Assembly: GCA_028681335.1 (NCBI GenBank)
Contig: JAQUIT010000002.1
Span: 124,001-188,000 of the forward strand
Direction: 5' to 3'
Length of the DNA: 64,000 nt
Source of the DNA: Desulfuromonadaceae bacterium
GTDB lineage: Bacteria > Desulfobacterota > Desulfuromonadia > Geobacterales > Pseudopelobacteraceae
Program-made: the position numbers and the translations under genes
Notes under the pieces: generated by a model
Seen by the model: the letters and a program-made list of their open reading frames with translations, nothing else
Databases searched by the model: none
What the model was told of the DNA's origin: nothing
Shown: in pieces, positions 1 through 64,000 of the stretch
How the letters are laid out: every line of letters starts with the position of its first letter
Numbering within the stretch: position 1 is the first letter of the stretch

Positions 1-804
1 GATTCACTCGACATGACAAAGGTCTTTGCTGCATCCCGCTACGGCAAGGGGGATGGTGACGATTATCTCAACTGTCCGCTGGATGAGGAGGAATATACCC
101 GTTTCATTGATGAACTGAATCGTGGGGAGAAGGTCCCGGCGCGCGATTTTGAGAAGGTTGTTCACTTCGAAGGGTGTATGCCTGTCGAAGAGCTTGCGTC
201 GCGTGGTGTCGAAACGCTCCGTTTCGGCCCGATGAAGCCGGTCGGCTTGCTCAATCCGCATACCGGCCATGAGGCCCATGCCGTCATTCAGCTGCGTGCC
301 GAAAATCGGGCGAAGACCATGTATAATCTGGTTGGTTTTCAGACCAAGCTGACCTGGCCGGAGCAGCGGCGGGTTTTCCGCATGATCCCCGGGTTGGAAG
401 GGGCCGAATTCGTCCGTCTCGGTTCGATGCACCGCAACACATTTATCAACTCTCCGGCACTGCTGGAGTCAACTCAGCAGTTGAAGAGCGACCCGCGTAT
501 TCTCTTCGCCGGACAGATAACCGGGGTGGAGGGATATGTGGAGTCGGCCGGTAGTGGTTTTCTGGCCGGTCTAGCGGCAGCGGCTGTTGTCCTGGGCAAG
601 CCGGTGCCGGTGCCTTCACCGGAAACCGCGCTTGGTGCGCTGATCCATCATATTACGAATGCTGATACAAAACATTTCCAGCCGATGAATGTGAACTACG
701 GACTTTTTCCGGAACTGCCGGGAAGGGTCAAGAAGAAGGAGCGGCGGCAGAAGCTGGCGGAGCGTGCTTTGGCCGCTTTGGAAGAGTGGCGGGTAAAGCT
801 GTAA
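1..804 (+). CDS. trmFO: TrmFO, tRNA (uracil-54-C5)-methyltransferase, 5'-truncated by window edge
   Basis: Folate- and FAD-dependent enzyme that methylates U54 of the tRNA T-loop. The frame is open from base 1, so the ORF-track ATG at 13 is internal; about 170 N-terminal residues, including the FAD-binding start, lie outside the window. Seen: the family signatures [14 protein letters not shown] and FGPMKPVGL, and the C-terminal [19 protein letters not shown] stretch characteristic of the GidA/TrmFO fold. The remaining 267 codons fit the C-terminal two thirds of a roughly 435-residue family member. It ends 223 bp before an Fe-S protein gene and shows no link to it. Confidence 0.93.
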
Positions 805-1027
805 GCCGCTCAAGGGTCATGTGCAGAGCTCCGGGAGCAGAGGTTTGATATTACTACAACAAACGTACCGTCGGTTAGCGGTTCACGAGGTCTTCTCCAA
901 GATAAGCTAAGGATGGAATCGCCGATAATACTAAAACCAGAGTAATATAGTTGAGAATAAATGTGATTTTGTCTATTCTGACAATATATGCAGAAATTAT
1001 TCGTGTCTCTGTTGAAAGGTTTTAAAA

Positions 1028-2308
1028 ATGGAACAACTAAATAGCGATCCCCTCAAACGGGTTGAAGATCAGCTGAAAAAATGTGTCAAATGTGGTGCCT
1101 GTCGCACTAACTGTCCGGCTTTTACCGCATTTCAACGTGAGCCGGCGGTGGCCCGCGGCAAGGTGGCGCTGGCGCAGCATATTATGGCGGACGATATCGA
1201 TCTGGATGACCAGACCTATATGGCGATGTCTAAATGTTTGCTCTGCGGCAGCTGCGTTGACAAATGTCCCAATGATGTGCCAACTGACGAGATTGTTATT
1301 GCCGCCCGCGAATCGCTGGCTAAAAAACGTGGTCTGACAACATTTCATGCTGCTGTTGGTCAGGTGATCAAGAACAGGGGGCGTATGAAGATGGGGGCCA
1401 AGATGGCCTCGTTGCTGGGGCCGCTCTTTTTCAAAAAAGTCCCTGAAACCTCCGGGCTCCGTTTGCGGTTTCCGGCCCCTTTTGTCGGTACCCAACGCTA
1501 TATTCCCGAAATTGCAAAAAAGAGTTTTATTGATCAGCATCCTGAAGTCATTCCCGGTGAGCCGGGGAAGCCGCGCATCGCTTTTTTTGTCGGTTGTATG
1601 ACCAATTTTGTTTATACCGATGTTGGTGAAGCCGCACTGGCCCTGTTTCGTCACCTTGGCTGCACTATCATTATTCCCAAAGGACAGCAGTGTTGCGGGC
1701 TGCCCGGCATGTCGGGCGGTGACCTGGCAACGGTGCGTGATCTGGCTGAAAAGAATCTTGCCGAATTTGAAAAATACGAAGTGGATTATGTCATGAGCGC
1801 CTGTGCTACGTGCGGTGGAGCATTACACCGCCTTTACCCGCTTGTGGTCGGGAAACGTAACCCTGAGTTGCGGGAGCGACTGGATGCACTGGCTAAAAAA
1901 ACTGTGGACGCTTCACAACTGCTGCACGAGCTGGGACTTGATCCTTCTGAAACCGGTATGGGCGAAGAGATCCGGGTCACCTATCACGACCCGTGCCACC
2001 TCCGTACACGCGGTATATCAAAACAGCCACGCGAACTGTTGAAGGGGGCACCCGGGGTTGAGTTGGTTGAGATGGAAGGGGCCGACAAGTGTTGCGGCCT
2101 CGGCGGGACTTTCAATGTTTATCACTATGACTCATCGATGGATATCAATAACGGCAAGAGCGAAGCGATCGTTGCCACCGGTGCCAGGGCCGTTGCCACC
2201 GGCTGTCCCGGCTGCATGATGCAGCTCTCTGACGGGCTTAAACAGCATGGTTCAAATGTGGAGGTTGTGCATACGCTGCAGCTGTTAGCACGCAGGCTAA
2301 AACAGTGA
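1028..2308 (+). CDS. GlcF/LutA-type Fe-S oxidoreductase subunit
   Basis: Electron-transfer subunit of the glycolate/lactate oxidase type. N-terminal half: two 4Fe-4S motifs, CVKCGACRTNCP and CLLCGSCVDKCP. C-terminal half: two cysteine-rich CCG domains (CCGLPG with ACATCGG, then CCGLGGTF with GCPGC). At 426 aa it matches GlcF length. Family members pass electrons from an FAD-linked 2-hydroxyacid dehydrogenase (GlcD type) to quinone or another Fe-S partner; no such flavoprotein lies next to it here, so the substrate is not known. An XRE-cupin regulator gene follows after 146 bp, and the propionyl-CoA genes come next. A role in lactate or glycolate oxidation is inference. Confidence 0.85.
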   Translation: MEQLNSDPLKRVEDQLKKCVKCGACRTNCPAFTAFQREPAVARGKVALAQHIMADDIDLDDQTYMAMSKCLLCGSCVDKCPNDVPTDEIVIAARESLAKKRGLTTFHAAVGQVIKNRGRMKMGAKMASLLGPLFFKKVPETSGLRLRFPAPFVGTQRYIPEIAKKSFIDQHPEVIPGEPGKPRIAFFVGCMTNFVYTDVGEAALALFRHLGCTIIIPKGQQCCGLPGMSGGDLATVRDLAEKNLAEFEKYEVDYVMSACATCGGALHRLYPLVVGKRNPELRERLDALAKKTVDASQLLHELGLDPSETGMGEEIRVTYHDPCHLRTRGISKQPRELLKGAPGVELVEMEGADKCCGLGGTFNVYHYDSSMDINNGKSEAIVATGARAVATGCPGCMMQLSDGLKQHGSNVEVVHTLQLLARRLKQ

Positions 2309-2381
2309 ACTATTATTTTATCTTAAATAAATTTGCTTTTATTTATACTATTGTTCTTTCGTCTGCTTTGAAGGAATTTTA

Positions 2382-2408
2382 TTGACATTATAAAGCAAAT
2401 TGTATACA
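2382..2408 (+). promoter_or_regulatory. Candidate promoter with palindromic site for the XRE-cupin gene
   Basis: TTGACA at 2382-2387 and TATACA at 2403-2408, with a short 15-bp spacer. The -10 lies within a perfect 10-bp palindrome, TTGTATACAA (2401-2410 region), a possible operator. Autoregulation is inference. Confidence 0.4.
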
Positions 2409-2454
2409 AACCCCGCATGGAAACTGAGTTTTACTTTTAAGAGCAGGGGTTTGG

Positions 2455-3018
2455 ATGCGTGAATTCAACATTGGGGCTAAAATTAAGAAGCTCCGGCTTT
2501 CAAAAAAACTGACCCTTCAGGCTGTTGCCAGAGAGACCGGGTTTTCTCCGGCTCTCATTTCTCAAATAGAGAATAATAATGTTTCCCCCCCGATTGCTAC
2601 CCTGTCCAGAATCGCAAAGTTCTTTGATGTTAAAATTGGTGTTTTCTTCACGGAAGATGAAGAAGAGTGTCGTTTTGAAGTTGTCCGTGCACACGAACGC
2701 AAGGCGATTCCGCGCGTTATCTCCAAGGCAGGTACCAGCCAGGGCTATTCCTACGAATCACTCTCCTTTCATAAGCAAAACAAGAAGATGGAGCCATTCC
2801 TTCTCTCTATTACCGAAAAAGCGCTTGAAGAGAACACCTACAGTCACGACGGTGAAGAGTTCCTTTTTGTCATAAAGGGGACTGCGGAGCTTGTTCTTGA
2901 GGAAAAGCGCATTGTTCTCGAAGAGGGGGACTGTGTTTATTTTGATTCGTCATTAAAACATCGCCTACTTTCAAAAGACGGCACCGAAGTCAAAGTGCTG
3001 GCCGTTGTTACCCGCTAA
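2455..3018 (+). CDS. XRE-family regulator with C-terminal cupin domain
   Basis: DNA-binding regulator of 187 aa. Residues about 5-62 form an XRE helix-turn-helix (LQAVARETGFSPALISQIEN); residues about 105-185 form a cupin beta-barrel (HDGEEFLFVIKGTAELVL, EEGDCVYFDSSLKHRL). Proteins of this architecture usually sense a small metabolite through the cupin. It lies between the Fe-S oxidoreductase and the propionyl-CoA carboxylase genes, all on the same strand, so one or both are plausible targets. A palindrome overlaps its own candidate promoter. Ligand and regulon cannot be read from sequence. Confidence 0.85.
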   Translation: MREFNIGAKIKKLRLSKKLTLQAVARETGFSPALISQIENNNVSPPIATLSRIAKFFDVKIGVFFTEDEEECRFEVVRAHERKAIPRVISKAGTSQGYSYESLSFHKQNKKMEPFLLSITEKALEENTYSHDGEEFLFVIKGTAELVLEEKRIVLEEGDCVYFDSSLKHRLLSKDGTEVKVLAVVTR

Positions 3019-3164
3019 AAACATCCCTGCTCAAGCTCTGTTGGGGTAAAAACTTTTAATCCCAGCTACTTGATCTTTGCCACAATGAATACATTAAGCA
3101 AGATGGAAATTCTATAAGTCATTACATACAAGATCGATATTAATAAACCGGAAGGGTGGCGAAG

Positions 3165-4889
3165 ATGTCAAAAAAAGCAATTAAACCATCACTAAAAAAC
3201 CCGTTTGCACCGCAAGAAACTGTTGAATTTACTATTCCAGGTGAAATACCGGGGAAAAAGGGTGGCTATGAAGATGCCATGCAGGCCGGTCACGACCTGA
3301 TTCAGCGCCCAGTAAAATCTGTCAGTATCGCCCAGATTGAGAAGCAGCACTTCAAAAAGCGTATGACCGTATGGGAACGTATTCGCGTGCTGACGGAAAA
3401 CGACCCGAACATCCTGTTCCAGAACTGGGGCAAAAATCTTGACGGTGCTTCACTGGTCACCGGCATACTCAACATCAATGGCCGCGACGTTGCTATCTAT
3501 GGTCACGATTTCACGGTAAGGGCCGGTTCTATCGATGCCACCAATGGTCGTAAGCTGGCGTTGCTGTTCCAGATGGCGGGTGAGAAGGGTATCCCGCTGA
3601 TCGGCATGAATGACTCTGCCGGAGCGTTCGTACCTGCCGGCGTTGGCGGCTTGGATGGCTACGCTGAAGCGTTTACGGCGCTGCGCAAGATCAGTGGCGT
3701 TGTCCCCTCCATTATGTGCATGTTCGGTTTTAATGCCGGCGGCGGCAGTTACCTGCCTCGTCAGGGGAGCTTCCTGATTCAGCCGCAAGATACTTTTTTC
3801 GGTCTGACCGGACCAGGGGTTGTTAAGTCGGTTCTTGGTGAGGACGTGACTCCTGAAGATCTCGGTGGACCGAAGGTTCATGGACAGTCAGGTGTTGCCG
3901 ATATGACCGTCGAAGACGAAGTGGATGCTCTGCGTACCGCCCTGCAACTCCTTTCCTATCTGCCTGACAACAATAGTGTTATGGCCCGTTATCGCGAAAC
4001 CAGCGACCCGCTGGATCGCAAAACCTGGGAGATTAATACCCTGCTCAAGAAAGCCTTCAACTCTCCTACAGGCTTTAATACCCCTTTTGATGTTTCCATC
4101 ATGATCCAGCAGATCTGTGACCACGGTGATTACTTTGAACTGCAACGTGACCGGGCCCGTGAGGCTGTCACCGCCCTCGGACGTCTGGGTGGCAATGTTG
4201 TCGGATTTGTCGCCAACAATAGCGCCGTTGCATCCGGCCAGATTACGGTTGATTCCGCCTATAAGATTGCCCGCTTCAACCGTTTCTGCAATATTTACAA
4301 TATCCCGATGATCTTCATGGAAGATACCACCGGCTTCCTGCCTGGACGTGAGCAGGAGGGCCGCGGTATTGTTCAGGCCGGCCGTGCCATGCTCGATTCC
4401 ATTGTCGATATCAGAACTCCGCGCATCCTGCTGATTATCCGTAACGCCTACGGCGGTGCCTATGCATCGTACAACAACTACCCAACCGGTGCTGATCTGG
4501 TACTGGCGCTGCCGACGACCCGCCTCGCAGTTATGGGGCCTGCCGGTAAGGAGTTCGTTTATAAGGACGAAGTGCGCAAGATGCGGGCTGCTGCTGCTGA
4601 TCGCGTAAAGCAGGGTGTACAGGAGCGTGTCGCCGCCGGTATGTCCCCAGGTGAGGCTAAAAAGGATGCCGAAAAAGATGCTGCTGATTGGCTGAAGATT
4701 GAGGACGCAGCATTGAATCTCCGCTATGAAAAAGAACTGATGAATCCGAAAGAAGGTCTGGCACTGGGATCGATCTCCTCACTAGTCATGCCGACCGACC
4801 TGCGCAAGGTGCTGGGAGAGAACATGAACTTCTTCCTGCGCCATTACAAGCCGGGCCCGATGCAGGCCGTACAGCGTGAGTTCCATTAA
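3165..4889 (+). CDS. Acyl-CoA (probably propionyl-CoA) carboxylase, carboxyltransferase subunit
   Basis: Transfers carboxyl from carboxybiotin to an acyl-CoA, probably giving methylmalonyl-CoA, judging by the neighbouring mutase and epimerase. The track starts at a GTG (3156), but that GTG overlaps the GGAAGGG ribosome-binding site; the ATG at 3165 sits 8 nt after it and is preferred (574 aa). Two crotonase-fold halves are visible: N-terminal with [11 protein letters not shown] and [16 protein letters not shown]-terminal with [19 protein letters not shown] biotin carboxylase/carrier gene follows after 33 bp, so the two form an operon. A decarboxylase or transcarboxylase role is possible; substrate is inferred from context. 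Confidence 0.85.
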
Positions 4890-4922
4890 TTTTACTCATT
4901 CCAGATTGGAGATATAGAAACC

Positions 4923-7820
4923 ATGTCACAGCCCGATTATTACAAACACAATCCACTGATTCACCGGGACCGTAAATTGAACCGCTCTTCCTCCGAGTGG
5001 GTACGTTCCTTTTCCTGCGAGGATCTGAAGCCGCTTATCGTCTGCCGTGGCCCGATCCGCAAGGAGGCGATGGATGTTTATGAAGAGATGGGTATTACCC
5101 ACTACGGCATCCTGCTTTCCGAAAAAGACTCGATCATTTATGCCAATGCGCTGGCGCCGGAACTGCGTCAGTTGACCGATTCACGCCGTGTCCACCGGGT
5201 GCCTGATTACTCCGGTGCCAGCAAGGAAGAACGTGTCGAACGCATCAACCAGATCATCCAGATGGCCAAGGATAACGGTTACGATTCTATCTTCGCCGGT
5301 TACGGCTTCATGGCCGAGGATGAAGAGTTTGTTGCTGCCATTGAAAAGGCGGGGCTCAGCTTTATCGGACCATGTGCCGCAACCCAGGCCAAGGCCGGTA
5401 AGAAAGACGAGGCCAAACGGACAGCCCTGCAGGTGAATGTCAGTGTTACCCCTGGTGTGAACAATGTTACTGCGCTGACGCTGATCAAAAAATACCCGAC
5501 CCGCGAGAAGCTGCTCAAGATCGTTGAAGCCGAAGAGTTGGTCTGTGACGAAAAGATTCTGAAGGACAAGGCGCTTGCCATTGAGACTCTGGCCGATCAT
5601 ATCCTGATGGCCTCGTACAGTAAGGGTGTCGACCTGTTTTCCGTTGAAGAGCTCTCTGCCCAGGTCCAGGCTGAAGTGACTGAACTGTTTAAAAAATATC
5701 CGCAGAGCCGCTTCCGTATCAAGGCGATCGGTGGCGGTGGCGGCAAGGGACAGCGTATCGTTGGAGCGTCGCTGTTGGCGGCAAAAAACGCTGACGACAA
5801 GGCTATTGCCAAGGCTGCTGCCGAGGCACCTGCCATGGTGCGTGAAGTCCTGAACGAGGTTAAGGCAAACGGCGTCGGCGATAACAAAAACGTCCTGATC
5901 GAGCTCAATATCGAACAGACCCGCCACAACGAAATCCAGCTGCTCGGCAACGGTGAGTGGTGTATCTCGCTGGGCGGACGTGACTGCTCCCTGCAGATGC
6001 ATGAGCAGAAACTTCTCGAGGTCTCCGTTACCCAGGAAGGGTTGATGACCGCCATTCTAAAAGCTAAGGCTGCAGGACGCAAGGCTGAAGTCAAGGCGCT
6101 GGAAAGCGACCTGAAGGTGCTGGCACGTATGGAAGAGGAGTCGGCTCGATTCGGTCAGGCTGTTGGGCTTGACTCCGCCTCAACCTTCGAGTGCATCGTT
6201 GACCGCGACCGTCATTTTTTCATGGAGGTCAACACCCGTATCCAGGTTGAACACCGAGTTACCGAGCTCTGCTACAGCCTCAAATTTACCAACCCAGCTG
6301 ACGACAAGGACTTTTTCATCGTTGAATCCCTTGTAGAGGCGATGGCTCTCCTGGCAAAGCACAAGAAGCGCCTCCCGAAGCCGGAGCGTGTAGTTCGCTT
6401 TAATGCCTCTGTCGAGGCTCGCCTCAATGCAACCGATGCGTCACTGTCACCCCATGCCGGCGGCATGATCCGCTACTGGTCAAAGCCGATCAAGGGTGAA
6501 GTGCGTGACGACCAGGGCATCTGCATGACCAACCCGGATACCGGCATCTTCATGAAATACAAGGTAGCCGGTGCCTATGATTCCAATATCGCCCTGCTCC
6601 TCACCAAGGGGGATGACCGCCTGGCAAGTTATGAGCGTCTCTCCGAAGTGTTGTGCAGCACTACGCTGAATGGCAGCGCCCTGGCCACTAATCTTGAATT
6701 CCATTACGGACTGGTGAGCTGGTTCCTCGGGCGCAACGTCATGGCCAAGCCGACGACCCGCTTCGTTGTGCCTTACCTGGCGCTGGTCGGTACACTCAAG
6801 GAAGAGTCAAACAAGCTGGATGTTGTGTACGCATTCTTCCAGATGAAAAAGCACTACGCAAAACAGATCTCCGAGCAGTATGCCGATCAACCTGATGTCT
6901 GCGCCAAAGAGCTGAAAAACATGTCGGCCCTGCTTGATCGCAAAGGCACCCTGATTACCCGTCCCATGGAGCGGCTCCTTAACGACCCGCACCTGCTTTC
7001 CGGCTGGCTGAGCTTGAATACGAAGAATTTCCGTATTGAGAAGGGTAAGGTTGTCTGGCTCAGAAACCCGCTCGGTGTACTCAAGGACACCTACGAGTAC
7101 CTGCATATGAATTACCGTCCGCATAAACCTGCGGCAGAAATCATTTGGGATCACGATAACGAACTGCTACAGCAATCGCTTCATTTCTCCCGTACGTTGC
7201 GTGAGAAGTTCGGGCTGGAGCGGGATGAGTATTTCAAGCTCAATGAACTGGTGAAGAAGGAAAAACCGCAGGCCGGTTTTGATGCAGAAACATGGGAGCA
7301 GATTCGTTCCGCTCACTATGGTTATGAAGCCGGGCTCGAATTGCTGGGCATGCTGTTCCTGGTCGGTGATAACACCAAGTTCTGGGATATGAAAGTACAG
7401 GACGATCTGGAGGTCGTGATCCCTGACTACCTGACCGACCTGGATCTGCAGGCACGGATGAAGAAAATCCTGGTACCGCCACCGGCAACCAAGGCTGATG
7501 AGATTGTTGCCGTCTGCGGCGGCATGTACTATGGTCAGGAAGCCCCCGGTCTGCCGACGTTTGTAACCGAAGGTATGCATTTTGAAAAGGATCAGCCACT
7601 CTACATCATTGAAGTCATGAAGATGTTCAATACGATCCGGGCACCGTTTTCCGGTACAATCGACAAAATAATCATGGAAGGCGCCGATGGTTCAATCGTC
7701 CAGAAAGGGCAGCCGCTCTTCAAGATCACCCCGGACGAAAAATTTGTCGATGTCGACCCGAAACTGGTTGAAAAAGAAAAGCGCGAGTGTACAGCGGAAT
7801 ATTTGAAGGCTGTACTTTAA
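4923..7820 (+). CDS. Biotin carboxylase / biotin carrier fusion subunit of acyl-CoA carboxylase
   Basis: 965-aa fusion that carboxylates its own biotin with ATP and bicarbonate, then serves the upstream carboxyltransferase. N-terminal biotin carboxylase: glycine-rich AIGGGGGKGQRIV near residue 270, RDCSLQMHEQKLLE, and the catalytic strand FMEVNTRIQVEH. The C-terminal biotinyl domain has EVMKM with the biotin-accepting lysine at residue 900. Odd: about 110 residues separate the conserved KAGKKDEA segment from the glycine loop, compared with roughly 45-50 in standard biotin carboxylases, so there is an insertion in or before the lid. A long middle region (about 560-830) has no motif I recognise. 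It is larger than ordinary PccA (about 660 aa). Confidence 0.85.
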   Translation: MSQPDYYKHNPLIHRDRKLNRSSSEWVRSFSCEDLKPLIVCRGPIRKEAMDVYEEMGITHYGILLSEKDSIIYANALAPELRQLTDSRRVHRVPDYSGASKEERVERINQIIQMAKDNGYDSIFAGYGFMAEDEEFVAAIEKAGLSFIGPCAATQAKAGKKDEAKRTALQVNVSVTPGVNNVTALTLIKKYPTREKLLKIVEAEELVCDEKILKDKALAIETLADHILMASYSKGVDLFSVEELSAQVQAEVTELFKKYPQSRFRIKAIGGGGGKGQRIVGASLLAAKNADDKAIAKAAAEAPAMVREVLNEVKANGVGDNKNVLIELNIEQTRHNEIQLLGNGEWCISLGGRDCSLQMHEQKLLEVSVTQEGLMTAILKAKAAGRKAEVKALESDLKVLARMEEESARFGQAVGLDSASTFECIVDRDRHFFMEVNTRIQVEHRVTELCYSLKFTNPADDKDFFIVESLVEAMALLAKHKKRLPKPERVVRFNASVEARLNATDASLSPHAGGMIRYWSKPIKGEVRDDQGICMTNPDTGIFMKYKVAGAYDSNIALLLTKGDDRLASYERLSEVLCSTTLNGSALATNLEFHYGLVSWFLGRNVMAKPTTRFVVPYLALVGTLKEESNKLDVVYAFFQMKKHYAKQISEQYADQPDVCAKELKNMSALLDRKGTLITRPMERLLNDPHLLSGWLSLNTKNFRIEKGKVVWLRNPLGVLKDTYEYLHMNYRPHKPAAEIIWDHDNELLQQSLHFSRTLREKFGLERDEYFKLNELVKKEKPQAGFDAETWEQIRSAHYGYEAGLELLGMLFLVGDNTKFWDMKVQDDLEVVIPDYLTDLDLQARMKKILVPPPATKADEIVAVCGGMYYGQEAPGLPTFVTEGMHFEKDQPLYIIEVMKMFNTIRAPFSGTIDKIIMEGADGSIVQKGQPLFKITPDEKFVDVDPKLVEKEKRECTAEYLKAVL

Positions 7821-7858
7821 TACTATCCTGATACATAGGCGCACCGAGAAAGGCTGAC

Positions 7859-7895
7859 GGCAAGAGATTGGAACAATATTCCCGAACCTCTTGCC
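7859..7895 (+). other. Hairpin between carboxylase and mutase genes
   Basis: Perfect 8-bp inverted repeat GGCAAGAG (7859-7866) / CTCTTGCC (7888-7895). It is flanked by partly complementary AGAAAGGC and GGCTTTTCT. A T-rich stretch follows, so it may be a weak terminator or a processing site splitting the cluster. Confidence 0.45.
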
Positions 7896-7957
7896 TTTGG
7901 CTTTTCTAAAACTTTTGTTTTGGCAGTGTTCAATTCTGATGGAATGGAGAAATAGCT

Positions 7958-9610
7958 ATGAGCATCAACGACAGCAAGCAGAAGTGGAATGAAAAAGTTG
8001 CCAAAGGGATCGCTAAGTCACCTGAGCGGATGGAAAAGTTTCTGACGACCTCCAACATCGAGATGGAACGCTGCTTCACCCCCGGCTTCGACTACCCAGG
8101 TTATGAAGAGCAGTTGGGCTTCCCCGGTGAATATCCCTACACTCGCGGCGTTCAACCGACCATGTACCGCGGTCGTTTCTGGACCATGCGCCAGTACGCC
8201 GGCTTCGGCACCGCCAAAGAATCCAACGAACGTTACAAGTACCTGCTCTCTGCCGGCCAGACCGGACTTTCTATCGCCTTTGACCTGCCGACCCAGATGG
8301 GATATGACTCCGACGCCGGCATGAGTCTCGGTGAGGTCGGCAAAGTCGGCGTTGCTATCGACTCGCTGGCCGATATGGAAATTCTTTTCGACGGCATTCC
8401 GCTCGACAAGGTCTCCACCTCCATGACGATCAACTCCACCGCCGCAATCCTGCTCTGCATGTATATTGCCGTAGCGGAAAAACAGGGGGTGTCAGCGGAC
8501 AAAATCTCCGGCACGATCCAGAACGACATCCTCAAAGAGTATATGGCTCGCGGCACTTACATTTATCCGCCCAAAGAATCCATGAGGATCATCACCGACA
8601 TCTTCGCCTACTGCAAAGATAACGTACCCAAGTGGAATACCATCTCCATCTCCGGCTACCACATCCGTGAAGCGGGCTCCAGCGCTGTGCAGGAAGTCGC
8701 CTTCACTCTTGCCGACGGCATCGCCTATGTAGACGCCGCCATCAAGGCGGGTCTGGAAGTGGATGAATTTGCCCCACGTTTGGCCTTTTTCTTCAACGCC
8801 CACAATAACCTCTTTGAAGAGGTCGCCAAGTTCCGTGCTGCTCGCCGTATCTGGGGTAAAATCATGGTAGAGCGCTTTGGCGCCAAAGATCCCAAATCGC
8901 AGATGCTCCGTTTTCACACCCAGACCGCCGGCTGTACCCTTACTGCACAGCAGCCGGACAACAACATCATGCGCGTCACGATCCAGGCCCTGGCCGCGGT
9001 TCTTGGCGGCACACAGTCACTGCACACCAACTCCCGTGACGAAGCGCTGGCGCTGCCGACCGAAGATTCGGTGCGTATTGCCCTCCGCACCCAACAGGTA
9101 ATTGCTTACGAATCCGGCGCCGCAGATTCCGTCGACCCGCTGGCCGGATCGTTCCTGGTGGAATCGTTGACCGACCGGATCGAAAAGGAAGCACTGGAAT
9201 ACATCGACAAGATCGATAAGCTGGGTGGCGCCGTCGAGGCAATCTCACGCGGTTTCCAGCAGAAAGAGATCCAGGATTCGGCCTACGCCTACCAGAAATC
9301 GATCGAGAAGGACGAGCTGATCATCGTCGGTGTTAACAAGTTCACCGTCAAAGAGCCGGCACCGACCGGTCTGCTGAGGGTCAAGGAAGAGGTGGAAATC
9401 TCCCAGAAGAAATCACTGGCTGCTATGAAAGGTGGCCGGGACAACGCTGCTGTCGTCGCAACACTCGCGGCGCTTACTACAGCGGCAAAAGGGACGGACA
9501 ACCTGATGCCGCACATCCTGGCGGCAGTCAAAGCCTATGCGACCCTGGGCGAGATAGCAGATGTCTTTAGAGGGGTGTTTGGAAAACATACCGAGACGGT
9601 AGTACTGTAA
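7958..9610 (+). CDS. Methylmalonyl-CoA mutase, catalytic large subunit without B12 domain
   Basis: Rearranges methylmalonyl-CoA to succinyl-CoA with adenosylcobalamin. The 550 residues cover the TIM-barrel substrate domain, with [16 protein letters not shown] near residue 75, [13 protein letters not shown] and [17 protein letters not shown]. The chain stops there: the C-terminal cobalamin-binding domain (DxHxxG signature) is absent. Split mutases have a separate small B12 subunit of about 130-140 aa, which is not in this window. The epimerase gene follows after 68 bp; carboxylase genes lie upstream. A related acyl-CoA mutase (isobutyryl- or ethylmalonyl-CoA) is possible, but the neighbours favour methylmalonyl-CoA. 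Confidence 0.9.
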
Positions 9611-9678
9611 TTGTTGCAAAAAAGTTACAACCCTGTAACCCGATTTTAAGAATAAACGTGTACTGTGCGGGAGGTTAG

Positions 9679-10083
9679 ATGCTTACAAAAATTAACCATA
9701 TCGGTGTTGCCGTAAAATCGCTCAATGATACAATACCGTTTTATCAAGACACTCTTGGTATGACCCTTGCCGGCATCGAGGAGGTCTCCGAGCAGAAGGT
9801 TCGCGTCGCCATGCTGCAGATCGGCGAGTCAATGATAGAGTTGCTGGAACCGACTTCGGCAGAGAGCCCGATTGCCACATTCATCGATAAAAACGGTTGC
9901 GGAATACATCACATAGCTTACGAAGTTGATGATATTGAAAAAGTCATTGCCAAGCTGTTGGGAGAAGGTGCCCGTATGATAGATGAAAAGCCGCGCCAAG
10001 GCGCTCACGGCACCAGTATTGCGTTTATTCATCCCAAAAGCAGTAATGGCGTGTTGACTGAGCTGTGTCAGGCAGGTCACTGA
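9679..10083 (+). CDS. mce: Methylmalonyl-CoA epimerase
   Basis: Interconverts (R)- and (S)-methylmalonyl-CoA, linking propionyl-CoA carboxylase to the mutase. This 134-aa protein is of normal length and has the vicinal-oxygen-chelate fold: IGVAVKSLNDTIPFYQDTLG at the start, a second beta-alpha-beta unit at GIHHIAYEVDDIEKV, and metal-ligand candidates at the N-terminal His, the central His and a C-terminal Glu (LTELCQ). It is the last gene of the cluster; a new promoter follows about 75 bp downstream. Confidence 0.92.
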   Translation: MLTKINHIGVAVKSLNDTIPFYQDTLGMTLAGIEEVSEQKVRVAMLQIGESMIELLEPTSAESPIATFIDKNGCGIHHIAYEVDDIEKVIAKLLGEGARMIDEKPRQGAHGTSIAFIHPKSSNGVLTELCQAGH

Positions 10084-10159
10084 CTTTTGTGTTTAACCGT
10101 AAAAATAATACGCCATTCTGTTTTTATTGTTATTTAGAGGCGTAAATGTTAATTTTAGG

Positions 10160-10187
10160 TTGACATGCGTTTTATTTGTTGTATATT
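10160..10187 (+). promoter_or_regulatory. Strong sigma-70-type promoter for the porin gene
   Basis: TTGACA (10160-10165), 16-bp spacer, TATATT (10182-10187). Transcription would start near 10194, giving an untranslated leader of about 345 nt. Confidence 0.65.
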
Positions 10188-10193
10188 CCGCTC

Positions 10194-10539
10194 AGCTAAA
10201 TAGAACAATACTGAAACAAACGAACCGACCAAGTAGCTAACCGATTTATCTATTGAGAGCCAGTACTGTTGGCATCGACGACCGGGAGCGAAACATACTG
10301 TGAACGTTTCAGAAGTTATAAATAGTCGTTTTATCGTAAACATACCTTCAAACAACGGTCTCCAGCCGCTTGCTTGAAGGTATTTGTGTTTAAAGGGCCT
10401 TTTGTTTCTGATGGTAAAATTGTACGAGATGTTCAGGCCAAATCTACTCCGAAAGGTGGTGAGCAGCGGCATCATATTAATCCGACAGTAAGTTAACCAA
10501 CGTTGTAGATGCAACTACTATAAAATGGGAGGAACACAC
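10194..10539 (+). promoter_or_regulatory. Long 5' leader of the porin mRNA with a hairpin
   Basis: No convincing ORF lies in this stretch. It contains a perfect 10-bp inverted repeat, ATACCTTCAA (10342-10351) / TTGAAGGTAT (10374-10383), and a long-range pair CTGAAAC / GTTTCAG (about 10211 and 10305). I looked for the conserved core of c-di-GMP (GEMM) riboswitches and did not find it. It could be a structured regulatory leader or simply a stable UTR. Confidence 0.35.
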
Positions 10540-11658
10540 ATGAATTTCAAAAAAGTCGTAACAATCGCAGCAGCAGCTGGTGCACTGACAGCATTGGCCA
10601 TTCCGGCAATGGCAGAACTTACACCTTATGCATCTGTACGTTTGGGTCTGTTCAACCAGACTTACTCACCGGTAACCGGCTCAAGCGTCAATGATACCGA
10701 TCTTGATCTGGCAAGAAACAGCCGCTTTGGTGTGAGAGGTACTACCGGTAAGATTGGTGGTGTTGTTGAGATGGGTCTGGTTGGTTCCAGCGCAACTTCT
10801 CCTGGCAATGCCGGTAGTGTTGAGCAGCATGGTGTTTATACTCGTTTGATCTATGGTACTTATGCTTTTGATGCCGGCACTCTGCTTGTCGGTCAGGATT
10901 ATAGCAACAACTGGGTGGCCTCTGCGCAGGTTGCACTGGCTGATAATGGTTTCTCCGGTTATGGCGCCCTTGATAACAAGCGTCAGCCACAGATCAAGTT
11001 CACCATGAAAAATGGTCTTTACGGTGCTTTGATTGCACCGACCTCAGTTAGCTATGGCCTTTTAACAACGGCTTCAACTACTGATTACAAAGTGACGGTG
11101 CCTGAGTTAAATGTTGGTTACAAGGGTAAAGTTGGTGACGTTAATTTCAATGTTGGTGGCCTTCTTTTAACAGCTAAAACTGCCAACACAGGTGGCGATA
11201 CAATGACCGCTTATCTTGGTTATGCCGACGCTAAATATACCGCTGGCCCTGCTTCTGTTCTTGTTAACTTCGGTTATGGTCAGAACACCGGTAACATGGG
11301 GATTGCTTCTGGTTTAAACGGCGCGACAAACGTTTATAAAACAACTGCAGCAGTAGTTGGTTTCCTCCCCGTAATACCCGCTGGAGATGTTAAAACAATC
11401 GAAGGTTTCATCCAGGGCGGCTATGCCGTTTCCGACATGGTTGCAGTAAATGCCGGTTTCGGTTATGTCTCTGACGATAAGGATGGCACTGATAAAGCTG
11501 ACGCAAGATACTCAATCTTCGTTAATGCCCCTATCACTGTAGCCAAAGGTTTTTCGGTAACTCCTGAATTCGATTACTTCGACGAACTTAAGGACAACGC
11601 AGGCAACAAGCAGGGCAATAGATATGTTGTAGGTGCAAAACTGCAGATGGATTTCTAA
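10540..11658 (+). CDS. Outer-membrane porin-like beta-barrel protein
   Basis: The track begins at ATG 10525, but that codon precedes the GGGAGGAA ribosome-binding site; the ATG at 10540 is the proper start (372 aa). Seen: a Sec signal peptide (MNFKKVVTIAAAAGALTAL, cleavage after AMA), a mature start ELTPYASVRLG typical of gram-negative porins, alternating polar/aromatic beta-strand pattern rich in Gly and Tyr, and a C-terminal phenylalanine (KLQMDF), the outer-membrane insertion signal. Likely a trimeric diffusion porin; the solute is unknown. Monocistronic, with its own promoter, long leader and a strong terminator. Confidence 0.85.
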   Translation: MNFKKVVTIAAAAGALTALAIPAMAELTPYASVRLGLFNQTYSPVTGSSVNDTDLDLARNSRFGVRGTTGKIGGVVEMGLVGSSATSPGNAGSVEQHGVYTRLIYGTYAFDAGTLLVGQDYSNNWVASAQVALADNGFSGYGALDNKRQPQIKFTMKNGLYGALIAPTSVSYGLLTTASTTDYKVTVPELNVGYKGKVGDVNFNVGGLLLTAKTANTGGDTMTAYLGYADAKYTAGPASVLVNFGYGQNTGNMGIASGLNGATNVYKTTAAVVGFLPVIPAGDVKTIEGFIQGGYAVSDMVAVNAGFGYVSDDKDGTDKADARYSIFVNAPITVAKGFSVTPEFDYFDELKDNAGNKQGNRYVVGAKLQMDF

Positions 11659-11683
11659 GGAACTGCTTGACAGCAGTGCAACC

Positions 11684-11713
11684 AAAAACCCCGGGCTTGC
11701 CCGGGGTTTTTTT
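11684..11713 (+). terminator. Rho-independent terminator after porin
   Basis: CCCCGGGC (11689-11696), 2-nt loop, GCCCGGGG (11699-11706), with A-run before and seven T after. Confidence 0.95.
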
Positions 11714-11748
11714 ATGACGACCTTCTGCACGGTATCGAGGGAGAAAAT

Positions 11749-13212
11749 ATGAACGTTAAACTGATGTTAGCAACCATGTTAGTCATGGCCACACTCTGTG
11801 CCACTTCCTGGAGCGCGCCGGTTCCTACCCATGTCGCCGAGTTCAGCGTGAGCGGGGCGGCCAAGCCTGACGAGGTGCGCTCTATCATCCAGACACTGCT
11901 GCTGTCACGAATGGCCGGTGACAAAATTGCGACCCAGGCAACGCCCAAAGGGGCCGAAATTACCGTTTCCGGCAGTTATCTGCTGAGCGGCAGCATGTTC
12001 AGCCTTGATGCGGCGGCGGTCAACAGTTCCGGCACCGTTGTCACGCGGGCGTTTACCCAGGGGAAGTCTCCGGATGATCTGATCCCGGCGGTCGGGGCAT
12101 TGGCAAAGTCGCTGGCGGATGGCATTAACAAGGGAGCGATCCCGGTAGTGAAAGCTCCTGCAGCTGCTGCCGCAGCGCTTATGCCGGTGGTTGTCGCTCC
12201 GTCGCCGGATATCGTTGTTGCGCCGGTGTCAGCCTCTGTTACCAAATATGCAGGCATTCACACAATGGCCGGTGCATTGAGCGGCCTTGCGGTCGGCCGG
12301 ACACTCTCTGGCGGAGAGCGTGAGCTGTTCGTGACCGGAACCCATGCCTTGCGCTATTACCGTCAGGGTACCACGTTGAAGCTGCTGGCGGAGATCAGCT
12401 ACAAGGTAAATGAAAGGGTACTTGCAGTGGACTGTGCCGATCTTGATAACGACACAGTCCCGGAAATATATCTCACCATCATGGACGGCGAAGTGCTTGC
12501 ATCGCAGGTATGGAGGGTGGATGGCACGGCGCTGAAACAGATTGCCGGGCCGCTGCCGTACTATTTCAGGACGCTAATCGGTGCCGGCGGGGTGAAAAAG
12601 CTCTATGCCCAGCAGATTTCTGGGACGGCAGATTTTGCCGGTGATGTTGCTGAAGTTGTCAGGGTCGGAAGCGGCTATGGGGTAAAAAACCCGATCAAAT
12701 TGCCGAAAGGCGGCTCATTGTATAACTTCAATGTCCTTCGTGGTCCAAAGGGCGAAACTTCGCCGGTTGTTGCCGACAACAGCGGTTTTGTGCGGGTTTT
12801 TAACAGCGCCGGTGATGAGCTGTGGAAAAGCAGCGATGAGTTCGGCGGGAGCGAGACGTTCTTCAAACGCGCCGAAATTGGCGGCCAGCGGAGCAACGGA
12901 ACCGGCGAACGTCAGGTGTTTATGCAGCAGCGGATGATCGTCAAGGGCAACGGTGAACTGCTCGTGCCGAAAAACTCGGAATCATGGTTCATGAAGAACA
13001 AGCACTCATACTCCAAGAGCAGTCTGTACTGTTTCGCCTGGAACGGTTCGGACCTGGAGGAAAAGTGGCATACGCAACAGAATGAATATTATCTCGCCGA
13101 TTTTGCCTATGACGAAAACAGCCGCGAATTGCTGCTGCTGGAAGTGGTAGCCAAGGAAGAGGGGGTGTTCGACAAGGGCACCTCACGGCTGGTTGTCAGG
13201 AAGGTTGATTAG
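11749..13212 (+). CDS. Secreted FG-GAP/VCBS-like propeller protein
   Basis: 487 aa. Signal peptide MNVKLMLATMLVMATLCATSWSA, then a roughly 110-residue alpha/beta domain (HVAEFSVSGAAKPDEVRSII... KSLADGI) that resembles the small domain seen in FlgO/TolB-like periplasmic proteins, an Ala/Val-rich linker near 140-165, and a C-terminal beta-rich region with a calcium-loop-like DCADLDNDTVPEIYLT typical of FG-GAP repeats. Probably periplasmic or cell-surface. Function unknown; no partner gene nearby. Flanked by terminators on both sides, so an independent unit. Confidence 0.7.
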   Translation: MNVKLMLATMLVMATLCATSWSAPVPTHVAEFSVSGAAKPDEVRSIIQTLLLSRMAGDKIATQATPKGAEITVSGSYLLSGSMFSLDAAAVNSSGTVVTRAFTQGKSPDDLIPAVGALAKSLADGINKGAIPVVKAPAAAAAALMPVVVAPSPDIVVAPVSASVTKYAGIHTMAGALSGLAVGRTLSGGERELFVTGTHALRYYRQGTTLKLLAEISYKVNERVLAVDCADLDNDTVPEIYLTIMDGEVLASQVWRVDGTALKQIAGPLPYYFRTLIGAGGVKKLYAQQISGTADFAGDVAEVVRVGSGYGVKNPIKLPKGGSLYNFNVLRGPKGETSPVVADNSGFVRVFNSAGDELWKSSDEFGGSETFFKRAEIGGQRSNGTGERQVFMQQRMIVKGNGELLVPKNSESWFMKNKHSYSKSSLYCFAWNGSDLEEKWHTQQNEYYLADFAYDENSRELLLLEVVAKEEGVFDKGTSRLVVRKVD

Positions 13213-13241
13213 AGCAGCGGCCGGTGTGTTGTCAGGATGAT

Positions 13242-13271
13242 AAAAAAGGCGGGAGCAATCCCGCCTTTTTT
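13242..13271 (+). terminator. Rho-independent terminator after propeller protein
   Basis: GGCGGGA (13248-13254), loop GCAA, TCCCGCC (13259-13265), flanked by A6 and T6. Confidence 0.95.
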
Positions 13272-13286
13272 AAGCTCAAAAACTAT

Positions 13287-13414
13287 TTATCCACAGATTA
13301 ACGCAGATGTACGCAGATAAAATCAAAACGTTGAAACAAATGCTGATTTGTAAAAAATGGTGAGCCGTTATTATAGATACCAATCTAGTTTATCTCTGTG
13401 TAATCTGCGGATAA
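13287..13414. repeat. Imperfect inverted repeat upstream of parAB, left arm begins with a DnaA-box sequence
   Basis: Left arm TTATCCACAGATTA (13287-13300); the right arm read on the minus strand is TTATCCGCAGATTA (13401-13414), 13 of 14 identical. Both arms continue with CAGAT/GATAA-type repeats. The first 9 bases of the left arm equal the DnaA-box consensus. About 85 bp of unremarkable sequence separates the arms. This looks like an intergenic repeat element; origin function is not supported by a single box. Confidence 0.5.
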
Positions 13415-13444
13415 TGGTCGTTTGTTTGTGAAATGGTCTTTTCT

Positions 13445-13473
13445 TTGACGAAGTCAAAGAGCTGTGTTACATT
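13445..13473 (+). promoter_or_regulatory. Candidate parAB promoter
   Basis: TTGACG (13445-13450), 17-bp spacer, TACATT (13468-13473). The -35 sits in a perfect hairpin CTTTGAC-GAA-GTCAAAG, a possible operator. Confidence 0.5.
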
Positions 13474-13545
13474 CGCGCAATTAAAATCCGGGTGCATCAT
13501 TCCAGAAGGATCGACCCAAGTGTCCACTGAAAAGAGCAAATCCCC

Positions 13546-14328
13546 TTGAAACCACAAACTAAAATCATCTGTATTGCCAATCAGAAGGGCGGCGTTGGCA
13601 AGACAACAACAGCAGTTAATCTCGCCGCTTGTCTTTCTGCCGCGGAGAGACCGACATTACTCGTCGATATCGACCCGCAGGGTAATGCCACCAGCGGTGT
13701 CGGAATTGACAAGGCCAGTCTCAAACGCACCGTTTATGATGCCTTGATCAATGATGTCGATCCGCATGAGTTGGTCGTCGATACCGGCCACCCGTTTCTT
13801 CATATTCTGCCGGCCAACTCCGATCTGGCCGGTGCCGAGCTGGAGCTGGCTGCGGAGATCGGGCGGGAGCATAAACTGAAGTGCGTGCTGGCCGAACTGA
13901 CAGAAAAGTACCACTATATTATTATCGACTGTCCGCCTTCGCTAAGCCTGCTGACAATTAACGCCATGACGGCAGCCAACTCGGTACTGATACCCCTCCA
14001 GTGCGAATTTTACGCCATGGAGGGGCTTTCGCAAATATTACACACCATAAAACTTATTCGAAAGATGGTTAATCCACAGCTCACGATCGAAGGCATCCTT
14101 CTGACCATGTACGATGCTCGCGGCAATCTGAGCAAAGAAGTAGCCGATGAAATTCGTACGCATTTTGCCGGGCAGGTTTTTGAGTCGGTAGTCCCGCGTA
14201 ACGTGCGGCTTGCAGAGGCACCCAGTCATGGCAAGCCGATCATTTATTACGACATCACTTCGCGCGGTGCAGCCAGCTATCTTCAGCTGGCCCGCGAGAT
14301 CATACAGAGGGAGAGTATACATGGCTAG
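13546..14328 (+). CDS. parA: ParA/Soj chromosome-partitioning ATPase
   Basis: Deviant Walker-A ATPase that positions the ParB-parS complex and helps segregate the chromosome origin. 260 aa: KGGVGKTT with signature lysine K14 and K19, Walker A' region LLVDIDPQGNATSGVGI, Walker B YIIIDCPPSL. The frame opens just after a TGA at 13528 and the only reasonable start is the TTG at 13546, preceded by a weak AAGAG. The last 8 bp overlap parB, so the two are translationally coupled. Its position just before the ATP synthase operon is one reason for the Geobacter-type assignment. Confidence 0.93.
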   Translation: MKPQTKIICIANQKGGVGKTTTAVNLAACLSAAERPTLLVDIDPQGNATSGVGIDKASLKRTVYDALINDVDPHELVVDTGHPFLHILPANSDLAGAELELAAEIGREHKLKCVLAELTEKYHYIIIDCPPSLSLLTINAMTAANSVLIPLQCEFYAMEGLSQILHTIKLIRKMVNPQLTIEGILLTMYDARGNLSKEVADEIRTHFAGQVFESVVPRNVRLAEAPSHGKPIIYYDITSRGAASYLQLAREIIQRESIHG

Positions 14329-15175
14329 AATAGGCGGCCTCGGCAAAGGGATGGCTGCGCTGTTGCAAGTAACAGAAACAGTTGATGAATCTAAAAACTA
14401 TTTTGTCTGCCCGATTGAAAAGATCAGACCAAACCGCAATCAGCCACGCAAGCATTTTGCCCCGGAAAAACTCGAAGAACTCGCCGCGTCAATCCGCGAA
14501 AAAGGGATTATTCAGCCAATTATCGTCACCAGGGTTGATGATGGTTATGAGATTATTGCCGGTGAACGCCGCTGGCGGGCAGCACAAAAAGCGGGGCTGC
14601 ATGAAATTCCGGTCGTTATCCGCGAGGCGACGCCGGATGCTGTTATGGAGCTGGCGCTGATCGAAAATATCCAGCGTCAGGATCTGAACGCTATCGAAGA
14701 AGCGTATGCGTATCGATCGCTCGTGGAGCACTTAAGCATCTCACAAGAGGATGTGGCACGCAGGGTCGGCAAGAACCGTACAACGGTAACCAATTCGTTG
14801 CGGCTGCTCAAGCTGCCTGATGATATCCAGCGCGACATCGTTGAAGAGCGGCTCAGTATGGGGCATGCCCGTGCTCTGCTGGCTCTTGAAAGCGGTGAAC
14901 TGATTGAAAAGGCGCGCCACGAAATACTGCATCGTCAGTTAAGTGTCCGCTCTACGGAAGATCTTGTGCGCCGCTTGAAAATAAACCCTCATCCCGTACC
15001 GGCAAAACGGATGCAGCAGCCGGATTTGTTGATGTCGGCCTTGGAGCAGCAGTTGCAGAAACGGTTTCAGTCACGGGTGGCGATCCGCAAAGTAGGCTCA
15101 AAGGGGGGGCGACTTGAAATCCATTTCAGTGATTCGGATGAATTGACCCGCATAATCGATCTGCTGGACATCTGA
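14321..15175 (+). CDS. parB: ParB/Spo0J centromere-binding protein
   Basis: CTP-dependent DNA clamp that loads at parS and works with ParA. The track extends to 14210, but the extension lies inside parA; the true start is ATG 14321 with GAGGGAG upstream (284 aa, MARIGGLGKGMAALL is a typical ParB start). Seen: ParB/Srx domain with GYEIIAGERRWRAAQ (CTP-binding GERRxRA motif), ELALIENIQRQDLN, and the helix-turn-helix SQEDVARRVGKNRTTVTNSLRLL. The C-terminal dimerisation segment is present. No parS site was found in the window. Confidence 0.93.
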   Translation: MARIGGLGKGMAALLQVTETVDESKNYFVCPIEKIRPNRNQPRKHFAPEKLEELAASIREKGIIQPIIVTRVDDGYEIIAGERRWRAAQKAGLHEIPVVIREATPDAVMELALIENIQRQDLNAIEEAYAYRSLVEHLSISQEDVARRVGKNRTTVTNSLRLLKLPDDIQRDIVEERLSMGHARALLALESGELIEKARHEILHRQLSVRSTEDLVRRLKINPHPVPAKRMQQPDLLMSALEQQLQKRFQSRVAIRKVGSKGGRLEIHFSDSDELTRIIDLLDI

Positions 15176-15286
15176 AAAACAATCACATTGTCGTATGTCT
15201 GCTAAAGTCAAATGAATGACTATCGTATAACACGCTGGATATAAAAGCAAAGACGATGGTAATAGTAAAAAATAGTATTAATTAGC

Positions 15287-15315
15287 TTGACACTCCTTCG
15301 ATTGTCATGTTAGTT
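15287..15315 (+). promoter_or_regulatory. Candidate ATP synthase operon promoter
   Basis: TTGACA (15287-15292), 17-bp spacer, TTAGTT (15310-15315), about 68 bp before the first atp gene. Confidence 0.55.
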
Positions 15316-15382
15316 AACCTCTGTTTTACGCCCGTCTCTGGGATACAGTATACAATTTAAGCATGCCTGTAAGGGGTAGGTC

Positions 15383-15808
15383 GTGATAGAATTAAATTTA
15401 TCGTTCGTAATCCAGCTGATCAATTTCGGCATCCTCGTTCTCATTCTGAACATGTTTCTGTACAAGCCAATCCGCAAGGTTTTGGCTGATCGTCGTCAGA
15501 TAATTGATTCTGCCCGTGAAAAGACTGTTTCGGTTGATGCAGAGGTTCAGGCAAAGATGGCTCAGTATGAAGCACGTCTGCATGCAGCCAAGGCAGAAGC
15601 CGGAGCCCGACGTGCTGAATCGCTAAAACTTGCTCAGGCTGAGGAAGTCGCTGTTCTTGAGAAAGCACGCAAGCAGGCATCCGAATCACTCGCTTCGATT
15701 CGTGACAAGGTTGCCAAGGAAGCTGGCGAAGCACGTGAGCTGCTGAAAAAGCAGGCCGAGGTTCTGTCCGGTGATATCTGTGAGAAAATCCTCGGGAGGA
15801 ACCTGTAG
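15383..15808 (+). CDS. atpX: F-type ATP synthase subunit b' (second b subunit)
   Basis: Peripheral-stalk subunit. 141 aa starting at GTG 15383 with AAGGGG upstream. One N-terminal membrane helix (IQLINFGILVLILNMFLY) followed by a long charged helix (about residues 30-141) that dimerises with subunit b. No signal peptide. Two b-type genes in tandem indicate a b/b' heterodimer, as in many photosynthetic and deltaproteobacterial ATP synthases. First gene of the atpXFHAGDC operon; subunits a and c are not present and must be encoded elsewhere. Confidence 0.88.
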   Translation: MIELNLSFVIQLINFGILVLILNMFLYKPIRKVLADRRQIIDSAREKTVSVDAEVQAKMAQYEARLHAAKAEAGARRAESLKLAQAEEVAVLEKARKQASESLASIRDKVAKEAGEARELLKKQAEVLSGDICEKILGRNL

Positions 15809-15810
15809 TT

Positions 15811-16422
15811 ATGAGTATGGTATCCGGTCGCTCCAAAAAAATAATCATCACGCTGGCGTATATATCAGTCATCATTCTTTCTGCATCTGTTGGCTTTGCT
15901 TCTGAAGGAGCTGGTGCTGCTCATCATCCTGATAGCGGTGCCCAGATGAAGGATTTTGGCTGGAGAGTGCTTAACTTTGCCGTTCTGGTTGGCATAATTG
16001 TGTGGGCACTCAAAAAAGCAGATGTCAAGGGCTCATTGGCTGCCCGTCAGGCAGGCGTTGAAAAGAGTTTGAAGGATGCTGAAGAGGCTCGCGATGCCGC
16101 AGAAGCCAAATTGCGTGAATATGGCGTAAAGCTCGATCAGGCATCCAAAGAGATTGATGAACTTCATGCCGCCATTATTCGTGAGGGTGAGCAGGAGAAG
16201 AACCGTATTATTGCTGAAGCTAATAGCGCCGCTGAGAAGATTGTGGCCCAGGCGGCATTGTCTGCAGAGCAGGAGACTGTTAAGGCGCGCAACGAACTGC
16301 GTGCTGAAGCTGCAAGGCTTGCAGTTGAAATCGCAACCGGCAAGTTGTCCGGTGCCATTCAAAAGAACGACCACGACCGATTTGTCGGCGAATATCTTGA
16401 CAAGGTGGGACAGATCCAGTGA
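15811..16422 (+). CDS. atpF: F-type ATP synthase subunit b
   Basis: Peripheral-stalk subunit of 203 aa, 2 bp after the b' gene, with GGAGG upstream. It carries a hydrophobic N-terminal segment (IIITLAYISVIILSASVGFA) that looks like a signal peptide, then a second membrane helix (VLNFAVLVGIIVWAL) and a long Ala/Glu-rich helix. The extra leader segment is found in other Geobacter-like AtpF proteins, as I recall, and its cleavage is not shown. It overlaps the delta-subunit gene by 4 bp (GTGA). Confidence 0.88.
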   Translation: MSMVSGRSKKIIITLAYISVIILSASVGFASEGAGAAHHPDSGAQMKDFGWRVLNFAVLVGIIVWALKKADVKGSLAARQAGVEKSLKDAEEARDAAEAKLREYGVKLDQASKEIDELHAAIIREGEQEKNRIIAEANSAAEKIVAQAALSAEQETVKARNELRAEAARLAVEIATGKLSGAIQKNDHDRFVGEYLDKVGQIQ

Positions 16423-16961
16423 TCAATAACGCGATTGCGAGACGATACGCCAAAGCGCTTGTGCAGCTAGGTTCGGAAGGCGGTCTGATTGACCGTTTCC
16501 GTGACGAGCTGTCTATAGTTGATGGCCTTTTTAGAACTAACGGTGATTTGCGGGCCGCATTTTCAAACCCGGCTCTCACTTCAGAGCAGAAGAAGTCGAT
16601 GATGAAGGAGCTGATTGCCAAGACAGCATGCTCCGAACTCGTGGGCAATTTTCTGCTGCTGCTGGTGGACAAGAACCGCGTCGCTTTTCTTGGGCAGATT
16701 GTTCAGACCTATGAAAAGCTTGCTGATGAATTCTCCGGTGTAATCCGCCCGGTCATCACAACCGCTTTTGCGCTGGATGACAGTCAAGTCGGTGCAATTC
16801 AGAGCGCTCTTGAAAAAAAGACAGGCAAAAAAATTGTGCCGCAGATGGTTGTCGATGCGTCGCTGCTTGGTGGTGTGGTGACTCAGATTGGCGACATTGC
16901 GTATGATAATAGTGTCAAGACTCAGCTTAAACGGATTAAAGATATATTACAGAAGGGGTAG
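16419..16961 (+). CDS. atpH: F-type ATP synthase subunit delta
   Basis: Caps the F1 head and joins it to the peripheral stalk (OSCP homologue). 180 aa from a GTG start overlapping the atpF stop codon. Family features: [13 protein letters not shown] at the N terminus and the C-terminal segment [22 protein letters not shown]...[14 protein letters not shown]. Normal length; translationally coupled to atpF, followed by atpA after 8 bp. Confidence 0.93.
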
Positions 16962-16969
16962 GAGCATTC

Positions 16970-18478
<1,509 letters not shown>

Positions 18479-18496
18479 ACAAGGACGGTTTGAGAT

Positions 18497-19363
18497 ATGG
18501 CAAGCCTTAAAAGCATCAAAAAACGGATCGTATCCGTAAAAAATACTCGCCAGATCACCAAGGCCATGAAAATGGTTTCGGCTGCAAAGCTGCGCCGTGC
18601 CCAGGAAAACGTTGTGGCAGCCCGCCCCTATGCAAAAAAACTGGGTGAAGTGCTGCAGTCGTTATCGGCTAATCTTGAGGGGGATCTCCACCCGTTGCTA
18701 GAGAAGCGTGAAGCAAAAAAACTGCTTCTGCTCGTACTTACCTCGGATCGTGGTTTGTGCGGTGGTTTCAATACCAACCTGTGCAAGGCTGCTGATCGCT
18801 TTATCAAAGAAAAATCTGCTTCTTACGAGCAGATCAGTGTTATGACTGTTGGCCGTAAAGGGTTTGAGTTTCTCAAGAGCCGTTATACGGTTTACAAGAA
18901 CTTTTCCAATGTTCTGGCTAAGCCGAATTATCAGAGCGCTGTTATGTTGGCTCAGGAAGTTATTGATGGTTTTGTCGCCGGTGAGTACGATCAGGTTGAA
19001 TTACTTTTTAACTCGTTCCGTACAGTCATGACCCAGGATATAACCTTCCAGCAGTTGCTGCCGGTGGTGCCTGAAAATGAGGAAGCTGCAGATGAAACTC
19101 CTGTTGAGTTTATCTATGAGCCTTCTGTTGGTAAGTTGCTGGCAGAAATTCTGCCAAAAAATATTGAAGTACAAATCTTTAAAGCGATGCTGGAGACCGT
19201 GGCAGGTGAGCATGGTGCCCGCATGACCGCTATGGACAGTGCTTCAAAGAACGCCAACGAAATGATCGGCAAACTGACACTTCAGTACAACCGTGCGCGT
19301 CAGGCTGCCATTACTACGGAGTTGATGGAAATCATCTCCGGCTCTGAATCGATCAAAGGATAA
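18497..19363 (+). CDS. atpG: F-type ATP synthase subunit gamma
   Basis: Central rotor shaft of F1. 288 aa with the conserved N-terminal helix ([21 protein letters not shown]), the [10 protein letters not shown] motif and the C-terminal helix [17 protein letters not shown]. Normal length; between atpA and atpD in the standard order. Confidence 0.96.
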
Positions 19364-19389
19364 TACTACAGTAACGAAACACTATATGA

Positions 19390-20835
<1,446 letters not shown>

Positions 20836-20843
20836 ATTAAACA

Positions 20844-20878
20844 TGTAGGGGCAGGGCTTCTCCTGCCCGCTTTCTACA
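20844..20878. repeat. REP-like palindrome between atpD and atpC
   Basis: GGGCAGG (20849-20855), 6-nt loop, CCTGCCC (20862-20868), nested in a second pair TGTAG / CTACA (20844-20848 / 20874-20878). There is no T-run, so it is not a normal terminator. It may tune the low epsilon-subunit level or protect the mRNA; it resembles dispersed TGTAGGGGC-type repeats. Confidence 0.6.
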
Positions 20879-20888
20879 AGGATCATAT

Positions 20889-21305
20889 ATGGCAGAAAAG
20901 ATGAAACTGGAAATAGTCACTCCTTACAAGAAAATTGTAGACACTGAGGTTGACGAAGTAACTGCAACAGGTAAGCTCGGTGAATTCGGCATCCTGCCTG
21001 GTCACGCTCCGTTTTTGACTTCACTCGATATTGGTGAATTCGTATACAAGAACAATGGCGTTACCGAGCACATGTCACTCAACTGGGGTTATTTCGAAGT
21101 CTGCGATGACAAGATTATTGTTCTTGTTGAAACGGCTGAGATTGCTGCCGATATCGATGTTGAGCGGGCAAAAGCCGCATTAGGGCGGGCTGAAGAGGCA
21201 CTTAAGAAACTGACCTCTGAAGATAAGCAGTTTAAAGTTTACGAAGCTGCTCTGCAAAGAGCACTTATCCGTATGCAGGTTGCCGGAAAAAGCGCCCGTA
21301 AATAA
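20889..21305 (+). CDS. atpC: F-type ATP synthase subunit epsilon
   Basis: Rotor subunit that also inhibits ATP hydrolysis. 138 aa with the N-terminal beta-sandwich (LEIVTPYKKIVDTEVDEV, GEFGILPGHAPFLTSL) and a C-terminal two-helix region (IDVERAKAALGRAEEALKKL). Last gene of the operon; a terminator follows 26 bp after the stop. Confidence 0.95.
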   Translation: MAEKMKLEIVTPYKKIVDTEVDEVTATGKLGEFGILPGHAPFLTSLDIGEFVYKNNGVTEHMSLNWGYFEVCDDKIIVLVETAEIAADIDVERAKAALGRAEEALKKLTSEDKQFKVYEAALQRALIRMQVAGKSARK

Positions 21306-21331
21306 TTTTATGGTATATATTAGTTACATTG

Positions 21332-21357
21332 AAGAGCGGCAGCGATGCCGCTCTTTT
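21332..21357 (+). terminator. Rho-independent terminator of the atp operon
   Basis: AAGAGCGGC (21332-21340), 6-nt loop, GCCGCTCTT (21347-21355), then T-run. Confidence 0.93.
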
Positions 21358-21428
21358 TGTTTATAGAAATTGTCATGCGGGTTTGTTACAACAGCGAATA
21401 ATGTATTTCTTTTCAATGGAGGATAGAC

Positions 21429-21953
21429 ATGTCCCAAACAAGAGAATTGAAGCGTTATAGTTGTTATGAAATGTTTTCCCAGTCAGCCGGAATCGAAATC
21501 CGTGAGGCTGTTAAGTCCAGTGAAGAGCGTGGAGAGATCACAGAACGGAGCGGCAGGATACATCTCCGTTTTTTTAAGTTGGCGCCGAAAAGCAGCCAGG
21601 ATGAGGTTACCCAAATACGTTTTGTCTGCGAACCAGACGAGGCCTTTAGTCTCTCATTGATGATAGACCAGGTTGCCGGATCTTCGGTGCCGCGCAAAGA
21701 AAAACTCAATCCTCACAAGTTCACTGCAGTTGAGCATGGCACAGAAACTATCACGACACTTTCTGTGGAAAAGTGGGAGCGTGGCGGCAAGGGCGGCTAC
21801 GCTTTGACGGTATCACGCGGCAATGATTTTATCTCTGTTCCAGTACCGCTGACCAAATTTCTCTTTGCCGGGGAATTTCTGCGTGCCATGTCGACGCAAC
21901 AAAGCTGGGTTGAACGGGAAGTGAAGAAAGCCACAATGAATGTCACAGCCTAA
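21429..21953 (+). CDS. Conserved hypothetical protein, overlaps the radical SAM gene
   Basis: 174 aa, soluble, no signal peptide or membrane segment. A central basic/acidic beta-rich part (RIHLRFFKLAPKS, FSLSLMIDQVAGSS) and a C-terminal part (ALTVSRGNDFISVPVPLTKFLF) could form a small beta-sheet nucleic-acid-binding-type fold, but that is a guess from pattern only. It has a good GGAGG-type site (tggaggatagac) and overlaps the next gene by 14 bp, so the two are probably co-expressed. Function unknown. Confidence 0.75.
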   Translation: MSQTRELKRYSCYEMFSQSAGIEIREAVKSSEERGEITERSGRIHLRFFKLAPKSSQDEVTQIRFVCEPDEAFSLSLMIDQVAGSSVPRKEKLNPHKFTAVEHGTETITTLSVEKWERGGKGGYALTVSRGNDFISVPVPLTKFLFAGEFLRAMSTQQSWVEREVKKATMNVTA

Positions 21954-22860
21954 ACGTTACAATACATTCTCTGCCGAGCTGAAACGACTATTCGGCTGCA
22001 AGGTCCAACGTATCTCCGTTGATGCCGGGTTTACCTGTCCCAATCGCGATGGTACTCTTGATACTGAGGGGTGCATCTTCTGTGGTGGGCATGGTTCAGG
22101 TTCGTATGGTATACGGCGAGATCTTGATGTTGTTGCCCAGCTTGAGGACGGCAAAGAGGTCATGAGACGTAAGTATCGCGCTGCACAGTTCATAGCGTAT
22201 TTCCAGGCTTACTCCAACACATATGGGGAGGTAGAGCTGCTACGCGCTCTGTTTAGCGAAGCGCTGACTGTGCCTGAGATAGTTGGGGTTATCATTGCTA
22301 CCCGTCCCGATTGTCTGTCGAACGAAATCCTTGCATATCTTGAAGAGCTGAGTCAAAAGACGTATCTCTGGCTTGAAATAGGGCTACAGTCGATTCATGA
22401 CAAAAGCCTGCTGCGCATCAACAGGCGTCACGACCATGCAAGTTCAGTTGCAGCAGTTGAGCGGGCCAGAGAGCGTTCTCTAAGGGTGTGTGCCCATGTC
22501 ATACTGGGGCTACCAGGTGAAACGCGCGGTGAGATGTTGGCAACGGCTTCGGAACTCAACCGTCTGGGTGTGGACGGGGTCAAACTCCATCTGCTGCACG
22601 TAATGAAGGATACTGAGCTGGCACATATGTACGAGCGTGGCGAGGTGCAGGTAATGGACAGAGACGGCTATGCCGGATTAGTCTGCGATTTTCTTGAACT
22701 GCTCGATCCGCAGATTCTGATTCATCGCCTGACCGGCGACGGTGGCCGAGAGAGTCTGGTCGCTCCGCTCTGGTCGCTAAAGAAGTTCGAAATTCTGAAC
22801 CTGATCGATGCAGAGATGGAGCACCGCGGTACTCGACAGGGGTCAAGGTTTAAGCAATAA
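21940..22860 (+). CDS. Radical SAM protein, YhcC/TIGR01212 type
   Basis: 306 aa. The N-terminal segment KRLFGCKVQRISVDAGFTCP continues NRDG...GCIFCGGHGSGSYG, the widely spaced cysteine cluster (C..NRDG..GC.FC) that distinguishes this family from ordinary CX3CX2C radical SAM enzymes. Also seen: the GLQSIHDKSLLRINRRHDH and ILGLPGETRGEM motifs typical of the radical SAM barrel. Family members are often described as putative Fe-S oxidoreductases; substrate not established. The ATG lies within the upstream ORF (14-bp overlap). Confidence 0.85.
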   Translation: MSQPKRYNTFSAELKRLFGCKVQRISVDAGFTCPNRDGTLDTEGCIFCGGHGSGSYGIRRDLDVVAQLEDGKEVMRRKYRAAQFIAYFQAYSNTYGEVELLRALFSEALTVPEIVGVIIATRPDCLSNEILAYLEELSQKTYLWLEIGLQSIHDKSLLRINRRHDHASSVAAVERARERSLRVCAHVILGLPGETRGEMLATASELNRLGVDGVKLHLLHVMKDTELAHMYERGEVQVMDRDGYAGLVCDFLELLDPQILIHRLTGDGGRESLVAPLWSLKKFEILNLIDAEMEHRGTRQGSRFKQ

Positions 22861-22908
22861 ATGTCACCATCGTAAGCCTGACTCCGTACGGTCGCACAAA
22901 GCAATGTA

Positions 22909-24726
22909 TTACATCTCTACACGTGTCACGACTCCCTGCAATTTTGCCGCAGGAAGCTTGTTGAATTGAACAAAGTTGGGGGTCAGCTTCTTGATCATTG
23001 AGAAGACTTTCCAGATAGGGTTCCTCGTCTCGATATCCTCAATGCCGTAAAAAATAACTTTTTCGTCGATGCCGTGTTCCTTAAGACGTTTCTCTATATC
23101 CAGCACCCTCATGTAGCCTGCCCGTATTTCAAAAAACTCCAGACCTACTCCAACGTTCCTGTTGTGATGACATACAACGCCAAATGGTTCATCGGTACGG
23201 ATAATGGAGATGAAAACATTGCGCTCATAGATGATATTGGAACGGATCACGCAATGTACGATGTAGGGGGGGATCATATCCAGACCCTTGAGAAAAAACA
23301 GAGCGGTGCCGGCAATATGTCCCTTGGCGTAAATCTGCTCATAGGAGAGCATGAAGGTGTCAAGATCCAGCGGACGCAATGCCTTGTACAGATAGCGTTG
23401 TCCGTTTGTCCAGATCAGGATGGTTGCAAACGGTATTGAGGCCAGGATGATCGACCAGTAAGCGCCATGGGGGAATTTGGAAAAAGTGGAGGTGAAATAT
23501 ACCAGATCGATCAGGGCGATGACAATTACAACCGGTACTTTCCATTTTTTGGTGGTCTTGGAGAAGACCATGATCATCATAATGGCGGTAATAGTCATGG
23601 AGCCGGTGACCGCCATGCCGTAGGCCGCAGCAAGATTCCCGGATTTCTGGAAGATGAACATCACAAAAATAACTGCTGTCATCAGTGACCAGTTGACGGC
23701 GCCGATGTATATCTGGGATTGGATGTGGGTAGAGGTGTAATCAACCTTGAACAGCGGCATCAGGCGTGTGGTTATCCCCTGATAAACAATGGAAAAAACT
23801 CCGCTGATAATGGCCTGTGAGGCGATGATGGTCGCCATGATTGTCAACAGCAGAAACGGAATGTAAAAAAATGGTGACTGACTCTGAATCATGGCAAAGA
23901 GGATGTTTTTTGCATCCGGATGCGAAAGGATGAATGCTCCCTGCCCGAGGTAGTTTAGGTAGAGGGCGACGAAGACGAAATACCAGGCCCTGATGATCGG
24001 CTTTTTGCCAAGGTGTCCCATGTCGGCGTAGAGAGCCTCGCCGCCGGTAGAGCAGAGGATAACCTCCGACAGGACGATGTAACCGGCAAAGCCGTTCAGG
24101 CGGAAAAACTCTACGGCATGCCACGGGTTTATTGCCGTTATGATTCCAGGTCTGCCGGAGATGGAAACAAGACCTGAAACCAGCAGGACGCCGAAATAAA
24201 CAACCATGATCGGCCCAAAGATGCCGGCAACCTTATCGGTGCCTCTTGACTGGAAAAAAAACAGAGTGAATGCAATGAGAGCGGCAATTATTACCAGTGT
24301 TGATTGGTGGGTGGCGGCAAGAGAAGGGATGAGCAGAAAACCTTCCACAGCTGAAAGGATCGAGATTGCCGGGGTAATAACGCCGTCTCCCAGGAGCAGT
24401 GAAACCCCGAGAAATGAGAGAAATCCGGCAAAACCGAGGACCCTGCCTTTTTTAAAGAGCTTGATGATGATCTCGCGCAGGACGATCTCGCCACCCTGGC
24501 CTTTCTTACCCAAGCTCATGGCCAACCAGGCATACTCAGCGGTAACGAGGATAGTCATGGTCCAGAAAATCAGGGAGAGAATGCCATAGACATTGGCAAC
24601 GGTCGGTTCGGTCATGGCAAAAACTACGGTGAGGGTGTATATCGGACTGGTACCGATGTCGCCGAATACGAGACCCAGGGCTTTGACAATGCCACCCCAG
24701 AATGAGTCTTCCTGCTTATTGATCAT
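22909..24726 (-). CDS. kup: Kup-family potassium:proton symporter (copy 1, downstream)
   Basis: Potassium uptake protein of 605 aa. N-terminal KALGLVFGDIGTSPIYTL is the family signature; about 12 hydrophobic segments fill residues 15-440, and a soluble C-terminal domain (about 440-605) follows. Very similar in order and motifs to the next Kup (for example DYTSTHIQSQIYIGAVNWSL against DYTSTHLKSQIYIGSVNWLL), so the pair is a tandem duplication. Start ATG at 24726 with AGGG 6 nt upstream. A terminator hairpin ends only 36 bp upstream and no promoter fits between, so expression probably depends on read-through from the riboswitch-controlled copy. Confidence 0.95.
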   Translation of the reverse strand: MINKQEDSFWGGIVKALGLVFGDIGTSPIYTLTVVFAMTEPTVANVYGILSLIFWTMTILVTAEYAWLAMSLGKKGQGGEIVLREIIIKLFKKGRVLGFAGFLSFLGVSLLLGDGVITPAISILSAVEGFLLIPSLAATHQSTLVIIAALIAFTLFFFQSRGTDKVAGIFGPIMVVYFGVLLVSGLVSISGRPGIITAINPWHAVEFFRLNGFAGYIVLSEVILCSTGGEALYADMGHLGKKPIIRAWYFVFVALYLNYLGQGAFILSHPDAKNILFAMIQSQSPFFYIPFLLLTIMATIIASQAIISGVFSIVYQGITTRLMPLFKVDYTSTHIQSQIYIGAVNWSLMTAVIFVMFIFQKSGNLAAAYGMAVTGSMTITAIMMIMVFSKTTKKWKVPVVIVIALIDLVYFTSTFSKFPHGAYWSIILASIPFATILIWTNGQRYLYKALRPLDLDTFMLSYEQIYAKGHIAGTALFFLKGLDMIPPYIVHCVIRSNIIYERNVFISIIRTDEPFGVVCHHNRNVGVGLEFFEIRAGYMRVLDIEKRLKEHGIDEKVIFYGIEDIETRNPIWKVFSMIKKLTPNFVQFNKLPAAKLQGVVTRVEM

Positions 24727-24762
24727 GAAATGCCCTAACCATTGGAGTCAAAGGAAATATAT

Positions 24763-24789
24763 AAAAAAAGGGCGGCATTGCAGCCGCCC
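24763..24789 (-). terminator. Rho-independent terminator between the two kup genes
   Basis: On the minus strand GGGCGGC / GCCGCCC (24783-24789 pairs with 24770-24776, 6-nt loop) followed by seven U. Confidence 0.88.
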
Positions 24790-24839
24790 GAACTTTATAC
24801 ACTACTTGATTAGAATTTGTCACCAATGATAGTTCGAGC

Positions 24840-26660
24840 CTACATTTCCACTCTCGTTACAACTCCTTGAAGTTTGGCCGCCGGCAGTTTGTTGAACTGT
24901 ACGAAGTTGGGGGTCTGTCGTTTGATTGTTGAGAACAGTTTCCAGGCGATGTTGCTGGTCTCAATGTCCTCAATACCGTAAAAAATGACTTTTTCCGTGA
25001 TGCCATTATCCTTTAGGACCCCCTCGATATCCAGTATTTCCATGTAACCGGCTTTGATCTCTATTGCGTCAAGGCCGGGAGCAAGCCCCGTCTTCATAAG
25101 AGTTTGCAGGCCGTATGGCTCCTCGGTGCGGATGATCGATATCAACACATTGCGCTCATAAATGATATTGCTGCGGATGATACAGTGTACAAGATAGGGA
25201 GGGATAACGCTCCACTCCTTGACAAAGAACAGGCCGGTGCCGGGGATGTTCTTTTCTTTGGCGTATATTTGTCCATAGGCCAGTTCGAACGTATCAAAAT
25301 CGAGCGGTTTGAGTGCCCGATAAAGTGCTCGCTGCCCCTTTGTCCAGACCATGATGGTAATGAAAGGTAGCGCTGCAAGGATAATTGACCAATAGCCGCC
25401 ATGCGGAAATTTATTGAGGTTGGCGGTCAAGAAGGCTACGTCAGCAGCTGTAACCAACAAAGCAATCGGTACCTTCCATTTCTTGGTGGTGCGGGCATAG
25501 ATCATGGTCATCATAATGCCGGTAATGGTCATGGTGCCGGTGACCGCCAGGCCGTAGGCTGCCGCCAGGTTTTCTGATTTGCGGAAAAGCAGCATGATCA
25601 TAATTACCAGTACCAGCAGCAACCAGTTGACCGAACCGATATAGATCTGGGACTTGAGATGAGTAGAGGTGTAGTCAACCTTCAGCAGCGGCAGGATACG
25701 GGTGGTTATCCCCTGGTAGACGATAGAAAACACCCCGCTGATCAGCGCTTGCGAAGCTATCACCGTAGCAATGATGGTAAGGATCAGGAACGGGATGTAA
25801 AGAATGGCCGCCTCACTACGCACCATGCCGAAGAGGATGTTTTTCGCCTGGGGGTGCGTTATTATGAAAGCGCCCTGACCGAGGTAATTGATCACCAGTG
25901 CTGCAAAGACAAAGTACCAGGCCCGGACAATCGGTTTGCGCCCCAGGTGTCCCATGTCGGCGTAAAGGGCTTCGCCTCCGGTAGCGCAAAGAATGACCTC
26001 CGAGAGGACAAAGAAACCGGCCAAGCCGTTGTCGTAGAGGAAGCGGATGGCGTACCAGGGGCTCAGTGACTTGATAACTATCGGATGGTCGACTATCGAA
26101 ATCGCACCGGACAGCGTCAGGGCGGCAAACCAGATTACCATCAACGGGCCGAAGGCCCGCGCCACCTTGTCGGTTCCCTTGCTTTGAAAGATGAAGAGTC
26201 CAATAGCAATAATAGCAGCAATTAGAATCATGATGTTTTGGGACGTTTGTTCAAATCCCGGTATCAGTTCAATGCCCTCAACGGCCGACAGAATCGAGAT
26301 GGCCGGGGTTATGACGCCGTCGCCGATCAGTAGGCAGATGCCGACGTAGGAAAGAAAAGTGACAAAGGCAAGCGTGCGTCCCGGCTTGATCATCTTTGCC
26401 AGAATCTCGCGCAGTACAATGGTACCACCCTCTCCCTTTCGTCCCAGGCTCATGGCAAGCCAGGCGTATTCGACCATTACCAGGATAACCAGCGTCCAGA
26501 CGATCAGCGAGATAATGCCGTAGATGTTTTCCTGAGAGGGCTTAGTGAGAGTTATGATGACGGTGAGGGTGTAGATCGGGCTTGTGCCGATGTCGCCGAA
26601 TACAAGTCCCAGAGCCTTGATAATGCCACCCCAGTATGAACCGGCTTCGTGTTGTTTCAT
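24840..26660 (-). CDS. kup: Kup-family potassium:proton symporter (copy 2, riboswitch-proximal)
   Basis: 606-aa inner-membrane potassium transporter, paralogous to the adjacent copy. KALGLVFGDIGTSPIYTLTV at the start, about 12 membrane helices, FQSKGTDKVARAFGPLMVIW in the middle and a soluble C-terminal domain ending LPAAKLQGVVTRVEM, identical to the end of copy 1. Strong AGGAGG ribosome-binding site. A c-di-AMP riboswitch with its own terminator sits upstream. In characterised bacteria high c-di-AMP shuts off potassium uptake, and this arrangement fits that logic. Confidence 0.96.
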   Translation of the reverse strand: MKQHEAGSYWGGIIKALGLVFGDIGTSPIYTLTVIITLTKPSQENIYGIISLIVWTLVILVMVEYAWLAMSLGRKGEGGTIVLREILAKMIKPGRTLAFVTFLSYVGICLLIGDGVITPAISILSAVEGIELIPGFEQTSQNIMILIAAIIAIGLFIFQSKGTDKVARAFGPLMVIWFAALTLSGAISIVDHPIVIKSLSPWYAIRFLYDNGLAGFFVLSEVILCATGGEALYADMGHLGRKPIVRAWYFVFAALVINYLGQGAFIITHPQAKNILFGMVRSEAAILYIPFLILTIIATVIASQALISGVFSIVYQGITTRILPLLKVDYTSTHLKSQIYIGSVNWLLLVLVIMIMLLFRKSENLAAAYGLAVTGTMTITGIMMTMIYARTTKKWKVPIALLVTAADVAFLTANLNKFPHGGYWSIILAALPFITIMVWTKGQRALYRALKPLDFDTFELAYGQIYAKEKNIPGTGLFFVKEWSVIPPYLVHCIIRSNIIYERNVLISIIRTEEPYGLQTLMKTGLAPGLDAIEIKAGYMEILDIEGVLKDNGITEKVIFYGIEDIETSNIAWKLFSTIKRQTPNFVQFNKLPAAKLQGVVTRVEM

Positions 26661-26710
26661 GATGTGCCTCCTGCAAGAATAGCTTGTAGGGGCTTACAGG
26701 CGGATGATAA

Positions 26711-26741
26711 CAGGAAAACCGCCGGCATGAACCGGCGGTTT
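26711..26741 (-). terminator. Riboswitch expression platform: intrinsic terminator
   Basis: AAACCGCCGG / CCGGCGGTTT (26732-26741 with 26716-26725, loop of 6) read on the minus strand, followed by UUUUCCU. It lies between the aptamer and the kup ribosome-binding site, the position expected for a transcription-terminating switch. Confidence 0.85.
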
Positions 26742-26761
26742 ATGTCCGCTGTTGCGCCCTT

Positions 26762-26890
26762 CCATCTGCCTACGAGGTTAGCTGACGGGCTCGGGATTGG
26801 AAGTTCCCTTTCCGGCACGGTGCCGGAATACGCCCCAGTTGATCGGGTCCCCCGCATCCGTTCGATAGAGCGGATCTCGGCTGCTTGTCG
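26762..26890 (-). promoter_or_regulatory. c-di-AMP (ydaO/yuaA) riboswitch aptamer
   Basis: Read on the minus strand the leader has the conserved blocks of the ydaO class in order: AGCCGAGATCC, GGGGGACCC, ACTGGGGCG, a variable hairpin TTCCGGCACCGTGCCGGAA, GGGAACTTCC, TCCCGAGCCCG, and the highly conserved CAGCTAACCTCGTAGGC. Known: this class binds c-di-AMP and usually turns expression off; targets often include potassium transporters such as Kup/Ktr. It starts at the predicted transcription start and precedes an intrinsic terminator and kup. Recognised by eye, not by covariance search. Confidence 0.88.
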
Positions 26891-26894
26891 GGTT

Positions 26895-26922
26895 GTTATA
26901 CACCGACTGTTTCCGCTGTCAA
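26895..26922 (-). promoter_or_regulatory. Promoter of the riboswitch-kup unit
   Basis: Minus strand TTGACA (26922-26917), 16-bp spacer, TATAAC (26900-26895). The predicted start near 26888 coincides with the aptamer's 5' end. Confidence 0.75.
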
Positions 26923-27040
26923 GATATCTTATGGATAGTCAAACTTTGCTGTTTACACGCAAATCAAAACTGCTACACTCCACGGCCGCTAAAACTATAT
27001 GAATGGAAGAGAAGCATGGAAGATGAAGTAGGAGTTATGG

Positions 27041-27283
27041 ATGCATGAAGCAATGGTCTGCCGATATTTCAAGGTTGCCCACCGGGATATGGTTTTCCTG
27101 AAGTTTATCCTGGAGGCCTATGAGGGGATGAATGTGATGAGCACCGTCGATAACAAGGTCGGTATAATCCGCATCGCCATTATGCCGGGTTTTGTTGATG
27201 ATATGGATGGTCTGCTGGCAGAACTGGGAAAACAGGTCAATATGGAGTCGGTCGAGTGGCATGATGATATCTGCAGTTTTTGA
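27041..27283 (+). CDS. DUF4911 family protein
   Basis: 80 aa, soluble, with MVFLKFILEAYEGMNVMSTVD near the start, the core of the small DUF4911 family found in Geobacter-like bacteria. ATG 27041 is chosen because AGGAG lies 8 nt upstream; the ATG at 27037 is out of frame and closes at once. Proposed by some to be an ACT-like small sensor fold, but the role is unknown. It is divergent from the kup unit and convergent with the radical SAM gene. Confidence 0.75.
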   Translation: MHEAMVCRYFKVAHRDMVFLKFILEAYEGMNVMSTVDNKVGIIRIAIMPGFVDDMDGLLAELGKQVNMESVEWHDDICSF

Positions 27284-27353
27284 GCAAACGGTACCTGGGT
27301 CAGGGCACCGGTAGAGTAATGTTCAGTGCGGTACCTTTATCGGCTTTGATGAT

Positions 27354-29048
27354 TCAAAATGTTACGACCTGCAGGCCGCGTCCGGCACCAGATATGTAGA
27401 CAAACGTGAGCGTTGTTGCCCCGCCACTATTCTCTCCGGTTCGGTAATCAGATATGAACTCATAGCGGAAAGATTTGACCCTGCTGTCCGGGGGGAGTTC
27501 CAGAGTGGAGGGGAGATCTCGAAGTGCGGGCCAGGAGCATCTGCTCTGTTGTTCGACAGCGAACGAGGGGAGTTTGCCCATCAGCGGCATTTCGCTCCGG
27601 CAGTAGTCGAACAGAAGAGCATCATGAAGTTCTGTCCTATCGGCCAGCGGTTCTGCCAGACGCGCAAAAAGTTCATAAACCCTCCGGCAGGAGAGGCTGG
27701 AGAGGTTATCGTTCCCCGCCTGTCGCGCCATTAGATCAAGGATCGCAGAGAAAGGTCTGTCGCGTTCCAGAGTCCGGAATGATGCGGCAAATCCACCATG
27801 TTTGTTGAACAGATCAAGGAGGCGTCCTATGGTCTCGACCAGACAGATATCAGCGTAGGAAAGCCACGGGTTACGCAGGATTGTGTAGGGTGGCGATTCG
27901 GAGAAAAAATACCCTTCGCGACGGGCAATCTCGCGCATCGGTGATCCTTTCAGCAGCTTAAGCGGCTCAAGCTGGATGTCATCAGGCTGCAGTTCTGCCA
28001 CCGTTTGCAGGGAGTGCAGAAAGCCGTCGTATCCCTCACCCGGTAGTCCAGCAATCAGATCAAGGTGTAGCTCTATGTGTGTTTCGTTTGCCAGTCGCCG
28101 CACATTGGTGAAAATGCGCTGCAGATCGGCGCTGCGACTCACCTGCTCAAGTGTCTTCTGCGATGTGGATTGAACACCGATCTCAAAGCGGAAGGTGTGT
28201 GCGGGCACACGCCGCAGAACTTCCAGATTATTTTCGGTCAGCAGGTCGGCGGCGATTTCAAAGTGAAAGTGGCTGCTCCGGTTGTGCTCAAGAATGAATT
28301 CCCAGATCGTGTCCGCCCGCCGGGCATCATAATTAAAGGTGCGATCTACCAGCTTTATCTGCGCCACCCCGTTCTCCATCATAAACAGGAGATCCTTCTT
28401 TATCCTGTCCATGCCGAAAGTGCGTACCGTACCCTCCGTTGAGGAAAGGCAGAAAGCGCAGGAAAAGGGGCAGCCGCGCGAGGTTTCGTAATAGGCCAGC
28501 GGTTTTGAAAAGTCTACCATACCGGCTTCAAAGGGTGACGGAAGTGAATCGAGCTCCATATTTTTCCTGCTGAGTGGTCCTGACAGGGTGTCACTGCCGT
28601 CGCGGTAAAAGAGGTTGTCCATCTCCGCCAGGCTTTCCTGTAGCATGCCCGGATGCTCCTGCGTCAAAGTCATAAGAAGAGATCTGAAAGTTTCTTCCCC
28701 CTCACCCTTGATGACAAAATCAACCGCAGGGTTGTCGTGCATAAGGTCAAAGATGCCGAAGGAAACCTCTGGTCCGCCAAGGACGATGCGTGTGTGGGGT
28801 GATATTTTCTTGATGTCGGAAACAATCCGCAGGGTCTGCTCGATATTCCAGATATAACAGGAGAAGGCAACAAGATCGGCCTGCTCAGCCATGACGAGTC
28901 TCAAGGTGTGTTCGCGCGGTTCATTGACGGTCCATTCGCGAAGTGTGATGTCTGTATGTGGAATGTCCCGGCAATACACGGCCAGGCAGGGGAGGGCAAG
29001 TGAGGCATGCGAATATTTGGCGTGCAGGGTTGCAAGGAGAATCTTCAT
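27354..29048 (-). CDS. B12-binding domain radical SAM protein (DUF4080 type)
   Basis: 564 aa. N-terminal cobalamin-binding-like Rossmann region (residues about 1-135: MKILLATLHAKYSHASLALP, VLGGPEVSF), radical SAM core with CPFSCAFC (CX3CX2C), HLDLIAGLPGEGYDGFLHSL, and a C-terminal DUF4080-type domain. Known family chemistry includes methyl transfer and cyclisation; the substrate of this group is not established. Minus strand, alone, convergent with the DUF4911 gene and divergent from serS, with about 119 bp between the two starts. Confidence 0.85.
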   Translation of the reverse strand: MKILLATLHAKYSHASLALPCLAVYCRDIPHTDITLREWTVNEPREHTLRLVMAEQADLVAFSCYIWNIEQTLRIVSDIKKISPHTRIVLGGPEVSFGIFDLMHDNPAVDFVIKGEGEETFRSLLMTLTQEHPGMLQESLAEMDNLFYRDGSDTLSGPLSRKNMELDSLPSPFEAGMVDFSKPLAYYETSRGCPFSCAFCLSSTEGTVRTFGMDRIKKDLLFMMENGVAQIKLVDRTFNYDARRADTIWEFILEHNRSSHFHFEIAADLLTENNLEVLRRVPAHTFRFEIGVQSTSQKTLEQVSRSADLQRIFTNVRRLANETHIELHLDLIAGLPGEGYDGFLHSLQTVAELQPDDIQLEPLKLLKGSPMREIARREGYFFSESPPYTILRNPWLSYADICLVETIGRLLDLFNKHGGFAASFRTLERDRPFSAILDLMARQAGNDNLSSLSCRRVYELFARLAEPLADRTELHDALLFDYCRSEMPLMGKLPSFAVEQQSRCSWPALRDLPSTLELPPDSRVKSFRYEFISDYRTGENSGGATTLTFVYISGAGRGLQVVTF

Positions 29049-29155
29049 GACAATAGGGTCTCTGAATGTGGATGGAGATGATTAAATGGGGCTCTTTTGC
29101 ATTGACGTATAACATTGCAAGTGCTACTAAATACACGCTTACTACCGAAAAATAA

Positions 29156-30439
<1,284 letters not shown>

Positions 30440-30473
30440 CTTGCAGATTTTTTGTAGATGCTCCCTGATCATG

Positions 30474-30502
30474 TTGAAAAACAGAAATAGTTGTGCTATA
30501 AG
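30474..30502 (+). promoter_or_regulatory. Promoter of tRNA-Ser
   Basis: TTGAAA (30474-30479), 17-bp spacer, TATAAG (30497-30502), 18 bp before the tRNA 5' end. Confidence 0.65.
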
Positions 30503-30520
30503 ATCGGGATGCATGATAAC

Positions 30521-30608
30521 GGAAGGGTGGCCGAGTGGTTTAAGGCAGCGGTCTTGAAAACCGCCGAGTGTAACAGCTCCGTGAGTTCGAATCTCACCTC
30601 TTCCGCCA
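30521..30608 (+). tRNA. tRNA-Ser (anticodon UGA)
   Basis: 88 nt including an encoded CCA. Acceptor GGAAGGG pairs with CTCTTCC (one G-U), anticodon arm GCGGTCTTGAAAACCGC with TGA in the loop, long variable arm as in all tRNA-Ser, and the T-arm GTGAGTTCGAATCTCAC. The 3' part from 30556 is the attL core, so the present 3' half derives from, or is identical to, the island copy and the tRNA stays intact. The original downstream terminator is now at 62540. Confidence 0.97.
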
Positions 30609-30610
30609 TT
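30556..30610 (+). repeat. attL core (55-bp direct repeat)
   Basis: Starts GAAAACCGCCGAGTG in the tRNA anticodon arm and ends CTTCCGCCATT just beyond CCA. Identical over 55 bp to 62474-62528; the base on either side differs. Confidence 0.95.
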
Positions 30611-30656
30611 TAACGTAACTAACTAATATGGTTAGATAAACAGAGCCTCTAGTAAC

Positions 30657-30680
30657 TTTTAGTATACTTTTTAGTATACC
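30657..30680 (+). repeat. Tandem candidate recombinase arm sites, left end
   Basis: TTTTAGTATAC (30657-30667) followed directly by TTTTTAGTATACC (30668-30680). The second unit recurs exactly at 62379-62391 near attR, with a degenerate partner TTTTAGTA at 62368. Position inside each att site and same orientation suggest binding sites for the integrase or a directionality factor (inference). Confidence 0.6.
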
Positions 30681-30695
30681 AAGGAGCTAGGGGCT

Positions 30696-31979
30696 TTGTC
30701 ATTACCTACCCACCTCATCTGCTACAAGAGCCACTACTATTATCAGGCTAAAGTACCTGTAGACCTAAGAAAACACTTCTGCTGTACCTTCATCAAGAAA
30801 TCTCTTAAGACCACTGACCTGAGTGAAGCAAAAACAATGCTAGTCTCTATGGAATATAATGTCCACAGAGGTTTTACGTTGTTGAGAACAGGTATGTTAC
30901 CAGCTGATATTGTCAGACAGGTAGTAGAGGGAATAGTGCCAAGCAGACAAAAGGCTGATGTGGTAAGAGGCAAGCTGCTGTCTGATGTCGTTAAGCAGTA
31001 TGTGGCTGAGAAAGAGTCGGGCTGGACATACAAAACCAAGTTGGAGGTTGTTGGGTGTCTTCGTTTGATAGTGGATGTTGTCGGTAGCATGGAATTGAAG
31101 GAGATAACAAAGCAGACAGTGCTGGACTTCAGGGCCAAGCTGATGAAGTTGCCAGCCAATATGTACAAAATATATCCAGGCAAAACTATACAGGTGATAT
31201 TGAACATGTCTGATGTAGAGCCTATGAGTATCAATTCAGTCAATAAGCATATCATGAGATTAAATGCCCTGTTAAGTTACGCTGTCACGGAAGGTCTCGT
31301 CATCGTCAACTATGCACAGGGGATGATGATATCTGACAAACGTAGGACTGATGAACTGCGAAAGGTATACTCTCCTGAGGACTTGAAAGTTATCGTGGAC
31401 AATCTGCCGAGAGAGCAGGGGAGACCAGAAAGGTTCTGGATTCCTTTGATAGCTATGTATTCTGGTATGCGCTTGGATGAGGTGTGCCAGCTATATGTAG
31501 AGGACGTTCAGCAGCTAGATGGTGTGTGGTGCTTCAATATAAACGATGAGAAGGATAAGAAGGTTAAGTCAGCATCAAGCAAGAGGGTTGTGCCGGTTCA
31601 TAAAGTCCTGCTCACATGTGGGATTCTCGAATACGTAGGTACAGTTAGGTCTAGTGGAAACCAGAGGCTATGGGTGAATTTGTCTTGGCGTAAAGAGGAC
31701 GGATACGGAAATGCGATAGGTAACTGGTATCGCAGGTTCAATCGAGAACATGTCAGTAAAGATGAGGGTAAGGTGTTTCACAGCTTTCGCCATACGGTTA
31801 CTAACTCACTTAAGCAAGCTGGAGTGTCAGAGGCTGTAATTGCAGAGCTTGTTGGGCATTCTACGAGCGGATCTATGACTATGGGTAGGTATGGCAAGCG
31901 TTATCAACCTAAAGTGCTCCTGGAAGCATTGATGAAGCTCGACTATGGTATTAAGCCACCTGTGTCTGTACTAGAATAG
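30696..31979 (+). CDS. Tyrosine recombinase / integrase (left-end)
   Basis: Site-specific recombinase, probably responsible for insertion into tRNA-Ser. 427 aa from a TTG start (AAGGAG 9 nt upstream). Core-binding domain about residues 75-210; catalytic domain with R259 (YSGMRLDE), H362-x-x-R365 (HSFRH), H388 (VGHS) and nucleophile Y399 (GRYGKRY). The gene begins 86 bp after attL and has no visible promoter of its own. Because the tRNA terminator has been displaced, transcription from tRNA-Ser could read into it. Confidence 0.92.
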   Translation: MSLPTHLICYKSHYYYQAKVPVDLRKHFCCTFIKKSLKTTDLSEAKTMLVSMEYNVHRGFTLLRTGMLPADIVRQVVEGIVPSRQKADVVRGKLLSDVVKQYVAEKESGWTYKTKLEVVGCLRLIVDVVGSMELKEITKQTVLDFRAKLMKLPANMYKIYPGKTIQVILNMSDVEPMSINSVNKHIMRLNALLSYAVTEGLVIVNYAQGMMISDKRRTDELRKVYSPEDLKVIVDNLPREQGRPERFWIPLIAMYSGMRLDEVCQLYVEDVQQLDGVWCFNINDEKDKKVKSASSKRVVPVHKVLLTCGILEYVGTVRSSGNQRLWVNLSWRKEDGYGNAIGNWYRRFNREHVSKDEGKVFHSFRHTVTNSLKQAGVSEAVIAELVGHSTSGSMTMGRYGKRYQPKVLLEALMKLDYGIKPPVSVLE

Positions 31980-32034
31980 TCCACATAGGGTTAAACTGAG
32001 AAAATCAGGCGTGGAATACTTGTCGGGTTCATAA

Positions 32035-32232
32035 ACTCATAAACACTCTCAAAAACCTCATATTCGTCATTATCATAAGGCACTTAGCATAACGGCTAGG
32101 TATCTTTTTTATTATGGTTGCAAGAATGTAGCAGATATAAGCAAACATTCAGGATATGCTCTATTCAGCAATAATACAGTTGGAAAAGTAATTATGTTAT
32201 ACAAACGAAGGCTTCTTGTAATGGAGCTATAA
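32035..32232 (+). pseudogene. Possible coding remnant in the 328-bp gap after the integrase
   Basis: No intact gene occupies 31980-32307. The frame from 32035 is open for 65 codons without a start; its last part reads like real protein (YYGCKNVADISKHSGYAL, TVGKVIMLYKRRLL) and ends at a stop at 32230. It may be the tail of a deleted gene. I do not recognise the family. Confidence 0.3.
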
Positions 32233-32307
32233 AACTTGTATATAAGATAAACGTTAGGATTCCAATTAAATTGAAACAATATAATATTGCTTTAATCGGG
32301 AGGCATC

Positions 32308-33336
32308 ATGAGTATTAAGGTTCACTCCATAGGATATGACGACGTAATTAAGAGCACTGTTCTGACTGGGGAGACAACATACAGGTACGCTTTGGAAAGT
32401 ATCTACCCATTAATCAATCGCTTTTCTGCACAAAGAAAACTCCAAAACCAGTCTTTTTATGACAGACTACGTAAAGATATCCTTAAAGGTTGCCTAATGC
32501 CACCTATCACTTTAGCATTAGTTGACGTAGGAAATCCTACAACAATTGATTTAAAAGAAGCATCCAGATATTCTAATGATAATATTAGTAAAGGCTATGT
32601 ATTAGATGGTATGCAGCGTCTTAACACGCTTTTTAGCATAAAAGACGAACAAGACTTCCCATATGAGAAGAGTCTGTATTTAAGCATTATAATATCATCC
32701 AATAAAGATATGCTTCTATACAGGATGATAACACTTAATAATGGTCAAAGGCCTATGACTCCAAGACATCAGATAGAAGTATTAACAGAAGAGTTGTTTG
32801 ACTTTGAATCGTTAGATATCGAAATACAGTCCGAAAAAGAACGGGGAGAAAAGGTAAAAAGAGGATCATTCAATCTATCAGATATATCCAAAGGTTATTT
32901 AGCTTTTTTTTCGGATAGCGTGCACAACGAAAACAATAAGATAATTAGTGAGAAAATGGATGAGATTATAGTTGGTAAAATTATGAATGCAGCTGTTGTT
33001 GAAGATGGACTACAGTTTCAGCAAGTACTAGAGCTAATAGATAAATTTTCCACTAGTGAAGTTGGTAAATCATGGCTGATGACACAAAACAATCTTATTG
33101 GCTTTTGTGTAGGTGTAAAGAAGTCATTTGATTTCTTAGGTGAATTGACCGCAACAGATTTTGGTGTTTATGCAAATAAATTTGAAGATGCTTTTAAAGG
33201 AATAAATGCAGCTAAAGTAAATCTTGGGAAATATAGACGCGAGTTGTCAAAGAAATATATTGAGAACTTATCAGACTTTAAGGATTTTGATGATATTGAA
33301 TTGTTAACTTATTTTTCTGATGAAACCGTTGGATAA
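32308..33336 (+). CDS. ParB/DGQHR-like protein, first gene of an unknown pair
   Basis: 342 aa, soluble, in very A+T-rich DNA. An N-terminal RLRKDILKGCLMPPITLAL is followed by GYVLDGMQRLNTLF (D100-G-M-Q-R104) and LNNGQRPMTPRHQIEVL (N145-G-Q-R148). This PPI-L / DG.QR / NxxQR order resembles the ParB-sulfiredoxin fold of DGQHR (DndB-like) and DUF262 (GmrS-like) proteins, families linked to DNA modification sensing or nucleotide-dependent nucleases. The remaining 190 residues are mostly helical. The next gene starts 5 bp downstream and looks HEPN-like. A defence role is inference. Confidence 0.5.
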   Translation: MSIKVHSIGYDDVIKSTVLTGETTYRYALESIYPLINRFSAQRKLQNQSFYDRLRKDILKGCLMPPITLALVDVGNPTTIDLKEASRYSNDNISKGYVLDGMQRLNTLFSIKDEQDFPYEKSLYLSIIISSNKDMLLYRMITLNNGQRPMTPRHQIEVLTEELFDFESLDIEIQSEKERGEKVKRGSFNLSDISKGYLAFFSDSVHNENNKIISEKMDEIIVGKIMNAAVVEDGLQFQQVLELIDKFSTSEVGKSWLMTQNNLIGFCVGVKKSFDFLGELTATDFGVYANKFEDAFKGINAAKVNLGKYRRELSKKYIENLSDFKDFDDIELLTYFSDETVG

Positions 33337-33341
33337 TTGAT

Positions 33342-34241
33342 ATGCGGACTATCAGTTACGAATTTTATGAACCTAATGCAACCACATTTACAAGTGCATC
33401 AGCTTTTCATATTAACGATAGTAGTAGTGAATTATCGCTATTATTTAGATTGATTTCAGGTACGTGCCTTATTTCTAATAGAAATTTAGAATTAGCAGTA
33501 GAATTAAATAAGAACTATTTTTATAGTGATTTCAGAAATAATGACGATAACGACTTAAGCTTCTTAGATAACTTCGATGAAAGTCTTAAACTTGATGATT
33601 ATGAGCAGTTTATAAATAAAAATAGACATAAAAACAGAAAGTTTTATAAACCGTTATTAAACGAAATAGCTGGTTGTATATATTATGAGGAGCTTGAGCG
33701 CCATACATCTGCATTTGTTCATTTATATAGGGCTTATGAGCATATGTCATACGCCTTTCCAATGATATATGCATCTAAAACGGATGATTACATCGGTACA
33801 TTTGAAAATCTTAGAAAATGGTTAACAAATTCAGAGTCAGATGGAAATGTTGGTGAGTTGAGATTTCATAAATCATTTATTACTACGCTATTTAAAGGCT
33901 CTCCAGAACTTTCAAGTACAATAGACATTCATATTACTGCGAAAGACGAGTTCAAAGAAAATATATTTAATGGCTTAACACAAAAAGTCCTATGTTGGAA
34001 TAATTCAACTCAATTTACAACATCAACAGTGTCACCTGATAAAATAAGTGTCAGTTTTGTTGAGTTCCACAGTTTTATTGTAAATTTAAGAAACAGATAC
34101 TTTCATTATTCTAATGCAAGAAGAGATAATATCGGACTTGATGATATCATTGAATCAGATTTATTGTTTTCAATGGTAAATAAGGCTTCAATAAATTTTA
34201 TCGCAACAATTTTTCACGGAGTTATAAGACAACACATGTAA
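33342..34241 (+). CDS. HEPN-like protein, second gene of an unknown pair
   Basis: 299 aa, soluble, all-helical in appearance. Near the C terminus is LRNRYFHYSNARR: R250-N251-x-x-x-H255 fits the R-(polar)-x3-H catalytic motif of HEPN RNases, whose helices normally precede and follow as here. An earlier segment (ELERHTSAFVHLYRAYEHMS) looks like another HEPN-style helix with conserved aromatic residues. It starts 5 bp after the DGQHR-like gene, so the two are co-transcribed. HEPN proteins are frequent toxin effectors in antiphage systems; that role here is inferred from one motif. Confidence 0.45.
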   Translation: MRTISYEFYEPNATTFTSASAFHINDSSSELSLLFRLISGTCLISNRNLELAVELNKNYFYSDFRNNDDNDLSFLDNFDESLKLDDYEQFINKNRHKNRKFYKPLLNEIAGCIYYEELERHTSAFVHLYRAYEHMSYAFPMIYASKTDDYIGTFENLRKWLTNSESDGNVGELRFHKSFITTLFKGSPELSSTIDIHITAKDEFKENIFNGLTQKVLCWNNSTQFTTSTVSPDKISVSFVEFHSFIVNLRNRYFHYSNARRDNIGLDDIIESDLLFSMVNKASINFIATIFHGVIRQHM

Positions 34242-34292
34242 TTTATCCTTTTGCCCCACCTAGCAGAACAATTCAAACTTAATTCACACATC

Positions 34293-34597
34293 ATGACGGA
34301 TGTTGTCCTTCCGACCACTAGAAAAAGTTCTTGGTGCCTTGTGGTAGTTTGCATTGTTGGTGGTTGTAGCAGTGTAAAGGCAGGTATCGAGAATATGATC
34401 TATCAGTAAGTGAATATAGTGGCAGTTGCAAGGTTGTCTCCAGCTGCGCTGGTCCGGTCTCGACAGAAGCGATTGATGAAGCCAATCACTTCTATCTCAA
34501 TCCGGGATATTATAATCATAATCCTGGTTGTCGTGTATGGCCTGAAATGGTAAAAGTGGCAGTAATAGTTAGCATAAATGGAAGCGGGTCTGTGTAA
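34293..34597 (+). pseudogene. Frameshifted small lipoprotein gene
   Basis: Fills the 450-bp gap before the next gene. ATG 34293 opens a 38-codon frame with a lipobox (VVVCIVGGC at the end of a hydrophobic stretch), stopping at 34407. A second frame, open across the same stop, continues in protein-like sequence (EYSGSCKVVSSCAGPVSTEA, FYLNPGYYNHNPGCRVW) to a stop at 34595. A single frameshift near 34400 would join them into a lipoprotein of about 100 aa. A sequencing error cannot be excluded. Confidence 0.45.
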
Positions 34598-34690
34598 GTG
34601 TCCAATTAATAATAAGTATTCTACGGTGTGTTAGTCCGTAGCTGATATAGGTGGTGCAAATAATGAGTATGCTCTGGAGGGTAACAGGCC

Positions 34691-35932
34691 ATGAATTATG
34701 TAGAGTCCATAAGTAAGCAGACCATGGTGCCAGCAGGTGATGCTATTGACATGCTATCTCAGATACTTCTTTCTGCACATCATATGAACTTGGGAGACAA
34801 GCCAGAGGAGATAAAACAAGACAAGATTAAATATGTGAGGAATCAAATTACCAGACTTTACAAGGCTGGCAAGGTCAATAAGGGTACAATTAAATATTAT
34901 GATTCTTTACACCAATACTCAGATGCTTCTGGTTATTATTCAGATGGCTCATGTGACTTCTTCGAAGACGATGCAAGATTTCGCATGGATATGAAGTTGA
35001 GTACAGTCAATATTAAGCAGCTTGCCAAGGAGATTGTTCTTGAGTTAGAGGACACAGGTAATTCTGTACCTGCTGACCTGATGATATTGTTGGGCGACAA
35101 TAACCATCAACCTGTGGTGGTGTCTAAGTCTGTTATTGCACCTATTATACAAGTTGTCAGCAGCAATGATACTAATGTTGCCGCACCGGCTGTAGAGAAA
35201 GAGGATGCTGTCACTATTGCACCAGAAGCAGTCGTAATACCTTCAGTAGTTGATGAGGATATCAAGGCTGGGACAGCACCAACAGATCACAAGTATTGTT
35301 TCATAAAACATGGACTGGGCTGGAATATTCAGTTTGGTGACATAGAGCTTATTGGTGTCAATCATTCTGTTGGTATGGACTACATAAAGATATTACTTCA
35401 AAAAAGGTATGATGAAATTAGTGTATTCGATCTACAGGCAATGCTTAACCCAGACTATATTCAAAGCAGCTTAGAGTCCAGTTTCAATGATCATATGGCT
35501 GATGAGGAAGATGATTCAGAATCAACTGAAGACACAGATGCTCAAAAAAGGATTTGGAATCGTTTGTCTGATGAAGAACGGGCAATAGCAAATGAGCTTT
35601 ACCAACAACTCAAAGAATACAAAGCCGACCTTGCAGCGGCGAAATTGTATAAAGACATAGTCGAAGAAAAACGACTCACCGAACTGAAAAATATGCTGGA
35701 AGACGATCTATATGCAATGTTGAATTCTAGAACAGATGACCCTGTTTTGGATAAAAATAGAAAAAAAATATACAAAAATATTGAAGATGCTAGAAAAAAC
35801 ATAAAAATAGCTGAAATTGCCAAGGGTTATGAAGACACCCCCACATACAATTATCTTAAAAAATACATTAATACTGGTAGCTCTTGTAAATACAATCCTC
35901 TTGTCGATGATTCTATCCAATGGATATTATAG
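34691..35932 (+). CDS. Hypothetical protein with C-terminal coiled coil
   Basis: 413 aa. N-terminal helical part, a low-complexity Val/Ala/Pro linker (about 135-200), then a compact segment WNIQFGDIELIGVNHSVGMD followed by YIKILLQKRYDEISVFDLQA. This resembles the short winged-helix-like element seen in some regulatory ATPase and TPR proteins. A highly charged coiled coil (about 280-380) follows. No enzyme motif. It stands alone between a decayed lipoprotein gene and a leader hairpin. Function unknown. Confidence 0.6.
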   Translation: MNYVESISKQTMVPAGDAIDMLSQILLSAHHMNLGDKPEEIKQDKIKYVRNQITRLYKAGKVNKGTIKYYDSLHQYSDASGYYSDGSCDFFEDDARFRMDMKLSTVNIKQLAKEIVLELEDTGNSVPADLMILLGDNNHQPVVVSKSVIAPIIQVVSSNDTNVAAPAVEKEDAVTIAPEAVVIPSVVDEDIKAGTAPTDHKYCFIKHGLGWNIQFGDIELIGVNHSVGMDYIKILLQKRYDEISVFDLQAMLNPDYIQSSLESSFNDHMADEEDDSESTEDTDAQKRIWNRLSDEERAIANELYQQLKEYKADLAAAKLYKDIVEEKRLTELKNMLEDDLYAMLNSRTDDPVLDKNRKKIYKNIEDARKNIKIAEIAKGYEDTPTYNYLKKYINTGSSCKYNPLVDDSIQWIL

Positions 35933-36046
35933 AGTTTTATAAGTTTGCTACTTTTTGAGTAGCAGACACAAGTTTAGTTGCTACCTCCCACGTAACAATC
36001 CCTTCCACAAAAGTCGCCCTTAGAAGGTAGAGGCAAAGCGAACCAC

Positions 36047-36073
36047 CTGACAGCATCCTAGGCAGTCTGTCAG
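36047..36073 (+). promoter_or_regulatory. Leader hairpin before 36111
   Basis: Perfect inverted repeat CTGACAG (36047-36053) / CTGTCAG (36067-36073), 13-nt loop, 37 nt before an AAGGAGG start site. One of several leader hairpins in the island. Confidence 0.4.
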
Positions 36074-36110
36074 TGCAAGCCAAACCTACTATTCTTTAAG
36101 GAGGCTCCAC

Positions 36111-36500
36111 ATGAGCCAGGCTACACCCAACCAAGCAGTATCCCCGCAGTCCCCCGCAACCAGCACCATCGAAACAGCAAGCAATATTGCTTTCAGCTTT
36201 GGTGCCAAACCTACCGTAGCAGAAATCAAGGCTATGGTTCAGCATGCGGTAGATGCAGCCCTTGCATCCTCTGCCTTCACCGGCGACATCAAGGTAGTCA
36301 ACAAGGCCCTCGAAGCCCTTGCTATTCCTGACCCCGATGCTCGCTTCCGTAAGCAGTTTTCTGATGTAGCCAGACGCAACCTACTTGCTAAAGCTCCTGA
36401 GGATGAGAACGGCAATATCCGCAAGCCATCTGATGCGGCTATCAATGCCGAAGTGGATCGCCTTCTCACCGCCCTCAAGGCCAAGAAAGCCAAAGCTTAA
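36111..36500 (+). CDS. Hypothetical small protein
   Basis: 129 aa with an excellent AAGGAGG site. A Ser/Thr/Pro/Gln-rich N-terminal 25 residues, then an Ala-rich helical body (AEIKAMVQHAVDAALASSAF, FSDVARRNLLAKAPED) ending in a lysine-rich tail (KAKKAKA). Its base composition is more G+C-rich than neighbouring island genes, suggesting a separate origin. A hairpin (36511-36536) follows. I do not recognise the family. Confidence 0.65.
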   Translation: MSQATPNQAVSPQSPATSTIETASNIAFSFGAKPTVAEIKAMVQHAVDAALASSAFTGDIKVVNKALEALAIPDPDARFRKQFSDVARRNLLAKAPEDENGNIRKPSDAAINAEVDRLLTALKAKKAKA

Positions 36501-36510
36501 TATTTATCCA

Positions 36511-36536
36511 GGAAGGGGGACTAACAATCCCCCTCC
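36511..36536 (+). other. Hairpin after 36111-36500
   Basis: GGGGGA (36515-36520), loop CTAACAA, TCCCCC (36528-36533), extendable by GGA/TCC. No T-run; possible rho-independent stop of weak type or mRNA 3' stabiliser. Confidence 0.45.
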
Positions 36537-36591
36537 AAACATAGACACAAAACCAAAATGACTTGAAATACTATTTTATGAGGAGAAATAT

Positions 36592-37035
36592 ATGCGGATA
36601 GAAACAAAATTATCAGAAGACCTGACTCGCTTTGAATACGTAGATATGACCGAAAGTGAGAAGTTAATAGTTGAGGATATGAAAGTGCTTATATCTAATA
36701 TATTCGATTGCCGCTTAGATACGATTATTGTAAATCAACAATTTAAAGAGCTGACTCAAGAAGTGGCAGATATTATCAATTCAATTAGATATGAAATTGA
36801 CTACATACAATTAGACGTTAAGCCTGATCCCGCAGATCTTGAAGAAATCATGGCTCTTATTGACATTGAGAATAAACGTAGTGAAGATATATGGTATGTG
36901 AGATTCGAGACATACCTCTATTGCGAAAAGGCTAAGGCCGCTGGTATCAATGTATCTAAGTCAGAAGTTGATGCACTGATGATAGCTTACTTCGAGCCCG
37001 AGATAGTAGAAGCTTCTCTGGTTCCCGAAGGTTAA
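36592..37035 (+). CDS. Hypothetical acidic protein upstream of the helicase
   Basis: 147 aa, acidic, mostly helical (TQEVADIINSIRYEIDYIQL, DLEEIMALIDIENKRSEDIW). It starts after GAGGAG (8-nt spacing). No membrane segment or cysteine motif. It lies 101 bp before the SF3 helicase, with a GGGGAG/CTCCCC hairpin between them. Position suggests a replication accessory or copy-control role, but nothing in the sequence proves it. Confidence 0.6.
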   Translation: MRIETKLSEDLTRFEYVDMTESEKLIVEDMKVLISNIFDCRLDTIIVNQQFKELTQEVADIINSIRYEIDYIQLDVKPDPADLEEIMALIDIENKRSEDIWYVRFETYLYCEKAKAAGINVSKSEVDALMIAYFEPEIVEASLVPEG

Positions 37036-37136
37036 TCTGAATTCCTGAGAAGAGTTAGTCACTCTTCCAATCTTACATTTAGACATATTTTCCAGTGGGG
37101 GAGTCAATCGGCTCCCCTTACTAATTTGAGGTATTT

Positions 37137-38615
37137 ATGAGACACCATATAAACGTAGCCCAAGTATTTACCAGTGTTCAACCTGGACATCTGCTGAACT
37201 CATTCGGCAATGAACGGCAAGAACAACCAGCGAACATTGTGATACCAGATGCAGCCTTAACCACCGACATTGGCAACTCAATCAGGTTTATTAATGGGAA
37301 CAGATCAACGGCTTGTTATTGTATCGAACTCAACTCATGGGCAATCTGGAGTGGTAGCCATTGGGAGATTGACTCTTGCGGACGGATTATGACAATCGGG
37401 GGCAGGACAATACTGAACATCATGCAGGAGGTAGAAGGTCAACAATCGCATGATACAAAAACGGAACTTATAAATTGTTGCAAGCGGAGCCAAAGTCCTG
37501 CACGTATAAATGCAATGCTTACATTAGCCGCTCCTGAGATGGCTATATCCTGGAGTGCTATGGATACTGACACATTTCTATTAAATGTTCAGAATGGCAC
37601 CATTGACCTACGCACCGGAGTGCTATTAAGTCATAATCCTGCTCACATGAACTCCAAGATTTCACCCATTACACATGATGCGGGTGCTGAGTGCCCACGG
37701 CTCATGCAGTATCTTGAGTCAGCATTCCCTGACAATCCAGAGATGATTGACTACATGCAGAAGGTAGTTGGATATATCCTCACTGGCGATACGAGCGAGA
37801 AGTGCTTTTTCATCTTCTACGGTCCTGGTGGTAACAATGGCAAGTCAGTTCTGATAAATGTCCTCCGATACATCCTGGGACCATATGCACTACAGACACC
37901 AGTGGCTACTCTCCAGAGAAAAAATCCAGGTGGCAATAGTAACGATATTGTTCGGCTTAAAGGTGCTAGGTTTGTTGCGGCATCGGAGATAGACCCTAAA
38001 CAGCGCTATCAGTTTGATGAAGCTCTATTGAAGATGCTTACCGGTAATGACCCTGTAGCTGCCAGGGAGCTATTCAAGGAGTATATTGAATACTATCCTG
38101 AGTTCAAGCTGTTCATCGGCACCAACACCCAACCGGAGTTCGATACTAAAGATACTGCACTTATGGATAGGGTAATGACAATCCCATTCAGAGTGTCATT
38201 CCCAAGAGACCATGCTGAGCGTGATAATGACTTGCTTGCCAGTCTAAAAGCTGAAGCTCCTGGCATACTCAACTGGGCTATAGAAGGTTGTCTATTATGG
38301 CAGAGTGAGGGCCTTGGTGCTGTCCCTGATGAAGTGACTTTTAACCTGCCTAACACTGTGAGGGATGCCACTATTGATAGGTTCTTGCATGAGTGTTGTG
38401 ATTTTCAGGAAGGTTCTGTTCAGAAGTGTGGTGTTCTACATGATACCTATAAAGCATGGTGTTTAGATCTCAATACATTGCCGGTAGGGAATGCTACATT
38501 CAGCAAGCGACTCACTAACCATCATAAGCTTGATAAAGACACTATTGGTAGTGATGGCACCTTCTGGTTTGGCATCACTCTCAAGGAAGCAATGACAGGC
38601 ACTGTAGCTGCATGA
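37137..38615 (+). CDS. Phage/plasmid P4-type SF3 DNA helicase (D5 family) without primase domain
   Basis: Replicative helicase of satellite phages and integrative elements. 492 aa: a D5-type N-terminal region (SGSHWEIDSCGRIMTIGGRT, about 60-200), Walker A GPGGNNGKS with K236, Walker B-like FVAASEID, sensor LFIGTNTQPEF and an arginine finger region ALMDRVMTIPFRVSF. A C-terminal winged domain follows. The Toprim or prim-pol primase found in P4 alpha and many relatives is missing, so priming must come from the host or another protein. A terminator and an iteron-like array follow directly, the usual place for an origin. Confidence 0.88.
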   Translation: MRHHINVAQVFTSVQPGHLLNSFGNERQEQPANIVIPDAALTTDIGNSIRFINGNRSTACYCIELNSWAIWSGSHWEIDSCGRIMTIGGRTILNIMQEVEGQQSHDTKTELINCCKRSQSPARINAMLTLAAPEMAISWSAMDTDTFLLNVQNGTIDLRTGVLLSHNPAHMNSKISPITHDAGAECPRLMQYLESAFPDNPEMIDYMQKVVGYILTGDTSEKCFFIFYGPGGNNGKSVLINVLRYILGPYALQTPVATLQRKNPGGNSNDIVRLKGARFVAASEIDPKQRYQFDEALLKMLTGNDPVAARELFKEYIEYYPEFKLFIGTNTQPEFDTKDTALMDRVMTIPFRVSFPRDHAERDNDLLASLKAEAPGILNWAIEGCLLWQSEGLGAVPDEVTFNLPNTVRDATIDRFLHECCDFQEGSVQKCGVLHDTYKAWCLDLNTLPVGNATFSKRLTNHHKLDKDTIGSDGTFWFGITLKEAMTGTVAA

Positions 38616-38658
38616 ACATATATCTGTAATAGGTTTCTCTGAAAACCAGTAGCACATT

Positions 38659-38683
38659 AGCCCCCTATCCCAAGGGGGCTTTT
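38659..38683 (+). terminator. Terminator after the SF3 helicase
   Basis: AGCCCCC (38659-38665), 8-nt loop, GGGGGCT (38674-38680), then TTT. Confidence 0.85.
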
Positions 38684-38717
38684 ATGTTTCTATACAATAT
38701 AGCTTGAGTAGTTCTGT

Positions 38718-38824
38718 TGAGCCATCTGAGGTAAATGAGGCATTTTTTTGAGAAAGTTAACCAGTAAAAAATTTACACTGAACTGTTTTTCAGAAAATTT
38801 GGCTCATATGGTTCATTTGCCTCA
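38718..38824. repeat. Inverted pair of triple 9-bp iterons, candidate replication origin
   Basis: Plus strand 38718-38744: TGAGCCATC, TGAGGTAAA, TGAGGCATT in exact 9-bp phase. Minus strand 38824-38798: TGAGGCAAA, TGAACCATA, TGAGCCAAA, also in exact phase. The two arrays point toward each other across 53 bp of A+T-rich DNA. Consensus TGAGSYAWW. This layout next to an SF3 helicase resembles iteron or crr/ori elements of P4-like and plasmid replicons. Origin function is inference. Confidence 0.6.
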
Positions 38825-38913
38825 CAAAAATAGAGCTTAACACTATAACCAGCTATAATATCAAAGCTATATAGCACACTGAATATGGTTGTATCCTCTT
38901 ATAGGGATACACC

Positions 38914-39081
38914 ATGTTCTTGTATGATGCTCTATTGACAGGTTCATATTACAGAGCAGATATCACTCTACAAACACCTTCAGACCCAATAACTATATAC
39001 GCTCACAACATATGGGATGTTGTATCGCTACTGTTCCTCAAAGACCTTATCCTAATTGCCAACTCAGGAAAGCAGCTATAA
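38914..39081 (+). CDS. Possible small ORF in the 1-kb gap after the helicase
   Basis: 55-aa ORF (starts MFLYDALLTGSYYRADITLQ) with AGGG 7 nt upstream, shorter than the ORF-track cut-off. It overlaps, on the other strand, an alternative ORF at 39003-39278 with an AGGGTGG site. Only one, or neither, is real. The rest of 38825-39624 shows no other feature I can support. Confidence 0.25.
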   Translation: MFLYDALLTGSYYRADITLQTPSDPITIYAHNIWDVVSLLFLKDLILIANSGKQL

Positions 39082-39624
39082 CTCTCATCACCTTCAGAGT
39101 CAGCACTCAATACATGTCCAAATAGTATGTTTTCCATACTACCGGATAATATTATAACCCACTGTACGGGTGTATAACCCACTTGAGAGGCAATTTCTGC
39201 ACCCAGTACATCATTGCTAGCGCTAACAGACAGAGAGCCTGTAAAACCACCCTTGCCGGCAATCATCAAGAGCCCCATAAAACCACCCTATAAGCTCAAT
39301 AACTCTAGCAGTATTATGTTGCAATGACACTTTCTGTCCAAACAGTATAATAACCTCCAAGATCAGGAGAAAGCCCATGATATATATTTGCGGCACATTG
39401 CCAAAGCCCGATTAGAATGATCTTTTACCAGAACAGAAGCAGAGGTTTGGTTTCCTGGTTCACCAGCTCAGAAAGAACGATTGCACAATCCCTGATGCAT
39501 AGAAGAGAGTCTGCAGTTAGTTGTGGAGCGAAGAGATGCCTTTCGACGGATGGATATTAATTGACTGCTAATGTTTGTGTGATATAAACAGGCTGCGAAT
39601 TAGCTGTCATGAGGTGAAAACAAA

Positions 39625-40866
39625 ATGGAACAAGAGGCAATTAGGGAAATATGGTCAGAACTCTGCTTTCATCTGTCGGATAATATTAAACCAAACATTA
39701 ACGAGAGTGCATTCGAACACAAGGTGTTACACTCTCTTGAAAAACTTGGGTGGAGTGAGTTCAGAGGAGAGCTAAAGGTAAGACCTTACATTCAGATAGG
39801 GCGACAGGGTCAAATAATTCCGGATATAGTCGTATATACTCCAGATAATAAAGCCGTAGTTGTTTTGGAAATTAAAAGACCTGCTGAAGATCTAAGTAGA
39901 ACAGGTTGTATTGGACAACTACAATCATATATGCGCCAAACAAAAGCTGATTTTGGTCTACTTGTGGGGAAAGATATTTATGTTTACTACGATGGAGTTC
40001 AAAATCCACAAGCTGATCCACTTTTGTTGTCTAAATTTAGTTTCAAAAGTGATTCTGCTGAAGGGGTCGAATTTGTAAATCTTTTCAACAGAGACAGCTT
40101 TATTGCTGGAAAATATGAATCTTATTTGAAAGCGCATATAGACCGATTAGATCTTGAGCGAAGAACAAATGTAATAAGGGAGCAGTTGCAGTCAGATAAA
40201 ATCAATAATAAGATACTAAAATTTCTTCAGGATGAGTTCAGGAATGAGGACACACTGGTCTTAGTAGAAGCAATGAAGGGTTTAACAGTAAAATTATCTT
40301 ACCATCAATATAGCGTAAACAAAAAATATCTGACATCAGATGCTTCAAAGTTGGCAGAGCCGGTACAGACTGTTTTTGTATGTAGAAATAAAGCTTCAGG
40401 AAAGCATTTCATATTAATAGATGACCTTAATGATAACGATGTCCTTCTTATTTCCCCCGAAGGCGTGCAGATTGCACTCAGAGCGGATCTGTTTGACCAA
40501 CCAAAGGATGAAAGTCTCGACTATCTGTTGTCTTATAAATTGATAACTGCAAAACAGTTAGAAAAGTATAAAGAATATGAATCGCAGCAGTCCTGTGATG
40601 AGACATCAATCAAGGAAGATCTCAATCAAGTAAAGGTCAAGAAACCAAGACCTGCTGCTTTGACTGCTGGCCACAAAAATCCAAGTCCTCCGCCGGATGA
40701 ATGGATCAAAAGTATTCCAGAATTATCAAAAATATCGAATCTCAATAGTTGGAGGTCAATCTGTAACTATTTAAATGTGCATGTGGGCGCAAACTCCGCT
40801 AGACGAGCTCTACAAGCCTGGATAATAAAGAACCGAAATAACTGGCCGACAATTCCTGAACCATAG
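39625..40866 (+). CDS. Stand-alone PD-(D/E)XK nuclease-domain protein (HsdR N-terminal-like)
   Basis: 413 aa. N-terminal HSDR_N-type nuclease fold: an upstream conserved glutamate in the helix NINESAFEHKVLHSLEKLGW, then D67 (IIPDIVVYTPD) and E82-I-K84 (VVLEIKRPAEDL), followed by QLQSYMRQTKADFGLLVG. The helicase part of HsdR is absent. A middle region (about 190-300) is of unknown type and the C-terminal 70 residues (ISNLNSWRSICNYLNVHVGA) look like a small helical DNA-binding unit. Possibly a type IV-like restriction or nicking protein; no methyltransferase adjoins it. Confidence 0.7.
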   Translation: MEQEAIREIWSELCFHLSDNIKPNINESAFEHKVLHSLEKLGWSEFRGELKVRPYIQIGRQGQIIPDIVVYTPDNKAVVVLEIKRPAEDLSRTGCIGQLQSYMRQTKADFGLLVGKDIYVYYDGVQNPQADPLLLSKFSFKSDSAEGVEFVNLFNRDSFIAGKYESYLKAHIDRLDLERRTNVIREQLQSDKINNKILKFLQDEFRNEDTLVLVEAMKGLTVKLSYHQYSVNKKYLTSDASKLAEPVQTVFVCRNKASGKHFILIDDLNDNDVLLISPEGVQIALRADLFDQPKDESLDYLLSYKLITAKQLEKYKEYESQQSCDETSIKEDLNQVKVKKPRPAALTAGHKNPSPPPDEWIKSIPELSKISNLNSWRSICNYLNVHVGANSARRALQAWIIKNRNNWPTIPEP

Positions 40867-40962
40867 TTTCAATAATGTATGCTTAAATATGCTTAAAATG
40901 TAGATCATTGTCCACAATTGGTTTCTGCCTTGGGATTTAGGAGCTTCATTGAAGAATGGTAA

Positions 40963-41574
40963 ATGTGCGAAATAATGTCTATAAATAAACATGTAAAGCA
41001 TAGTATTGATCAAGCACTTCAATACTTAGATGATAGTGCTGATGCGATATTAAATCTTAACCAATTGTATATAATTTCCACAAAACGAATAAGCAAGGAC
41101 GGTAACTGCACCTTAATAAATATGCTTATCAAAGCAGTGAAGTTAAAGTCCCCCACAGTAAATGACGCTTTCAATTATTATTTGCTAAGTTATTCCAGTC
41201 TAATTGTAGACACATCAACCGGAGAACTAATTTACGATAGCAGTAAAATAATCGAAAACCATTCACCGAGTTTCTTGGGGTGGTTGAGAACAAATCAAGA
41301 AGCTCATAGACTTTTTAAAAATATTGATTATGGAAGATTAGATAGGGCGTTAATTAATTACAACATCACAACAATGATGAGAAAAGCATCCAACAAATCT
41401 TTACCTAAAAATATAATCCAATATAGAAGCGAATATTGTCCAGGCTGTGGAAAAAAATTCCGAATAGGCTCTGCAGATATTATTGATAATCATACGTGCA
41501 AGACAGTCAATACAGCAAAAAGTATAAGGACCCTCTCAGGCGGTGGAGGTCCAGGAACTGGTAAGAGAAGCTAA
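40963..41574 (+). CDS. Hypothetical protein with C-terminal zinc-finger-like motif
   Basis: 203 aa. Helical body without enzyme motif; near the C terminus EYCPGCGKKF...NHTCK supplies a CxxC...H..C set that could bind zinc. It ends with a Gly-rich tail (LSGGGGPGTGKRS). Weak ribosome-binding site. It follows the lone nuclease gene by 96 bp on the same strand and may belong with it. Family not recognised. Confidence 0.5.
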   Translation: MCEIMSINKHVKHSIDQALQYLDDSADAILNLNQLYIISTKRISKDGNCTLINMLIKAVKLKSPTVNDAFNYYLLSYSSLIVDTSTGELIYDSSKIIENHSPSFLGWLRTNQEAHRLFKNIDYGRLDRALINYNITTMMRKASNKSLPKNIIQYRSEYCPGCGKKFRIGSADIIDNHTCKTVNTAKSIRTLSGGGGPGTGKRS

Positions 41575-41613
41575 TAGTAGATCCTTTTTATGAGGTAGGA
41601 GACCAAAGATACC

Positions 41614-41664
41614 GTGACCATAGCTGATATAGCAGAGCGCATACAGTTCAAATTATGCATATAG
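41614..41664 (+). pseudogene. Fragment of an IHF/HU gene
   Basis: GTG-started 16-codon frame reading V-TIADIAERIQ before diverging, nearly the same as the MTKADIAERIQ start of the intact IHF-like gene at 46021. DNA identity is high over about 33 bp and ends abruptly at 41646, where the next gene's region begins. A truncated duplicate. Confidence 0.55.
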
Positions 41665-42059
41665 TAAGCAAACGCCCTTGGTACAATATACGCTGGCAAA
41701 TATGGGTGTTATCTGTTGTTGCTATACTGGTCATCTCAGTCATGCGTTACCAATTAACAAGACCCATTGAAGTACAAGTTACATCAGCACCTACAGGCCA
41801 GGACAAGACCCTCAAAAATAGAATGATCTTCCTTGTTTCCCTTGAGAAAAGTTTTCACAAGAAGGGTTGGCTTGCATCACTAGACCTTGAAGGCGAAAAT
41901 GGGAATGTATTAAAAATATACTGGGAATCAATAAATCGGCCTTTTGTTAAGCAGATGGTAGAGACAACAGACCTAATACAAGATATCCGTGAAATGGGTT
42001 TCAAGAGGCTTGTGTTGAATAATGGCAAGCAAGAGTGGAATCTTGACCTGAAGAACTAA
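41655..42059 (+). CDS. Small membrane-anchored protein
   Basis: 134 aa. One N-terminal membrane helix (WQIWVLSVVAILVISVMRYQL), then a 100-residue domain (LVSLEKSFHKKGWLASLDLE...FKRLVLNNGKQEWNLDL) that probably faces the periplasm. The N-terminal part overlaps the end of an IHF gene fragment. Function unknown. Confidence 0.55.
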   Translation: MHIVSKRPWYNIRWQIWVLSVVAILVISVMRYQLTRPIEVQVTSAPTGQDKTLKNRMIFLVSLEKSFHKKGWLASLDLEGENGNVLKIYWESINRPFVKQMVETTDLIQDIREMGFKRLVLNNGKQEWNLDLKN

Positions 42060-42202
42060 ACATCGGTGGCACCTGTACTAACTCTCCTGCAAATAGTTAC
42101 ATCTCCCGCTATATAAATTTCTTTCCAACAAACATTAAAAACGCTCAAATTACGTTGCTTTCATGCTATGAGTGTCGGTACATCCCTCTTCAAGGAATAA
42201 CA

Positions 42203-42844
42203 ATGCCCCGAATAGTGCTCATTCTTTACACCTTAGTTTGCCTTGCATCAGTTGCCTCTGCAGAAGTTTATAAGTGGGAAGACGCAAATGGGGTTCACCT
42301 AACAGATAACGCTTCTTCTGTACCTGAGAAGTACCGTGAGAAAGTATACGCAGAGACCAGTGAGCAGATTAGGGCCACTACCCCCAAAGTTGGAACAGGT
42401 ATATCAAAGCTAAATATAACACCTGTTTTGAATCAGATTAATCAGGTGGGGGCTTATCAAGCTACTTTAGAACAACAAAGGCAATCATCTGAGGCAATGA
42501 GACAACAGCAAGTTAGATCATTAGCTGCAAGCACGAGGAATTTAGATAATGCATTACAGCCGTTGGCAAGATTCATGGCTATATGGCTTATGGTGGGATT
42601 TTTTATATTCATATCATGGGTAGCAACCATTATAGACATAGTTAGAAGCGAGTTTGTAACACCATCAAATAAAACGGTCTGGATGCTCTTGGTGTTGTTT
42701 TTGCCGTTGCTTGGAATGTTGCTCTATTATTTATTCGGTCTTAGCCAGAAATGTAAATCGATTAGCTATGAGGATAAGCACCAAGCAGAATTGCTTGCTC
42801 GATTAAAACCACGAGACCCAAAAGACAAGGATTTTATTTTTTAA
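42203..42844 (+). CDS. DUF4124 / PLDc_N-like membrane protein
   Basis: The track starts at 42155, but ATG 42203 follows AAGGA by 6 nt and opens a clean signal peptide (MPRIVLILYTLVCLASVASA), so it is preferred (213 aa). Then a DUF4124-like motif (EVYKWEDANGVHLTDNASSV) in the periplasm, a Gln-rich helical linker, and two C-terminal membrane helices (MAIWLMVGFFIFISWVATII, WMLLVLFLPLLGMLLYYLFG) in the pattern of the phospholipase D N-terminal membrane domain; no PLD catalytic HKD is present. Role unknown. Confidence 0.65.
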   Translation: MPRIVLILYTLVCLASVASAEVYKWEDANGVHLTDNASSVPEKYREKVYAETSEQIRATTPKVGTGISKLNITPVLNQINQVGAYQATLEQQRQSSEAMRQQQVRSLAASTRNLDNALQPLARFMAIWLMVGFFIFISWVATIIDIVRSEFVTPSNKTVWMLLVLFLPLLGMLLYYLFGLSQKCKSISYEDKHQAELLARLKPRDPKDKDFIF

Positions 42845-42866
42845 CAATGCTGGAGGCATATAGTAC

Positions 42867-43040
42867 ATGGATTCATCAACTTTGATGGCATTAACGTACA
42901 AAATAAAGGATCACAGTAAGCCTGGACAAATAGCATTCTTGGTTTACGAGCTATTAACTGATGCTGGTTATAGTGATGATGAGATAAGAGAAGTGTCATC
43001 TGCTATGTCTGCAATTGTGCCAATAATGCGGGTGGAGTAA
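42867..43040 (+). CDS. Small hypothetical protein (57 aa), not in ORF track
   Basis: ATG 42867 with GGAGG 10 nt upstream; reads MDSSTLMALTYKIKDHSKPG and contains an acidic helix (LLTDAGYSDDEIREVSSAMS). It fills the gap between the membrane protein and the nuclease gene, ending 2 bp before the latter, so translational coupling is likely. The match of start site, spacing and coding-like sequence supports a real gene. Confidence 0.6.
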   Translation: MDSSTLMALTYKIKDHSKPGQIAFLVYELLTDAGYSDDEIREVSSAMSAIVPIMRVE

Positions 43041-43042
43041 CT

Positions 43043-43831
43043 ATGAGAAAAACTTTTATCACCTCAGTACTGTTTGTACTATTATCGCTTTCTACAGCAT
43101 TTTCCGCACCAACTATTTGCCCTGAGCACTTTGCTAATGGTCAAGCTCCTGACCTTATCAATCAAAAGTTATCGTCAAAGTCAAAAGACATCTGTTACTC
43201 AGCATTTGCTCTCAAACATTCTGGAATAACCAGAACACCTCTATATGCAGCTGAACATCTGTCAATAGATAGCTTGTCACATGCAAAAGGACTGAAACGA
43301 AGTAACAAATTCTATCCTGATCCAAACCTATTCTCTTCTGATCGTGCTGAACTACGTCATTATGCCAGGTCTGGTTATGATAGAGGGCACGTTGCACCTG
43401 CTGGAGATATGCCAAGCCCTGGATCAAAGCAGGAGTGCTTCACACTGGCAAATATGATCCCTCAAGTTCCTTCTGTTAATCGTGGAGTATGGGAAGGTGT
43501 TGAATCTTCCGTTCGTAAGCTAGCAAAAGCTAGGGGAGATCTATATATAGTCACTGGCCCTATTTACTCTGGGAATAGCATTCAGCGTATTGGTGGGGCT
43601 GTAATGGTTCCTACTCAGACCTTTAAAGCTGTATATGATCCTAGTAGAAACGAAGCTGGAGCGTATCTTGTAGATAATGTTGTTGGGGCAACGGTACAGA
43701 TTATATCAATTGCCGAATTAGATAAAATAAGCGGTATCAGTGTATTTCCTTCTATCAATAGCCAGGTAAAGAGTAATGGCATGCGACTACCAGAACCTAA
43801 AGAACGAAAACACAGAGGTGGAAGGTCATGA
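43043..43831 (+). CDS. Secreted DNA/RNA non-specific endonuclease (NUC1/EndA family)
   Basis: 262 aa. Signal peptide MRKTFITSVLFVLLSLSTAFSA, then the beta-beta-alpha-metal nuclease core: DRGHVAPAGDM with general base H116, and the Mg-binding Asn in NMIPQVPSVNRGVWEGVE, followed by YIVTGPIY. Probably periplasmic or exported; it would degrade DNA and RNA for nutrition or against incoming DNA. It is preceded by a coupled 57-aa ORF and overlaps the next gene by 4 bp (ATGA). No immunity protein is recognisable; export would protect the cell. Confidence 0.88.
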   Translation: MRKTFITSVLFVLLSLSTAFSAPTICPEHFANGQAPDLINQKLSSKSKDICYSAFALKHSGITRTPLYAAEHLSIDSLSHAKGLKRSNKFYPDPNLFSSDRAELRHYARSGYDRGHVAPAGDMPSPGSKQECFTLANMIPQVPSVNRGVWEGVESSVRKLAKARGDLYIVTGPIYSGNSIQRIGGAVMVPTQTFKAVYDPSRNEAGAYLVDNVVGATVQIISIAELDKISGISVFPSINSQVKSNGMRLPEPKERKHRGGRS

Positions 43832-44079
43832 AGAAGGACTTCAGCCCATTCAAAAACGAGTCAGATTACATACAGATAGGTGAACTGACCATTGAGAACC
43901 GGATTGATAGGGTTTCTATCTACGGGAGCACTGATATCACTCTCGACAAGGTAGGTCTTGTCGTAGCAAAGGAGCTGAAGGCTATTATAGATTCTGTACT
44001 GACTGATATGGAGAAGGTTAATCTTCCTGATAGGATTGCTATTGCACCTGTAGAGACAGTAGACAATCCATTTGCGTAG
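43828..44079 (+). CDS. Hypothetical protein coupled to the nuclease gene
   Basis: 83 aa, soluble, starting in the stop codon of the nuclease gene (ATGA overlap). A beta segment (YIQIGELTIENRIDRVSIYG) followed by a helix (DKVGLVVAKELKAIIDSVLT). No cysteine or membrane motif. The overlap suggests co-translation, so it could be a cytoplasmic partner or inhibitor of the nuclease; that is inference. Confidence 0.55.
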   Translation: MKKDFSPFKNESDYIQIGELTIENRIDRVSIYGSTDITLDKVGLVVAKELKAIIDSVLTDMEKVNLPDRIAIAPVETVDNPFA

Positions 44080-44244
44080 CTTGTTTGCAAAAGCAGCATA
44101 AGAGAAGAATGCAGAGAACCTACTGATTTCTGGGGTAAAAGCCTATGGTGGATAAGTACATAAGGAACTTTGAGGAGCATAAGGGATATTCTGAGGGGAA
44201 TTAGAGGGAAAAAATGAGGCAAAGGTGTCTTCGGAGATTAACTT

Positions 44245-44523
44245 ATGAACGATACACAGTTAAATGATTTACAACTGAAAAGAGCTGAGAAATTGGCTGC
44301 TTTCATGCTTGATGCGCTGAAAGATTTATATGACAGCGTCCATGAGTATTTTGAAGATGAGCAGTCAATTCCAGAACCAATATTGTCAAAGTATATCCAT
44401 GCCGAATATGTCATGGACTCAATAGTTGAAGGTGAAGATGACTCTACAGACGCGCATTGGGGACACTGTAGTGTGTGCGAGTTGCCAAATGTAGGTCCGG
44501 GTGAATGCGGAAATTGTGATTAA
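44245..44523 (+). CDS. Hypothetical protein with C-terminal zinc ribbon
   Basis: 92 aa, acidic. Helical N-terminal 60 residues; the C terminus CSVCELPNVGPGECGNCD has two CxxC pairs, likely a zinc ribbon. In a run of short island genes; the 165 bp before it contain no convincing ORF. Function unknown. Confidence 0.6.
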   Translation: MNDTQLNDLQLKRAEKLAAFMLDALKDLYDSVHEYFEDEQSIPEPILSKYIHAEYVMDSIVEGEDDSTDAHWGHCSVCELPNVGPGECGNCD

Positions 44524-44544
44524 ACTAGCTAAGGAGATATCAGC

Positions 44545-45999
44545 GTGAAGCTTATAAAGCGTATTTTGAATAGTACTGTCGCATTGTTTGTATTTGGTGT
44601 GATTTTAACGGTTATAATATCATCCTCGTTTTATCTGCTAATAAATTACAAATTTTATTACACAGGTACTGAATGGCAGATTAAATCAGAAGCTAATATT
44701 GTTAGTAACGCTATTGAAGCTTATTTAACTTCAAACGCTGACAAAGATGTTGTTGTAACAAGGAAGTATATAAACAGCCTAATATCAAGGGACAAATCAT
44801 ATATCGAGGTTGAGTGTTTAAAAGGCAACGAAAGCATCTGGATGGAGAAAAACAATAAGGACAAATATTTAGATGGTACGAGGTCAATAGTCTCCTTTGA
44901 GACTAGTATAAATAGAAACGACCTTGTTTATCACATAAAAATCAACAGAGGCAATAGACCCAAATGGTATACACAACTCGGTAGAGCATGGACCTTTTCG
45001 CTAGCTGATTATCTAAAAGATAAAAATGGATATGTTAAAGGCAAAATGGACTACAGATCCTGGCCATTGGTTTTTAGCATTATTCTTAGTGGCCTATGTG
45101 TCCTCTCAACACTATTGTTTTTTCGGAAAATATATTTAGATGGATTAAGACAACTGGCTGATATTAAAAATCAGCTTAAGTCTTTGAATGCTGATCGTAG
45201 TCAATTGGTAACAGATCGAAATACAATGGCAGATTCACTAGATAAATTAGAGTTTGCAAGTAAAAAGCTTTATAATGTCAATATTAATCTAAAAAATGAA
45301 ATAGCAAGGTTGGGGTACTATGAGACTGTCACCAAAAGCTTAGAGGATGAAAATACTCAATTGAAAGAATGTCACGATAAAGCGAGATTATTGTATAAAA
45401 ATTATAAAGAGCTATCTGTAAAATCCGAAGATGACTGTGAATTCTTAAAGATGATGGAATTTGAGATAAATAAGTTAAAAGACGAACTAGTCAATAAAGA
45501 CAAAGAAATTGAAAACAAAGATAACGCCATAATAAATAAAGAAAAAGAGATTACTAAACTCCAAAGAAACATATCTCTATCCTCTCTCAATACAGATGAC
45601 ACTTCATCTCAAAAGAAAATTGATAAAATATTGAAAACTGTATTGCCGCATGTGATGTTCACAAAACATTCTGTAAAGCAGATTGTCAAAGATGCGCCAG
45701 TGAGTGATATGGTTACTCTTGAAATTATGTCAGAATTATTGGTAGCACTTGACAGCAAACATGAACTTGTAGAGCTATACAAACGATTTTCATGTGAAGA
45801 AATGAAAGACAATAAGTATGGTCTATACAGATTGAAAAAAGGCACTTGCAGAGTTTATTTTTACTTTATACCAAGCAACTCTACGGCCTCAAATGGATAC
45901 AAGAATATGTATGTTGAAGTTATTGATGTCCTCTACATAAAAAAGCAAAACGAAATATCTGACTATGTCAAAAACGCGAGACCATCTTGGCTTAAATAA
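44545..45999 (+). CDS. Two-TM sensor / coiled-coil / RelE-like fusion protein
   Basis: 484 aa. Membrane helix 1 about residues 10-33 (VFGVILTVIISSSFYLLINY), an extracytoplasmic domain of about 140 residues, membrane helix 2 about 173-195 (WPLVFSIILSGLCVLSTLLF), a cytoplasmic coiled coil about 200-350 rich in Lys/Glu/Asn, and a C-terminal domain about 360-484. The last has the RelE/HigB-like pattern: KHELVELYKRFS, NKYGLYRLKKGTCRVYFYFI, then VEVIDVLYIKKQNEI. This would place a ribonuclease-toxin-type fold on a membrane sensor. Catalytic residues cannot be confirmed. No antitoxin-like gene adjoins, except possibly the small zinc-ribbon protein upstream. Confidence 0.5.
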   Translation: MKLIKRILNSTVALFVFGVILTVIISSSFYLLINYKFYYTGTEWQIKSEANIVSNAIEAYLTSNADKDVVVTRKYINSLISRDKSYIEVECLKGNESIWMEKNNKDKYLDGTRSIVSFETSINRNDLVYHIKINRGNRPKWYTQLGRAWTFSLADYLKDKNGYVKGKMDYRSWPLVFSIILSGLCVLSTLLFFRKIYLDGLRQLADIKNQLKSLNADRSQLVTDRNTMADSLDKLEFASKKLYNVNINLKNEIARLGYYETVTKSLEDENTQLKECHDKARLLYKNYKELSVKSEDDCEFLKMMEFEINKLKDELVNKDKEIENKDNAIINKEKEITKLQRNISLSSLNTDDTSSQKKIDKILKTVLPHVMFTKHSVKQIVKDAPVSDMVTLEIMSELLVALDSKHELVELYKRFSCEEMKDNKYGLYRLKKGTCRVYFYFIPSNSTASNGYKNMYVEVIDVLYIKKQNEISDYVKNARPSWLK

Positions 46000-46020
46000 T
46001 TATTTTACGGGCAACACACA

Positions 46021-46296
46021 ATGACCAAAGCAGACATAGCAGAACGCATACAGACAAATACGGAGCTATCAAAGAAAGACTCCCTTGATATGCTTGAATT
46101 GGTGCTGTCGATTATGAAGGATGCTCTTGAAACAGGTGAGAAGATCAAGGTTGCCGGTTTTGGTAATTTTGAGATCAAGCAGAAGAAAGATCGTATAGGC
46201 AGGAATCCTCAGACCGGAGAAACCATCACGATAGAAGCCAGGAAGATATTGAGCTTCAAGCCGAGTATGCTGTTACGTCAGGCCATGAATAAGTGA
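46021..46296 (+). CDS. IHF alpha-like DNA-bending protein
   Basis: 91 aa of the HU/IHF family: MTKADIAERIQTNTELSKKD, KVAGFGNFEIKQKKDRIGRN and the DNA-inserting beta-arm tip RNPQTGE, with a C-terminal helix SFKPSMLLRQAMNK. The length and arm are closer to IHF-alpha than to HU. Island-borne copies commonly assist integrase recombination or element replication. A truncated copy of its first codons lies at 41614. Host IHF genes are expected elsewhere. Confidence 0.88.
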   Translation: MTKADIAERIQTNTELSKKDSLDMLELVLSIMKDALETGEKIKVAGFGNFEIKQKKDRIGRNPQTGETITIEARKILSFKPSMLLRQAMNK

Positions 46297-46383
46297 TTAC
46301 TAAACACCTCACCAACATAACAAAAGCCTACATTGCCGGTAAAGCAGTCGAACTTATATCTAAACTTGAGTTGAGAGACAATC

Positions 46384-46746
46384 ATGCCAAACCTTGAAGA
46401 ATTAATTTTGGTAGCCGAGGATTGCCCTGTAGATAAGTCCGAAGCACCTCCCATAGGTAAGAAGAAAACCATAGCCCGATATGACTATGAGATTCTTATT
46501 GCAAATCCATATAAGTACACTGAAAGAGAACTCTTCAAAGAAGTACATCATGTACAACGGAAGCGATTACATCTCAAAATTGACACATACAATATAAAGC
46601 GGTCAATGCTCGTGCAACACTACGGTTGGGGTGTACATAGGGACAATCAAGGTAGACTTGCTTTGATACCTATGGAGTCAGCTGAATACAAGAACTTGCA
46701 GGAAACAATTACGACTAAAAACTCATATCGCATAAATAAAGCCTGA
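46384..46746 (+). CDS. DUF6157-like protein
   Basis: 120 aa. The line-up VAEDCPVDKSEAPPIGKKKT, NPYKYTERELFKEVHHVQRK, HYGWGVHRDNQGRLALIP and MESAEYKNL follows the order of motifs in DUF6157 proteins as I recall them. Soluble. Between the IHF-like gene and hsdM; no direct link to the R-M system is visible. Function unknown. Confidence 0.65.
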   Translation: MPNLEELILVAEDCPVDKSEAPPIGKKKTIARYDYEILIANPYKYTERELFKEVHHVQRKRLHLKIDTYNIKRSMLVQHYGWGVHRDNQGRLALIPMESAEYKNLQETITTKNSYRINKA

Positions 46747-46815
46747 CTATGGGGAAGATGCAACTATATATCTGAACTTGGCAGCAAGAATCGCCTACAC
46801 TTCATTAGGAGCCCA

Positions 46816-49374
46816 ATGTCTGCACAAAAGCTCACACTATCCAAGCTCGAATCCCTCCTCCTCAAAGCCTGTGACATTCTCCGTGGCAAGATGGATGCTT
46901 CGGAATACAAGGAATATATCTTCGGCATGCTCTTCCTCAAGCGGATGAGTGACCAGTTTGAAGAGGATCTCCAACTCCTCAAGAAAGAGCTGGTGCAAAA
47001 GGGTATGGCTGCTGATCTCATTGAGCGACAGCTGAACAACCCGACCAAGTACAGCTTTTATATTCCTGAAGATGCTCGTTGGGACAAGCTGCGTCACCTG
47101 AAGCAGAATGTGGGTACTGGCCTTAACAAGGCTCTTGCTGCTATTGAGGATGCGAACCCGAACACTCTTGAGGATGTACTCAAGACCATCAACTTCAACC
47201 GCAAGGTTGGTAAGAACACGATGGCTGATGACACCCTGGTTCGGTTTGTCCAGCATTTCGAGGATGTACCTCTTCGCAATGAAGACTTCGAGTTCCCTGA
47301 CCTTCTAGGAGCTGCTTACGAGTATCTGATTAAATACTTTGCTGACAGTGCCGGTAAGAAGGGTGGTGAGTTCTATACACCCTCTGAGGTGGTGCGAACA
47401 TTGGTACAACTGATAGAGCCTCAGGAGGGGATGGAGATATATGACCCTACAGTAGGCTCAGGCGGTATGCTGATCCAGTCACAGCTGTATGTCGCTGAAG
47501 TCGGCGGCAACTCCCGTAACCTGTCTCTCTTCGGTCAGGAAGATAACGGTGGTACCTGGTCCATCTGCAAGATGAATATGATCCTTCATGGGATCAATTC
47601 CGCAGATATCAAGCAGGGAGATACCCTCAAAGACCCGCAGCACCTGGACGACAAGAATCAAGGTGAACTCAGACGCTTTGATCGTGTCATAGCCAATCCT
47701 CCCTTCTCACAGAACTACGCACGTAAAGAGATGAAGTTTGACACCCGCTTTCATACCTTTATGCCTGAGTCAGGTAAGAAGGCCGACCTGATGTTTGTGC
47801 AGCATATGATCTCTGTATTGAAGGCTGATGGCAAGCTGGCAGTGGTTATGCCGCATGGTGTGTTGTTTCGTGGTGGTGAAGAGAAGACTGCTCGTAAGAA
47901 GATCATCGGCATGGGGATACTGGAAGCTGTCATCGGCTTACCATCAGGTCTCTTCTATGGTACCGGTATTCCTGCCTGTGTGCTGGTTATCAATAAGCAG
48001 GGTGCCAGTGAACGCAAGAGTGTCATCTTTATCAATGCAGATCGTGAGTACAAGGAAGGAAAGAACCAGAACCAACTACGTCCTGAAGATATCGAGAAGA
48101 TTACCTATGTCTACCGCAACAAGGTCGATGTAGAGAAATACTCCCGTAACGTACCCATCACAGAGCTAGAGGAAGAAGAGTACAACCTCAATATCAGGCG
48201 GTATGTCGATAACTCTCCTCCACCAGAGCCGCATGATGTCAGAGCACACTTGAATGGCGGTATCCCTGTTGCTGAGATCAATAACCTCCAGAGTTACTTT
48301 GCTAACTTTAACGGTATCAAGGTAGAGCTCTTTGCTGATCGTGATGCAACCTACAGTGACTTTACCGATGCAGTCACCAAGAAAGAGCAGATCAAGCAAC
48401 TAATAGAATCACATACCGGAGTTATGTCCAAACAGCAGACCTATGAAGAAGCACTCCTTGACTGGTGGAATAGCAATGTCAACCAGCTTGAAACCCTCCC
48501 AGAGTCCCAGAACGTCTTTGCAGTCCGTAGGCACTTCCTTCAGAGCATTGTCGATGTCCTCTTGCCGCATAACATGCTCGACATCCATAAAGTCCAGGGT
48601 GCCTGTGCCAGCTACATGGATCGTATTGCCAGTGATCTCAAGTCCGTTGCCGCCAGTGGTTGGGGTGCTGAACTGATTCCTGAAGAAGACATCCTTGCTT
48701 CCCAGTTCCCAGAGGTACTAGTGCAGCTGGAGCAGGACAAGAGTCGCATCCTTGAGCTGGAAGGTCTCTTTGCTTCGGTTGATACCGATGATGAAGCTGA
48801 GGGAGAAGCGGAAGAGTCAGAGAGTGGTGTTCTGCCTAAGGCTTTGGTGAAATCGTATAAAGAGAACATGAAGGCACTTAAGGGAGAATTGAAGAACTGC
48901 ACTGCTGAGCTGAATGCACTTAAGAAGGATGTCAAGAGAGCCAAGGATTCAGGTTTTACAGATGATCTTGCCCAGATGCAGATTAAGGAGAACCAGCTGG
49001 TCAAACAGATAGCAGGTATTACTCGTGAGGTAGATGAGATAGAAACCAAGCTGGAGACACATACCGAGCTTGAGAGAGAGCTGAAGGAACTTAAGAGGAA
49101 TATCCGCGAGTCTGAGAAACGTAAGGATGAACTGGTAGCCAAGGCGAGAGAGAAGATCACTGAGCAGGAAGCCAAAGAGCTGATCCTTGAGAGGTTCAAG
49201 CAGTTACTACTAGCTGAGAATCATGAATATCTGAGGCAGTATCGCCAGGTGTTTGTTGCCAAGGTTGAGAACCTGTGGAGCAAGTATTCTGTGACAGTGA
49301 AGGAGATACTGGCTGAGCGGGATCAAGAGGCTGAGCTATTGAACCAATTCCTAGTGGAGTTGGGGTATGAGTAA
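46816..49374 (+). CDS. hsdM: Type I restriction-modification DNA methyltransferase subunit
   Basis: Adenine methyltransferase of a type I system. 852 aa. N-terminal HsdM helical domain ([20 protein letters not shown]), SAM-binding motif [11 protein letters not shown] from D210, catalytic motif [10 protein letters not shown] from N294. Much longer than the usual 490-530 aa: the C-terminal 300 residues form an extension with an acidic segment near 655-665 and a long coiled coil (about 680-800). It overlaps hsdS by 8 bp. Works as M2S for modification and with HsdR for cleavage. Confidence 0.94.
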
Positions 49375-50695
49375 CAATTTGATGAAGCTGATGGGTGGTA
49401 GCACTATCCCTATACCTGATGGCTGGCGAGCTACTTGTGCTGCTAATTTTATTATTGAATCAATGTTTGGAGCGTCTATTAAGCCCGATGATTTTCGAGA
49501 AAACGGCGTTGAGGTCATTCCTAAAAAGGCCGTAACTGACAAATGCATATATGCACTTTCAGATAACGACTTAGCATATGTTACTGAAGAATTTAGCCTC
49601 AAATCACCCAGATCAGTTATTAATGGCGATTGTCTGATCACTTCACTTCGAGACCTCGTTCCTACTGGCCCCTCTATAGGTAGGTGCGTAAAAGTTTGGG
49701 ATGCCAAAAAAAGAGTGTTGGCCCAAGGTGTCTATGGCTTCAAATTTAATGGTGATCTTGATGAGACCTTGTTTGCCTACATAAGTAATAATGATTATTT
49801 CAGGCGCCAGGTGAGAGCTATTATGGTAGGCAGCACACAGATTCATGCACGTGCAAATGAATATTATTCACTACCAATTATTTTGCCGCCACACAATCAA
49901 CAACACAAGATAGCCAAGATCCTCTCCACCGTAGACAACCTCATAGAAAAGACCCAAGCCCTGATCGACAAGTACCAGTCCATCAAGCAGGGGATGATGC
50001 ATGACCTTTTCACTCGTGGAGTAGATGGACACGGACAGCTACGCCCAAGTTATGAGGATGCTCTTCATCTTTATAAAGAGTCTGAGCTGGGGTGGATACC
50101 TAAGGAGTGGGAGGTTTGTGCTCTTGAGTATAAGCTAGACAAAATCATTGATTACAGAGGCAAAACACCTGTAAAGACAGAGTCGGGACTACCTTTGATT
50201 ACAGCAAAGAATGTTAGAAGTGGTTACATTGATGAAGAACCACGAGAATATATTGCTGAAAGCAGCTACGACCGTTGGATGACTCGTGGGATACCCAACG
50301 TTGGAGACATATTATTTACCACGGAGGCACCTCTAGGAAATGTGGCAAAAGTCCCAAGCTATAAGATGGCACTTGCTCAACGATTGCTGACATTGATTCC
50401 TGCTGAAGCTGAGCTAACTCAAGATTTCCTGTATTGGTTGCTTTTGTGGGATGGCACATTTATCAGGTTGGAGCAGAGATCATCTGGGTCAACAGTTTTA
50501 GGTATCAAACAGTCTGTATTCAGGAAAATGGTATTTCCTTTTCCTCCTGTTGAGGAGCAGAAGATTATAGCTCATTCTCTTAATGGCGTTAATAGAAGGG
50601 TCAATTCTGAACAAGCAAGCTTAAGAAAATATTCAATTTCAAAGAGTGGTCTCATGCAAGACCTACTCACTGGTCAAGTAAGGGTTTCAGTTTAA
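49367..50695 (+). CDS. hsdS: Type I restriction-modification specificity subunit
   Basis: Recognises the split DNA target. 442 aa with two target-recognition domains: the first about residues 1-165, followed by the central conserved helix [20 protein letters not shown]; the second about 235-400 (TKEWEV-like start [14 protein letters not shown]), followed by [18 protein letters not shown] and [14 protein letters not shown]. Full length. A second, decayed hsdS tail lies at 54876. The target sequence cannot be predicted. Confidence 0.92.
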
Positions 50696-50706
50696 GAGGC
50701 AAGCGA

Positions 50707-50928
50707 ATGAAGAATGTGAATAGCTTTCACGCACCATTGAATGATGGTGATACGGATAAGCAGACTGTTGGCTGTAGGCATACTAACCCTGATATTTGCG
50801 CTAAGAATGCAATGCCGAACGTATGTGCTTTTGTCAGAAGTGATGGAGTCTGCATGGCACCTCCAGCTTCATGGAAGAAGCAGTACTTTAAGTTGGGAGA
50901 GCAGTCTAGTAATCCAATGGTGGTGTAA
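50707..50928 (+). CDS. Small Cys-containing ORF between hsdS and hsdR
   Basis: 73 aa, four cysteines (GCRHTNPDICAKNAMPNVCA, then DGVCMAPP) that might bind a metal. It begins 11 bp after hsdS and its stop touches the hsdR start, so it is translated within the R-M operon. No family recognised. Could modulate assembly of HsdR, or be unrelated cargo. Confidence 0.6.
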   Translation: MKNVNSFHAPLNDGDTDKQTVGCRHTNPDICAKNAMPNVCAFVRSDGVCMAPPASWKKQYFKLGEQSSNPMVV

Positions 50929-53900
50929 ATGTCTGAATACAAATTTGTCGAAAAGCCATTCCTTGACCAGCTAAGCGCACTCGGCTGGATAATCATTGAC
51001 CAAGGTGAAGGTATCCCTGGTGATCCTGCTATCAGTCTGCGTACTGACTTCCGTGAGGTAACTCTCAAAGAGATCTTCAAGGATAGCGTGCGTGCAATCA
51101 ACACCCTTGACGATGGTAGCGAGTGGTTGACCAACAAACAACTTGATGAGCTACATGAAGAGCTGACCAGTCATGCAGGTAAGGGACTGCTGGAAGCGAA
51201 TAAAGATGTCCTGAGCCTTCTATATAAAGCACAAGTTGATGCTAATGAGGTGACTGGTGAAGAGTATCCGGTTGTCAACATCATCGACTTCACCAATCCT
51301 GAAGCGAATACCTTTCACGCGATCAACCAGTTCCGCATAGATACACCAGGCAAAGTTAAGGATCACATCCGTCCTGATGTTGTCCTCTTCGTCAATGGCT
51401 TACCGCTAGTAGTTGTCGAGTGCAAAGACAAGAACATCTACACATCCAATCCTATCTATGAAGCCATTACTCAGCTCAGACGCTACAGCGATCAACGTGA
51501 AGAGACCATAGAGGCAGGACTCAGAGAAGGTGAGGAACGGCTCTTTCACTGTAACCAAATGATGATTGCCACCACAGGAGATGAAGCCAAGTTTGGCACC
51601 ATCACCTCAACCAGCGATTACTTCTACGGCTGGAAGACCATCTACCCTACTAAGTATCAGGACTACATAAAGCCCTTAGGAGTTGAGCGTCCGCAAGAGA
51701 TCTTGATTCAAGGGATGCTCCCCAAAGATACACTCCTTGATATAGTCCGTAACTTCATGCTTTACATGGATGCCGGTGACAAGCAGATCAAGGTTACCTG
51801 TCGCTATCAGCAATACAGAGCTGTCCTTAAGACGATGGAGAAGCTGCGTACTGGTAATACCCCTATAGAGCGTTCAGGTGTCATCTGGCACACGCAGGGG
51901 AGTGGCAAGTCTCTTACCATGGTCTTTCTGGTGCGTAAGATGCGACAGAGCCATGATCTGAAAGAGTACAAGATCCTGATGGTCAATGACCGTGTGGACC
52001 TTGAAGATCAACTGACCAAGACCGCAGCTCTCACAGGTGAAAAGCCCTATGTGATCAGTAACTCGAATCAGCTTAAGAAAGATCTGGCTAACGATTCATC
52101 AAACCTCAATATGGTCATGGTACATAAGTTCAAAGAGGCTGAGACGATGTTGCCTGACTATGTGGCGGAAGCTCTTGGTGGTTATGGAGATAAGCAGATA
52201 CCGAAGAAGGAGCTCTTCGGAGTAGTCAATAAGTCTGAGAAGGTGCTGTTACTCATTGACGAAGCTCACAGAACCCAGTCAAGTGATCTAGGGGATAACC
52301 TCTTTGATGCCTTCCCTAATGCTGCACGTATCGCCTTTACAGGTACTCCTCTGATTACGGATCGTCACAAGAAGAAAACCTGGGAACGCTTTGGTGGGTA
52401 CATCGACAAGTACAAGCTACAGGATGCTGTTGATGATGGAGCTACTATCCAGATTCTCTATGAGGGGAAGACTGCTGATACAGCAATCAATGAAAAGCAC
52501 CAGTTTGACACCAAGTTTGAAGACCTCTTTCAGAATCTAAGTGACGAGCAGATCCTCAAGATCAAGAAGAAGTACGGCTGCACTGGTGACATTCTTGATG
52601 CTCCCAAACGGATTGAAGCCATTGCTAACGATATGGTGCAACACTATGTCGAGCAGATCCTCCCCAATGGATTTAAGGCACAGGTTGTCTGTAACTCCAA
52701 GATTGCCGCCATCTACTATCAAACCTATATCGACCAGGCTATTAAGGATCGTCTCACAAGGGAGCAAGGGAAAGAGCATCCTGATAGTGAGCTGATCAAG
52801 CAGCTTCAGTTCATCAAGACTGCGGTTGTTCTATCATCAGATAATGTCAACGAAGATGCACGAGTCACAAAGGCACGTAAACTCTCCAAGGAGATGAATG
52901 CCATTGATAACTTCAAGAAGAAGTTCGACTATGAAAAGCCTGATACCGGTATTGCCTTTATGATCGTCTGTGACATGCTCCTTACCGGCTTTGATGCTCC
53001 GATAGAGCAGGTCATGTATATCGACAAGAAGGTTAAAGAGCATAACCTCCTGCAAACCATCGCCAGAGTCAACAGGGTTGCCAAGGACAAGAGCAGAGGA
53101 TTCATTGTTGACTACATCGGCCTAGCCAATCATCTCAAGTATGCCCTCTCCATCTATTCAGAAGATGATCAGGCTGACATCCTCGGGCAGCTTAAGAACA
53201 TCAACACCGAAATACCTATCCTCGAAGAACGCTACCGGAGACTCTTGCACCTCTTCACGGATAATGATGTCAGCACCATCGAAGCCTTTGTCACTCAGCA
53301 GATAAAAGACCCTGCACAGGAATACCAGATCTTGGAGCAGGCGGTTGACCTGATGGAGGATATCAAGCTCAGAGCCAACTTTGAGGTCTATCTGAAGAAG
53401 TTCTACCAGAGTATGGATATCATTCTCCCTGCCAGCTCAGCCAATCCCTATAAGGTACCGGCCTATCGCTTTGGGTACATCCTCAACCGAGTCAAAGAAC
53501 GCTACAAAGATGCTTCGATAGATATTGCTGGTGCAGGGGCCAAGGTGCGTAAGCTAATCGGAGAGCATCTTATTAGCCTGGGGATCAATCCGAAGATACC
53601 GCCAGTGGAGCTGATGTCAGACAAGTTCATCAGTGAACTGGAGAAGAACAAGAGCTCCAAAGCCAAAGCCAGTGAAATGGAACACGCCATCCGTAAGCAC
53701 TGCAAGGTTCACTGGGATGAAGATCCTGCACTCTATGGGCAACTTAGCGAGAAGCTGGAGCTACTGATCAAGAAGCATAAAGAGGACTGGGATCAACTCT
53801 CTAGTGTTTTGACCGGGCTGCGTGATGAAGTTAAGGAAGGGCGCATGCAGAGTGATAATGGTCTCAGCATCAAGGAGGCACCCTTCTATGATTTGATTAT

Positions 53901-54165
53901 TCAGATTGCCTTTGGCAAGAAGCCGGTTAATAGTGAACAGGCAGCAATGATCAGGCAGATGGTCACAGAAGCCTTTGCACTGATCAAGGAGCGCATCAGC
54001 ATCATTAACTTTTGGAAGAACGGTTACGAGATCGACCGCATGAAGGGCGAACTCTCCGACCTGTTACTAATGACCAACATCGACGAGATTATCCACGCAG
54101 AAGAGCAGCTGGTAACAGATATCACCTCACTTGCTAAGGCGCGTCACAAGGACATTCTCTCCTGA
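50929..54165 (+). CDS. hsdR: Type I restriction endonuclease subunit
   Basis: ATP-dependent translocase and nuclease. 1078 aa. N-terminal PD-(D/E)XK nuclease: D150 (RPDVVLFVNG) and E164-C-K166 (VVVECKDK). SF2 helicase: Walker A TQGSGKS with K327, DEAH box 444-447 (LLIDEAHRTQ), motif III FTGTPL, motif VI QTIARVNRV. Helical C-terminal domain for binding the methylase. All motifs are intact, so the system is probably active. A metallopeptidase gene starts in its stop codon. Confidence 0.95.
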   Translation: MSEYKFVEKPFLDQLSALGWIIIDQGEGIPGDPAISLRTDFREVTLKEIFKDSVRAINTLDDGSEWLTNKQLDELHEELTSHAGKGLLEANKDVLSLLYKAQVDANEVTGEEYPVVNIIDFTNPEANTFHAINQFRIDTPGKVKDHIRPDVVLFVNGLPLVVVECKDKNIYTSNPIYEAITQLRRYSDQREETIEAGLREGEERLFHCNQMMIATTGDEAKFGTITSTSDYFYGWKTIYPTKYQDYIKPLGVERPQEILIQGMLPKDTLLDIVRNFMLYMDAGDKQIKVTCRYQQYRAVLKTMEKLRTGNTPIERSGVIWHTQGSGKSLTMVFLVRKMRQSHDLKEYKILMVNDRVDLEDQLTKTAALTGEKPYVISNSNQLKKDLANDSSNLNMVMVHKFKEAETMLPDYVAEALGGYGDKQIPKKELFGVVNKSEKVLLLIDEAHRTQSSDLGDNLFDAFPNAARIAFTGTPLITDRHKKKTWERFGGYIDKYKLQDAVDDGATIQILYEGKTADTAINEKHQFDTKFEDLFQNLSDEQILKIKKKYGCTGDILDAPKRIEAIANDMVQHYVEQILPNGFKAQVVCNSKIAAIYYQTYIDQAIKDRLTREQGKEHPDSELIKQLQFIKTAVVLSSDNVNEDARVTKARKLSKEMNAIDNFKKKFDYEKPDTGIAFMIVCDMLLTGFDAPIEQVMYIDKKVKEHNLLQTIARVNRVAKDKSRGFIVDYIGLANHLKYALSIYSEDDQADILGQLKNINTEIPILEERYRRLLHLFTDNDVSTIEAFVTQQIKDPAQEYQILEQAVDLMEDIKLRANFEVYLKKFYQSMDIILPASSANPYKVPAYRFGYILNRVKERYKDASIDIAGAGAKVRKLIGEHLISLGINPKIPPVELMSDKFISELEKNKSSKAKASEMEHAIRKHCKVHWDEDPALYGQLSEKLELLIKKHKEDWDQLSSVLTGLRDEVKEGRMQSDNGLSIKEAPFYDLIIQIAFGKKPVNSEQAAMIRQMVTEAFALIKERISIINFWKNGYEIDRMKGELSDLLLMTNIDEIIHAEEQLVTDITSLAKARHKDILS

Positions 54166-54848
54166 TGCCAACCTATAAGGACATCACCTACGCCCTTGCC
54201 ACCAGTAACCGCAAGACCCTTAGTATCTACATAGAGCGTGATGGTCAGATTTCTGTGCTCGCACCACAGGACTTTACGCATGGAAAGATTGAAGAGGTAC
54301 TGGAACAGAAGAGAGGCTGGATCTATAAATCTCTTGCTGAGTGGGAAGACCTGAACTCCACCAGAGTTAAGCGGGAGTATGTCAACGGTGAAGGGTTTCT
54401 CTATCTGGGACGGACATATAGACTGCAAATTGTTGAACAGCAGGACAAACCTCTTATCCTGAAGAACGGTTACTTCAGCTTACTCAGACAAGCTCTCCCC
54501 AAGGCAGAGGATGTATTTAAAGACTTCTACCGTCAGAAAGGAAACAAGAAGCTAAGAGAGCGTGTTTCACTCTATGAGAACAAGCTTGGAGTCAAAGCGC
54601 ACGATGTAAGGTTACAAGAGCTAAAGAACCGCTGGGCATCATGTTCCGAGAAGAAGAATCTCAACTTTCACTGGAAATGTATGATGGCACCACTCACTGT
54701 ACTGGATTATGTCGTCGTGCATGAACTGGTTCACCTGCTGCACAAGAACCATACAACCGCATTCTGGAATGAAGTAGACAAGCTGATACCTGACTACCAG
54801 GAGCGTAAGCAGTGGCTTAAGGTTAATGGTGCGGGGATGGGACTTTAG
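54165..54848 (+). CDS. YgjP/DUF45-type zinc metallopeptidase
   Basis: 227 aa of the M48-like DUF45 (YgjP) family. Zinc motif H186-E-L-V-H190 followed by LLHKNHTTAFW (third ligand His), and the preceding LQELKNRWASCSEKKNLNFH signature. ATG overlaps the hsdR stop (TGATG), so it is the last gene of the R-M operon. Such peptidases are often found next to type I hsdR; a role in turning over HsdR is inference by analogy with the control of restriction by proteolysis. Confidence 0.85.
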   Translation: MPTYKDITYALATSNRKTLSIYIERDGQISVLAPQDFTHGKIEEVLEQKRGWIYKSLAEWEDLNSTRVKREYVNGEGFLYLGRTYRLQIVEQQDKPLILKNGYFSLLRQALPKAEDVFKDFYRQKGNKKLRERVSLYENKLGVKAHDVRLQELKNRWASCSEKKNLNFHWKCMMAPLTVLDYVVVHELVHLLHKNHTTAFWNEVDKLIPDYQERKQWLKVNGAGMGL

Positions 54849-54875
54849 AGGAGAGTGCTGTCAGGGAAGTAATGA

Positions 54876-55022
54876 GTTTATCATCCAGTAGAGCTACAGG
54901 ACAAGTTTGCAGAACAGTCTAGAGAGGTAGTAAGCAATCAGGAAGTCATAAGTGAAGCTCGACAGAAGCTTGATGATCTCTTTAACTCTCTGATGGATAG
55001 ATGCATGAGTGGGACATTATAA
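54876..55022 (+). pseudogene. C-terminal remnant of a second hsdS
   Basis: Frame open from a TGA at 54873, no start codon. It reads HPVELQDKFAEQSREVVSNQ, then ARQKLDDLFNSLMDRCMSGTL and stop, the standard end of many type I S subunits (P..LQ.KFA...., LF.SLM....G.L). It differs from the end of the intact hsdS upstream, so it comes from another allele or family. Confidence 0.65.
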
Positions 55023-55043
55023 ATTGTACAACTAGGAGCTGCT

Positions 55044-56054
55044 ATGGCAAGGCGTTTACACGTAGAGTTTGCGAACTTCATTTGTAAGTTTGGGAGCGAT
55101 AAATCTCTTCTAGATTATGTTGAAGAAATTATTATTCCTGCATTCAACAGTGGTACAGTGCGTAGGTATGGAAGTACGTCCTTTTTATTTCATCAAATAC
55201 AGCTAGTTGACTTGTCAGACGATGATACGCCTATCATGTGCATAGCTGGGAGATTTGTTAAGCAAACATTATTATCTAGGGAGCAAATATACGATGCTAA
55301 GGCTGGACTCATAAAAGATACTCAAAGCATCGAATCTGCACCATCATCGCTGTTTGCATTAATACTTAATAATCACAAGTTATTGTATATACACGAAACA
55401 GCTCATGCTCCTGATTTAAACTCATTTCGCTCTACAGCGCATCAACTGATTCAAAATGCCCATAAGTCTTTTATAAATAGGAAGTATGATGAATTAAACT
55501 CTAAAGATGATGATAAGCCTAGGGTTACAAAAAAAGCATTGCTCGAAGAAACACCACATCCAAGCGTTGAGATAATACATCTCTCAAGTGAGTCCACATT
55601 AGAGCAATTCATGAAACAATATAAGACACTTACAAGCGTGGAAGCAACTCTAATTGAAACAAATGACGAATTAGACATGGATGGATTATTTAAGGACTTT
55701 AGAACAAGCATGTATGACATAGGTTCTAAAAAAACTTCTATTAAACATCACAACAAAGATGGCCTCTCAAAAGATTCTGCATTGACTCAACTCAATGCTG
55801 CCGCATTGCAAGGAAATACTTTTATCAATCTAGATGGCAAAGACTCAAGCGGTGACACTCTTAAAGGCAACAATGAAAAGTTTAAAATAACTGTACCAAT
55901 AAGCGAAATAAGTAAAGATGTATCTGAAGCTGCCATATCAATGTATGATTCTTTTATTGGATTAATATCAAATGGTATTATTAAAATATCAGATACAAGC
56001 GACAAAGTATCAGACGTAATATTCAGGATAAAGAATAGCATGACTAAAAGATAA
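55044..56054 (+). CDS. Hypothetical soluble protein paired with a 4-TM protein
   Basis: 336 aa, A+T-rich gene. The N-terminal 140 residues form a mixed alpha/beta domain (VEFANFICKFGSDKSLLDYV, LFALILNNHKLLYIHETAHA); then a charged linker, a possible second domain (VEIIHLSSESTLEQFMKQYK) and a Ser/Asp/Lys-rich C-terminal third. No enzyme motif identified. The 4-TM gene follows after 2 bp, so the two are co-translated. The soluble-plus-membrane architecture recalls antiphage pairs such as Kiwa, though I cannot show homology. Confidence 0.5.
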   Translation: MARRLHVEFANFICKFGSDKSLLDYVEEIIIPAFNSGTVRRYGSTSFLFHQIQLVDLSDDDTPIMCIAGRFVKQTLLSREQIYDAKAGLIKDTQSIESAPSSLFALILNNHKLLYIHETAHAPDLNSFRSTAHQLIQNAHKSFINRKYDELNSKDDDKPRVTKKALLEETPHPSVEIIHLSSESTLEQFMKQYKTLTSVEATLIETNDELDMDGLFKDFRTSMYDIGSKKTSIKHHNKDGLSKDSALTQLNAAALQGNTFINLDGKDSSGDTLKGNNEKFKITVPISEISKDVSEAAISMYDSFIGLISNGIIKISDTSDKVSDVIFRIKNSMTKR

Positions 56055-56056
56055 TC

Positions 56057-56710
56057 ATGAGCTACCCAATAGATCCAGCAGAACTTACAAAAGAGAAGTT
56101 TTTATATGATATATATAAGACTACTCATATCTTTGAACGAAGCAAATTTAATTCCATTTCTATAGGACTGGTGTTCCTCTCACTTGTTGCCTATTCTCTC
56201 ATAACAAATGAAGATTATAGTGCTATAGCAAATAAGACAAGAGTGTTGGCTGATCTTGGTATATCACTCATAGCTAACTTACTAGGATTTCTGATAGCTG
56301 GATTTACTATTTTTGCCACTTTTGGTGATAAAGATTTCTTTATGTTTTTAGCAGTTAAGAGACATGCTAAATACGGCATAAGTTATTTAAAATACAGTTT
56401 TTTTACATTTATGAAAGTATTCATAGTGTATTCATTCTTTGGAGCTATATGTATATGCATAAAGTTGTTTTGTGACAAAGGGGGCTTAATAAGCATCCTG
56501 TTTGAATCAGAAATATTAAATGGCTTTCTTACTAAGAAAACTGCGTCGTGTGTATCTTACACGCTTATTGGAACTTACATGTTCTACCTATTCATAGTCA
56601 TGAAATCATTTATATTTAATGTTTACCATGTTGTTATGACTAAGATCAGGTGGGAGTTTGAACGGGCTGACTTAATAAGTGAAGATCAGCAAAGTGAACT
56701 ACCTGAATAA
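56057..56710 (+). CDS. Four-helix membrane protein, partner of 55044
   Basis: 217 aa with about four membrane helices: SISIGLVFLSLVAYSLI, GISLIANLLGFLIAGFTIFA, VFIVYSFFGAICICIKLF and VSYTLIGTYMFYLFIVMKSF. Short cytoplasmic ends. No transporter signature. Starts 2 bp after the preceding gene. A candidate membrane-acting effector of a two-gene module; this is inference from architecture and location beside an R-M system. Confidence 0.5.
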   Translation: MSYPIDPAELTKEKFLYDIYKTTHIFERSKFNSISIGLVFLSLVAYSLITNEDYSAIANKTRVLADLGISLIANLLGFLIAGFTIFATFGDKDFFMFLAVKRHAKYGISYLKYSFFTFMKVFIVYSFFGAICICIKLFCDKGGLISILFESEILNGFLTKKTASCVSYTLIGTYMFYLFIVMKSFIFNVYHVVMTKIRWEFERADLISEDQQSELPE

Positions 56711-56924
56711 TTAGCTATCTACACAACGGCCTACCAACAAAAGTTCTGGCTAAGTTGCATTTTAATATTTATATATTTTGAGACTAGATCCTAGTGTAAA
56801 TCGGTTTTCACTTTTATATATTTGAAAGCTGAAAGTATAGGGGGAAGGCAAAGGACTATGTAAGGGTGTGGGGAGTAGGACCCTGTTTGACTATTTGCAA
56901 CCCCGGCTTCCGATATACAGCACA

Positions 56925-57027
56925 CATAAGCATTACCAATAGAGCGTATTCCTTAACGGGAGATACGCTCTTTTTTTTATTCAGCAGCCGGACTGCAACC
57001 ACCTGACGAGGTGGAATCTAAGCTGAA
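56925..57027 (+). promoter_or_regulatory. Structured leader of the ardC-like gene
   Basis: Contains CATAAGCATTACCAAT (56925-56940; 15/16 identical at 59130-59145), the hairpin above, an outer stem TTCAGC / GCTGAA (56980-56985 / 57022-57027) and an inner perfect CCACCT-GACG-AGGTGG hairpin. A ribosome-binding site follows directly (AGGAG). Confidence 0.45.
56941..56978 (+). terminator. Terminator/leader hairpin before ardC-like gene
   Basis: AGAGCGTAT (56941-56949), 13-nt loop, ATACGCTCT (56963-56971), then eight T. It lies 62 bp before the next start codon, so it may end the 4-TM pair or attenuate the next gene. The rest of the 329-bp gap (56711-57039) is A+T-rich with no ORF. Confidence 0.75.
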
Positions 57028-57039
57028 TAGGAGAATGCT

Positions 57040-57912
57040 ATGTGTAAAACGTATGATGTAATCAATCAGAGGATCATGGAGCTATTGGAGCAAGGGACTA
57101 TCCCCTGGAAGAAGCCCTGGAATGCACAGAGCAATTACCCAAAGAACATTATCAGTGGCAAGAAGTATCAAGGCGTCAATGTGTTCATGCTTGCATGTAG
57201 TGAGTTCAGCAGCCCTTACTGGATGACCTTCAAGCAGTGCCAGGATAAAGGTGGACATGTCATCAAGGGTAGTAAGTCCACACCTGTAATCTTCTGGAAA
57301 TGGCTGGATAGGAAAGATGCACCTACAGAGGGTGACAATAGCAGCAATGGCAAGATACCTATGCTCAGGTTCTATTCAGTATTCAACATAGAGCAGACCG
57401 AAGGCATAACACCTCCGACAGCAGAAGAGACACACAACATATTCGATCCGCTCACCAGAGCTGAAGAGATTATAGCTGCAATGCCTATGAAGCCAGAGAT
57501 CAAGCATGGTGGCGGCAGAGCATACTACTCACCCACCCTTGACTATGTGCAGTTAAGCCACCAGCACACCTTCGATACCATAGAGCATTACTACAATACG
57601 TTATTTCACGAGCTATCACATGCTACAGGCCATTCTAACAGGCTTGGCAGGAAAGGTGTAACAGAGACCAGTTACTTTGGAAGTCATGAGTACAGCAAGG
57701 AAGAGCTTGTTGCAGAGATGGGGGCTGCATTCCTATGTGGTCATGCTGGCATTGAGAATACTACCATTGAGAACAGTGCAGCATATATTCAGGGATGGTT
57801 GAAAGCCTTGAAGAACGACAAGACTCTGTTGGTGCATGCAGCAGCTCAAGCACAAAAGGCCAGCGATTATGTGCTTAATGTTAAGCCTGATGTTGTGGAG
57901 GAAGTGGGTTAG
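57040..57912 (+). CDS. ArdC-type antirestriction protein
   Basis: 290 aa. N-terminal ssDNA-binding DUF1738 domain (IPWKKPWN near residue 22, KKYQGVNVFML, YWMTFKQCQDKGGHVIKGSK) and a C-terminal zinc metalloprotease-like domain with H190-E-L-S-H194 (FHELSHATGH) and EELVAEMGAAFLCG. ArdC proteins of conjugative plasmids protect incoming single-stranded DNA from restriction. Presence on an element that also encodes type I restriction suggests use on entry into new hosts. Name ardC not applied because function is by homology only. Confidence 0.85.
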   Translation: MCKTYDVINQRIMELLEQGTIPWKKPWNAQSNYPKNIISGKKYQGVNVFMLACSEFSSPYWMTFKQCQDKGGHVIKGSKSTPVIFWKWLDRKDAPTEGDNSSNGKIPMLRFYSVFNIEQTEGITPPTAEETHNIFDPLTRAEEIIAAMPMKPEIKHGGGRAYYSPTLDYVQLSHQHTFDTIEHYYNTLFHELSHATGHSNRLGRKGVTETSYFGSHEYSKEELVAEMGAAFLCGHAGIENTTIENSAAYIQGWLKALKNDKTLLVHAAAQAQKASDYVLNVKPDVVEEVG

Positions 57913-58094
57913 TTTTTCCAGTATGCAACAGCCGGTCTGATCGTCATCAGGCCAGCCGCCACAAGTACGATCCAGATGTAAGGCATAACAAACTCATAGA
58001 AGTATGCACCAGCAGCAATCCCATAGAGTAAGCAACACCACTTCAGAATCGCAATATCCCACCAGTTCCACATCTTAGTTATAAGCAGTTTCAA
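57909..58094 (-). CDS. Small two-helix membrane protein
   Basis: 61 aa, minus strand, TTG start 4 bp after the HTH gene's stop. Two membrane helices (ILKWCCLLYGIAAGAYFYEF, IWIVLVAAGLMTIRPAVAYW). An alternative ATG start is at codon 8. It overlaps the end of the ArdC-like gene by 4 bp on the opposite strand. Function unknown. Confidence 0.5.
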   Translation of the reverse strand: MKLLITKMWNWWDIAILKWCCLLYGIAAGAYFYEFVMPYIWIVLVAAGLMTIRPAVAYWKN

Positions 58095-58098
58095 ATGG

Positions 58099-58281
58099 TT
58101 ATACCGAGGGCGTAAGATTTAATTTCAGTTCGATGTCATCACTATTAACCAGAGCAATCACACCATTTTCACCTTCCGTACGTACCAAGCCTTGATCAGC
58201 CCACTGTTGAATCTGGGTAACGGAAACACCGTACTTGGATGATGCTTCATCAATCGTGTACCAGCTTTTTGTCAATGACAT
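58099..58281 (-). CDS. Small HTH (MerR/excisionase-like) DNA-binding protein
   Basis: 60 aa. The track starts at a TTG (58299) that overlaps the AAGGAG site; the ATG at 58281, 7 nt after it, is preferred. WYTIDEASSKYGVSVTQIQQWADQGLV is a MerR-type winged helix as in excisionases (Xis/AlpA). A 24-bp inverted repeat lies just upstream. It may be a recombination directionality factor or a repressor of the divergent leader. First of a two-gene minus-strand unit. Confidence 0.65.
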   Translation of the reverse strand: MSLTKSWYTIDEASSKYGVSVTQIQQWADQGLVRTEGENGVIALVNSDDIELKLNLTPSV

Positions 58282-58295
58282 GGCAGACTCCTTGG

Positions 58296-58319
58296 ACAAT
58301 GTAATCTCAGTTACATTGT
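58296..58319. promoter_or_regulatory. Perfect 9-bp inverted repeat (candidate operator)
   Basis: ACAATGTAA (58296-58304), TCTCAG, TTACATTGT (58311-58319). It lies 15 bp upstream of the small HTH gene (minus strand), a typical place for an autoregulatory operator. Confidence 0.6.
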
Positions 58320-58392
58320 ATCATGTTCAGCCACATACGCATTGATATCATCTTAATTATTCCATCAGCACAGCGTTCACCACTACCGAGAT

Positions 58393-58425
58393 AAGGGGCA
58401 GCGACCGGCAAGGTCATTGTCCCTT
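58393..58425 (+). promoter_or_regulatory. Leader hairpin before 58450
   Basis: AAGGGGCA (58393-58400) pairs with TGTCCCTT (58418-58425, one G-U); inner GACC/GGTC pair. Followed by a short T-run. The GGGAGG ribosome-binding site comes 12 nt later. Confidence 0.5.
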
Positions 58426-58449
58426 TACTCATTTAAGGGAGGCAAGACC

Positions 58450-58797
58450 ATGATCCAGATATCACCAACTATCAGATTGTTCACTTACCAAGGATCTAAT
58501 GAATCCGGACTACAGATAATGTCCTTTATGTTCAGCCACAACTGCAACAACTACCATCTACAGGGAAGGACAACAGACACCATCTACATATTTACAGAAA
58601 GCATCGGAATCTATGTGCTCACAGTCAACAAGGCTATCGGATACATGGGATTGAATAGCTATATGGCACCGGAACCAGACCCGATCAATACCCTGTCCCT
58701 ACACAACCACCAGGAGATTACTGAATGCCTGGACAGCAAGTGGGAGAGCATGAAAGCTGAGACTATCGTTAAGAAGCTGATCCAATACCTCTACTGA
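58450..58797 (+). CDS. Hypothetical protein
   Basis: 115 aa. The track's TTG start (58417) lies in the leader hairpin; ATG 58450 with GGGAGG is preferred. Mixed beta/alpha, soluble (IRLFTYQGSNESGLQIMSFM, TECLDSKWESMKAETIVKKL). No recognised motif. First of three short co-oriented genes; the next starts 13 bp after its stop. Confidence 0.6.
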   Translation: MIQISPTIRLFTYQGSNESGLQIMSFMFSHNCNNYHLQGRTTDTIYIFTESIGIYVLTVNKAIGYMGLNSYMAPEPDPINTLSLHNHQEITECLDSKWESMKAETIVKKLIQYLY

Positions 58798-58809
58798 AGG
58801 AGCAACCAC

Positions 58810-58953
58810 ATGGCCTTATTCAAATGCAACAACTGCAAACTGATCTATGAGGATTACTACCCTCCCGATGATACCTGCATTAAATGTAAGAAAGGCACAG
58901 TTCGGATAGTACCGGAATATTACCTACAGAATGGAGACCATCATGCGAAGTAA
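58810..58953 (+). CDS. Zinc-ribbon miniprotein (47 aa), not in ORF track
   Basis: ATG 58810 with AAGGAG 7 nt upstream. Reads MALFKCNNCKLIYEDYYPPD then TCIKCKKG: a CxxC...CxxC zinc ribbon of rubredoxin-like spacing. It overlaps the next small gene by 11 bp. Too short for the ORF track but start site and motif are clear. Confidence 0.65.
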   Translation: MALFKCNNCKLIYEDYYPPDDTCIKCKKGTVRIVPEYYLQNGDHHAK

Positions 58954-59071
58954 TCACATCAAGGAAATAACACTTGTTTTATGTGAGGAGTGCCTAAACT
59001 TCATTGTTGAGTCGGATAGCCTGGAGCTTAAAGGCGTGTCCTACTGTTCAGAATGTATTATGCGAATATAG
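58943..59071 (+). CDS. Second zinc-ribbon miniprotein (42 aa), not in ORF track
   Basis: ATG 58943, inside the end of the previous gene (11-bp overlap), with GGAG upstream. Contains VLCEECLNFIVESDSLELKG and YCSECIMR, again two CxxC pairs. The two miniproteins look like paralogous or cooperating zinc-ribbon proteins. Function unknown. Confidence 0.6.
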   Translation: MRSNHIKEITLVLCEECLNFIVESDSLELKGVSYCSECIMRI

Positions 59072-59129
59072 CCTCTCTAATTAGTCCGTAAACCCCCTCC
59101 AGCAGCCTATCACTAATAATCCATGCAAC

Positions 59130-59145
59130 CATAAGCATTACTAAT
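59130..59145 (+). repeat. Repeated leader element
   Basis: CATAAGCATTACTAAT, 15/16 identical to 56925-56940. Both lie in leaders shortly before a gene start (59195 and 57040). Confidence 0.45.
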
Positions 59146-59194
59146 CTAAAGAGCTAACAGCGCACTATATCTGCGTCTAAAAGGAGATAACACC

Positions 59195-59692
59195 ATGACA
59201 CTCAATACACTATTCGGAACCAACGTAGAAGGCCCTCAGAAGATACAACTCAGACAGATAAAAGCAGTATATGAAACGCTTTATGTAAGTGAGGAAGTTA
59301 CCGGATACCTCCAGCCAGGACAAAGATACACAGCACCACAGCAAGTATATGACTGCTTCAAATTTCTCATGCAAGAGACAAAAGAAATGTTCGTATGTCT
59401 GCATTTAGACGGAAAAAACAGAATTATCTGCTGTGACTTGGTATCAGTGGGTTCGTTAAATCAAAGTATCGTAAATATGAGGTCTGTGTTCCAAACAGCA
59501 TGCCTATCAAATGCTGCTGCTATCATTTGCCTCCACAATCATCCTTCTGGTGATAGCACCCCTAGTTCTGAGGATATAGCTATTACAAGACGCTTACGTG
59601 AGGCGGGGGAAATAATGGGTATAAAGGTTCTCGACCATATAATTGTCGGTGATGGTGAGTATCTATCATTTGTTGAACGGGGGCTTCTTTGA
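59195..59692 (+). CDS. RadC-like JAB/MPN domain protein
   Basis: 165 aa. JAMM-type motif HNHPSGDSTPSSEDI from H114, followed by LDHIIVGDGEYLSFVERGLL, the RadC family hallmark. Lacks the N-terminal helix-hairpin-helix of chromosomal RadC, as usual for mobile-element copies. These proteins are common on integrative elements and plasmids; the biochemical role is not settled. Its stop codon overlaps the next gene. Confidence 0.88.
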   Translation: MTLNTLFGTNVEGPQKIQLRQIKAVYETLYVSEEVTGYLQPGQRYTAPQQVYDCFKFLMQETKEMFVCLHLDGKNRIICCDLVSVGSLNQSIVNMRSVFQTACLSNAAAIICLHNHPSGDSTPSSEDIAITRRLREAGEIMGIKVLDHIIVGDGEYLSFVERGLL

Positions 59693-59904
59693 GTTGCCGG
59701 TGTGAAGTATGTACTCGTAAGCTAGGAGCAGCAGAGATAGCACACGGTATTAGGTATGGCCGAGTTTGTGAGGAAACCGGCAGACTGATACCCGCTACAG
59801 AGAGTGCCACTACCCTGTTATGCGGATCATGTGCATCCATGTTCCTCAAACTCGTCTACCAGAAGCTGAACCCTTCCAAAGCCTGCCAATCCAATCTGTT
59901 CTAG
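59689..59904 (+). CDS. Small cysteine-rich protein coupled to radC-like gene
   Basis: 71 aa from a TTG start overlapping the stop of the RadC-like gene (TTTGA). CRCEVCTRK at the start and CGSC near residue 46 could bind zinc. The body includes GAAEIAHGIRYGRVCEETGR. Function unknown; coupling makes expression with RadC likely. Confidence 0.55.
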   Translation: MSCRCEVCTRKLGAAEIAHGIRYGRVCEETGRLIPATESATTLLCGSCASMFLKLVYQKLNPSKACQSNLF

Positions 59905-59961
59905 TAAATAGCAACATCTCCTCAGAACTAAATCGTTAAGAGCCTATGCCCCGTTATTAAC

Positions 59962-59985
59962 ACAGTAGCAGCATCAATCTACTGT
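59962..59985 (+). promoter_or_regulatory. Leader hairpin with conserved loop (copy 1)
   Basis: ACAGTAG (59962-59968) / CTACTGT (59979-59985). It contains AGCAGCATCAATCTA, repeated exactly at 61313-61327 in the leader of the right-end integrase, where the stem bases differ but still pair. Ribosome-binding site AGAAGG follows. Confidence 0.5.
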
Positions 59986-59998
59986 AGAAGAAGGCTTT

Positions 59999-60496
59999 AT
60001 GATGAAGTTGAAGAGGAATGAGAAGGTCGAAGAAGTGAAAGGGTATGAGGGGATGTATGCCATTACAACACTTGGGCGTGTCTGGAGCTATCGTAAGAAA
60101 AAATGGTTGAGCCCATGGGCTGATATATACGGGTACTCAAGGATTACATTCCGTAAGGATAGTTTTGAGAAGGACATGAGAGTACATAAGCTTGTTGGAG
60201 AGGCGTTTCTCGACAATCATGATAACAAGCCACAGATCAATCACATCAATGGCAAGAAGTGGGATAACAAGTTAAAGAACCTGGAATACTGTACTGCCAA
60301 AGAGAACATGCAACACGCCCATAAAATGGGATTAACTTCATCGTGCAAGCTATCTAAAAGCGATAGGGAAATGATCTGCCAGTTCCACCTAACCTTCGAC
60401 ATTGGATTGAGCAAGCTTGCCAAGATGTTCGATGTATCACCAACAACTATCCACTACACCCTTAAAACTCACACGCCATTCGAAGGACACGCATAG
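59999..60496 (+). CDS. NUMOD4/HNH homing-type endonuclease
   Basis: 165 aa. N-terminal NUMOD4-like segment (EVKGYEGMYAITTLGRVWSY), HNH_3 core HKLVGEAFLDN...QINHINGKKWDNKLKNLEY followed by TAKENMQHA, and a C-terminal helix-turn-helix (LSKLAKMFDVSPTTIHYTL) for DNA recognition. A free-standing HNH endonuclease typical of phages and mobile elements. ATG 60002 is an equally possible start. Confidence 0.88.
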   Translation: MMKLKRNEKVEEVKGYEGMYAITTLGRVWSYRKKKWLSPWADIYGYSRITFRKDSFEKDMRVHKLVGEAFLDNHDNKPQINHINGKKWDNKLKNLEYCTAKENMQHAHKMGLTSSCKLSKSDREMICQFHLTFDIGLSKLAKMFDVSPTTIHYTLKTHTPFEGHA

Positions 60497-60510
60497 CTAT
60501 ACCACTAGAC

Positions 60511-60540
60511 AAGGGGTCTGCATAACAGCAGGCCCTTTCT
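60511..60540 (+). terminator. Hairpin after the HNH gene
   Basis: AAGGGGTCTGC (60511-60521) pairs with GCAGGCCCTTT (60528-60538) with two G-U pairs and a 6-nt loop. Weak T-run; terminator-like. Confidence 0.6.
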
Positions 60541-60614
60541 ATTACCACGTTGATTTTAGTAAGAGCCTATGAGATATGAATTACAGATATTCACCACTAA
60601 TGAGGGTAATCGCT

Positions 60615-61238
60615 ATGGCTACCAAGCAGATATATCAGATCAAGATAACACTTCAGGATATAGAGCCTCACATATGGCGCAGAATACAAGTACCAAACAC
60701 ATATACCTTCTGGGAGCTTCACAGTGCCGTTCAGGATGCTTTCGGCTGGACTAACTCACACTTGCACAAGTTCACCTATACTGATGCTCACACGGACGGC
60801 ATCATTAATAAGCCGAGCGTAATGGGGATTCCACTAGAACCAGAGCTTGAAGATGAAGAGCCACCACTCCCAGGATGGAAGTACAAGATCAAACCTTACA
60901 TTGAGGGAGAGACCAGCAAGATTGAATACACCTATGACTTTGGTGATAACTGGCAGCACACTATAGAGCTTGAGGAGATACTGGAGTCGGTAAAGGGTTT
61001 CAAGTATCCCTTCTGTGTAGATGGAGCTAGAGCATGTCCACCTGAAGATTGTGGTGGTCCACATGGTTATGCAAATTTACTGGAAATCATCTTTGATCCC
61101 AGTGATCCAGTATATGAAGATATGCGTACATGGGTAGACTCAAGAAAGGGATGCACGTTTGAACCAGAGCAGTTCTACTCAGCTCAGGTAAGGTTTGCAA
61201 ACCCTGCAAAGAGATTTAAGGAGTGCTTCGAAGAATAA
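60615..61238 (+). CDS. Plasmid pRiA4b ORF-3 family protein
   Basis: 207 aa from ATG 60615 (GAGGG 8 nt upstream; the track's earlier ATG 60576 has no site). Family hallmarks: IYQIKITLQDIEPHIWRRIQ, WELHSAVQDAFGWTNSHLHK, YTYDFGDNWQHTIELEEIL and a cysteine cluster ARACPPEDCGGPHGYANLL. The family is frequent on plasmids and genomic islands; function unknown. A terminator hairpin and the right-end integrase follow. Confidence 0.88.
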   Translation: MATKQIYQIKITLQDIEPHIWRRIQVPNTYTFWELHSAVQDAFGWTNSHLHKFTYTDAHTDGIINKPSVMGIPLEPELEDEEPPLPGWKYKIKPYIEGETSKIEYTYDFGDNWQHTIELEEILESVKGFKYPFCVDGARACPPEDCGGPHGYANLLEIIFDPSDPVYEDMRTWVDSRKGCTFEPEQFYSAQVRFANPAKRFKECFEE

Positions 61239-61269
61239 GTTAACAATACAGCAGCATACACGCTTACCT

Positions 61270-61308
61270 ACAGGGTATGGGGCCAATGGCTCTGTATCCT
61301 GTTTTTTT
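61270..61308 (+). terminator. Terminator after the pRiA4b-like gene
   Basis: ACAGGGTA / TATCCTGT outer stem (one G-U), inner GGGCC / GGCTC, then seven T (61302-61308). Confidence 0.75.
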
Positions 61309-61335
61309 CTTCAGCAGCATCAATCTAAGCTGGAG
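61309..61335 (+). promoter_or_regulatory. Leader hairpin with conserved loop (copy 2)
   Basis: CTTCAGC (61309-61315) / GCTGGAG (61329-61335, one G-U) around the shared 15-mer AGCAGCATCAATCTA (61313-61327). Overlaps the end of the T-run of the preceding terminator and ends just before the integrase ribosome-binding site. Confidence 0.5.
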
Positions 61336-61348
61336 AAAGGGGTAACGT

Positions 61349-62341
61349 ATGAGCATTCACAAAAGAGGCAAGCAGGGTATCTACTATTTCAATTTCACTA
61401 TTAACGGTAAGAAGTATTTCAGGTCTACAGGGACAACCAGCAAGCGAGAAGCCAAGCAGGTAGAGCATACTGAGCGCCAAAGGCTCATGAAGGAAGTAAA
61501 GCTATCACCCCAGGAGAAAGCAGCCAGGACAACTCTTAAGGATGCGATAGAGATTACGTACAACTCGAAGTGGAAGAACAACAAGGATGTAACCGGCACA
61601 TACAGGAAAGCATTACGTTTACTAGAGCTGATAGGAAACATACCTGTAGGCCAGATAACCGAAGAGACAGTTGATAACCTCATAAAGGCCCTTGAAGCCA
61701 CCAAGATAGAGGGAGCAACTATCAATCGCTATCAGGCTACCCTCAAGACCATCCTCAAGCAGATGAAACAGCCAGCAGAGATATTCACACCATTTAAAGA
61801 GAGCAAAGGCCGCATTAGGGTAGTATCCAAGGACGAAGAGACAGCCTTGCTCAGATTGCTGAGAGCCACAGAGAAGCCTGTTTACCTTGAGACAGCTGAT
61901 CTCGTGGAATGCTTACTGGATACAGGGTGTAGGCTCTCGGAGATGCTGGACCTGCTATTCAAGGATATTGATTTTCAGAACAACCAGATACGGATATGGA
62001 TTAACAAGGGTGATCGTCCCAGAAGCATACCAATGACCACCAGAGTCAAATCTATCCTACTGGCAAGAAAGCAGTCAGATAAGCCTTTTACAATTACGAA
62101 GTATCAGGCTGATAAGTGTTGGGCATGGGTAAGGAAGCAGATGGGGCTGGAGGGTGATAGTGATTACGTTATTCATAGTTGCAGACATACTTGTGCGAGT
62201 AGGCTGGTAAATGCAGGGGTGGACTTGTACGTGGTTAAGGAGTGGCTTGGGCATAGTACAATTAAGATAACAGAAAGGTATGCTCACCTGGACCCAGGCA
62301 AATTAGTAACCGCAATGGGGCTATTAGAAGGCTTGAAGTGA
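61349..62341 (+). CDS. Tyrosine recombinase / integrase (right-end)
   Basis: 330 aa site-specific recombinase with an N-terminal Arm-DNA-binding-like segment (MSIHKRGKQGIYYFNFTING, KREAKQVEHTERQRL). Core-binding domain about 70-160; catalytic residues R195 (TGCRLSEM), H276-x-x-R279 (HSCRH), H302 (LGHS), Y311 (ERYAHL). Different from the left-end enzyme in length and sequence. It ends 132 bp before attR. Either enzyme could act at this tRNA; it may instead mark a second, fused element. Confidence 0.93.
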   Translation: MSIHKRGKQGIYYFNFTINGKKYFRSTGTTSKREAKQVEHTERQRLMKEVKLSPQEKAARTTLKDAIEITYNSKWKNNKDVTGTYRKALRLLELIGNIPVGQITEETVDNLIKALEATKIEGATINRYQATLKTILKQMKQPAEIFTPFKESKGRIRVVSKDEETALLRLLRATEKPVYLETADLVECLLDTGCRLSEMLDLLFKDIDFQNNQIRIWINKGDRPRSIPMTTRVKSILLARKQSDKPFTITKYQADKCWAWVRKQMGLEGDSDYVIHSCRHTCASRLVNAGVDLYVVKEWLGHSTIKITERYAHLDPGKLVTAMGLLEGLK

Positions 62342-62378
62342 GTGTATATGGTCATTTAGAGGTTGTATTTTAGTAGCA

Positions 62379-62391
62379 TTTTTAGTATACC
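62379..62391 (+). repeat. Candidate recombinase arm site, right end
   Basis: TTTTTAGTATACC, identical to 30668-30680, preceded by a degenerate unit TTTTAGTA (62368-62375), so both ends carry a tandem pair in the same orientation. Confidence 0.6.
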
Positions 62392-62473
62392 TTACGCACA
62401 TATTGTATGAACTAGAGGTTGCGGGTGAAAGAGTGGTAGACTGCTCAAATGCAGTGCCAGCCAGTGAGTCGAA

Positions 62474-62528
62474 GAAAACCGCCGAGTGTAACAGCTCCGT
62501 GAGTTCGAATCTCACCTCTTCCGCCATT
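62474..62528 (+). repeat. attR core (55-bp direct repeat)
   Basis: Exact copy of the tRNA-Ser 3' part (30556-30610). The sequence before it does not resemble the tRNA 5' half, so no second functional tRNA exists here. Confidence 0.95.
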
Positions 62529-62539
62529 ATTTAGATTTC

Positions 62540-62574
62540 GGCGGTTGGCTGCTCATATGCCAACCGCCTTTTTT
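62540..62574 (+). terminator. Displaced tRNA-Ser terminator
   Basis: GGCGGTTGGC (62540-62549), 9-nt loop, GCCAACCGCC (62559-62568), then six T. It lies 12 bp after attR, where the original tRNA gene would have ended before the island inserted. Confidence 0.9.
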
Positions 62575-62656
62575 ATTGTTAAATTACGTCGCTGGCTTTT
62601 ACGGCTGGAACAAAAATCACACTGAAAGTATTCAGGGTGGGGGAGAAAAAATTTCC

Positions 62657-62860
62657 ATGCAAATAACGACACCATTTATAAAGCTGGACAGCTTTCTGAA
62701 AGCGGAAAACGCAGTTTCTTCCGGTGGTGAGGCAAAGGTTATGATCGCAGAGGGATACATTTCGGTAAACGGTGAAGTTGAACTTCGTCGCGGGCGCAAG
62801 CTGTATCCCGGAGATAGGGTTGTCTTTGGAAAAAGAAAGTTTACTGTCGAAGCCGCATGA
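62657..62860 (+). CDS. S4-domain RNA-binding protein (YbcJ type)
   Basis: The track's ORF starts at 62576 in the terminator's tail; the ATG at 62657 with GGGGGAG upstream gives the usual short family length (67 aa). IKLDSFLKAENAVSSGGEAK, MIAEGYISVNGEVELRRGRK and PGDRVVFGKRKFTVEA form an S4 alpha-L RNA-binding fold. Small S4 proteins of this kind bind structured RNA, possibly ribosomal; target unknown. In the uninterrupted chromosome it would directly follow tRNA-Ser. Confidence 0.85.
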   Translation: MQITTPFIKLDSFLKAENAVSSGGEAKVMIAEGYISVNGEVELRRGRKLYPGDRVVFGKRKFTVEAA

Positions 62861-62925
62861 TATGCGTGCGTTTGCGGCTGTCTGTACATCACCTGCTCTC
62901 GGCGAACTGCTCTAAATAATTTGAC

Positions 62926-62953
62926 TTGTCCGGCCGTTAGCCATTACTATAAT
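62926..62953 (+). promoter_or_regulatory. Candidate hemE promoter
   Basis: TTGTCC (62926-62931), 16-bp spacer, TATAAT (62948-62953), about 54 bp before the start codon. Confidence 0.45.
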
Positions 62954-63006
62954 TAACTTATTTGTGCCAATTTCCAACGTGTTGTGCGTTATTGAGGGGG
63001 GATTTG

Positions 63007-64000
63007 ATGAATACAAGATTTCTTGATGCCTGTTGGGGGAAGCCGGTAGACCGGACTCCCGTGTGGCTTATGCGCCAGGCCGGTCGTTATTTGCCCGAGT
63101 ACATGGCGGTTCGTTCCAAATGTACTTTCCTTGAATTATGCAAAACTCCTGAACTGGCCGCCGAAGTCTCAATCCAGCCGGTTGATATTCTCGGGGTAGA
63201 CGCCGCGATCATGTTCTCGGATATCCTTACTCCGGTTGAACCGATGGGGATGAAGCTGGATTTTGTTCCGGGACCGGTGTTTGAAAGTCCTATCCGTTCC
63301 ATGGCAGACGTGGAGAAATTGCGTATTCCGCAGATGGAGCAGGATGTTCCCTACGTTCTTGAAACTATTAAAATACTGCGCCGTGAGCTGGCAGGAAAAG
63401 TGCCGTTGATCGGTTTTGGTGGCGCCCCGTTTACGCTCGCTTGCTACATGGTTGAGGGGAAGGGGTCCAAGGACTTTGCCCAGATCAAGCGGATGATGTA
63501 CGCTGCACCTGATGTCTATGGCGCACTTATGGAAAAAATTACCACCATGAGCATGGAGTACCTGAATGCTCAGATTACCGCCGGGGCTCAGTGCATTCAG
63601 ATATTTGATACCTGGGGCGGAATTCTTTCTCCGGCCGATTACGAGCGCTATGTGCTTCCATACACCCTTCGCCTGATAAACGGATTGAACCGTAAGGAAA
63701 CTCCGGTTATCCATTTTGTCAAAGGCTCAGGCGCGATGCTGGACACCGTCCAGAAGGCCGGTGGTGATGTAATGGGTCTTGACTGGCATGTGAGTCTGGG
63801 GGCGGCCAGAGATCTGATCGGGCCGCAGATGGCGGTGCAGGGTAATCTTGATCCGACCGTGCTGTTTGCGACGCAGGAGATTATTGAGCGCGAAGTCAAG
63901 CGGGTCCTGGATGAGAACGCCGGGCGTCCCGGACACATTTTCAACCTCGGTCATGGCATCCTGCCGACGGTCCCTCCGGAAAATGCCCGGTTTATGGTGG
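63007..64000 (+). CDS. hemE: Uroporphyrinogen decarboxylase, 3' end beyond window
   Basis: Decarboxylates uroporphyrinogen III to coproporphyrinogen III in haem synthesis, a heavily used pathway in cytochrome-rich Geobacter-like cells. ATG 63007 after GAGGGGGG. 331 codons are present, continuing past base 64000 (family about 340-350 aa). Motifs: VWLMRQAGRYLPEYMAVRSK near the N terminus, IMFSDILTPVEPMGM with the catalytic aspartate, FGGAPFTLACYMVEG, and GHGILP near the end. The ORF track omits it because no stop is reached. Confidence 0.96.
   Translation, partial: MNTRFLDACWGKPVDRTPVWLMRQAGRYLPEYMAVRSKCTFLELCKTPELAAEVSIQPVDILGVDAAIMFSDILTPVEPMGMKLDFVPGPVFESPIRSMADVEKLRIPQMEQDVPYVLETIKILRRELAGKVPLIGFGGAPFTLACYMVEGKGSKDFAQIKRMMYAAPDVYGALMEKITTMSMEYLNAQITAGAQCIQIFDTWGGILSPADYERYVLPYTLRLINGLNRKETPVIHFVKGSGAMLDTVQKAGGDVMGLDWHVSLGAARDLIGPQMAVQGNLDPTVLFATQEIIEREVKRVLDENAGRPGHIFNLGHGILPTVPPENARFMV

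Follow-up and report, generated by a model that had tools for sequence, protein, structure and literature searches.

Two short arrays of 9-bp repeats converge on an A+T-rich gap just past a helicase gene in an integrated island, and the question they raise is whether they form the replication origin of that island, so that it may replicate after excision, as an earlier note on this DNA proposed. We searched for the arrays again in the window (the whole 64-kb stretch of DNA analysed here) and found the six iterons exactly as described, with the same words, strands and 9-bp register, as well as the claimed A+T-rich gap between them (Table 1). Four positions of the repeat (T1, G2, A3 and A7) are invariant across all six units, and two more (G4 and C6) are present in five of the six. 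The first array starts 102 bp past the helicase stop codon. It had been placed 35 bp after the helicase terminator; a terminator-like hairpin is indeed present there, but, given the span of this hairpin, the array starts 37 bp past the stem.

Table 1. Features of the island, with positions in the 64-kb window.
Feature	Position	Strand	Description
attL	30556..30610	+	3' part of tRNA-Ser gene, 55-bp direct repeat
Tyrosine integrase	30696..31979	+	DUF6538 arm domain; adjoins attL; both sister islands begin with this type
413-aa protein	34691..35932	+	28% identical to equivalent gene of sister island L025
Small protein, 129 aa	36111..36500	+	sister islands L024 and L025 both have a homologue 5' of the helicase
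147-aa protein	36592..37035	+	between 129-aa gene and helicase; no confident family
D5-type SF3 helicase, 492 aa	37137..38615	+	D5_N 55-198, DUF5906 227-338, Pox_D5 415-462
Terminator-like hairpin	38659..38680	+	3' of helicase
Left iteron array	38718..38744	+	TGAGCCATC TGAGGTAAA TGAGGCATT, three in-phase 9-bp units
Spacer between arrays	38745..38797	.	53 bp, 75% A+T; presumed melting region
Right iteron array	38798..38824	-	TGAGGCAAA TGAACCATA TGAGCCAAA read on -, 9-bp register
Second tyrosine integrase	61349..62341	+	adjoins attR
attR	62474..62528	+	exact 55-bp direct repeat of attL

A word-free scan of the window for 3+3 inverted 9-bp units ranked the array site first, with a score of 44 out of 54; the runner-up elsewhere in the window scored 39, and the maxima of 40 Markov simulations (14.5 kb each) were 37-41. 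Within the 300 bp 3' of the helicase gene, period 9 gave z = 6.6, a value that none of 300 exact dinucleotide shuffles reached, and periods 7, 8, 10, 11 and 12 were null. We searched 141 genomes of the order for TGAGSYAWN triplets with at most one mismatch; only the island site has them on both strands, and one other genome has a match on one strand. In most relatives the units are less degenerate than in the island; hence, a strict word scan (7-mer, one mismatch) scores 0 at the island site, and we therefore used period-based scores.

The gene 5' of the arrays encodes a full-length helicase that keeps its Walker A motif (GPGGNNGKS) and other invariant residues. We found a D5_N match (E 2e-23) along with matches to PHROG primase families, and the protein matches the C-terminal parts of phage primase-helicases and has no fused primase part. 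Its predicted structure resembles the hexameric D5/E5 and ASFV PrimPol helicases, including a head-to-head double hexamer, and a winged helix (order H-E-H-H-E-E) is predicted at its C-terminal end, at about residues 413-480. No primase, fused or separate, was recognised among the island ORFs and proteins scanned, and no scanned ORF matched a Rep family (Rep_3/RepA type); the structure model of the 413-aa neighbour has a pLDDT of 33, too low to be read for a primase fold. The earlier remark that the helicase lacks a primase domain was thus correct, but a helicase without a fused primase is ordinary for the kind (Sfi21, SCCmec Cch2). Since the SaPI primase is reported to be non-essential (PMC7581432), it is not unusual that no separate primase was found in the island either.

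Relatives of the helicase were found with a three-row profile; the single sequence, scanned against the genome and viral contigs, gave none. Two sister islands, one in another Geobacteraceae genome (L025) and one in another family of the same order (L024), have a common order of DUF6538 integrase, 129-aa homologue and helicase, the last at 39-40% identity. In both, convergent arrays start 47-65 bp past the helicase stop codon and enclose spacers of 49-52 bp with 82-85% A+T. The array words, TGAAGGC-type units in L025 and TGTGAAGG-type units in L024, both differ from TGAGSCA. The comparison with related islands, proposed at the outset as a search for TGAGSYAWW arrays, yielded convergent arrays at the same place but in other words. 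Initiators that each recognise an iteron of their own would give such differences, which argue against a shared ancestral sequence that was kept for another reason.

Relatives with the same helicase and no array had been named as what would speak against an origin, and two relatives at about 40% identity (L065 and L066) have no array at z of at least 4. Both, however, lie in other gene contexts, with a PolB-type polymerase gene 3' of the helicase and, in L066, a TOPRIM-like primase gene between the two, as read from the translations.

We then extended the comparison to D5-type helicase loci oriented with tblastn. Across 47 loci, phage and plasmid controls among them, a scan for 2+2 inverted units gave downstream mean z values of 0.24, 0.50, 2.03, 3.36 and 1.34 for periods 6-10, respectively, and the upstream means were flat, from -0.16 to 0.52 (0.5 at period 9). 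At periods 8-10, z was at least 4 downstream in 23 of the 40 GTDB/viral loci versus 2 of 40 upstream; the other 17 had no array at this threshold. Similarly, a second scan for tandem convergent words was positive downstream in 28/48 loci, upstream in 5/48 and in 11/576 shuffles, all of these survey figures being effect sizes rather than exact probabilities because some dependence remains among the loci and 14 shuffles for each are few. The spacers in 26 array-positive loci measure 18-93 bp (median 55.5 bp) and have a median A+T of 72%. The survey suggests a rule for finding origins: look for repeats of 8-10 bp (most often 9) that converge within about 200 bp past the stop codon of a D5-type helicase gene.

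Several known origins lie in this position. In the records of phages A2, phiadh and Sfi21, the origin is annotated directly 3' of the helicase gene, so a D5-type helicase is followed at once by a non-coding origin, as proposed for the island; in Sfi21, 8-bp repeats also converge on an A+T-rich spacer. These three differ from the island in their phage context, in their primase, which is separate (Sfi21) or fused (A2, phiadh), and in their repeat words and spacers, and the repeats of A2 and phiadh give no score in the phased scan.

Among mobile islands, the SaPI origin lies directly downstream of rep (PMC6092414, PMC7581432). In E. coli PICIs, the origin always comprises an AT-rich region with an iteron set on either side, and a plasmid can be maintained by the pri-rep-ori segment of such an island (PMC6092414). 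The island resembles the rep-ori of Gram-negative PICIs and SaPIs (EcCICFT073; SaPI5-type Rep) in its two iteron sets, AT-rich middle, rep-ori unit and integrase-borne state (PMC6092414, PMC7581432). It differs in its iteron word (TGAGSCAWA) and in that no primase gene was found; it also does not fit the PICI phage satellite type, as neither alpA/str-type regulators nor packaging, packaging-interference or cos functions were identified among the ORFs scanned, and its size of about 32 kb, with type I restriction-modification and ArdC, departs from the small size of PICIs. SCCmec Cch2 is likewise a D5_N-type helicase without a fused primase, and it uses its C-terminal DNA-binding domain to bind iterons that immediately follow its own gene (PMC7581432). 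Unlike in the island, the Cch2 putative origin has only three direct AAGTG iterons that are bound, no convergent second array is reported, and the primase is CCPol-MP. By its sequence, the island falls in the class of SF3/D5 helicases with a downstream iteron origin, having a D5-type gene, close downstream iterons and two sets that flank an AT-rich region. It does not fit the classical iteron plasmids (RepA/TrfA/Pi type), which have a Rep_3/RepA-type initiator, DnaA boxes and loading of the host DnaB: its initiator candidate is an SF3 helicase, and the ORFs scanned gave no Rep family match.

The sister-island arrays, the enrichment downstream only, and the origins of A2, phiadh, Sfi21 and pRN1 support the proposal that the segment is the helicase's cis site for replication, and at the level of sequence comparison we regard an origin reading as well supported. 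Very probably, the segment is the replication origin of the island, where the C-terminal winged helix of the D5/SF3 helicase would recognise the 9-bp units, each convergent array would load one hexamer, and the two hexamers, paired head to head, would melt the A+T-rich spacer for bidirectional replication. The integrase would excise the island from its tRNA-Ser site, and priming and synthesis of the excised circle would fall to the host DnaG primase and polymerase. This probable origin is well preserved, belongs to a known type and is new for this island family. The helicase gene and about 110 bp would make a compact candidate replicon for Geobacteraceae/Geobacterales islands with cargo (type I restriction-modification, a Dazbog-like gene), and such islands may multiply after excision by this route. 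Two doubts weigh most: this copy may no longer work, and the site could be a crr-like accessory site instead of the start.

The first of these doubts corresponds to a relic, an island that once replicated and no longer does, as its degenerate iterons and missing primase might indicate. We consider this unlikely. Its units do fit the consensus less well than the units of relatives, and no primase was found in the ORFs scanned, but the period-9 register is intact in all six units, the helicase ORF is full length with its invariant residues kept, the two 55-bp att repeats are identical and both integrase ORFs are intact. These att repeats bound an island of about 31.9 kb that is A+T-richer, and from the helicase motifs, the integrases and the exact repeats we infer that the island may replicate after excision.

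The second doubt comes from P4, with which the arrays had been compared from the start. That parallel stands in part: convergent type-1 repeat pairs lie directly past alpha and its terminator, so repeats do adjoin the replication gene, but this P4 array is crr and the annotated ori lies about 4.7 kb away. P4 also differs from the island in having its module in two copies and an alpha with a fused primase. With a helicase that has no primase part and with one array locus in the genome, the island does not fit the P4-type satellites, in which alpha carries a fused primase and ori is separate from crr, and SaPI/PICI, Sfi21 and pRN1 are better parallels than P4. By the P4 precedent, the island arrays might bind the helicase but serve as an accessory (crr-like) or copy-control/incompatibility site, with the start elsewhere in the island. 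This is improbable: in A2, phiadh, Sfi21 and pRN1, annotation or mapping puts the origin at the very site next to the gene, and no second TGAGSYAWN triplet array was found elsewhere in the genome.

Not all downstream origins have been read as iterons. The minimal origin of pRN1 was mapped downstream of orf904 and interpreted by its authors as a stem-loop (PMC4234260); by analogy, the island element would act by folding into a large stem-loop, as DNA or as RNA. The island arms can fold (z = -2.27), with 4 of 200 shuffles as stable. However, in the longest complementary pairing (38727-38743 with 38808-38824, 82%), the outer left unit has no partner, so the units are matched out of register, which fits repeated words better than a selected stem. 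In many relatives, pRN1 among them, each arm also contains direct 9-bp repeats. Hence, a hairpin reading of the array is disfavoured, and we give a stem-loop function very little chance. The pRN1 origin arms (L090:5083-5190) carry TTATGTCCA TAGTGTCCA on both sides, inverted at a 64-bp gap, that is, two 9-bp direct repeats per arm, which suggests that the pRN1 'stem' consists of iterons rather than a simple hairpin. Like the island, pRN1 has a spacer (about 64 bp) between inverted 9-bp repeat pairs directly past its replication gene, here one for a primase-SF3-winged-helix protein; unlike the island, it is an archaeal plasmid with a fused primase and was published as a stem-loop and not as iterons. 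The survey thus invites a re-reading of the pRN1 origin as iterons.

Taken more broadly, the chances seem to us even that convergent iterons of about 9 bp around an A+T-rich spacer of about 55 bp are a general signature by which D5-type SF3 initiators recognise their origins, whether in archaeal plasmids, phages or bacterial islands. In that case the pRN1 stem-loop would be made up of 9-bp iterons in two inverted pairs, and primase-less versions such as that of the island would recruit the host DnaG. That the arrays instead have no part in replication and are bound by the integrase, an excisionase or some other regulator is scarcely credible: phage attachment sites also have short direct arm repeats (annotated in P4), but the first integrase and attL are 7-8 kb away from the array, the second integrase and attR are over 22 kb away, and across the family the association is with the D5 helicase gene.

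Between its two integrases, the island encodes a DzbA-like protein, the replication segment, nucleases, an HU protein, type I restriction-modification, ArdC and RadC. The tyrosine integrases at the two att ends differ from each other, and the island is possibly a composite of two elements. The DzbA-like protein (PADLOC E 4e-46, GmrSD_N-type) is followed directly by a 299-aa protein (32308-34241), and from their sequences the two genes are a probable Dazbog-like defence pair, placed between the integrase and the replication segment. The type I restriction-modification set is complete (HsdM, HsdS and HsdR, 46816-54165), and the ArdC antirestriction protein is encoded at 57040-57912. An Rfam scan of the island found tRNA only.

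In all three islands, about 0.8-1.4 kb 3' of the origin is without convincing genes (window 38830-39620, L025:15220-16640 and L024:12160-13050); these unusually long gene-poor stretches are unrelated in sequence as far as seen, and the one in the window has no Rfam match. Another locus (L091:5243-5271), whose helicase has no downstream array, carries three 9-bp direct units, GTGAAGGAT GTGAGGGGT GTGAAGGAT, 5' of the helicase gene and at the end of an integrase gene. The L024 island has a reverse transcriptase gene (RVT_1, L024:6980-8770) between its integrase and helicase; the C-terminal part of the product looks TOPRIM-like by eye, and it is possible that this is a retron-type defence gene.
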